Of a DNA stretch of 38,376 nt, positions 1-38,376 are shown piece after piece. The position numbers and the translations under genes are program-made. The stretch is from positions 1-38,376 of the IMG/VR virus record IMGVR_UViG_3300048924_000262. One strand, 5' to 3'. The stretch comes from a virus. Each line of letters opens with the position of its first letter. Position 1 is the stretch's first letter. The notes beneath the pieces are model-generated. The model had not been told where the DNA came from, made no database searches, and was given only the letters and a program-made list of their open reading frames with translations.

Positions 1-508
1 CTTCGGCAGGATGCTGCGCCACCAGGTGACCATCGTCGCTCAGGGTGAACAGGCAGATACGATCCTGCTTCAGCGCAGGCACCCACAGCGTGCGGTTATC
101 CGGCGTGATATTCGCCGAGTGGCAGCCCTCAAGCCCTTCCACCACATCCACGGTTTCGACCGGAATGCCATCTTCCAGACGCGTTACGCTGACGCAGCCC
201 GCGTTATAAGAGCCGCTGAAGACAAAGTTACCTTTACGATCGGTTGAGATATGGGTCGGGCTGCCCGGCAGTGGTGCTTCGGCAGTGTACGTCAGCGCGC
301 CATCGTCCGGAGAAATGCGATAGGCCAGCACGCGGAACTCCGGGCGCACACCCACGTACAAGAAACGTTTATCCGGGCTGATGACCATCGGTTGCACCTG
401 GCCTGGCACATCAACAACCTGAACCAGCGTGAGTGTCCCTTCGGTATTTAAACGCCAGACGTGGATCTGCTGGCTTTCAGGACTGGCGGTATAAACGGTT
501 TGTTTCAT
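1..508 (-). CDS. pgl: 6-phosphogluconolactonase, 5' part (runs off the window)
   Basis: The complement reads from ATG at 508 through about 169 codons to the window edge. The protein begins [18 protein letters not shown] and continues with the seven-bladed beta-propeller repeats of the YbhE/Pgl family (for example [17 protein letters not shown] and GPLPGSP-like turns). This enzyme hydrolyses 6-phosphogluconolactone to 6-phosphogluconate in the oxidative pentose phosphate pathway, in the cytosol. A GAGGAG ribosome binding site precedes the start. The gene is divergent from ybhA, as in Escherichia coli. The C-terminal part lies outside the window. It is host chromosome and much more GC-rich than the prophage. 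Confidence 0.95.
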
Positions 509-580
509 GAATATTCACTCCTCACTGCGCATGAAAGTAGTTAACTTTTGACGGTGAATGCTGAATTGTCGACAGGAGTT

Positions 581-608
581 TTGAAGCGTTCGCCTCTCGG
601 TGTACCAT
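581..608 (+). promoter_or_regulatory. Candidate sigma70 promoter of host ybhA
   Basis: TTGAAG (581-586) and TACCAT (603-608) are separated by 16 bases, about 40 bases before the ybhA start. After integration it would still drive the truncated 5' fragment. The string CGGTGTAC-ATC here recurs upstream of the phage copy of the gene near 970-981. Confidence 0.45.
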
Positions 609-648
609 CCCATCAAAACGTAAATTCAATATTAACCCGGGAAAACAG

Positions 649-873
649 ATGACCTCGCGTGTGATTGCTCTGGATTTAGACGGTACCTTACTGACGCCGC
701 AAAAAACCCTTCTCCCCTCCTCCCTTGAGGCGCTTAAACGCGCGCAGGAAGTGGGATATCAACTCCTTATCGTAACGGGTCGACATCACGTTGCCATTCA
801 CCCTTTTTATCAGGCACTGGCGTTAGATACACCTGCAATTTGTTGTAATGGCACTTATTTGAATAACGGCTAA
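649..873 (+). pseudogene. ybhA: Host ybhA 5' fragment, cut by the prophage at codon 71
   Basis: The frame encodes the N-terminus of the HAD-superfamily pyridoxal-phosphate phosphatase YbhA: the DLDGTLLT nucleophile motif near residues 9-16, the VTGRH motif, and the AICCNGTYL segment. Host sequence ends at TTG 859-861 (codon 71). The next codons, Asn-Asn-Gly and the stop at 871-873, come from the phage. The remaining 3' portion of the gene is found beyond attR from 38252, in the same reading frame. The fragment lacks the cap domain and the later HAD motifs, so it cannot be active. Host GC content contrasts with the following phage DNA. Confidence 0.96.
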
Positions 874-888
874 TGTAAACAAACAAAT
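857..888. other. attL (core ATTTG plus phage P' arm)
   Basis: The core ATTTG (857-861) is shared with attR (38250-38254). Host ybhA lies to the left and phage DNA to the right. The phage arm ends with ACAAACAAAT (879-888), which is the exact reverse complement of ATTTGTTTGT (38226-38235) on the phage side of attR. Rejoining the two arms gives a dyad of about 56 bases around the core, as expected for a large serine integrase attP. Confidence 0.85.
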
Positions 889-950
889 TCATCACACACA
901 AAAGCGGCCCCCTATCGCTGTTCCAGTGCTCAAAAACTCACTTCACCTTG

Positions 951-980
951 TTTCGTCGTAGCCGCAAAGCGGTGTACTAT
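951..980 (+). promoter_or_regulatory. Possible promoter of the phage-borne ybhA
   Basis: A TACTAT hexamer (975-980) lies in a CGGTGTACTATC context that matches the corresponding CGGTGTACCATC in front of host ybhA. The best -35 at an 18-base spacer is TTTCGT (951-956), which is weak. The resemblance to the host leader suggests the phage captured the gene with its own promoter region. Assignment is tentative. Confidence 0.35.
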
Positions 981-1017
981 CGGAAAAACTACATACCAAA
1001 ACCAGGTGAATCAAGAC

Positions 1018-1860
1018 ATGAACTATCAGGTAATCGCCCTTGATCTGGACGGCACTTTATTGACGCCAGAAAAAACTATTTTACCAGCCTCACTATCTGC
1101 CTTACAGAATGCCCGTAAATCCGGGGCAAAGGTTGTCATCGTTACCGGACGGCACTTTGTAGCCATCCATCCTTTTTATCAGGCATTAGCTTTGAATACA
1201 CCAGCAATATGTTGCAATGGTGCTTTATTGTACGATTACACCGCAAAAAGAGTGATTGCTTCAGATCCATTACAACCAGAACAAGCTACACAATTAGTAA
1301 ACTTACTTGATAGTTACAATGTACATAGCCTGATGTATGCCGATAATGCCATGTTCTACCAAGAACCAACGGGGCATATTATCCGTACAGAAAATTGGGC
1401 TAAATCTCTTCCAGAGTCACAACGTCCAATCTTCAAACAAGTACCCTCTCTTAGTGAAGCATCGCAAAATGTTGATGCTATCTGGAAATTCGCCCTTACT
1501 GATTCTGATACTGAAAAACTACATAGCTTTGGTCAGATCGTAGAGCGTGAGCTTGGCCTTGCTTGTGAATGGTCTTGGCACGATCAAGTAGACATAGCAC
1601 AAGCCGGAAATAGTAAGGGTAAACGCCTGGCACAATGGGTAGAATCACAAGGTTTATCTATGAGCCAGGTAATAGCCTTTGGTGATAATTTCAACGATCT
1701 AAGCATGTTGAAAAATGCTGGCTTGGGTGTTGCTATGGGTAACGCGGTTGATGAAGTAAAAGCCTGTGCTGATTTAGTAATAGGTAACAATACTGAAACT
1801 GGTATAGCTGATGTAGTAAACCAGTACTTCCTGAGAGTACCCAAAGCAGAATTGATTTGA
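1018..1860 (+). CDS. ybhA: Phage-borne full-length YbhA-like HAD phosphatase
   Basis: This 280-residue protein matches host YbhA along its length. It shows DLDGTLLTPEKT (nucleophile Asp and second Asp), VTGRH, the conserved WHDQVDIA and GNSKGKRL segments of the Cof-type HAD family, and the acidic motif GDNFNDLSML near the C-terminus. YbhA-type enzymes dephosphorylate pyridoxal phosphate and other small phosphates in the cytosol. The ATG at 1018 is preferred over an in-frame GTG at 1006, because AGGTG (1004-1008) is a well-placed ribosome binding site and the resulting N-terminus aligns with the host protein. The gene is more AT-rich and diverged from the host copy, so it is not a recent duplication of this chromosome's gene. 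It sits just inside attL and probably replaces the function lost on integration. Confidence 0.93.
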   Translation: MNYQVIALDLDGTLLTPEKTILPASLSALQNARKSGAKVVIVTGRHFVAIHPFYQALALNTPAICCNGALLYDYTAKRVIASDPLQPEQATQLVNLLDSYNVHSLMYADNAMFYQEPTGHIIRTENWAKSLPESQRPIFKQVPSLSEASQNVDAIWKFALTDSDTEKLHSFGQIVERELGLACEWSWHDQVDIAQAGNSKGKRLAQWVESQGLSMSQVIAFGDNFNDLSMLKNAGLGVAMGNAVDEVKACADLVIGNNTETGIADVVNQYFLRVPKAELI

Positions 1861-1879
1861 TTCCTATAATGTAGATCCG

Positions 1880-2620
1880 ATGGAAATACCTTTGGAAAAC
1901 TTATTGTTATTTTTTATGGATAAAATTCGAATGAAAATCATTTTAAAAAAAGCACTTAATAAATTTGATTTATCACATATAGTTTTTATGTTTATCGGTG
2001 TGATTATCACAGAATCAATAACGTGGTTGTTATTCAAAGACTTTACAAAAATAACAGCCCCAGGATTATCAGCAATTATTGCGGTCATTGCACTTTGCCT
2101 GGCGATATATTCAGCATATCAGGTAAAGAAATGGGTTTCCTCGAAAATAAATGAAAAAGCATTTATCCGCTCAGTAGAATTGCTTGATGAATTTTCCAAA
2201 ATGATGGTTTTACTTGCTCGTTTGAAGTTTGTAATGCTACGTATTACAAGATTAGACACAATATCAATTGAGAATGCCGAAATATTAAAAACGGAGATAA
2301 AAAATGTACAAGACTCATATTTTGAAAGCGTAAGCAAACAAATATTAATCATACATACCTTTCCAAATTGGGGCGTTGAATTTAAATACAAAAATCAATT
2401 TGAGAAAATCAGACTTCATCTTAATGAAGCTCAATCTGATTCTGATAAAATCAGGAGTATATTGAAGAGTATTACCCAAGACGAATCTTATGTTGAGAAA
2501 ATAAATTATGAGAGATTTAGATACTTTGCTAAAGGTGTCATTGGAAGAATCGATACGGTCGGTTACATTTTTGATGCGTTAATTAAAATGAAGTATGTAA
2601 AGCTTTTTATGTATAATTAA
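1880..2620 (+). CDS. Membrane-anchored helical protein, local paralogue family (member 1)
   Basis: The 246-residue protein has two hydrophobic segments, about residues 35-54 and 62-80. The second ends in a motif of the form IYSAYQVKKWVSSKINEKAF. The rest is a charged, mostly helical domain of about 160 residues, probably cytoplasmic. The membrane-to-W-S-K-I motif matches AVYAAxxAKDWxSPKI in the three proteins at 29570-31733, and a weaker version occurs in the neighbour at 2770-3555. The function of the family is unknown to me. The position near the attachment site suggests cargo, perhaps superinfection exclusion or defence; that is inference. The start is uncertain (alternative ATG codons at 1916 and 1931), since no strong ribosome binding site is visible. 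Confidence 0.75.
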   Translation: MEIPLENLLLFFMDKIRMKIILKKALNKFDLSHIVFMFIGVIITESITWLLFKDFTKITAPGLSAIIAVIALCLAIYSAYQVKKWVSSKINEKAFIRSVELLDEFSKMMVLLARLKFVMLRITRLDTISIENAEILKTEIKNVQDSYFESVSKQILIIHTFPNWGVEFKYKNQFEKIRLHLNEAQSDSDKIRSILKSITQDESYVEKINYERFRYFAKGVIGRIDTVGYIFDALIKMKYVKLFMYN

Positions 2621-2688
2621 AATAACAAAATAATAGTTATAATCATTAAATTAAAAAATAATAAAATGGATTATTGTTTCTGTATATA

Positions 2689-2718
2689 CTTAAACAGCCC
2701 GGCTCGGGGCTGTTTAAG
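2689..2718. terminator. Hairpin between convergent cargo genes
   Basis: A perfect 12-base stem (CTTAAACAGCCC, 2689-2700, with GGGCTGTTTAAG, 2707-2718) encloses a 6-base loop between the convergent genes ending at 2620 and 2770. It probably stops transcription in both directions, although no long T-run follows. Confidence 0.75.
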
Positions 2719-2769
2719 CATCCACCAACCATAATCAAAATTATTTGCAGTAAGTTATACAATCAACCT

Positions 2770-3555
2770 TTAGTACTCTATTTGCTCGATAAATGAAAAA
2801 ACATTTAATTTTTTATTTAATAGTTCCTCTATTGATTTATTCATATCTTCTTTAAGCCTTACGATGTCAGGTATTAATTGCAATGCTGAATCTATAATTG
2901 GATTTTTAGATATATTGAATGTAAGATCCTTGTGTTCTTTACCTTCATCATCACGATAAGCACTCATATTCCACATTCCAAAAATCACATCAATAAAGGT
3001 AATCAACTCAAGTTCCTTATTTAGAATATCATTCATACCTTTTTTAATTTTATCCACCGAATCCTTATGTTCTTCCTTAACATCCCATGACAGCAATTTG
3101 AAATATTCTAAATCTGATGTTAGCTCAGTATATATCTCTCTTTCTTTTTTAAGAGAATCGACGTAGTTCAAAGCCATTTTCTTCATTTGAGAAACATCTT
3201 TGTAAGTGGTGATTTCTTTCTTCGTAAATGATTCAAACCAAAATTTAAAAACACTCATGTGCAATGTTGAAACAAAATACTTACGAGCATCAAACAAATA
3301 CACTGATAGAATTTTAATGCACTTTTCAATAACTTTATCTTTAGTAGCATCACGTTTCCATTTACGAGCAAACACTAAACCCATAATAGCAGCTATTGCC
3401 ATAATAGTATTTGCTAAAGCACTTATACTGTCAGAGTACTTATCACTCTTAACAAAGCAAAGTACGACGATTACACCAAGAGCAAAAGATAAGAAAGATA
3501 TTGCATGATCCCTAACGAATTTAATTGAATTATCGACTACTTGTTTATTACTCAT
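2770..3555 (-). CDS. Membrane-anchored helical protein, local paralogue family (divergent member)
   Basis: The 261-residue protein has two hydrophobic segments (about residues 17-34 and 43-63), the second followed by FARKWKRDATKDK. Then comes a lysine- and glutamate-rich helical domain of about 190 residues. The architecture (two membrane segments, a W-K junction, helical domain) matches the neighbour at 1880-2620 and the protein at 31068-31733, but sequence similarity is weak. A GGGG ribosome binding site precedes the ATG at 3555. It is convergent with 1880-2620 and separated from the late operon by a terminator at 3666-3691. Function unknown. Confidence 0.75.
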   Translation of the reverse strand: MSNKQVVDNSIKFVRDHAISFLSFALGVIVVLCFVKSDKYSDSISALANTIMAIAAIMGLVFARKWKRDATKDKVIEKCIKILSVYLFDARKYFVSTLHMSVFKFWFESFTKKEITTYKDVSQMKKMALNYVDSLKKEREIYTELTSDLEYFKLLSWDVKEEHKDSVDKIKKGMNDILNKELELITFIDVIFGMWNMSAYRDDEGKEHKDLTFNISKNPIIDSALQLIPDIVRLKEDMNKSIEELLNKKLNVFSFIEQIEY

Positions 3556-3665
3556 AGTAAAACCCCATATTAAACCAATTTATAAAGATTATCAGTACTG
3601 ATTCAACTATGGCAAGTAGTATTGAAGAAAAACAATATCAATAAGATCAAAACTAACACCCCCCA

Positions 3666-3691
3666 CTAAAAAGCCTTAGAGGGTTTTTTAG
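3666..3691 (-). terminator. Probable terminator of the late operon
   Basis: A stem of about 10 pairs (CTAAAAAGCC with GGGTTTTTTAG, one wobble or mismatch) overlaps the end of the holin gene. Read leftward it is followed by TTTTT within the distal arm. It separates the late genes from the cargo gene at 2770-3555. Confidence 0.55.
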
Positions 3692-3981
3692 CTTCCACCT
3701 ACCATTATCAATAGTACTTGCAGTAGTTGACCTAACGGTACTTGAATAACCACGATACCGAATGCGTCAAGTACCGGTACGATGATCCAGTTATAGAGAA
3801 TGATTAGGGTGATCACGAATCCAAGAGCATTACGCCAGTGGAAAGTAACCTTTTCGATCTCTTCTTTGTTGGTTTCTATCTGTCCTTCAGCATTTGTTTT
3901 CTGCACTTCCTGTTCTATCGTTTTACGTTTTAGAAAGAAGTCCACACCTTTTGTTAGTAGTTCTACTATCACACCAATCAT
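3688..3981 (-). CDS. Holin-like small membrane protein
   Basis: The 97-residue protein has a charged N-terminal stretch with Glu/Lys-rich helix, then HWRNALGFVITLIILYNWIIVPVLDAFG and a final hydrophobic segment QLLQVLLIMVGG (given here by key residues only). A W-R pair just before a membrane segment, a second segment ending near a Pro-Val pair and a Gly-Gly end recall the three-membrane-segment phage and gene-transfer-agent holins. A holin would permeabilise the inner membrane and release the cytoplasmic lysozyme encoded at 5402-5848. It is the last gene of the leftward late operon, with AAGGA upstream of the ATG. Confidence 0.65.
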   Translation of the reverse strand: MIGVIVELLTKGVDFFLKRKTIEQEVQKTNAEGQIETNKEEIEKVTFHWRNALGFVITLIILYNWIIVPVLDAFGIVVIQVPLGQLLQVLLIMVGGS

Positions 3982-3990
3982 AATTAGTCC

Positions 3991-4311
3991 TTATTGTATT
4001 TGGCAAACACAAGAAAATACGCGATGACCTTTGTATATGTGGTTATAAGATAGTAGTACCTGAACGTCTATTTTATCTTTTAGCAACTCTACCATCAGTA
4101 CATCACCATCACTTACGTTAGGTTTTGTATGATGATGAAAACTATATACGATTAAATCACCTTTTGTTTTATCAACCTTCTTTTTTATGAGCTTACTACC
4201 AGATAGTGCTTTATCATATGGTATGGTTACACTTACTGGTTGGATTGTCTGAAAAGAAAAATCTGTTAGTACAGAATGATCATAACATGGGAAATTTTCT
4301 AAGTTATCCAT
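3991..4311 (-). CDS. Unknown small phage protein
   Basis: I do not recognise this 106-residue protein. The start at 4311 is chosen because GGAGGA lies six bases upstream; a longer frame from 4335 would lack a good site. It begins two bases beyond the stop of the preceding gene, so the two are translationally coupled. The sequence is mixed beta-like with several His and Cys residues (YSFHHHTKP, FSCVCQIQ) and no membrane segment. Its position between the putative structural gene at 4313 and the holin suggests a late function. Confidence 0.65.
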   Translation of the reverse strand: MDNLENFPCYDHSVLTDFSFQTIQPVSVTIPYDKALSGSKLIKKKVDKTKGDLIVYSFHHHTKPNVSDGDVLMVELLKDKIDVQVLLSYNHIYKGHRVFSCVCQIQ

Positions 4312-4312
4312 C

Positions 4313-4921
4313 TTAATTCCTCCAACGGTAATCAAACGTACCGCGTAATGTTCTTAATTGTTCTATTACTTTTTTCTCGGTTTCATCGTAGAAATCAAAT
4401 AATGGTTTTCTGCCTACGGAACCATAGTAACCAATAACCCTCTTTTCACGTGCCAACTTGGGATTACGTTTAGAGGATTTCTTGGTAGTATCGATCAAGT
4501 ACGTAGTGCCGTTCTTGCTCTTTACCTTTTTGTATTTATCAGTCTGAGTTCTTGAACGTAGCTGTGTAATGTTCCCCTGCTTCGTTAACTTAGCGTTCTT
4601 ATACGGAATAATTTTACCTTCATTAACGTGTCTGTAGGCAGGATCAAGAATGTACTTCAAGTATGAGGTTTGGTTAGGTAGTACTATGATCTGGTTTACG
4701 GTCTTGTAGTCACTAATCTTTTTAAAATTAAAGTACAAACTCTTGCCAGTAAACGGTACACCACCACCTGCTACATCATTATCTACTTTACGTTGCATAT
4801 GTTGGGTAACTATACGCATACGGTTACTTAGTTCTTTTTTGAACTCTTGCCCTATCGCTGGGCTGTTGTTGTTTATAAAACGCCTCATATCATTTGGGCT
4901 ATTGCCTCTACGCCATGCCAT
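4313..4921 (-). CDS. Basic late-operon protein, possibly a tail or head accessory protein
   Basis: The 202-residue protein is strongly basic. Notable segments are PAIGQEFKKELSNRM near the N-terminus, a central YLKYILDPAYRHVNEGKIIP stretch, and KNAKLTKQGNI followed by RSRTQTDKYKK. That pattern (a YL...H...G...P...KLTKxGN core) resembles phage proteins annotated as minor tail or head-completion components, but I cannot name a family. AAGGATG precedes the ATG. Finding it downstream of the lysis genes is unusual for a lambda-like order. Confidence 0.6.
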   Translation of the reverse strand: MAWRRGNSPNDMRRFINNNSPAIGQEFKKELSNRMRIVTQHMQRKVDNDVAGGGVPFTGKSLYFNFKKISDYKTVNQIIVLPNQTSYLKYILDPAYRHVNEGKIIPYKNAKLTKQGNITQLRSRTQTDKYKKVKSKNGTTYLIDTTKKSSKRNPKLAREKRVIGYYGSVGRKPLFDFYDETEKKVIEQLRTLRGTFDYRWRN

Positions 4922-4930
4922 AAATCATCC

Positions 4931-5362
4931 TTAATTTAGTAATTCATATAATGATTGAAGGATTCCACGTATACGTACTGCATCCTTTCCACTTGGCAAA
5001 CGTGCCTTATGCATAACGGAAAGATTAATATTTCCCGTTTTCAATCCCTGATTAATGATAAGTGCTGTTTCTACAAATAGTGTTTCTTTCATTGATGGAA
5101 AAGCCCACAAAATGGTACGAGTATAATCTAATCCATCTTCTATCTTTTGATTAACTATCTTTGAACTTGAACTGTACTCACGCCATCCATTTTCAACTGA
5201 ATTAGCTTTTAGTTTCTTAACGTCCTTAACTCTCTTATACATCTGTTTACTACCTATATAAAAGGTACTGTCTTCAAACTGGAACAAGTACACGAATCCT
5301 ACATAACTACCGTTTGTTAATTCTTCCTCACTCCAATCATCATTGTAATTCCATTGCTTCAT
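4931..5362 (-). CDS. GIY-YIG-like endonuclease, free-standing
   Basis: The 143-residue protein opens with GFVYLFQFEDSTFYIGSKQ (residues 22-40), a good match to the two short strands of the GIY-YIG nuclease fold (here VYLF and YIG). It continues with WREYSSSSK and an E-containing helix (KETLFVETALI) in the places where this family keeps its catalytic and metal-binding residues. Related small phage nucleases often act as homing endonucleases or in phage competition. No intron or interrupted neighbour is visible, so it would be free-standing. AGGG precedes the ATG. The activity is inferred from motifs only. Confidence 0.7.
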   Translation of the reverse strand: MKQWNYNDDWSEEELTNGSYVGFVYLFQFEDSTFYIGSKQMYKRVKDVKKLKANSVENGWREYSSSSKIVNQKIEDGLDYTRTILWAFPSMKETLFVETALIINQGLKTGNINLSVMHKARLPSGKDAVRIRGILQSLYELLN

Positions 5363-5401
5363 ATAAATACCCTATGATAATTGTTATAAGGTATTTATTT
5401 A

Positions 5402-5848
5402 ATGGATTTAAAAAACAGGCTAATTAGCTATGAGGGATCAATTGCCTATCAAACTAAAGTTGGTTATTTTAAGAATGATAAATTTTGGACATATAAAGAT
5501 AGTCTTGGTTATCCAACTATTGGTTATGGTCGACTACTAAAACCTGGTGAATCATATCCAAACGGTATTACACCAGAACAAGCCGAACGGATGTTAGAAG
5601 AAGATATCAGTACTGCTAAGTCTGCTGTTAGCTCATTAGGATTAGATTTGCCTGCTGACTGGCAGGACTTCATGACCATTATGGTCTTTCAGCTTGGCCT
5701 ATCAGGTACTTTAAAGTTCAGAAAAATGATTCAAGCCTTACGTGATAAAAACTATAAAGAAGCGATTGTACAGGCTAAGGATTCACTTTGGTACAGACAA
5801 ACCAAATCACGAGTAGATCAGATGATTGCAGAACTCACCAACAAATAA
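5402..5848 (+). CDS. Phage lysozyme (T4-type, GH24)
   Basis: The 148-residue protein matches T4 lysozyme-like muramidases. Glu11 lies in SYEG, and the DSLGYPTIGYGR stretch supplies Asp33 and Thr39 where T4 lysozyme has Asp20 and Thr26. The intervening loop is longer than in T4. There is no signal peptide, so release through a holin (candidate at 3688-3981) is expected. It cleaves the MurNAc-GlcNAc bond of peptidoglycan. It is the only structural or lysis gene on the plus strand, and it is convergent with the gene at 5861-6139. AAGG (5388-5391) is its ribosome binding site. Confidence 0.93.
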   Translation: MDLKNRLISYEGSIAYQTKVGYFKNDKFWTYKDSLGYPTIGYGRLLKPGESYPNGITPEQAERMLEEDISTAKSAVSSLGLDLPADWQDFMTIMVFQLGLSGTLKFRKMIQALRDKNYKEAIVQAKDSLWYRQTKSRVDQMIAELTNK

Positions 5849-5872
5849 AAAAGGGGCTATTTAGCCCCTTTT
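5849..5872. terminator. Bidirectional terminator between lysozyme and spanin candidate
   Basis: A perfect 11-base stem (AAAAGGGGCTA with TAGCCCCTTTT, 5849-5859 and 5862-5872) is flanked by A and T runs on both sides. It overlaps the stop codon of the minus-strand gene at 5861, so leftward late transcription must read through it to reach the genes at 5362-3688, or a second promoter must exist. Confidence 0.85.
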
Positions 5873-6139
5873 ATTTTTTAGCGTTTCAAGCATTGTAATT
5901 ACACGCTCAATTTTAATATCAAGCATATGTACACTATCTTCTAAGTTTTTTAATGTCTTCTTCATTTGATCTTGTTCCTGCTCAAGCGAAGTTAGAGACT
6001 GATCCATCAAAGCAACTTTCGTTTCAACGGTAGAAATACGTGCATCTAATTCGTCTGAGTCAGATGTAAAATCCCTATAAACAGTCCAGCACAATACTAA
6101 AGCTGAAACAATCAATGAACCAATCGTTAAGATGTCCAT
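5861..6139 (-). CDS. Membrane-anchored coiled-coil protein, i-spanin candidate
   Basis: The 92-residue protein has an N-terminal membrane segment (about residues 6-21) followed by a long heptad-rich coiled coil (about residues 30-88, with VETKVALMDQSLTSLEQ-type repeats). This topology is that of Rz-type inner-membrane spanins, which disrupt the outer membrane at lysis, and the gene lies next to the lysozyme. No obvious outer-membrane lipoprotein partner was found, and the protein is shorter than lambda Rz. XhlA-like proteins have the reverse order. AGGA precedes the ATG. Confidence 0.55.
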   Translation of the reverse strand: MDILTIGSLIVSALVLCWTVYRDFTSDSDELDARISTVETKVALMDQSLTSLEQEQDQMKKTLKNLEDSVHMLDIKIERVITMLETLKNKRG

Positions 6140-6176
6140 TTATATTCCTATGTATTATATTTGGTAATAGTATTTA

Positions 6177-9100
6177 TTACGCATTATATAAAGGTTGATC
6201 ACCAGCACGATATAAGAATGAAGACCAGTTAGCAGGAACATTAAGTGAAGCAATGCCACTACGTGAAGTTGTACACATCACATAGATATAGTTCCAATTT
6301 CCACGACCAACAGGCGGTACATATATAGAATTTAATCTGAACGATGTAGAACTACCGCCGTTACCAGGATCATAATAGAACAAGTTAGTTAAACCAATTC
6401 CATCACCACCCATACGAATATAGAAGTATTGACGTTCATATGAGGTCAAGCTAATTGATAAATCACTATCAAAGTAACGTGCGAAATCTTCACCACGAAT
6501 ACGCAACGCTACATAGTGTTGGTTAGCTACTGGATCTAATGCGGCCTGACCACCAGAAACAGTACGTGAACCAAAGATAAACGGTACGGGGTTGATACCC
6601 GTCGATTGTGGACGGCAAATATCACCTACGATACGTGCGGCACTTAAAGTACCAAGAATGTTACAGTTTTCATTAATAGTAACGTTGTTGAGTACTCCGT
6701 TGTTCGCAAAAATCGTACCGCGAATAGTAGCGTTACCAAAGTTGGCTGTACCGTTCTTGTTAATCATCCAACCATTCGTACCATCCCAATTACTGGATTG
6801 TATCTGCTGGCTTATCTTCGCTGAGTCAATTTCACCATTCATGATATGTGCATTACGAATAGCGGCATTGGCAATCTTAGTATTATCAATAGCTGCGTTT
6901 TGAATCTTGGCGGTAGTCACTGCTAAGTTGTTAATTTGGGCTGTATTGATACTCGCATCGGCTATTACTGCTGAGTTAAGAAAAACTTTCCCATTTTGAA
7001 CAACAAGTGGATAAACCCTGTCTGATAGTTTGGCACTATCCGTACTGATAACACTAAAGCGATCCGCCATAACGGTAAACACTGATGTTTTTTCATCTGC
7101 GGCTAAAGCAATGCCCGTTACGTTACCGTTGTTTGATACCTGTAACTGCCAGCGTGACCCAAGTTCATCTACGATCTGTTTCTCAACAATGCCAGTAGCC
7201 GTATCACTATTAAGTAGGCCATCAATAACATCTTCATTCAATTTGCTGTATGGAACTTTCGTGTTCTGGTTAAAACCGATAGTAGGCGACCATACCAATT
7301 CATCCTGTCCGAACACGTCATAGGCTGCTACACGTGCGAACCATGAACCATCTTCAATACCAAACGATGCTGAATAGCGGTTAGCACTGCTAAAGTACTT
7401 CGACCCTGAGCTAAACCCCTCATCAAGTGCGATTTGTAGAACGATTCCCGCATAATCAGGTACGTTTGATTCTGTCCAGTCGATGAACACGGAATCATAA
7501 CCACTCTTCAAATTGATACCTAACAACTGTGGGTGTTGTGGGTTACTAACTTCAATCTGAACTTCTTCACTATAGATACCAGTACCCCAACCATGAGCGA
7601 TGATCCCAAATACACGGTAACGGCTAAGGCCATCACTGGTATTCATTGAATATGAGTACGTCCAGTTGCTTGTAGTGGTGTAGTACGATGTGATGTAGTT
7701 CCTGTATCGGTCATACACACGAATTTCATAATGTTTGAAGAAATCAGCAAATGTTTTACCATTTACGGCTATGTTAGCCTGATCATCCCAACGTAAAATA
7801 AAATCTTGAGCATAAGTCTGGTTTAAACCCACATCATCATTCACCATATCAAGGTTAGTAATCTTCGGTAATGCGAATATAACTTGTGGTGTTTGATTAT
7901 AGATAGCTACTAATTCCGATGAATAACCTAACGTGTTATACGCCTCAATAGCAAAATCGTACTGAACACCATATAGAAGATTTAGTATCTCAAAACTCAT
8001 AGAGTACTGCCCTACGTTACCAATGCTGATCCAAACACTGGAATCACTGCGTTTATAACGAATCTTATAACCACGTACAGTTGTATCCTGACTAAGATCC
8101 CATGTTAATAGAACGGTGTTACCTGATGCCGTTGCCCCTAAACGTTGAGCCTGTAGGTTACTTGGCGGTTCTACGTATGTTGGGTTAGGTAGATTGGTCA
8201 AACCTTCCTGGGGGAATTGTCCCGGATCTTTTCCTTGATATATACCATCATCATATGAAATCGCGGTGATCTGGATAATGCCTGCTTTATCTACGGTCAT
8301 TGGTACAGTACGTTGAATACATCTGTACTTGTTATTACTAAATCCAGCTTCTTTAAAATCAATAGTAAACACATCATATACTTTCATATCTGTTACATAG
8401 GTATTGAAAGTAATTGTGTTCGTAATGTACTTAGATTTTAGTAATTCAATGTTACTAAGAATAGCAAGCTGATTTTTATCCTGTACCCAAAGATAGTTTA
8501 AATCCTTCTTGATAATATAACCATCTTTAGCAATGGATGCGTTACCGATGGCATCACTTGGATAACGGATAATATCTTGCGAATAGTCATTACCTGGATT
8601 TGTATAGGTACTGTCCATTGTATTAAAATAGTCAGACTTAGAACCCGTTGTGATATTCACACTGCCAATAATATTTGTTTCATCAAAATGTACACTTGGA
8701 ATATCTGGAGCATCAACGGTTAGATAGTACTTACCGTTTGATTCATAAAGTACACCACCAAATGTTTGTAGAATATTTTCAATGTTTTCCTTAAAGGATT
8801 TATCATATTGAATATTACCATTGGAATAGAAATGATTCTGAGCACAATAGTTTGCCATATTACGGAAACTGGTAATATCAATATCATTAGGATCAAGGCC
8901 GAATCCAAACTCTGTATTAGTGATAAAGTCATATAGTTGGCTTGGAGGGTTTGAACTTGGTTTACGTACATTATCAGTTAAGTCATAGATCATACGTCCA
9001 CGCATTTCTACCGATAACGTATAGTTCTGGTTCGTTAGAATCCCATCAATCAATGAATCGTTGGTTTTCTTGATTACGGTACAGATCTGTACAAGACCAT

Positions 9101-9707
9101 CACCACGCATGTTGTCAGTCCATTGACTACCGCCATATTGACGGGCAAGCGTCATAGAACCACCGTAGGACGGCTTACCGAAACGTACCTCAATCTGTAA
9201 GTATTTGCGGTACTTCTCAATCATCATTGAGGTAGGTACGATTCCTTCTGTGGTGATGTACGCACCATCCATGAGTACCGGAGCATTATCAAAATAGATC
9301 TGCTTGATTACGCCTTGTGATTGTTCCCCTGGTACTTGCCCGATTTCACCGATACTGATCGCGTGAACCGTACATAACTGGTTTGAAGTACCTTTATAGA
9401 CGTTCTGCCATACGACGATAGAGCCTAACTTGTTATAGGCTACCTCTGTTGCGTTGCGGTTAGAACCGCCGTATGAAATCGGTATACCAGTACTTGGTGA
9501 TGTTGATCGGGCATTGTTACTACCCGTACTCGGATACGTTACCCCCATTTGGCCTACATTCATCATCTGTGATGAACTAATGTAAGATAGTGCTGCTGTA
9601 CCAATACCTATAGCTACTACTGCTGCTAAAGCTAATCCTGCTGCGTATGCTGCCGCCGCACTCGATGCTCCTGCGATAATAGCTACGGCAACTGCTGCTA
9701 CTGCCAT
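6177..9707 (-). CDS. Tail tip / host-specificity protein (lambda J-like)
   Basis: The 1176-residue protein has a hydrophobic Ala-rich N-terminus (residues 1-50), a J-like tip domain with GIPISYGG and SIGEIGQV, fibronectin type III-like domains in the middle (VLLTWDLSQDTTVRGYKIRY), and a C-terminal region with the repeating TAKIQNAAIDNTKIANAAI pattern typical of phage J-like central fibre proteins. It ends in a globular head that probably contacts the receptor. It is the last gene of the tail-tip block, just after the NlpC/P60-like gene, matching the K-I-J position in lambda. A GGGG ribosome binding site precedes the ATG. Confidence 0.9.
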   Translation of the reverse strand: MAVAAVAVAIIAGASSAAAAYAAGLALAAVVAIGIGTAALSYISSSQMMNVGQMGVTYPSTGSNNARSTSPSTGIPISYGGSNRNATEVAYNKLGSIVVWQNVYKGTSNQLCTVHAISIGEIGQVPGEQSQGVIKQIYFDNAPVLMDGAYITTEGIVPTSMMIEKYRKYLQIEVRFGKPSYGGSMTLARQYGGSQWTDNMRGDGLVQICTVIKKTNDSLIDGILTNQNYTLSVEMRGRMIYDLTDNVRKPSSNPPSQLYDFITNTEFGFGLDPNDIDITSFRNMANYCAQNHFYSNGNIQYDKSFKENIENILQTFGGVLYESNGKYYLTVDAPDIPSVHFDETNIIGSVNITTGSKSDYFNTMDSTYTNPGNDYSQDIIRYPSDAIGNASIAKDGYIIKKDLNYLWVQDKNQLAILSNIELLKSKYITNTITFNTYVTDMKVYDVFTIDFKEAGFSNNKYRCIQRTVPMTVDKAGIIQITAISYDDGIYQGKDPGQFPQEGLTNLPNPTYVEPPSNLQAQRLGATASGNTVLLTWDLSQDTTVRGYKIRYKRSDSSVWISIGNVGQYSMSFEILNLLYGVQYDFAIEAYNTLGYSSELVAIYNQTPQVIFALPKITNLDMVNDDVGLNQTYAQDFILRWDDQANIAVNGKTFADFFKHYEIRVYDRYRNYITSYYTTTSNWTYSYSMNTSDGLSRYRVFGIIAHGWGTGIYSEEVQIEVSNPQHPQLLGINLKSGYDSVFIDWTESNVPDYAGIVLQIALDEGFSSGSKYFSSANRYSASFGIEDGSWFARVAAYDVFGQDELVWSPTIGFNQNTKVPYSKLNEDVIDGLLNSDTATGIVEKQIVDELGSRWQLQVSNNGNVTGIALAADEKTSVFTVMADRFSVISTDSAKLSDRVYPLVVQNGKVFLNSAVIADASINTAQINNLAVTTAKIQNAAIDNTKIANAAIRNAHIMNGEIDSAKISQQIQSSNWDGTNGWMINKNGTANFGNATIRGTIFANNGVLNNVTINENCNILGTLSAARIVGDICRPQSTGINPVPFIFGSRTVSGGQAALDPVANQHYVALRIRGEDFARYFDSDLSISLTSYERQYFYIRMGGDGIGLTNLFYYDPGNGGSSTSFRLNSIYVPPVGRGNWNYIYVMCTTSRSGIASLNVPANWSSFLYRAGDQPLYNA

Positions 9708-9709
9708 AG

Positions 9710-10105
9710 TTATTCCCCTTTAAATCTGTATATTTTGTCTTTTTCATTTGGGATATATTGAGAAACGATATAGTTAGATTTGTCTTCTGATAAAATTACA
9801 ACTTTCCCACGCCAATAAACGGTACTATGACCCGATGAAATGATGATATCCCCATCAAGTGGTTCACTTACTAATTGGCCTTTTTCTTTACACAATAGAT
9901 GTAGAGTAGAATAACTACAGTTTGCTTTTGCGTATTTTCTACCTGCTGTTGGTGTTGTGTATTTCTTATATATTTCATCACGGTAATTACTACCGGTGAT
10001 CATATCAATGACTGTTAGCACCATGATATGACAATCATTAGTACCGTACACTAATGGTTCACCAACTAAACCACTTAGGTACTCTGTTATAAATCCGTTT
10101 TTCAT
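9710..10105 (-). CDS. Tail-tip NlpC/P60-like protein (DUF6950 type)
   Basis: The 131-residue protein carries NDCHIM near residue 24 and GDIIISSGHSTVYW near residue 85, the positions of the Cys and His of an NlpC/P60-type fold. Such small proteins precede J in many siphoviruses and may cleave peptidoglycan during DNA entry. The start codon overlaps the stop of the preceding gene (TAATG), which indicates translational coupling. Confidence 0.75.
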   Translation of the reverse strand: MKNGFITEYLSGLVGEPLVYGTNDCHIMVLTVIDMITGSNYRDEIYKKYTTPTAGRKYAKANCSYSTLHLLCKEKGQLVSEPLDGDIIISSGHSTVYWRGKVVILSEDKSNYIVSQYIPNEKDKIYRFKGE

Positions 10106-10749
10106 TATTTCTTACTACTCTTCCAGAATTGTTCTGAACTATTTAGTATGCCGATTAGGTCAAAGAATTTATCACCAGTATGTAATGATTGGTGTACTGA
10201 AGTACTGGATAACAGGCGTTGTGTTTGGTCTAACTTCTTCCACAATGAATTTAGATTCACTGTTGTTTCATTAGTGGTATTACCTGCTGTGTTGTTGAAA
10301 TCTGAACTAAAGTAATCAATGTAACCACTAAACATACGATAGGCATATAGAATGCCCCCTGTAGCTGGATTAACAATACCCATCCAGATATTAACTTTGG
10401 CATCATTCCATAATCCTCTCAACGCCATCGATAGATAATCCTGGCTTACATTACTTACTTTCAAAGAAGTACCGTTATTGTTGATTTGGTTCTTTTCTAC
10501 ATAGTTAGCAAATGATGAATCAAGGAAATCAGGTACAGACTTATAGTTAATTCCATTATATTTTTGATCGGCAATGGCATCTGTTAGATATATATTACTT
10601 CCGGTAGGTGGAAGTACATCTATTAGCTTTACCATAACACCGCATTGATAGAGTTCTTTTTCTGTTAGTACGGTTTTGTTATCGCCTCGTGTAAGGTTCC
10701 AGTACGCGACAAGATCCGCATTAGTTAGTACATTACTTGGAATTGACAT
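10105..10749 (-). CDS. Minor tail protein (DUF2163-like, lambda L position)
   Basis: The 214-residue protein occupies the tail-tip position between the gene at 10753-11307 and the NlpC/P60-like gene. It includes a Cys-poor region YQCGVMVKLIDVLPPTGS followed by a beta-rich domain (MWMGIVNP-like and MFSGYIDYFSSD), as in phage minor tail proteins that form the baseplate hub. AGGGG lies seven bases upstream of the ATG. The family assignment is by position and general pattern. Confidence 0.7.
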   Translation of the reverse strand: MSIPSNVLTNADLVAYWNLTRGDNKTVLTEKELYQCGVMVKLIDVLPPTGSNIYLTDAIADQKYNGINYKSVPDFLDSSFANYVEKNQINNNGTSLKVSNVSQDYLSMALRGLWNDAKVNIWMGIVNPATGGILYAYRMFSGYIDYFSSDFNNTAGNTTNETTVNLNSLWKKLDQTQRLLSSTSVHQSLHTGDKFFDLIGILNSSEQFWKSSKK

Positions 10750-10752
10750 AAA

Positions 10753-11307
10753 TTAACCCCTGATGTTTTCGGTTGCATTTATTGTCACTTCCATAATGTT
10801 TGTACTTGGCATCTGATATGCTGCGTTCTGTGGTGTAAGAATAAATGAACCTTGAATATTGTCATATTTCATTACTTCCCCAAGTTGAATGTATTTGATT
10901 AATCCAGGGAAAATAGTAATCACGTTGCCAGTGTTGGCTATGATTCGGTATAGTTTCTTGTGTCCGTTGAATTGAACTAACGTACCAACTTCAAGTGTAT
11001 TAGCATTAACGGCAATGGATGTTGCCCCCGCCGCCCTTGCTGCTGTTGCCTGTACTTGTGATGTTTGAGTACCGTTGTATGTACTCCACCATCCAAGAGG
11101 CATAGAGAACGGTTTGCCCTGACCATATAAAGCGTAGAAGTTAGCGAGTTCAGCACGGTTCATCTTGTTCAAGGTAACTTTGAAGCTAAGGGTAAAGTAC
11201 TGCGAACCAACAACACGTGTAATAGTTTCACCTGTCCATGTTTGGTTTTGGTATTGCGGTATATTATCCGTCAACATGAACTCACTAATAAGTGTGTTAT
11301 TTAACAT
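10753..11307 (-). CDS. Minor tail protein (tail tip, DUF2460/gpM-like position)
   Basis: The 184-residue protein begins with MLNNTLISEF and contains FTLSFKVTLNKM, then FYALYGQGKPFSMPLG and a small beta domain with ATSIAVNANTLEVGTLVQF, the arrangement seen in distal-tail proteins. The start at 11307 is chosen because AAAGGA lies eight bases upstream; the longer frame from 11337 lacks a site and runs through a hairpin. It follows the tape measure, as gpM follows gpH in lambda. Confidence 0.75.
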   Translation of the reverse strand: MLNNTLISEFMLTDNIPQYQNQTWTGETITRVVGSQYFTLSFKVTLNKMNRAELANFYALYGQGKPFSMPLGWWSTYNGTQTSQVQATAARAAGATSIAVNANTLEVGTLVQFNGHKKLYRIIANTGNVITIFPGLIKYIQLGEVMKYDNIQGSFILTPQNAAYQMPSTNIMEVTINATENIRG

Positions 11308-11327
11308 ATTATTATTCCTTTGATAGT

Positions 11328-11350
11328 TAGCCCACAATCCATGTGGGCTA
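11328..11350 (-). other. Intercistronic hairpin after the tape-measure gene
   Basis: A perfect 8-base stem (TAGCCCAC with GTGGGCTA, 7-base loop) lies between the tape-measure stop and the next start. No T-run follows, so it is more likely an mRNA-stability or processing element than a terminator. A similar hairpin sits at 15006-15030. Confidence 0.5.
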
Positions 11351-11358
11351 TATGATAT

Positions 11359-13821
11359 TTATACGTTATTCTTCTGAGATTTACGTGTTGCCTGAACGAT
11401 AGTATCAGCGTGTTTATCGCACATCTTTTGGAAATCTGAATCAGAAATTTGACCATTACTATTAATAATTAACGGTGCATCAATCTTAATATCACCTGAT
11501 TTACTACCATCCTGATTACTCAAGTATTTTGTTAAATCCTGATTTAGTGATTTACCTACTACACGTTCCCCTTTTTCAAGATTGTATGTACCAGTACTTG
11601 GTAGTGAATCCCAACCATCATGTGCTTGCCCCTGGATAGCTGTACCTTTGATAGTACGGACAATGGAAGCACCCTGAGCTGCTACTTGTAGACCTGCTGC
11701 GATCCCCATAGGCCAACCAAGTTTGATAGCTTCGGATATACCCTGCTGAATGTTGATCACTGCCTGAGCAATGGCAATACCTTTACTTACGGCAAATGCT
11801 GCCTTAGCCGCTGCTGATGATTCTCCGAATACACCAGCCATGATATCCGCTACGTTACCTGCTCCCGTTTGCCACATCCCTAAAGTACTGGTTAGTGCGT
11901 CTGCGGTTAATCGGCCACGTTTCATATCGGCGTTGGCCTGAATCGCTGTTAGCTGATCCTGGTACTCCTGGAAACCAAGTACTTTGGCATCATATAGAGC
12001 CTTAGCCCCATCTTTGTTCTCTTGTTCTTCGGTGTTGATGTTCTGGTTCTGTGCCGGATCTGGCGAAAAGTCTAATGGGTTCTTGTACCCTAAGCCCTGA
12101 CTAACCGTGTTATTCATCCAGGTACTACCCGCTGCCGCTGCTCGTGCCTTAGCATCTGCTGTTGCATTAGGATCGTTAGCAATGGCTGCTATGTTCTGTG
12201 CCTGTTTGAGTCTGTTAGTTTCAGAAAGCATCTGATCAACCATGTCTTTGTACTTGGTTTTACGCCTTTCATATTGCTTGGATAACATATCTGTAATTTC
12301 AGATTCAGTACTTCCCGCTAATTTACCTGCTTCACGTATACGCTTTTCAATCTGGTCTTGTTCATAGTTAAAACGAGTAATACGTATTTGAGCTTCATTA
12401 GTACCGATTTGTGATAGCGTCTGTTCTAATAGTGCCTTTGCTCTTTTCGTTTGTTCATTAAGTTTGTCTTGTGCGGCTTGTGCTTTCTTGGCTGCTGCTT
12501 CATCTTTCTTAGCTTTGTCTTCACGTGCTTTATCTTCATCGGCTGTTAGGCTTTTCACTAACTTCTCACGGTTAGCTTTATACCCTTCATCAAGTTTAGC
12601 GAGATCGGCATTCATTGCCGCTTGATCACCCTTATAAGCACGTACTAAAGAATCTTTAATAGTAACTCGTAATTGTGCATGAGTTGCATCCAGGGTATCA
12701 ATCTGTGCCTGAGTTTTTTGTTTTTCAGAAAGATAAGGTTTTAACGCTGTATCAATAACACTTCTATCTGAGCCTTTATTGTATTCTTCTTTCTGTTTAT
12801 CAAGTAGGTTATGTGCCGCATCAAGATTTGCTAATAAGTTTGCAAAGGTTTTATTATTTTCCTCTTGTTGCTTTTGCTGGTCTGCTACTATCTGAGTACC
12901 ATAAATTGAAGAATTTTTTAGTATCTGCTGTTGAAACTGTTGTTGGTATTGTTGAGTAGCCTGAATACCTTCTTTACTAACTGCTGCTGCCGCTGCATTA
13001 ACTGGTTTACTATTAATAATTTTCGTCATTAAGTCGAGAATTTCAGCAAGGTTCTGTGCGATAGGTGCAAGCGTTGAGTTCTTCCAGGTATTCCATGCTT
13101 TGGATAAGTTATTAGTTGCAGCCCTGTATTCTTCAAATTGTCGTGATTGTTCTGCGGTTAGTTGAATAGATTCATTAGCAAGACTGTTTTGGTACTCTTG
13201 TTCACTATTGAACTCTCGGTATATAGTCATGCGTTTTGACGCGTCGTTTGCAACTGTTTCCATCATGTTTACTATCTGGGATTGACTGAATCCCATTTGT
13301 TTAGCCTGATAGTAAATCTTAGCAATAATATCTTCACCGTTTTCTGCTGCTTTCTGTAACTCGAACATATTCAACTTCAATGGTTGAATTACGTCAGTTA
13401 ACATAGAACCAGCATTATTAGTTATGGCATCGCCCAACTTATCCTTACTATCCTTAATTTGGTCGGCGACGTTATCCATAGTAAGACCAACGGCGGCGAA
13501 CATATTAGTGGCTTGTTGAATCTGTAATATCCCCGACTGTGATAGTGAAGCTGCCTGAAAGACTTCAAACGCCTTTCCTGATTGTTCCTGTACTTTTGCC
13601 ATAGTTGCAGCAATGGCGATACCTGCGACCCCTACCGCACCAGCGAAACCAGACATAGCTTTAGAGGTAGTAGATAGGCCAGTATTGATACCACCAAATA
13701 CTCCACCCGCCTGATCACCAAAGTTACCTATATCATTGGCTGCATTTTTTAGGGATCTTTGTAATCCTGATTCATCACCAGTGATTTCAAAGATCATTGA
13801 TTGTCTATTGTTATTTGCCAT
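11359..13821 (-). CDS. Tape measure protein
   Basis: The 820-residue protein is Ala- and Gln-rich with long coiled-coil stretches and hydrophobic segments (SGFAGAVGVAGIAIAATMA near residue 57 and AAKAAFAVSKGIAIAQAVIN near residue 680). This is typical of siphovirus tape measures, which set tail length and enter the host envelope with the DNA. It follows the G/GT chaperone pair and overlaps the end of the T frame by 11 bases, exactly as in lambda (G, GT, H). Confidence 0.93.
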   Translation of the reverse strand: MANNNRQSMIFEITGDESGLQRSLKNAANDIGNFGDQAGGVFGGINTGLSTTSKAMSGFAGAVGVAGIAIAATMAKVQEQSGKAFEVFQAASLSQSGILQIQQATNMFAAVGLTMDNVADQIKDSKDKLGDAITNNAGSMLTDVIQPLKLNMFELQKAAENGEDIIAKIYYQAKQMGFSQSQIVNMMETVANDASKRMTIYREFNSEQEYQNSLANESIQLTAEQSRQFEEYRAATNNLSKAWNTWKNSTLAPIAQNLAEILDLMTKIINSKPVNAAAAAVSKEGIQATQQYQQQFQQQILKNSSIYGTQIVADQQKQQEENNKTFANLLANLDAAHNLLDKQKEEYNKGSDRSVIDTALKPYLSEKQKTQAQIDTLDATHAQLRVTIKDSLVRAYKGDQAAMNADLAKLDEGYKANREKLVKSLTADEDKAREDKAKKDEAAAKKAQAAQDKLNEQTKRAKALLEQTLSQIGTNEAQIRITRFNYEQDQIEKRIREAGKLAGSTESEITDMLSKQYERRKTKYKDMVDQMLSETNRLKQAQNIAAIANDPNATADAKARAAAAGSTWMNNTVSQGLGYKNPLDFSPDPAQNQNINTEEQENKDGAKALYDAKVLGFQEYQDQLTAIQANADMKRGRLTADALTSTLGMWQTGAGNVADIMAGVFGESSAAAKAAFAVSKGIAIAQAVINIQQGISEAIKLGWPMGIAAGLQVAAQGASIVRTIKGTAIQGQAHDGWDSLPSTGTYNLEKGERVVGKSLNQDLTKYLSNQDGSKSGDIKIDAPLIINSNGQISDSDFQKMCDKHADTIVQATRKSQKNNV

Positions 13822-14179
13822 TAGGCTTTACTCCCATCCAATTAAGCATGTTTGCTTTTTGTTGTTCTGCGATCTTCTTCTCCCTCTCTGCATGTTGTTC
13901 AGCTAAGGTTTTATTTGAAATAATATTCAGTGAGTCGAGTTCATAGATATTAAATTTAGGTATATCTTCTTTTTTGATGTTGCCAGTACTTAACCAAATT
14001 GCCTGTAGTAGTTCGGTATGCCTGATTTGATCTATCTGTGAGGATTCAGGATCAACGATTTCTTTAAAAACTAATAGGTAGTAGAAAAGCAAAACGGGCA
14101 TAGTGCAGAGTTCATCCACACTACACCCGTGTTTATACAATAAAGATAGTGATAGTTTGAGAATCGGATCGCGTCTTAC
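13811..14179 (-). CDS. T extension of tail assembly chaperone GT (made by -1 frameshift)
   Basis: This frame has no good start: its first possible initiation codon is a TTG at 14140 with no ribosome binding site. It is instead reached from the upstream gene by slippage at 14179-14185. The joined product (14466 to 13811) would be 218 residues: the 96-residue G part, then a T part starting VRRDPILKLSLSL and including HGCSVDELCTMPVLLFYYLL. Lambda gpGT brings the tape measure to the tail tube during assembly. The T region ends by overlapping the tape-measure start by 11 bases. Confidence 0.8.
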   Translation of the reverse strand, partial: VRRDPILKLSLSLLYKHGCSVDELCTMPVLLFYYLLVFKEIVDPESSQIDQIRHTELLQAIWLSTGNIKKEDIPKFNIYELDSLNIISNKTLAEQHAEREKKIAEQQKANMLNWMGVKPNGK

Positions 14180-14466
14180 TTTCCCTCTACATCCTCAACA
14201 TTAAAGGACTTAGCGAAAACGTTTCCAATTTCAGCATTCAATTTTAGTTGTAAAGTAAGATCTACTTTTGCTTCAACTTGTTCAGGTGAATCAAAAATCT
14301 GTTTACCGTCCTCATCAACTACACAATAGAAAATTGCCTTATATGGATTGGCACATTCTGTATGTTGGGTTATGGAAGGTAGTTTGATATACACAATACA
14401 TTCTGGTGTTAGTTCTACTGGTGTTAGTTTTACACCAATAGTATTCATTAGATTAGAAAAATCCAT
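14176..14466 (-). CDS. Tail assembly chaperone G
   Basis: The 96-residue protein lies between the tail-tube gene and the tape measure, the standard place for the siphovirus chaperone. It ends with codons GAG GGA AAG TAA, so the lambda-type slippery heptamer is immediately before its stop. It is expected to be made in excess over the GT fusion. AAAGGA precedes the ATG. Confidence 0.82.
   Translation of the reverse strand: MDFSNLMNTIGVKLTPVELTPECIVYIKLPSITQHTECANPYKAIFYCVVDEDGKQIFDSPEQVEAKVDLTLQLKLNAEIGNVFAKSFNVEDVEGK
14179..14185 (-). promoter_or_regulatory. Programmed -1 frameshift site GGGAAAG
   Basis: On the minus strand the heptamer reads G GGA AAG in the G frame, identical to the slippery site of lambda G/GT, directly followed by the G stop codon. 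A -1 slip enters the open T frame with no intervening stop. No strong downstream pseudoknot is evident by eye. Confidence 0.85.
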
Positions 14467-14511
14467 TTTTTTATCCTTTTAGTTGGTTTGTAGTATTTGT
14501 ACTTAACAATA

Positions 14512-14985
14512 TTAAGAACCAGTAACTTCACCAACCGCAATTGGAGCACCAGTAACCGAAACTACGAAATCACGAGTAACAACGACATCAAAATCACCAT
14601 TAACAACGTCACTCGAGATATATCCATTCACTACACTGTAATAAGCAGGACTATCTTCGTCTGCGATGTTTTGGAAATAAGTTACTTTCACTTGCATAAG
14701 TTTCTCTGAAGCTGCTGCTGCTGCAAGCATTTCCTGACCTGTAGCACCTGGTCTCCAGTTAACACTTAGTGTTAAATCCGGGACTGAACGAGAACCAAGT
14801 AATTTCTTAGCGTACTGTTGACCGAAAGTGTTTACGCTAACAACATTAGATTCTGCACCTGCTGCTGCGGGGAATGCAGCAACTTCTTCGACAACAGTAT
14901 AGGTAGTTGCCTGACCGCCATTAGCTGGAGCTTCTGCGATTTCAACTTTGACATTATTACCCATGAAAATAGAATTAAAAGCCAT
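14512..14985 (-). CDS. Major tail tube protein, plain form
   Basis: This 157-residue protein precedes the G/GT chaperone genes, the normal position of the tail-tube subunit. It aligns by eye with the first 145 residues of the protein at 17865-19553: both share V-x-x-x-AFP, a DLTLSVN/DMTIKVN strand, a LMQVKV/LVQVKV strand, VNGYIS/YNGYLS and VVTR-FV. The two are therefore paralogues, and this one ends where the other begins its extra domains. AAAGGA lies upstream of the ATG. It is probably the main tube-forming subunit, as it is short and undecorated. Confidence 0.82.
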   Translation of the reverse strand: MAFNSIFMGNNVKVEIAEAPANGGQATTYTVVEEVAAFPAAAGAESNVVSVNTFGQQYAKKLLGSRSVPDLTLSVNWRPGATGQEMLAAAAASEKLMQVKVTYFQNIADEDSPAYYSVVNGYISSDVVNGDFDVVVTRDFVVSVTGAPIAVGEVTGS

Positions 14986-15005
14986 TTTATTATTCCTTTA
15001 AATTT

Positions 15006-15030
15006 AGGGATAACGATCCTTGCTATCCCT
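15006..15030 (-). other. Intercistronic hairpin before the plain tail tube gene end of depolymerase
   Basis: A perfect 7-base stem (AGGGATA with TATCCCT, 11-base loop) lies between the tube gene start at 14985 and the stop of the large gene at 15043. Without a T-run it is more likely a processing or stability element separating the two messages. Confidence 0.5.
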
Positions 15031-15042
15031 TTCATATATTAT

Positions 15043-17865
15043 TTATGTGTGTAGGTTGTAGTACTTCATGTAAAGTGCTAAACCTCTTAGTAATTCACCA
15101 GTATAGAAACCAAAGTACATGGAATTGTTTTGGCTTGTAGTTGGTGTGCCACTTCTAATGGCTGGTGACCATGCTCCATTCATCACGTGATTAGCACTAA
15201 CTACATCGTAGTTTTGTTGTATCTCAGCAAAGAGTAAATCAAGTAATTCATGATCTGGATAACCTGCAATCGCCATCATTGATGCACCTGCAAGCCATAG
15301 CCCTGACATATGACCTGTAAAGCCATCATAGATAACTTCACCATTATCTTTAAATCGTGTTGGTGCATGGCCATCGTTATTTTTCATGAACCACTTTAAG
15401 TAGTTCATCCAGTTCTTACAGTACGTAAGTATGTTCTGTGGAATGGTGTAATCACCACGTTGATACAGTTCATGTACTACATCACAACCTGCAAAGAACG
15501 CACGAGGTTCATAACCAGACCATGCCTCTTCATACCAGTGCTGCATGATGAATACGTCGGGTTGTTCACCATCAGGTAAGTACGCTAATGCGTCCTGACG
15601 GTTCCACACAAACGCCTGTGCACACGGACCTGGTACAGTCGGATGAAACTTATTCGTAAACCAGTTCTGAGCATCACATAAGAACCTCATACTGTTATTC
15701 AATCTGGTTTCATCAATTGTGGTCCCCTGAAAGCACCATATAGCCGGTAGTTGATACCCTGGGTATGGAAGGCCATGCCAGCCAGAGTACAACTGAGCAT
15801 ACGGATCTGTGATGTTACTGAAGGGTATCAAGCCTGGTGTGTATGAGAGACTATCAAGCATGTACTGCTTGATCACACAATCGCCTAAGCGGGCTGTATA
15901 CCCGTTTCCGGTACTGTCATTGAACCTAAGACTTAGCAGTACTGAATAATCACCTGTACCGCCATCATCATAGAGTGCTGGTAGGTCATTAATGCAGTAC
16001 CAGTCGATACGACCGCTAACGCCATCGACCGGATCGGTATCAAGTAGTAACGTAAACTCTTTACGTGCGGTAAGGGTTGGTTGTCCAGGCTGTTCATCGC
16101 CTTCTTGATGATCAGGTTGATATGAGCTTAATTTAAAATCTAAGACTGAAAATGTTTGTGTAACCCATGCACCATTATTTGCAGGTAACATAGCCCACCA
16201 CCTCCAACCAAAATCATCAATAATGCGGATGTTAAAATCATCAGCATAAGTACGATATGTGAAAGTAACTAAATCCTGTTCTTCTTTATCGAAAATCCAG
16301 AAACCTACGGTAGAACTACCGTCACTATCCATAGTACTTGTTATGACGTTATCATAGTACTTACCTGCAATGCCGCTTTGATATTCAAGTTTAGTTACGG
16401 TGTTACCACCATAATCAGAAATCATACGCATATCTGCTGTTAAGTACTGTCCACCATCTGGCTTAGCAATTCGCGTAAAGTGGTTCATAGGTATACTCAT
16501 TGCCTGAATACTGCCATCCGTTTTAGTAATTGGCAGACCGCAACGATATCTAATTGCACCTTCATCTGTTTTTGTTTTATTCACAGTTAATGCAACGGCA
16601 AGACTTAATGCAGCTCCAGAGGTATCTACACCACCATATTCAACATAGAAATTGCTACTATTATTAAATTTGAACCAGATTGATTGTTGTTCAAGTGTGG
16701 TTTGTGCTGATGCACTTTGATTAATTACAATATATCCATCAGCATCACGCGAGTAAGTAGCGGCCTGATTACTTGGATAGAAATAATCATATGAGATACC
16801 GTCTGTAAAAGGTGTTGTTGCTGCGGTAGATTTACGGAAGAACTTATCGAATTTATCTATATCAGAGTACCCAATACAGGTAATCATTGAGTTTTGCCAG
16901 GCTAACCAGTACTTACGCTCGCTTGTGATATCCCATAGTAGTTTTGCTGCCTGGCAGAACCACAATTCGGCATCTGATGCGTTATCTGCGAAATCAAAGG
17001 AACCATAGTTATCAATTGGTACATGTACAGGCCTGTTGTGCCAACGTTCATTACGCCCCATCAGATAACCGCCATGTTCTACAGGGTTACGTGTTGCATA
17101 GTTGAAGCGGTAATTACCGTTGATGGAAGTATTTTTGAGCTGGACTGTACCGATCTGGCTTGTTAGCCCTTCTGCCAGTACATCACCATTGCTATCTACC
17201 TTGCGGCCTGTACGGTCGATGATCCAATCAACATTGTATGTAGGTGCTTTGGTTTTCCAGTCTACCGAACCTTCTGTATCCCATGCATATACAGTAGCGT
17301 TTACCTGATTCCAGCCTAAAGAAGCACGTTCAGGAAAAGCGAACCATACAGCATCGAGGTACTCACCATAGTTTGGTGCACCGTGTGGTATCTGTGTCTG
17401 TCCGTTTGTCCATGTAAACAGTACTCCCTTGAAGCCTCCATGAGTTGGGTACTCTGGATCTAATGGGTAGTGTGCCAGTACCGGAGCTTTTCCGTTACAT
17501 ATCCAGTTACAGCGTAATGAACCATCAGGTGGATCTGGAAACGCTACCCCTCTGTAGAATGCATTGTGATATCCGTTAAAGTAGTCCTTTGCCAGTTCCA
17601 GATAGTGGGGTTCTTTGGTTGCCTGATATGCGTATATTGCACCTAAAATTGCTAATGACTGCCCTTCGGTGGTTGCGTCACCATCAGGTTGTGCTTCCCA
17701 TCCTGTTTCCGCTATAAAGTGCCTATTATTTGCAAGTACTTTATCTGGATTAAAAACAAAATGTTCATTTTTGTTATCGTTAGTTAAACCTGTATTACGT
17801 TCTAAAAATTTCAAATGCCCTTCTAACATTTGAAGGGCATTATCTATGTTACCTTTTCTAATCAT
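15043..17865 (-). CDS. Large tail-associated glycoside-hydrolase-like protein, putative depolymerase
   Basis: The 940-residue protein looks like a polysaccharide-active enzyme. The first 350 residues have helix-pair patterns of an (alpha/alpha)6 barrel: GDATTEGQSLAILGAIYAY, then YLELAKDYFNGYH and a WFCQAAKLLWDIT helix. A beta-rich region (about residues 360-680) looks like an inserted jelly-roll or carbohydrate-binding part. The last 250 residues return to helices rich in Trp, Tyr, Asp and Glu (QHWYEEAWSGYEPRAFFAG, HMSGLWLAGASMMAIAGY), as in GH-type and lyase barrels. I cannot assign a GH family or catalytic residues. Its start overlaps the stop of the decorated tube gene (TAATG), so the two are made together. 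A tail-displayed capsule, O-antigen or exopolysaccharide depolymerase is the most likely role. Confidence 0.6.
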   Translation of the reverse strand: MIRKGNIDNALQMLEGHLKFLERNTGLTNDNKNEHFVFNPDKVLANNRHFIAETGWEAQPDGDATTEGQSLAILGAIYAYQATKEPHYLELAKDYFNGYHNAFYRGVAFPDPPDGSLRCNWICNGKAPVLAHYPLDPEYPTHGGFKGVLFTWTNGQTQIPHGAPNYGEYLDAVWFAFPERASLGWNQVNATVYAWDTEGSVDWKTKAPTYNVDWIIDRTGRKVDSNGDVLAEGLTSQIGTVQLKNTSINGNYRFNYATRNPVEHGGYLMGRNERWHNRPVHVPIDNYGSFDFADNASDAELWFCQAAKLLWDITSERKYWLAWQNSMITCIGYSDIDKFDKFFRKSTAATTPFTDGISYDYFYPSNQAATYSRDADGYIVINQSASAQTTLEQQSIWFKFNNSSNFYVEYGGVDTSGAALSLAVALTVNKTKTDEGAIRYRCGLPITKTDGSIQAMSIPMNHFTRIAKPDGGQYLTADMRMISDYGGNTVTKLEYQSGIAGKYYDNVITSTMDSDGSSTVGFWIFDKEEQDLVTFTYRTYADDFNIRIIDDFGWRWWAMLPANNGAWVTQTFSVLDFKLSSYQPDHQEGDEQPGQPTLTARKEFTLLLDTDPVDGVSGRIDWYCINDLPALYDDGGTGDYSVLLSLRFNDSTGNGYTARLGDCVIKQYMLDSLSYTPGLIPFSNITDPYAQLYSGWHGLPYPGYQLPAIWCFQGTTIDETRLNNSMRFLCDAQNWFTNKFHPTVPGPCAQAFVWNRQDALAYLPDGEQPDVFIMQHWYEEAWSGYEPRAFFAGCDVVHELYQRGDYTIPQNILTYCKNWMNYLKWFMKNNDGHAPTRFKDNGEVIYDGFTGHMSGLWLAGASMMAIAGYPDHELLDLLFAEIQQNYDVVSANHVMNGAWSPAIRSGTPTTSQNNSMYFGFYTGELLRGLALYMKYYNLHT

Positions 17866-19553
17866 TAATGAAGATCCGCCATTAGTAAGGAGCCGTACCA
17901 GGTACTCCCCCCATCTATTGACGTGAATTGAAAAACATCAACTGAATCTTTAGTGAAGGTTAATACTGGAGTACGCCCGTATGACCATTTAACACTCGAA
18001 GGCCATTCTATTTTATTAGCACCTGTGCCTTGCATCAGATATACCGTGATGGTTTGACTGTTCTTAGTACTACCGCTTGCATTGATAATGCTTAATTGAG
18101 TACTCGCAGAGGTAAGTGTTGCAGAGAACACTCTTTTACCATCTGACATATCAAGACTAAGTGCGTCTGTTACGGTATTTAGTACTAACAAATCTTGAGT
18201 TATAGTAACCTTAGTATCAATGTTTGCCTGTAGTGCTGCATTCTTTACATCAATCTGTGATTTTGAGTAAGTACCTACATCATTATAGTTCAGAGACACG
18301 TTAGAACTTAATGGATAACCGTTAACAGTAGTAATACGTAGTGCAAAGAGATCGTTAGCCTGGGTACGAGAATATACGTCACTAATATCTGCTGCTACCA
18401 ATTGAATGTTAGTACCAGATAATGGCTTGTTATTGATTAGGAACGTCTTTGGAACGAAAGTACTATTACTATAACTTAGGCTTGCCATATCCGTTAACTG
18501 TGCTGCCGTTAGAGTAATATTACCTGTTAATGCTAATCCATTTACTGTAATAGTTTTTGCTACAAAGTTTGTATTAACCTGCGTCTGTGAATATACATCT
18601 AAAATATCGGCTGCTACTAAGTTTAACGCCGTACCTGTTAGTGCGTGTCCGTTTAACTGGAACACTTTAGGAACATAGCTGTTATCGGTCTGTGTTTTTG
18701 AGTACACATCAGAAATATCGGCTGCTACAAGAATGATATTTCCGCTAAATGGTTTGCCATTGATGGTACGGGTAATCGGTACGTAGTTACTGAGATCAGT
18801 AGCCGCTGCTGCACCAAGTTCTGACAAAGTAGGCTTATCGGCAGTGGTATACACCTTGTACCATGCACCAGTACTTGCTGATGAGAAGTTACGTAAATTC
18901 AGTACCGGAGTACCGGATTTGTTCATCACTAACTGAGTACCGTTAGAACCATCAAGGTTCGTGATACCCAACATATCTACGCCTGATGGCGAGTTTACCG
19001 CTGGGATCTTAACAAATGAGTTACCGTCACGGCCTTGATAACTGGGGAACTCTACACCGTTACTACCTACGCCCCAATCACCACGATTAAGCGGTACTAC
19101 GGACTCATCAAGGATACCTGCTGCTACCTGTGTCTCAGGAGTAAACACATACGAGCGGGTAACTACGGTATCAATATCCGATGAGTCAGAAACTTTGGAT
19201 AGATAGCCGTTGTACATCACATAGTTCACCGACGTATCGTTAGTACCATCATCAAGCATTTCAACCTTAACCTGTACTAACTGCTGTGAGTCAACAACAG
19301 AATCAAGTACGGCGTTTTCACTTGGCACATAGTTAACTTTAATAGTCATATCACCATATGAACTATCACCCGCTACTTTAGAGGTGTAAGTACTATCATA
19401 TGTTTCTACAGTTGAAATAGTTGTTGATTCACTAAAACTTGGAAACGCTGAAAGATTTTCTACTTGAACAAAAGTACGGGCATTTGGATCAACATTAGTT
19501 GTATCGGTGTTTATCCATACCGTAGTTAAATTCCCTAAAAATGTTTGAGCCAT
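17865..19553 (-). CDS. Decorated tail tube protein (tube domain fused to fibre-like repeats)
   Basis: This 562-residue protein has three parts. Residues 1-145 are paralogous to the plain tube protein at 14512-14985. Residues 145-260 form a linker with collar-like segments (FPSYQGRDGNSFVKIPAVN). Residues 262-435 hold about five repeats of roughly 40 residues with consensus xNGxxLxGxxxLxAADIxDVYSxTQ, a pattern known from enterobacterial tail-fibre collars. Residues 440-562 are a small beta domain (SLDMSDGKRVFSATL, VFQFTSIDGGSTW). It is translationally coupled by TAATG to the putative depolymerase gene. Tube proteins of lambda-like phages may carry one Ig-like domain, but a fibre-repeat fusion next to an unadorned paralogue is unusual. 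A GGGGA site precedes the ATG. Confidence 0.78.
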   Translation of the reverse strand: MAQTFLGNLTTVWINTDTTNVDPNARTFVQVENLSAFPSFSESTTISTVETYDSTYTSKVAGDSSYGDMTIKVNYVPSENAVLDSVVDSQQLVQVKVEMLDDGTNDTSVNYVMYNGYLSKVSDSSDIDTVVTRSYVFTPETQVAAGILDESVVPLNRGDWGVGSNGVEFPSYQGRDGNSFVKIPAVNSPSGVDMLGITNLDGSNGTQLVMNKSGTPVLNLRNFSSASTGAWYKVYTTADKPTLSELGAAAATDLSNYVPITRTINGKPFSGNIILVAADISDVYSKTQTDNSYVPKVFQLNGHALTGTALNLVAADILDVYSQTQVNTNFVAKTITVNGLALTGNITLTAAQLTDMASLSYSNSTFVPKTFLINNKPLSGTNIQLVAADISDVYSRTQANDLFALRITTVNGYPLSSNVSLNYNDVGTYSKSQIDVKNAALQANIDTKVTITQDLLVLNTVTDALSLDMSDGKRVFSATLTSASTQLSIINASGSTKNSQTITVYLMQGTGANKIEWPSSVKWSYGRTPVLTFTKDSVDVFQFTSIDGGSTWYGSLLMADLH

Positions 19554-19555
19554 AA

Positions 19556-19993
19556 TTATTCCCCATAGCTAAAAGATAGAGTTTGCGTGTGTACATAAGC
19601 GGTTTCCGTTGCTTCGGCTTGAGAAGTCATTAGGCTATCTTCAATACGCACATTGAATAATGGTATTGGAAGCTGCTGGTTTAGGTCATTAAAGAAACCA
19701 GGCGTATAAACTGCTTCAAGGATTTTTTCAATTTCATTGGATGCTTCTTTATATGATTGTCCAACAGACACAAACTCAATACGAAATTCACATAAATTTC
19801 TAATAGTTGATGGCAAAATTTGATTATTAATGACTGTGTTTGCTTTAGATACTTGAGTACGTTGTACAGAAGAATCACCAATATAAACTACAGTAATATC
19901 ATCTACTGATGCTTTTGATGGAAAGTGTAAATTAGTAACTGGAGAAAGTTTATTAATTAAGTACTTTCTGATTTTATAGTCTGCCGTGAACAT
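19556..19993 (-). CDS. Tail terminator / tail completion protein (gpU- or gpZ-like position)
   Basis: The 145-residue protein lies between the gpFII-like gene and the tail tube gene, where siphoviruses encode the tail terminator. It has an alpha-beta pattern compatible with that fold (YKEASNEIEKILEAVYTPGFF helix between strands, ending in TQTLSFSYGE). GAGGAA upstream overlaps the end of the previous gene. The assignment rests on order and size. Confidence 0.6.
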   Translation of the reverse strand: MFTADYKIRKYLINKLSPVTNLHFPSKASVDDITVVYIGDSSVQRTQVSKANTVINNQILPSTIRNLCEFRIEFVSVGQSYKEASNEIEKILEAVYTPGFFNDLNQQLPIPLFNVRIEDSLMTSQAEATETAYVHTQTLSFSYGE

Positions 19994-19994
19994 A

Positions 19995-20306
<312 letters not shown>

Positions 20307-20309
20307 TTA

Positions 20310-24131
<3,822 letters not shown>

Positions 24132-24136
24132 TCATT

Positions 24137-27085
<2,949 letters not shown>

Positions 27086-27264
27086 CTGCGGTGCGGGTAT
27101 AGTTATTTCGTTCACACACAAATCTTTATATCCGGTGGCGAAACTACGCGTTCTTTAAAAAATTCAGGGAGAACCTTTTTTGTTTATTTACCATTTTTGG
27201 TGATTGAACTATTTAAGTACTTTATGATAATCTTTTCGATCTACACACATACGAGGTTAGTTTT
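27086..27264. other. Intergenic region with candidate promoter
   Basis: About 180 bases between cargo genes. Apart from the promoter candidate at 27204-27231 no RNA gene or strong hairpin was seen. Confidence 0.4.
27204..27231 (+). promoter_or_regulatory. Candidate sigma70 promoter for the gene at 27265
   Basis: TTGAAC (27204-27209) and GATAAT (27226-27231) are 16 bases apart. The spacer contains AAGTACTT, one of the AGTACT palindromes common in this prophage, which could be an operator or coincidence. Confidence 0.5.
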
Positions 27265-27675
27265 ATGCTGACTGTGATCTTAAAGTTCTTTGAGTTGTTC
27301 ACTAAGTTACCAAAGTCTGTTCAAGAGCAAATTATAAATGCTGTTATTCTAACTCTTACACTTGGCTTTAAACGTTTCTTCAAAAAGAAAAAAGAAGAAG
27401 ATTTAAGGAAAGCTACTGAAGAAGCAGTTAGTCCACAAAAATGGCAGACTACATCAGTTGCTGTGAGTAATCTCATGCCTTCTCTTTACTCTCAAAAGAA
27501 AAAAGAAGAGTTTGCTAACTCAGTTGTTGAGTTAATTAGAAGCGACTTATTCATCAAAGAATTAAGTACACGCATCGAAAAGATTAACTCTAATGATGAA
27601 GAAAGCTACGTGGCTTTGTGCTCTATCGAAACTAAAAAGCTAATCATTGAAATGCTTGAAAAGAACACCAAGTAA
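27265..27675 (+). CDS. Unknown small membrane-associated helical protein
   Basis: I do not recognise this 136-residue protein. Residues 1-35 form a hydrophobic or amphipathic helix (LLTVILKFFELFTKLP, then AVILTLTLGF), followed by a strongly basic KRFFKKKKEED segment and a helical C-terminal domain. GAGG lies eight bases upstream. It is followed after 60 bases by another membrane protein gene in the same direction. The layout suggests a two-gene cargo operon driven from 27204-27231. Confidence 0.65.
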   Translation: MLTVILKFFELFTKLPKSVQEQIINAVILTLTLGFKRFFKKKKEEDLRKATEEAVSPQKWQTTSVAVSNLMPSLYSQKKKEEFANSVVELIRSDLFIKELSTRIEKINSNDEESYVALCSIETKKLIIEMLEKNTK

Positions 27676-27735
27676 ATGATAGCCGATGATTACATAATGA
27701 CAATTTTATAGCTCTTTTTATGGCAAGGAATCAAT

Positions 27736-28245
27736 ATGAATCTACAAGCAAGTCTGTTTATAGCCGCAGCAATAGCTATTGCTGCCTATCAATGGGTTAA
27801 GCATAAGGGTACAAAAAAGAATTGGGAAAAAGGGAGTATCATTTTTGTAGGCTTATTACTTGCAATACCTGTTTTCTTTGTTTCCTCAGTCGCAATTTTT
27901 GGTATTTGGGGGCAGGAAGGTCAAGCAAAAGAAGATGCTCAACAGGAAGCACGTAAAGCAGAAGAAGATAAGAATCCGATTGGCTATGCAAAAAATCACC
28001 ACAATCCTGTTTATGAATGTCAGCGAGCTATCGAGAAATTAGCTAAGTATGACTTTAAATGGAAGGATTCGATTACCAACCCTGCTTTTGTAACATACGC
28101 ATGGGTTAGTAAAGATTCAAAAGTGATTGAAATGTATGGTGACCAAGCTCAAGCACAGAATGGATTTGGTGCATATAAGAATGTCCAGTATTCCTGCAAA
28201 TTTAATGGCGAAACTGGCGAAATACTATCTTATAACTTCAATTAA
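27736..28245 (+). CDS. Unknown protein with two N-terminal membrane segments
   Basis: The 169-residue protein has membrane segments at about residues 5-19 and 34-56, a charged helical linker (EGQAKEDAQQEARKAEEDKN) and a C-terminal domain with two Cys residues (YECQRAIEKL and YSCKFNGETGEI), which could form a disulphide if periplasmic. The C-terminal part looks like a small compact alpha-beta domain. AAGGA lies upstream of the ATG. I cannot name a family. It is convergent with the EAL gene, with a strong terminator between. Confidence 0.65.
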   Translation: MNLQASLFIAAAIAIAAYQWVKHKGTKKNWEKGSIIFVGLLLAIPVFFVSSVAIFGIWGQEGQAKEDAQQEARKAEEDKNPIGYAKNHHNPVYECQRAIEKLAKYDFKWKDSITNPAFVTYAWVSKDSKVIEMYGDQAQAQNGFGAYKNVQYSCKFNGETGEILSYNFN

Positions 28246-28251
28246 ATTGTT

Positions 28252-28293
28252 AAATGAAGCCCTACCAAGCTTAAAACTGGTAGGGCTTCATTT
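28252..28293. terminator. Strong bidirectional terminator
   Basis: A perfect 16-base stem (AAATGAAGCCCTACCA with its complement, 28252-28267 and 28278-28293, 10-base loop) lies between the convergent genes ending at 28245 and 28302, with A/T-rich flanks. Confidence 0.9.
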
Positions 28294-28301
28294 ATTGAGA
28301 T

Positions 28302-28985
28302 CTATAGCAAACTATTAACTTTATGGAATGGAACTGACCTGTACAAATAACCTTGTACTGCTGATACTCCCGCATCCTGTAGTACTGGTAGCTCCTGCCG
28401 CTGCTCTACTCCCTCAACGATCACATACGGACAGTACTTCATGATGTTCTTCATCAGTACGTTGAATGTGGGTTTCTGTACTTCCTGACGGTAGAACGCT
28501 TTATCAAATTTTACCGCCTCATAGCATCCAGTAGTTAGTGCTTCGACATTGGCACGGCCTGAGCCAAGATCATCAAGGAACAAACGATAGCCAACGTTTA
28601 ACAGTGTTCTGAGTATCGGATGTTCAATACCCATTTCAAGCCCTTCAAAGTTCTCTGAGATCTCAAGCCTGATGAAATCCAGCTTATCCAATAGCTGAAT
28701 AATATCCCTGTCAAAGATACATAGCCGTGCCTGTACAGTATCAACGTTAACGGTACAGAAAAGCCGGTGTTCTCTGAACCATGACGCATGAACTTCTACT
28801 GTCTCTAATTGTTGTTTGAGTAGTTCCTTCTTCCCTTCGACCGTCATTGCCATGATGAAGTACTTACTATTCAGTACTGGCAGATCTTCACAGTGAAAGC
28901 GTGTTAGCAGTTCGCATCCTACAAGCTGACCTGCCGGAGTCATTATTGGTTCCGCAATGAAGGTTTTGGTGATCATTCCACTCAT
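28302..28985 (-). CDS. EAL-domain protein, c-di-GMP phosphodiesterase candidate
   Basis: The 227-residue protein is a stand-alone EAL domain. The EAL signature is CELLTR (Glu25). The metal- and substrate-binding residues of active phosphodiesterases are all in place: Asn80, Glu109 (LEISEN), Asp138-Asp139 (FLDDLGSG), Lys159, Glu191 (VEGVEQ) and Gln211. Size and lack of a GGDEF or sensor domain recall YdiV-type short EAL proteins, but unlike YdiV this one keeps the catalytic residues. It would lower c-di-GMP in the lysogen and so favour motility over biofilm; that is inferred. GTAC density here is as high as in the phage core, so the gene is probably a long-term phage resident. A start at codon 1 or codon 4 cannot be decided. 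Confidence 0.88.
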   Translation of the reverse strand: MSGMITKTFIAEPIMTPAGQLVGCELLTRFHCEDLPVLNSKYFIMAMTVEGKKELLKQQLETVEVHASWFREHRLFCTVNVDTVQARLCIFDRDIIQLLDKLDFIRLEISENFEGLEMGIEHPILRTLLNVGYRLFLDDLGSGRANVEALTTGCYEAVKFDKAFYRQEVQKPTFNVLMKNIMKYCPYVIVEGVEQRQELPVLQDAGVSAVQGYLYRSVPFHKVNSLL

Positions 28986-29173
28986 CCATTTAATCGATAA
29001 TAATTTAATTATTGATCGGTTTAAACTATCAATGGAAGGTGTTCTTCATCTTATTTTACAGACTTAACTTATTGAAAATGATCGATTTTATGTGATTTTT
29101 AGCGTTTCGTATTGATCAAAACCAAACCACTGTATAAATTTACAGTACCATAATCTCATCGAAGGGCAGGAAA
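28986..29173. other. Divergent regulatory region between the EAL gene and the gene at 29174
   Basis: The region contains three TGATC-centred words (near 29012, 29080 and 29113) and, on the plus strand, TTGATC followed 15 bases later by TATAAA as a weak promoter for 29174. Repeated words in a divergent promoter suggest an operator array, but similarity between copies is short. Confidence 0.4.
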
Positions 29174-29509
29174 ATGGGTAATAAGAATTCGTTTGATTCA
29201 AGCGTTAAAAAAGGTGTTCAGGTGTATTGGCAGTGTGGACAACGGATAGTGGTTGTTCATCATGGAGGGTACTTAGAACGTATTGAAGACGGGCAATGTG
29301 TCTTAATCGAGACAACACCTCATGAGGATGGTACTCGTTTGTACTGGTTCGGTGTGGCTTCAAGTAACGCATACTACTTTATGCTTGAGGTAGCTCAACC
29401 AGTGGATATCTTTGCTGTCAGTAGTTGGTTCTATGCACAACAAGCTATGTTAGAGGCACACGATAAGGATAATGCATTCTGTGATATGCAGGGTGAATTA
29501 CCTTTTTGA
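29174..29509 (+). CDS. Unknown small protein divergent from the EAL gene
   Basis: The 111-residue protein is beta-rich in its first two thirds (VQVYWQCGQRIVVVHHGGYL and RLYWFGVASSNAYYFMLEV) and ends with an acidic helix and ELPF. No membrane segment or known motif is visible. GAAGGGCAGG precedes the ATG. GTAC density is core-like (three in 336 bases). It may be co-regulated with the EAL gene from the shared intergenic region. Confidence 0.65.
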   Translation: MGNKNSFDSSVKKGVQVYWQCGQRIVVVHHGGYLERIEDGQCVLIETTPHEDGTRLYWFGVASSNAYYFMLEVAQPVDIFAVSSWFYAQQAMLEAHDKDNAFCDMQGELPF

Positions 29510-29569
29510 TAGCTCCTTAAGCAAGGTTGTGGTACATACAATACAAAAGATTGTATCGGAAAGGGATTC

Positions 29570-30133
29570 ATGGATTGGGGCAATGGTTCAGATCTGATTA
29601 GTGCTGGATGTAATGCTGTAATGGCAGGTGTAGCTGTGTATGCTGCTGCAAAAGCTAAAGATTGGCTTTCACCAAAAATCAATGAGCGAAAATTTAAATT
29701 TGCAGATGAGCTTATTGATCAGTTTTGTAAAATACAGCAGGAGGGATTTTACCTGCATAGTGATGTGAAACAAATAATCAATACAAATCCAGATGAACAA
29801 GGTGATGCTGAGATATTCCGAAAACGCTGGAACGCGATTTACCAGAGGGAAATTGAATATAGAAGGAACATTATCAATCTTCGTACCACAATGGAACGCA
29901 TGGATTTATGGGGATTAAAGCCTAAAAACGAAGTACACTTCACAGACCTTATTGATTCACATTTAGGCTTGGCATATAAAATAGAGGAATCGCTATCTAT
30001 TGGGGCAGATGAAACCAGATTACGGTTACAAAACAGCTTTGAGTATGACAGACAAATCAGTGAATATTACAAAGTTCTTCGCGGCACCCATAATAAGATA
30101 ATGAAACACTATAGTGAATTATTTGTTGATTGA
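29570..30133 (+). CDS. Membrane-anchored helical protein, local paralogue family
   Basis: The 187-residue protein begins with DWGNGSDLISAGCNAVMAG and VAVYAAAKAKDWLSPKINERK, a short hydrophobic segment (about residues 9-27) with a conserved W-SPKI exit, followed by about 155 residues of charged helical sequence. The opening is nearly the same as in the protein at 31068-31733. AAAGGG lies four bases upstream of the ATG. It is followed closely by the paralogue at 30143, so they form an operon. Function unknown; a membrane-tethered role in exclusion of other phages is a guess. Confidence 0.75.
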   Translation: MDWGNGSDLISAGCNAVMAGVAVYAAAKAKDWLSPKINERKFKFADELIDQFCKIQQEGFYLHSDVKQIINTNPDEQGDAEIFRKRWNAIYQREIEYRRNIINLRTTMERMDLWGLKPKNEVHFTDLIDSHLGLAYKIEESLSIGADETRLRLQNSFEYDRQISEYYKVLRGTHNKIMKHYSELFVD

Positions 30134-30142
30134 GGATATTCT

Positions 30143-30826
30143 ATGGCTTGGTATGATATTACTGGTACGGTAGCTGATTGGGTTATGGCAGGAGCAGCCG
30201 GATATGCAGCTTTTTTAGCAAAAAATTGGATTAAGCCAAATCTTCAACAACAAGGTTTGTCAAAGGTTGTCAATTTTTTACAACAAGACATTTCAAACTT
30301 AGCAACATTGCGAATAGAATACATTTATATAAAGTCTATAGTAAGAAATATTGAATGGCTTAAAGGTAATATCGATTTTATGCCTGGTGAAAAGCAAAAG
30401 CGACTAAGAGGTGTTTGTGATGATATTAAAAATGATATCATCCCAAAAAAAACAAATATCAAAATAAAAAACATTAATGAATTTAAAACTGCATTAAAAG
30501 AACTACAATGGTATGGTTACTCTTTTAAAAAAGAGAAGCTCCAATTAATTGAGGAATTATATAAATTAAAGAATGAGAACGACAATACAATAAATTCCAT
30601 TGTAATGTATGTGGATAAACTGGGCAGTACCGAAGTTATGGAAAGCTTCATGTTTTCTGAAAAGAAAAATTCAAATGAAGTTTTCAAAAAACTCGATGAA
30701 ATCATTTCTGGCCTCAACTCTTACGAAGAAAAACACGAGGAAGATTATAAGCAACTCAAAAATATTAAGGCTAAGATATTGAGTGAGAACCCCTTAGTTA
30801 CTGATTTCTTTGAGCTTAAGAGATAA
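30143..30826 (+). CDS. Membrane-anchored helical protein, local paralogue family
   Basis: The 227-residue protein starts WYDITGTVADWVMAGAAGYAA and continues FLAKNWIKPNLQQQG, the same hydrophobic segment and W-K-P exit as its neighbours. Next is a long, lysine-rich helical domain with coiled-coil character (residues 45-225). It begins nine bases after the previous stop, with GAGGA as ribosome binding site. It is the most divergent of the three adjacent paralogues after the N-terminus. Function unknown. Confidence 0.75.
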   Translation: MAWYDITGTVADWVMAGAAGYAAFLAKNWIKPNLQQQGLSKVVNFLQQDISNLATLRIEYIYIKSIVRNIEWLKGNIDFMPGEKQKRLRGVCDDIKNDIIPKKTNIKIKNINEFKTALKELQWYGYSFKKEKLQLIEELYKLKNENDNTINSIVMYVDKLGSTEVMESFMFSEKKNSNEVFKKLDEIISGLNSYEEKHEEDYKQLKNIKAKILSENPLVTDFFELKR

Positions 30827-30907
30827 TATTTCTAAAGAGGCTTCATTCATTTACTACTTCTCAAAGCTATTGTTATATAAACATTATGGAACATTTGTGT
30901 ATACGTC

Positions 30908-30935
30908 TTGACACAAAATAGGTAAAAAATAAGAT
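30908..30935 (+). promoter_or_regulatory. Strong sigma70-like promoter
   Basis: TTGACA (30908-30913, perfect consensus) is followed after 16 bases by TAAGAT (30930-30935). Transcription would start near the hairpin at 30936-30986 and continue into the gene at 31068. Confidence 0.6.
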
Positions 30936-30986
30936 TCACGCCACACCCACACCTTCAACAAACCAACCCAACGTGGGGGGGCGTGA
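30936..30986 (+). other. Leader hairpin after the promoter
   Basis: TCACGCC (30936-30942) pairs with GGCGTGA (30980-30986) and CCCAC (30946-30950) with GTGGG (30973-30977), enclosing a C/A-rich loop. This GC-rich hairpin in AT-rich surroundings could be a leader attenuator or the body of a small RNA. Confidence 0.5.
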
Positions 30987-31067
30987 GGCTCAGAGTGTAC
31001 TTGATCGTAGCTGTAATGGTAAAGTACAATATTTGATCAATAAATTTAATTGCGGATTTTATCAACA

Positions 31068-31733
31068 ATGGAATTAAAAAAAACAAATTTTACTTTATTA
31101 GGCATCATTGTGGTGCTGTTCATTGTTGCAGTTTTGGTACTTATCAAGGTTCTTTTCCTGGATGTTAAAGGATTCGAATGGGGGAGCGTAACTGATTGGG
31201 TAAGTGCTGCATGTAATATGGCGATGGCTGGTGCGGCTGTCTATGCTGCATACAATGCGAAAGATTGGATCTCTCCTAAAATACAACATGAAGGGTTCAA
31301 GCAAGCCAGTATGTGTATGGCTGAAATGGTACAGTTAAGGATACTTCAACAACATTTGGTATCCAGTTACAGATTACGGATCATTCAGGTTAGAAATCCT
31401 ACCCCGATGGAGCTTCAAGATGCCTTTAAACGGCATCATGAATTATGGCAAGAATTCAGTAAAAAAGTAATTGACTTTGGGACCAGATGTGAAAGTTTAC
31501 AAGTGTGGAAAATTTCTGTTTTACAAACAGATAAATTCCTTCTGTTAATTAAAACCTTAAATAGAGTTAACAGACTCCATTCTGACATGTTACGGCAATA
31601 TAATAATGAGAGTAATTTATATAATGTCCTTTTATCATGGAAAGAAAAAAAGGACGATGTCGAAAATTCCCATAAATTATTAGCTCAATCAATTAAAGAT
31701 TTAACTGTTGATTTCGATACACTCTTTAAATAG
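31068..31733 (+). CDS. Membrane-anchored helical protein, local paralogue family
   Basis: The 221-residue protein has one membrane segment at about residues 8-29 and a second short segment with EWGSVTDWVSAACNMAMAG and AAVYAAYNAKDWISPKI. It is nearly the same as the start of the protein at 29570. A helical domain of about 145 residues follows. The ATG at 31068 is preferred to a TTG at 31050, though neither has a strong ribosome binding site. It has its own promoter candidate at 30908-30935, apart from the two upstream paralogues. Function unknown. Confidence 0.75.
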   Translation: MELKKTNFTLLGIIVVLFIVAVLVLIKVLFLDVKGFEWGSVTDWVSAACNMAMAGAAVYAAYNAKDWISPKIQHEGFKQASMCMAEMVQLRILQQHLVSSYRLRIIQVRNPTPMELQDAFKRHHELWQEFSKKVIDFGTRCESLQVWKISVLQTDKFLLLIKTLNRVNRLHSDMLRQYNNESNLYNVLLSWKEKKDDVENSHKLLAQSIKDLTVDFDTLFK

Positions 31734-31754
31734 TTACATCTCACATCGTATGAA

Positions 31755-31817
31755 ATGGATATAAAAGGAGATCCAACATGCCCTAAATGTAATACAGCAC
31801 TTTCTTATATTGTGTAA
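31755..31817 (+). pseudogene. Possible remnant of a small zinc-ribbon protein
   Basis: A 20-codon frame reads MDIKGDPTCPKCNTALSYIV and then stops. The CPKC knuckle is the first half of a zinc ribbon, but no second CxxC follows. It lies exactly where cargo-like composition gives way to core-like composition (about 31805). A truncated gene cut by recombination is plausible, but the frame is short enough to be chance. Confidence 0.25.
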
Positions 31818-32062
31818 AATATAATTTCAGCGGCTTTTATTACCATATCAATGTAAGGATTGATTAAACTTTCGTTAAAGTACTCATCCTTTCGCTGTTT
31901 AATGGTTAAGTACTGGAACGGATCACCCAAATCCCTTACCCTCGAATCGCGGGTTTCCATCTGCAAACCATCAGAACCATTAGTTTCAATACGTACTTCC
32001 TCTGAAACATACAGGAAATAGTATGTCCCATCATCGTAAGTGTTAAATTCTATTCTTATCAT
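31805..32062 (-). CDS. Unknown small protein
   Basis: The 85-residue protein has a beta-rich start (IEFNTYDDGTYYFLYVSEE), an acidic middle and a C-terminal amphipathic helix. No family is recognised. AGGA eight bases upstream of the ATG supports it as a real gene, and GTAC density is core-like. Confidence 0.6.
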   Translation of the reverse strand: MIRIEFNTYDDGTYYFLYVSEEVRIETNGSDGLQMETRDSRVRDLGDPFQYLTIKQRKDEYFNESLINPYIDMVIKAAEIIFYTI

Positions 32063-32162
32063 TTCGTAAATCCTATCGTGTGTTAGTACTGCTAACCTTT
32101 ATAGGTATTTACTAATAATCATGAATTAATCACCAAAACAGAACATATAACTATTTGAAAAA

Positions 32163-32188
32163 TACCCTCACCATATGCAGTGAGGGTA
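32163..32188 (-). terminator. Terminator after the effector-immunity candidate pair
   Basis: A perfect 9-base stem (TACCCTCAC with GTGAGGGTA, 8-base loop) is followed on the minus strand by TTTTTC. It lies 18 bases after the stop at 32206. Confidence 0.85.
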
Positions 32189-32205
32189 CTTAATAAAATG
32201 AGGTA

Positions 32206-32481
32206 TTAGCGATTGGCCTGAAACTTTCGTAGTACTAAACGTGTGAGCAAGAACAGTACCGTAGCGTAGATGAGTACCATCAGAATTAAGGCAACGAACC
32301 TTACAGGATCTGCATCAGCTTCATATGAACCACTCAGGCCGGAACCGAAAGTACTATAGGCGGTATCCATGATCCATTGAGTTAGTCCATTAAGAGGCTT
32401 ACCGAAACTTGATAGCCACCATGCAAAGACAATACAGATACTGTATATGGCCGCATTCTTAACGAATCCTGCACTTCGCAT
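32206..32481 (-). CDS. Small two-segment membrane protein, candidate immunity partner
   Basis: The 91-residue protein has membrane segments at about residues 8-26 and 62-82, with a small polar loop between them. The ATG at 32481 has GGGGGAG five bases upstream and overlaps the end of the Tlde1-like gene by 23 bases, so the two are translationally coupled. A small membrane protein directly after a peptidoglycan-targeting effector is what an immunity or lysis-accessory protein would look like. I do not recognise its sequence, so the role is inferred from context. A terminator follows at once, so the pair is a separate unit. Confidence 0.6.
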   Translation of the reverse strand: MRSAGFVKNAAIYSICIVFAWWLSSFGKPLNGLTQWIMDTAYSTFGSGLSGSYEADADPVRFVALILMVLIYATVLFLLTRLVLRKFQANR

Positions 32482-32986
32482 AGTCGCTCCCCCCTTGCAC
32501 ATCAACATAACCATATGCCATCAATCCAGTCCTTGAGCCTGGTACTTTAACCTTTTTAGTTCGTAGCAACTGACTACGTACAGTATAGAAATCGGGTCGA
32601 TTGACGAAAGTAATACACCCCTCTGAGAAACCAGAACCATCCGGCCTGAGTGGATGTAACCGGAAACTACCACGTGATACACCGTTTATCATTATGCTAT
32701 CTGTCATGGTTTGAGCACTGAAGAGTGCAAACCATTCGGAGTGGTCATTACCTGTGATTGTATCAACCCCCCATGCCCGGATCTTATTCAGTGTAGAGCC
32801 AGTTGGCCTATCAACTATCCAGTACCGTCCAGTAGGGATTGCACTATTAGGCATAAACGCACAATTGGGATCATTGGTATATGGGTTCTGCCCACTGAAT
32901 ACCGAGAAAGTTCCTATTCCATAGACGTGTAATTTGGCATAGCCATTTTTATCAATGTCGTCGTATGTCATCCTCATTATTTGCAT
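32459..32986 (-). CDS. Tlde1-like L,D-transpeptidase-fold protein (DUF2778)
   Basis: The 175-residue protein closely follows the Tlde1 family, type VI secretion effectors that attack the peptidoglycan tetrapeptide. It has YGIGTFSVFSGQ near residue 22, then IPTGRYWIVDRPTGS, HSEWFALFS, and the catalytic block FRLHPLR with His111 and SEGCITF with Ser121-Glu-Gly-Cys124. The end includes VKVPGSRTGLMAYGYVDV. The ATG at 32986 has AGGG eight bases upstream; a longer frame from 33025 has no site. It is a self-contained two-gene unit with the small membrane protein and a terminator. Core-like GTAC density suggests long residence in the phage. No secretion signal is seen. Confidence 0.85.
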   Translation of the reverse strand: MQIMRMTYDDIDKNGYAKLHVYGIGTFSVFSGQNPYTNDPNCAFMPNSAIPTGRYWIVDRPTGSTLNKIRAWGVDTITGNDHSEWFALFSAQTMTDSIMINGVSRGSFRLHPLRPDGSGFSEGCITFVNRPDFYTVRSQLLRTKKVKVPGSRTGLMAYGYVDVQGGSDYAKCRIR

Positions 32987-33025
32987 TTTGTTTTCCCTGC
33001 TGTTTGCATCTGGCAATTCTATCAT

Positions 33026-33450
33026 ATGGATAGTGCATTGAGCAGACCTATAAAAAATGGTAGGAAGATAGCGATAGTGGTACTGAAGAACTGTGTTTCA
33101 CTACAGCGAATTTCACCCCTCTGATTGGAATAATAACAAGGGTATGTGTCAGTACATAAAGGGCTTTAACAGCCCGATCCCCGCCCTTTGAGCGAAGCGG
33201 TACAGCGAAATACTTTAGGCACGTAGTGCCGCCCCCTACTTTTATGTACTTAATGAAAAAAGAAATTGAATGATATTTGTATGTACTCGCCAGTATCAGG
33301 TACTTTCAAGAAGAAGTACATTAACTACTCAAGCGAGTACATAGAAATAGAAATTCAAAGCCGAACGCGTTAGCGTTTGTGCTTCTTTATATTGATTGAC
33401 CTTTATAAAGGCAGTTGCAAGCAACCGCCTTATGTCGGATTCACTGCGAA
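33026..33450. other. Hairpin-rich non-coding region
   Basis: No convincing coding frame. Stem-loops seen by eye: GGGCT/AGCCC (33161-33175), GGCAC/GTGCC (33218-33230), TATGTACTCGC (33280-33290) with GCGAGTACATA (33333-33343) enclosing inner GTACTT/AAGTAC, AACGC/GCGTT (33364-33377), and AAGGC-GTTGC with GCAAC-GCCTT (33408-33431). Such density suggests a structured RNA or a replication origin next to the helicase-like gene. Seven GTAC words fall between about 33140 and 33341. Confidence 0.55.
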
Positions 33451-33479
33451 AAAAAGAACGAGCAAAGCCCGTTCTTTTT
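33451..33479. terminator. Terminator downstream of the helicase-like gene
   Basis: A 10-base stem (AAAAAGAACG with CGTTCTTTTT) closes a 9-base loop with two further GC pairs inside. T-runs on both sides make it bidirectional. It lies about 80 bases after the helicase-like stop. Confidence 0.85.
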
Positions 33480-33561
33480 GTTCTTGCTCCCCGCCTTTCA
33501 ATGTATTTTGTCTCCTTTTTGTACCTATAATATTAGATAGTTTTTAGAGACATTTTTATGA

Positions 33562-34956
33562 TCATAGGAGTGAATTGTACTTAGATACAAAATGTGCTCT
33601 TTGCTGTTCATTGAGTACTAACTGTGCTTTCTTGTTCATCCACTTATTGAATAACTCAATTGTAGGGAACTGTTCAAGAGATATGCGTTGGTATGCCTTC
33701 TTCTGTGAAGTACTGAGATTTAAAGGAACAAAAGTACTAACTGATTTGGCACTATTAGTTACTTCAATTCCTAAATCTATGAAGATAGGTGTATCTGAAA
33801 GTGAGAGTGCTTGTTCTTTATCGAACACATAGATATCTACTACTTCATCACTTTTATAATCGCGTAGTTTGGTACGCTGTACGAATTGATATAGTTCTTC
33901 CTTCTCTCGTGCCTGTACTATCTGTTCGTATGTAAGACCAAACATTAGTTCACACTGTTTTACTTCTACATTGGAAGGTTTGAGACTACTTAACCAAACG
34001 GCTTTTGTATAGTTCTTGTAATCATTGATACCACGGCTTTTAGGCGGTACATACTTACCGTTAAGTACCTTTTCACTCTGATCGCTGTTCACGGTAAAGA
34101 TGTAATCAGTAAGGTTCTCTCTTACCCATGCTAAAACCTTCTCAAACTGTTCTGGGGAGTTTGAACGTAGTGATGCCGTCAAAGGTACATCACTAAAGTA
34201 ATGTACTCTCATGCGTTGATTTAGTGGTACTGTACGCTGTCTTAGCGATAGGGTAGTACGTTCAAAACTATCAGGGGATGACAAGTACACAAGGGTGTTC
34301 TCAAAGTCATTAGCCATAAAGGTAATATCAAGCCCAATGAAGCGTTTTAGGTTCACCCATGACATAACCTGTAGCTGGTCTTTCTCCTGCTTGTACTGAT
34401 TAGTACCACCTACTTTCTCAAAGAAACGTGCATTGAAAAGGAAGTGATCGTACTGCTGCACGAAAGCAAACGCTTTAGCGGCATTTTCAAGTACTACATC
34501 ATCAAAATCAGTGACAGGTTTAGCCGTTACGTGATTATCACCTACTGCTTCAAAGCTATGAAACAACTCATTCTCAATGAGTGATTTCTGGTTTGTATTA
34601 GGTGTAGCAAAGTGATGGAAAGAAACAACATCATCAAGATAGATTTTCCATTTTTGTAGTAACGTAATATCACGTATCTTTAGGAAAGCAATATCAGTTA
34701 TTATAAGTACACGGTGTGTAGGGTTTAGTAGAAACTCAATCATATCCTCATGAACATTTTTGGATGTTACTGATGTGATTAGTTGTGCCACTTCACCTAA
34801 ATCTTTTGCGGTCTGCTGTGTAAGATGTAATGTACCCTGCACAATAATATAGTTATCTGGTGTTCGTAAAATTTGCTGTACCAACGAGTGTGTTTTACCA
34901 CTACCACAATCACCGCTAATAAACTTCATTTTATTTTTCGATAAATAGTTATACAT
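33562..34956 (-). CDS. P-loop helicase-like protein
   Basis: The 464-residue protein has a clear Walker A (SGDCGSGKTHS, Lys21-Thr22), a Walker B-like KIYLDDVV near residue 125, a motif V-like stretch PKSRGINDYKNYTKAVWLSSL in the second half, and a motif VI-like QFVQRTKLRDY with possible arginine fingers. The set fits a superfamily-2-type helicase. It is the only replication-like protein in the prophage and lies beside the hairpin-rich region at 33026-33450, so replication initiation or restart is a reasonable guess. GGAG ten bases upstream of the ATG supports the start. Confidence 0.75.
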   Translation of the reverse strand: MYNYLSKNKMKFISGDCGSGKTHSLVQQILRTPDNYIIVQGTLHLTQQTAKDLGEVAQLITSVTSKNVHEDMIEFLLNPTHRVLIITDIAFLKIRDITLLQKWKIYLDDVVSFHHFATPNTNQKSLIENELFHSFEAVGDNHVTAKPVTDFDDVVLENAAKAFAFVQQYDHFLFNARFFEKVGGTNQYKQEKDQLQVMSWVNLKRFIGLDITFMANDFENTLVYLSSPDSFERTTLSLRQRTVPLNQRMRVHYFSDVPLTASLRSNSPEQFEKVLAWVRENLTDYIFTVNSDQSEKVLNGKYVPPKSRGINDYKNYTKAVWLSSLKPSNVEVKQCELMFGLTYEQIVQAREKEELYQFVQRTKLRDYKSDEVVDIYVFDKEQALSLSDTPIFIDLGIEVTNSAKSVSTFVPLNLSTSQKKAYQRISLEQFPTIELFNKWMNKKAQLVLNEQQRAHFVSKYNSLL

Positions 34957-34981
34957 TATATAATATCTCCATATATTTTAT

Positions 34982-35003
34982 GGCACTACCTCCACGTAGT
35001 GCC
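34982..35003 (+). terminator. Hairpin with T-run on the plus strand
   Basis: An 8-base stem (GGCACTAC with GTAGTGCC, 6-base loop) is followed by TTTTTT on the plus strand. It would stop rightward, antisense transcription. The word CACGTAGTGCC also occurs in the smaller hairpin at 33218-33230. Confidence 0.6.
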
Positions 35004-35010
35004 TTTTTTA

Positions 35011-35532
35011 TTAAATTTTGTTGGCGTGTTCTAATAGTGCCGCACTTAGTTTTTCATATTCCTTGTACTTCTCAGCAAGTTCTATCAAACGTGCCTTACG
35101 CCATTTCATATGTACTTCATGTGCTTCGAGTTCAGTACTGAAAGTTCCTAAACATTTCTTTTTACTATCTACGCTACAGTATGCTTTGAATTTCTTACCT
35201 GATGCTTCAACACCTTTCATGTACTTGCCTGGTTTAGTACTTTTGAATAGTTGGTTTACTTCAGGGGGAACGTACATACAGTTTTGGGATGAATACTCAC
35301 GAGCACCAGGATTTAGTATGTCTTTATCAAGATGCCAACCTTCTACATAGTTCACTTCATGCCATTTCAAAAACAATGTTAGGTTACTAAACTCGGTACT
35401 AATCGTTACATCATGATAATCATCATTGTATAGAGTTCTATCGAACATGTTATTGAATGATTTACGTCCTGTTTTTAGCGTTGGGTAATCATTGTGTGTA
35501 CGGATTCTTTTTAGATCATTATTTCTCTTCAT
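35011..35532 (-). CDS. AP2/HNH-type phage DNA-binding or homing protein
   Basis: The 173-residue protein has the phage HNH/AP2 signature: YVEGWHLDKDILNPGAREYS, then CMYVPPEVNQLF, followed by an AP2-like strand set (KYMKGVEASGKKFKAYCSV and KCLGTFSTELEAHEVHMKW). Members with this arrangement are free-standing homing endonucleases or DNA binders; the N-terminal histidines of an active HNH site are not obvious here. The start at 35532 follows GGAAG; a longer frame from 35577 would begin before a perfect dyad at 35556-35574. Confidence 0.7.
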   Translation of the reverse strand: MKRNNDLKRIRTHNDYPTLKTGRKSFNNMFDRTLYNDDYHDVTISTEFSNLTLFLKWHEVNYVEGWHLDKDILNPGAREYSSQNCMYVPPEVNQLFKSTKPGKYMKGVEASGKKFKAYCSVDSKKKCLGTFSTELEAHEVHMKWRKARLIELAEKYKEYEKLSAALLEHANKI

Positions 35533-35555
35533 ATCTATGCTTCCATTCATTGACA

Positions 35556-35574
35556 GTGAAACTTCCTGTTTCAC
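35556..35574. promoter_or_regulatory. Perfect dyad upstream of the AP2/HNH-type gene, operator candidate
   Basis: GTGAAAC (35556-35562) and GTTTCAC (35568-35574) form a 7-base dyad with 5-base centre, about 25 bases before the preferred start at 35532. The neighbouring ribbon-helix-helix-like protein is a possible binder. Confidence 0.45.
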
Positions 35575-35605
35575 CATTTGCTATAACTTTATCAGGCGTA
35601 TAGCA

Positions 35606-35776
35606 TTAGCCTTTTTTTAAAATAATGTGTTGGTTTAGTAAGTACTGAAAAGCACTCGCAAGTGTTTCACGATCACAAACACCGCTTTCACTAAGTTTCT
35701 TTAATTCTGCTAACTGTGCGTCAGTGACACGTACTGATACCAAGTTGGTTTTTACGTCTTTTTTATTAGTTTTCAT
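35606..35776 (-). CDS. Ribbon-helix-helix-like small DNA-binding protein
   Basis: The 56-residue protein has a short basic N-terminus, one strand (NLVSVRVTDAQLAELKKLSE) and two helices (ETLASAFQYLLNQHIILKK), typical of Arc/CopG-like repressors that act as dimers. The ATG at 35776 has GGA seven bases upstream; an ATG four codons earlier has none. It is the only small regulator-like protein in the early region and could control the early genes or integrase. No classic CI/Cro repressor is present, so it may be the lysogeny regulator. Confidence 0.6.
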   Translation of the reverse strand: MKTNKKDVKTNLVSVRVTDAQLAELKKLSESGVCDRETLASAFQYLLNQHIILKKG

Positions 35777-36060
35777 GTTAATTTCCATATTAGGTTTGAT
35801 TTCGATTTCGTAGTAAATCCCATGTAAAAAGAACCCTACGCCGTAGGGTATCTTTTCAATGGAAAGATAGATGAGTCACAATCTATATATTATTTATTAT
35901 TATTTTTCGAAACATGCGAGATATGTGAAGACATTTTTAGTATAGGATTTTATTCAAAATCGTTTCACGGATTTTTAAATCCTTATTGTTGATTCAATCT
36001 GGAAGTACTGAAGAAGTTGAGAGAAAGCATTAAGTACTTGATACCTATATTATACCATGT
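35777..36060. other. Intergenic region, terminator and regulatory sequence
   Basis: No coding frame seen. It contains the terminator at 35833-35849 and two AAGTACT words (near 36003 and 36032). The AT-rich stretch around 36050 (TATATTATA) could be a promoter for the gene at 35606 or an antisense message. Nothing stronger is visible. Confidence 0.35.
35833..35849 (-). terminator. Terminator upstream of the ribbon-helix-helix gene
   Basis: A 7-base stem (ACCCTAC with GTAGGGT, 3-base loop) is followed on the minus strand by TCTTTTT. It ends messages coming from the integrase side, so the gene at 35606 needs its own promoter. Confidence 0.8.
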
Positions 36061-36231
36061 TTATTTTTCCCGTTTCAGGTAGTTCCTAACCCATCTATTT
36101 ATTACTGGTATCTTTAGTGGAAGTAGAAGTACTACAAGAATCATAAAAAAGAAATTCAGTACTATGAACAATGGGAATAGTACGAACATGTAGATTAGTG
36201 TAGCGAGTATCTCAATTAGAAAGTTAGTCAT
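36061..36231 (-). CDS. 56-residue membrane protein with sequestered ribosome binding site
   Basis: A 56-residue protein with two adjacent membrane segments (residues 4-24 and 24-45, MTNFLIEILATLIYMFVLF then FFFMILVVLLLPL) and a basic tail (NRWVRNYLKREK). It is too short for most gene finders but has AGGAG nine bases upstream of the ATG at 36231. That site lies in the 3' arm of a perfect 15-base hairpin (36237-36286), so translation is probably blocked on messages that include the hairpin. Function unknown; a small toxic or holin-like membrane protein is one possibility. Confidence 0.75.
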   Translation of the reverse strand: MTNFLIEILATLIYMFVLFPLFIVLNFFFMILVVLLLPLKIPVINRWVRNYLKREK

Positions 36232-36236
36232 TTGCG

Positions 36237-36286
36237 TTTTCTCCTGTATCTGATTATTTGTAGTATTTAGTAGATACAGGAGAAAA
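36237..36286 (-). promoter_or_regulatory. Hairpin burying the ribosome binding site of the 56-aa protein
   Basis: On the minus strand TTTTCTCCTGTATCT and AGATACAGGAGAAAA form a perfect 15-base stem with a 20-base loop. The AGGAG (36241-36245) in the 3' arm is the ribosome binding site of the gene at 36061-36231. A transcript starting within the loop would leave the site free, as known for the T4 lysozyme gene. Confidence 0.85.
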
Positions 36287-36305
36287 ACACCCTCATATGC
36301 GGAGA

Positions 36306-38198
36306 TTAGTTAGACGTCAGAAAATTGAACTGGTTACGCATCCAGACACCTACGGCATTATTAGGATCAACAGCATCTACATAGTTCAGCAATAGCGAGT
36401 AATCAATGATGCTCAATGGTTCCTCTTCTATGTTGATTAGCCGTGGTGATGTAACCCCCTCAACAACGATACTAAAGGATGGCGTAGAATACGCTACAGT
36501 ATCGCCAAAACGCTCTATAGCAACGCCAGAAACCAGTACAGGTTCTTTCTTAGACTCAACGAATAGGACGTGCTTGAGTACTTCCACTTTCTTATAATTG
36601 ATTGTAATCACATAGTGCTTACCAGTTCGGTAAAGCTGAATACTATCCACTATCTTAGATAGCTCTGCTGCCATCCTTGCACGTACTTCAATGTTCTTAA
36701 CATCGAATAGTACGGAAGGATCAACTGTTTTAAGGTAATCAGTATCTACTTGTACTTCTGTGAACGTAGTTTGTCGTTCTTTGAGTTCCTTTAACCTATC
36801 TTCTGATTCTTCAAGTTCGACCAGTACGGCAAAGGGTATCTTTTTACCCGTATTGCGAATCCGTTCAATGTTTAGTTTATAGTCCTCAATGTGTGCTTCT
36901 TCTTCTTCAATTTTTAAGCGTACTAATTCAAGCTCTGGATTTATTTCATTCGGTTTTAGAATTTGAGTAAAGTCCAGATTCTTGATATGTTCTATAACGA
37001 ATTGTTCAACTACTTCATACTTTAGAGCCTTGTTATCACACAGTCCGTCGCGTTCAGCAATACATCGGATGTATCTATATTCCTCATTGAACTTACCTTT
37101 TTTCTTTGAATCGCGTTTAGCCACTACTACATTATGATACATTGCCTCACCACAACGAGCACAACGGCAAATACCATTAAAGATATTACTCTGTATGATT
37201 TCCTTTCCTGTATCTACTTCCAATTCAATTACATTACCATCACGATCTAAGTATGGTTTATTAGTATTTGGATCATAGAATTTCTTGAGTACTTTACCAC
37301 CAGTTACTTTAGCACCTGGACGACGTGATTTTAGTAACTCCTGTACTAAATCAAATTCCTCTTTTGAAATAGCAATTGGATATACATCCATTTCATAACG
37401 TTTCTGATCTACTGGATTGGAGGTACTGCTATAATCCCTAATGATTTCACTAATAAAAATTGAACCAGTTACCCTCTTATTGCGTAGTAGTTTATGAATA
37501 GATTCACCACGCCACAAGCGACCAGAAACAAACAACCATTCACTACCTCTTTCATTAAGCATTTTAGCTATAGTAGGTGTGCCAATACCCGTTTGATACA
37601 AACGAAAAATTTCACGCACGATAGCTACTTTATCATTCAGTTCATATCTATCTTCTACTATATCTATCCACTGCGGACGCTTGTTAGTGACGATAGTACC
37701 TTGCTTGAATGCTTGTTCACGCTTCCGCCGCCAACCATCACGTATACGGTCACTCTTGATTTTCGACTCTTCATACGCACGCTGAGCAGACATAGCGACT
37801 ATTGGCAACATAGCACTATTGCCACGGTTAATAAGCATATTCAATGAAACATCATGAATAGTAATATTGTGTCTATCCAGTTCTGCCAAGTACCCGACAA
37901 CCTGGAATGGATTTTGACGGCTAAACCTATCGATACTTTCCAGTACTAAATGTGAATCATCCCACATACCAGCACGTACTTGATCCATCCATCGGCCTAA
38001 CTCCCCTTCAGACATGTTCAGTCCTTTGAAAGCTGATACACCTTGATCGCTAATAATGGTAGCTTCTGGATCATCCATTTCTGCCAGCAAGTTAATACGC
38101 TCTACATATGCGTTCAGATTTTGTTCTTGCCTCTCAATACCCGTTCCAGATAGTTGCAGCTCTGAACTAACGCGATGATATATAAAACATTTTTTCAT
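36306..38198 (-). CDS. Large serine integrase
   Basis: The 630-residue protein is a typical large serine recombinase. The N-terminal resolvase domain has Tyr7-x-Arg9-x-Ser11 (YHRVSSELQ, Ser11 catalytic), DQGVSAFKG, and ESIDRFSRQ with the two catalytic Arg residues (91 and 94). The recombinase domain (residues 155-290) precedes a zinc ribbon with CRCARC (345-350) and two more Cys at 380 and 388, interrupted by a coiled-coil motif around residues 405-475. It catalyses attP x attB integration, and would need a directionality factor for excision; none was recognised. The gene reads away from attR, with its start 52 bases from the core. The TCCT (38209-38212) that supplies AGGA lies in a small dyad. 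Confidence 0.96.
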   Translation of the reverse strand: MKKCFIYHRVSSELQLSGTGIERQEQNLNAYVERINLLAEMDDPEATIISDQGVSAFKGLNMSEGELGRWMDQVRAGMWDDSHLVLESIDRFSRQNPFQVVGYLAELDRHNITIHDVSLNMLINRGNSAMLPIVAMSAQRAYEESKIKSDRIRDGWRRKREQAFKQGTIVTNKRPQWIDIVEDRYELNDKVAIVREIFRLYQTGIGTPTIAKMLNERGSEWLFVSGRLWRGESIHKLLRNKRVTGSIFISEIIRDYSSTSNPVDQKRYEMDVYPIAISKEEFDLVQELLKSRRPGAKVTGGKVLKKFYDPNTNKPYLDRDGNVIELEVDTGKEIIQSNIFNGICRCARCGEAMYHNVVVAKRDSKKKGKFNEEYRYIRCIAERDGLCDNKALKYEVVEQFVIEHIKNLDFTQILKPNEINPELELVRLKIEEEEAHIEDYKLNIERIRNTGKKIPFAVLVELEESEDRLKELKERQTTFTEVQVDTDYLKTVDPSVLFDVKNIEVRARMAAELSKIVDSIQLYRTGKHYVITINYKKVEVLKHVLFVESKKEPVLVSGVAIERFGDTVAYSTPSFSIVVEGVTSPRLINIEEEPLSIIDYSLLLNYVDAVDPNNAVGVWMRNQFNFLTSN

Positions 38199-38204
38199 TT
38201 TATT

Positions 38205-38224
38205 GTTATCCTACTCATGATAAC
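38205..38224. promoter_or_regulatory. Small dyad over the integrase translation start region
   Basis: GTTATC (38205-38210) and GATAAC (38219-38224) are separated by 8 bases. The AGGA ribosome binding site of the integrase lies across the left arm and spacer. It may be an operator or a weak translational hairpin, next to the attP arm. Confidence 0.4.
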
Positions 38225-38225
38225 T

Positions 38226-38254
38226 ATTTGTTTGTAGAGATTATCATACATTTG
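38226..38254. other. attR (phage P arm plus core ATTTG)
   Basis: The arm ATTTGTTTGT (38226-38235) mirrors ACAAACAAAT beside attL (879-888). The core ATTTG (38250-38254) matches attL 857-861, and host ybhA continues in frame from TTG 38252. Around the junction ATCATAC (phage) faces GTATGAT (host), which shows that both half-sites have the same dyad design. Confidence 0.85.
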
Positions 38255-38376
38255 TATGATTATCAGGCAAAAAAGGTTTTAGCCTCCGACCCGCTGCCGG
38301 TTCCCCAGGCGCTGCAGCTGATTGATCTGCTGGATGAGCATGCCGTTCACGGCCTGATGTACGTGGATAACGCGAT
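38252..38376 (+). pseudogene. ybhA: Host ybhA 3' fragment (runs off the window)
   Basis: Codons from TTG 38252 read YDYQAKKVLASDPLP and continue with the YbhA cap-domain region (ALQLIDLLDEH, HGLMYVDNA) to the window edge. Fused to the fragment ending at 861, the two halves restore an uninterrupted host gene. No start codon or promoter is present for this half, so it is inactive unless the prophage excises. Confidence 0.95.

Follow-up and report, generated by a model that had tools for sequence, protein, structure and literature searches.

A prophage inside codon 71 of ybhA carries a second, complete ybhA gene with a recoded attachment-site stretch

Introduction

The nearest precedent for the locus described here is SE-6283 (Tn6283), an integrative element found in the bcp gene of Vibrio and Escherichia coli that carries a bcp homolog (PMC9345347). 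SXT/R391 integrative and conjugative elements (ICEs), which target prfC, and IMEVchUSA3, which targets dusA, provide no more than a promoter and an N-terminus (PMC8409611). Pasteurellaceae ICEs inserted in tRNA-Leu have an intact copy of the target at the element end, which replaces the disrupted gene (PMC6028734). A survey of large serine integrases describes attB sites in conserved coding sequence and disrupted target genes, with no whole replacement mentioned in the accessible part of its text (PMC10083194). In E. coli, YbhA is the pyridoxal phosphate (PLP) phosphatase of vitamin B6 salvage (Sugimoto et al., 2018, cited in PMC10202323).

Insertion within a gene is generally regarded as a cost. 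Here, a family of elements inserted in ybhA was analysed, starting from a viral DNA stretch of 38,376 nucleotides (IMG/VR record IMGVR_UViG_3300048924_000262; hereafter the window). These elements repay the insertion by bringing an entire gene from which the attachment site appears to have been lost. The literature searched, which covered few subscription papers, contained no account of such elements in ybhA.

Architecture of the element and its attachment sites

The window contains a siphophage-like prophage of about 37.4 kb (862–38254), with genes for terminase, portal, capsid, tape measure and central tail fibre, located inside codon 71 (TTG) of a host ybhA gene. A previous sequence-only reading had described a host gene cut after codon 71, its 3′ part beyond attR in the same frame and a complete, diverged ybhA as the first phage gene inside attL. 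All of this was found again. The 5′ fragment (649–861, plus strand) is 90% identical to residues 1–71 of E. coli YbhA; in the ORF list it belongs to ORF 649–873, where codons 1–71 are followed by three codons of phage DNA and a stop (871–873). The 3′ fragment (38255–38376, plus strand) resumes in frame from codon 72, matches residues 69–111 of E. coli YbhA by tblastn and is stop-free up to the window end. The complete gene inside attL (1018–1860, plus strand), referred to below as the replacement, encodes a HAD-IIB/Cof phosphatase of 280 amino acids (PF08282, NF007821 and family motifs). Assembly duplication was ruled out, as this second copy is only 64–66% identical to the host fragments and recurs elsewhere. 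Chance was also ruled out, the same layout being present in nine or more further elements whose flanks could be read.

The crossover point was located by comparing the empty E. coli gene (...GGC ACC TAT TTG TAT GAT TAT...) with attL, where ...TATTTG is followed by AATAACGG, and attR, where ...ACATTTG is followed by TATGATTAT. This places the crossover inside the common TTG, which is the Leu71 codon (859–861 in attL and 38252–38254 in attR, both plus strand). The same TTG is common to attL and attR of nine elements compared with native genes. The window alone would give a 5-bp core, ATTTG, but attR of ESBLEC_MG48, FDN-24 and G082 reads ACACTTG, which reduces the core to TTG. The attP site was reconstructed from attL and attR. 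Its right arm (862–887, plus strand), also present in FDN-24 and Mangrovibacter, ends with AACAAACAAA and matches the inverted TTTGTTTGTA motif of the left arm (38227–38236, plus strand) at an equal distance from the core, as predicted for a serine integrase. The gene adjoining attR (36306–38198, minus strand) encodes such an enzyme, a large serine integrase of 630 amino acids with Resolvase (PF00239), Recombinase (PF07508) and zinc beta ribbon (PF13408) domains. With these three domains, a short common core, inverted-repeat arms and an attB that differs from attP outside the core, the element has the features of a large serine integrase element. It shares its recombinase class, and an attB in conserved coding sequence, with the surveyed elements of PMC10083194.

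Like SXT/R391 and IMEVchUSA3 (PMC8409611), the ybhA element brings a new promoter and would remove the integration cost, but it leaves the host gene broken and supplies a whole second gene. There is no in-frame fusion of the SXT/dusA type: the native 5′ fragment stops three codons past the core, and the 3′ fragment, which is read away from the adjoining integrase gene, gains no full N-terminus. The Pasteurellaceae ICEs restore a short tRNA gene, whereas the gene supplied by the ybhA element is a distinct, diverged one that encodes a protein and has a promoter of its own. Like SE-6283, the window element has a complete homolog of the disrupted gene. As far as the source describes it, SE-6283 differs in being a non-phage element with the recombinases intA and intB, whereas the att-adjacent integrase of the window is a single large serine recombinase. 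IntA and IntB are recombinases of the tyrosine type. The window element works like the SE-6283 type and, having no IntA/IntB pair, is not a member of it. Within the limits of that partial description, the ybhA elements are set apart by their recombinase class, their mainly phage nature and a recoded attB stretch, the recoding being known from the ybhA side only. The contrast previously drawn with phages that restore their target by att identity was right in kind; whole-gene substitution nevertheless has a precedent in SE-6283 and bcp (PMC9345347).

Recurrence across genomes

Relatives of the integrase were found in Mangrovibacter plantisponsor (87% identity), Citrobacter sp. 18056 (56%), IMG/VR contigs, one further genome (G082) of a 392-genome family sample and four E. 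coli genomes. Each genome-borne element found via the integrase has a replacement ybhA inside attL. The layout of the window is repeated in Mangrovibacter, Citrobacter, G082, E. coli ESBLEC_MG48, FDN-24, FDN-9 and SW071618, UViG 2700989490 and others. The search for the same attB and gene in related prophages, proposed earlier, gave a replacement in every intact element with readable flanks. Among the elements found, no intact one lacked it, and only an insertion sequence (IS)-gutted remnant, CAVP773, is without a copy. The IMG/VR integrase contigs that lack the gene (G003, G004, G006 and G007) are uninformative, because these records end at the integrase or are fragments. The 'phages' collection contained homologs below 40% identity and no close relative.

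Of 5,426 E. coli genomes, ybhA DNA was detected in 5,361 and the attB stretch was unbroken in 5,355. Five of the six genomes with a broken stretch (G3/10, ESBLEC_MG48, FDN-24, FDN-9 and SW071618) contain a replacement; the sixth, CAVP773, holds what is left of an SW071618-like element. A replacement is present in four genomes of the 392-genome family sample (G001, G082, G103 and G246).

The SW071618 element (L034, 3688–18020) is a non-phage island, about 14 kb long, that has the same attB, the same kind of integrase and the replacement gene. Its cargo includes a KAP NTPase and a CD-NTase/2TM (SLATT-like) effector pair with matches to CBASS-type models. A module common to phages and a non-phage island, and the recoding of attB described below, go beyond the sequence-only reading.

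Several IMG/VR records (L006, L007, L009, L066, L070 and L072) have an end that coincides exactly with the integrase or with the start codon of the replacement. Given these ends, boundary callers may take the replacement for host DNA.

Enzyme family, constraint and promoter of the replacement

The replacements are 61–64% identical to E. coli YbhA and belong to the same enzyme family, with the same motifs. They differ from it as an element-resident, AT-rich clade with a longer C-terminus (up to 280 versus 272 amino acids) and an altered attB stretch. With NF007821, the NCBI equivalog model for pyridoxal phosphatase (cut-off 274), the window copy (1018–1857) scored 468.9 bits and the G103 copy 457.2 bits. 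The catalytic motifs DLDGT, TGR, SKGK and GDNxND (GDNFND in the window copy) are intact in all 16 full-length replacements. Pairwise dN/dS was 0.04–0.22, well below 1, values with saturated dS being rough. Recent dN/dS was 0.16–0.22 among replacements versus 0.03–0.08 among natives, and constraint on the replacements is therefore somewhat weaker.

Upstream of the host gene, a promoter −10 motif (TGTACCAT; 601–608, plus strand) was recognized from the motif GGTGTAYcATcgg, which the native ybhA genes of 13 loci have at a similar spacing from the ATG. Upstream alignments placed the −10 hexamer of the replacement, TACTAT, at 975–980 (plus strand) inside GGTGTACTATCGG, in common with the native promoter and at about an equal distance from the ATG. 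TGTACTAT is invariant in all 13 replacement genes compared, even where the remaining leader varies. As the native motif has been kept, the replacement most likely arrived with its native promoter, and it is most likely expressed in the lysogen from this native-type motif. The promoter claim is based on conservation with native genes: in a sigma-70 pattern scan of 480–2000, promoter-like sites were no commoner than in shuffled sequences and none was found at 975.

Origin and exchange of the replacement

The 16 full-length replacements form one clade (support 97/94) near a native ybhA group of other Enterobacteriaceae. The donor search suggested earlier thus led to a group of nearest natives, and no donor genus could be named. 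Overall GC of the replacement is 0.42 and third-position GC is 0.28–0.39, versus 0.44–0.84 in sampled natives, so the gene has probably long been resident in the elements.

A complete phosphatase of such phage-like composition could also be a moron, that is, a phage metabolic gene that acts during infection or lysogeny to lower or tune PLP, its place near attP being incidental. We regard this as unlikely: every copy with readable flanks is located at attL of a ybhA-splitting element, the native ybhA promoter motif is kept, the non-phage island has the gene in the same place, and in G103 and G246 the replacement outlives the phage genes.

Integrase and replacement identities were weakly correlated (r = 0.22). 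The window and ESBLEC_MG48 share 57% identity in the integrase and 94% in the replacement; for the window and Mangrovibacter, the values are 87% and 82%. These decoupled identities rule out strict co-inheritance and indicate that the replacement has been exchanged among elements that differ in integrase and in attP arms. Such exchange, between elements whose integrases are only 52–58% identical, also bears on the idea that the gene is a by-product without a role, captured by an old imprecise excision from the ybhA locus of another host. Its position beside attP, the remnants of a native promoter and the nesting of the clade among native ybhA genes are what such a capture would leave, and capture may well be the origin of the replacement, though not the reason for its retention. 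Purifying selection over a long divergence, with motifs intact in 16 of 16 copies, and survival of the gene in decaying elements likewise speak against a gene without a role, which we hold to be quite improbable.

Decayed elements

E. coli G3/10 has a truncated integrase next to an IS1 and has lost most late genes. In G246, most of the phage is gone, about 92 integrase residues are left and an IS lies inside. G103 has lost both the integrase and the native 3′ half, and the replacement is the sole complete ybhA in the genome; a mobile element can thus permanently take over a core host gene. The replacement is intact in all three, which is the strongest comparative sign that the gene may be useful.

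The E. coli blood isolate CAVP773 (L098, 12384–14192) has lost both the integrase and the replacement. An ISSen4 copy has replaced the stretch from just behind the replacement −10 motif to the integrase start region, and no intact ybhA is left in this strain. Loss of ybhA is therefore non-lethal and tolerated in at least one strain.

These remnants also weigh on a reading by active lysogeny, in which the lysogen keeps ybhA switched off until excision restores it, with the second copy used under another condition. Regulated excision of a serine-integrase element is known from the coding gene comK. The gerE element is another serine-integrase element in a coding gene that behaves so (PMC5595907). 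The ybhA elements need no excision, since their copy is complete and has a native-like promoter, and several decayed elements that are unable to excise still keep the copy; active lysogeny is thus very improbable here.

The sequence-only reading had proposed that lysogens keep PLP phosphatase activity. This is well supported by comparison, through recurrence, the equivalog match, the intact motifs, the promoter motif, purifying selection and survival in decayed elements, all of which point to an enzyme that would be active in the lysogen. Its further suggestion, that the phage copy alters host metabolism, found no sign in its favour.

Divergence at the attachment-site stretch

Native ybhA has its most conserved DNA around codon 71, with a pairwise identity of 0.92 at codons 61–73. 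Between replacements and natives, identity around this codon falls to 0.66–0.74. Codon listing and divergence scans delimited the recoded attB-equivalent of the window replacement to codons 64–80 (1207–1257, plus strand). It reads ...GGT GCT TTA TTG TAC GAT TAC..., versus ...GGC ACY TAT TTG TAT GAT TAT... in the native gene. In consensus, native TAT TTG TAT GAT TAT has become mostly TTR NTN TAC GAT TAC, and the protein has shifted from NGTYLYDY to NGALLYDY. The changes include Tyr70 to Leu and silent TAT to TAC replacements at Tyr72 (16/16) and Tyr74 (15/16), which run counter to the AT-rich drift of the gene. Conservation of TAC at Tyr72 and Tyr74 was rejected as a separate proof of selection because other Tyr codons are equally conserved.

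Excess divergence in the 13-codon window 65–77 was 0.232, versus 0.052 elsewhere (sd 0.029; z 6.1). The top-ranking divergence windows fell at the attB stretch in separate replacement lineages. With the nearest native clade as sole reference, z was 3.0 and the top window was still at codons 68–80. In native control clades, no attB peak was seen in seven of eight; the distant clade L074/L075 does diverge there (0.196, z 2.4). At a distance of up to 15 bp from the core, the replacement consensus differs at 9 of 28 sites that are conserved in natives; for such sites elsewhere, the figure is 23 of 366 (P = 1e-4). As the replacements have a single ancestor, the recoding counts as one evolutionary event followed by retention, not as 16 events.

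The simplest reading of this divergence is escape from the element's own integrase, which would no longer recognize the stretch. About 0.37 kb separates attP from the recoded site, which has the same orientation; recombination between the two would therefore delete the approximately 370 bp in between.

Proposed mechanism

The evidence can be brought together in an integration module, int-attP-ybhA′, in which both genes flank attP and point away from it. The serine integrase would insert the element where host ybhA is strongly conserved, with the core TTG at Leu71, splitting the gene, and integration would put the complete ybhA′ just inside attL. With its native-type promoter motif, ybhA′ would most likely be expressed as the PLP phosphatase of the lysogen, removing the insertion cost. 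Its attB-equivalent would most likely have been altered against integrase recognition, so that attP would not recombine with its own neighbouring gene. We consider it probable that this explanation, an integration module with a compensating, integrase-resistant ybhA′, is right as a whole, including the expression, activity, benefit and resistance that it presumes.

A bolder reading, to which we give an even chance, is a natural case of recoded rescue. Temperate phages and a defence island would share a portable int-attP-ybhA′ module that destroys a host gene and supplies a copy selected for integrase resistance, so that the lysogen would depend on the element and no attB would be left for a like rival. 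If so, engineered genetic systems with a recoded rescue gene would have a counterpart in nature. The module has spread across several genera and between phages and the island, and could provide a simple laboratory system for how attB escape evolves.

Other features of the window

Paralogous small membrane proteins with a motif like DWVSAACNMAMAGAAVYAAYNAKDW are encoded at 1880–2620, 29570–30133, 30143–30826 and 31050–31733; they had no Pfam or PADLOC match. A similar protein adjoins the replacement in G246 (L084, 6358–7128). A Tlde1-domain protein (PF10908; 32459–33025) adjoins a small membrane protein. The late genes include a SegE-type GIY-YIG nuclease (4931–5362), and a phage EAL-domain protein, possibly a c-di-GMP phosphodiesterase, is encoded at 28302–28985. 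The tetranucleotide GTAC is present at about 1.4 times the Markov expectation throughout the phage (1861–38198).
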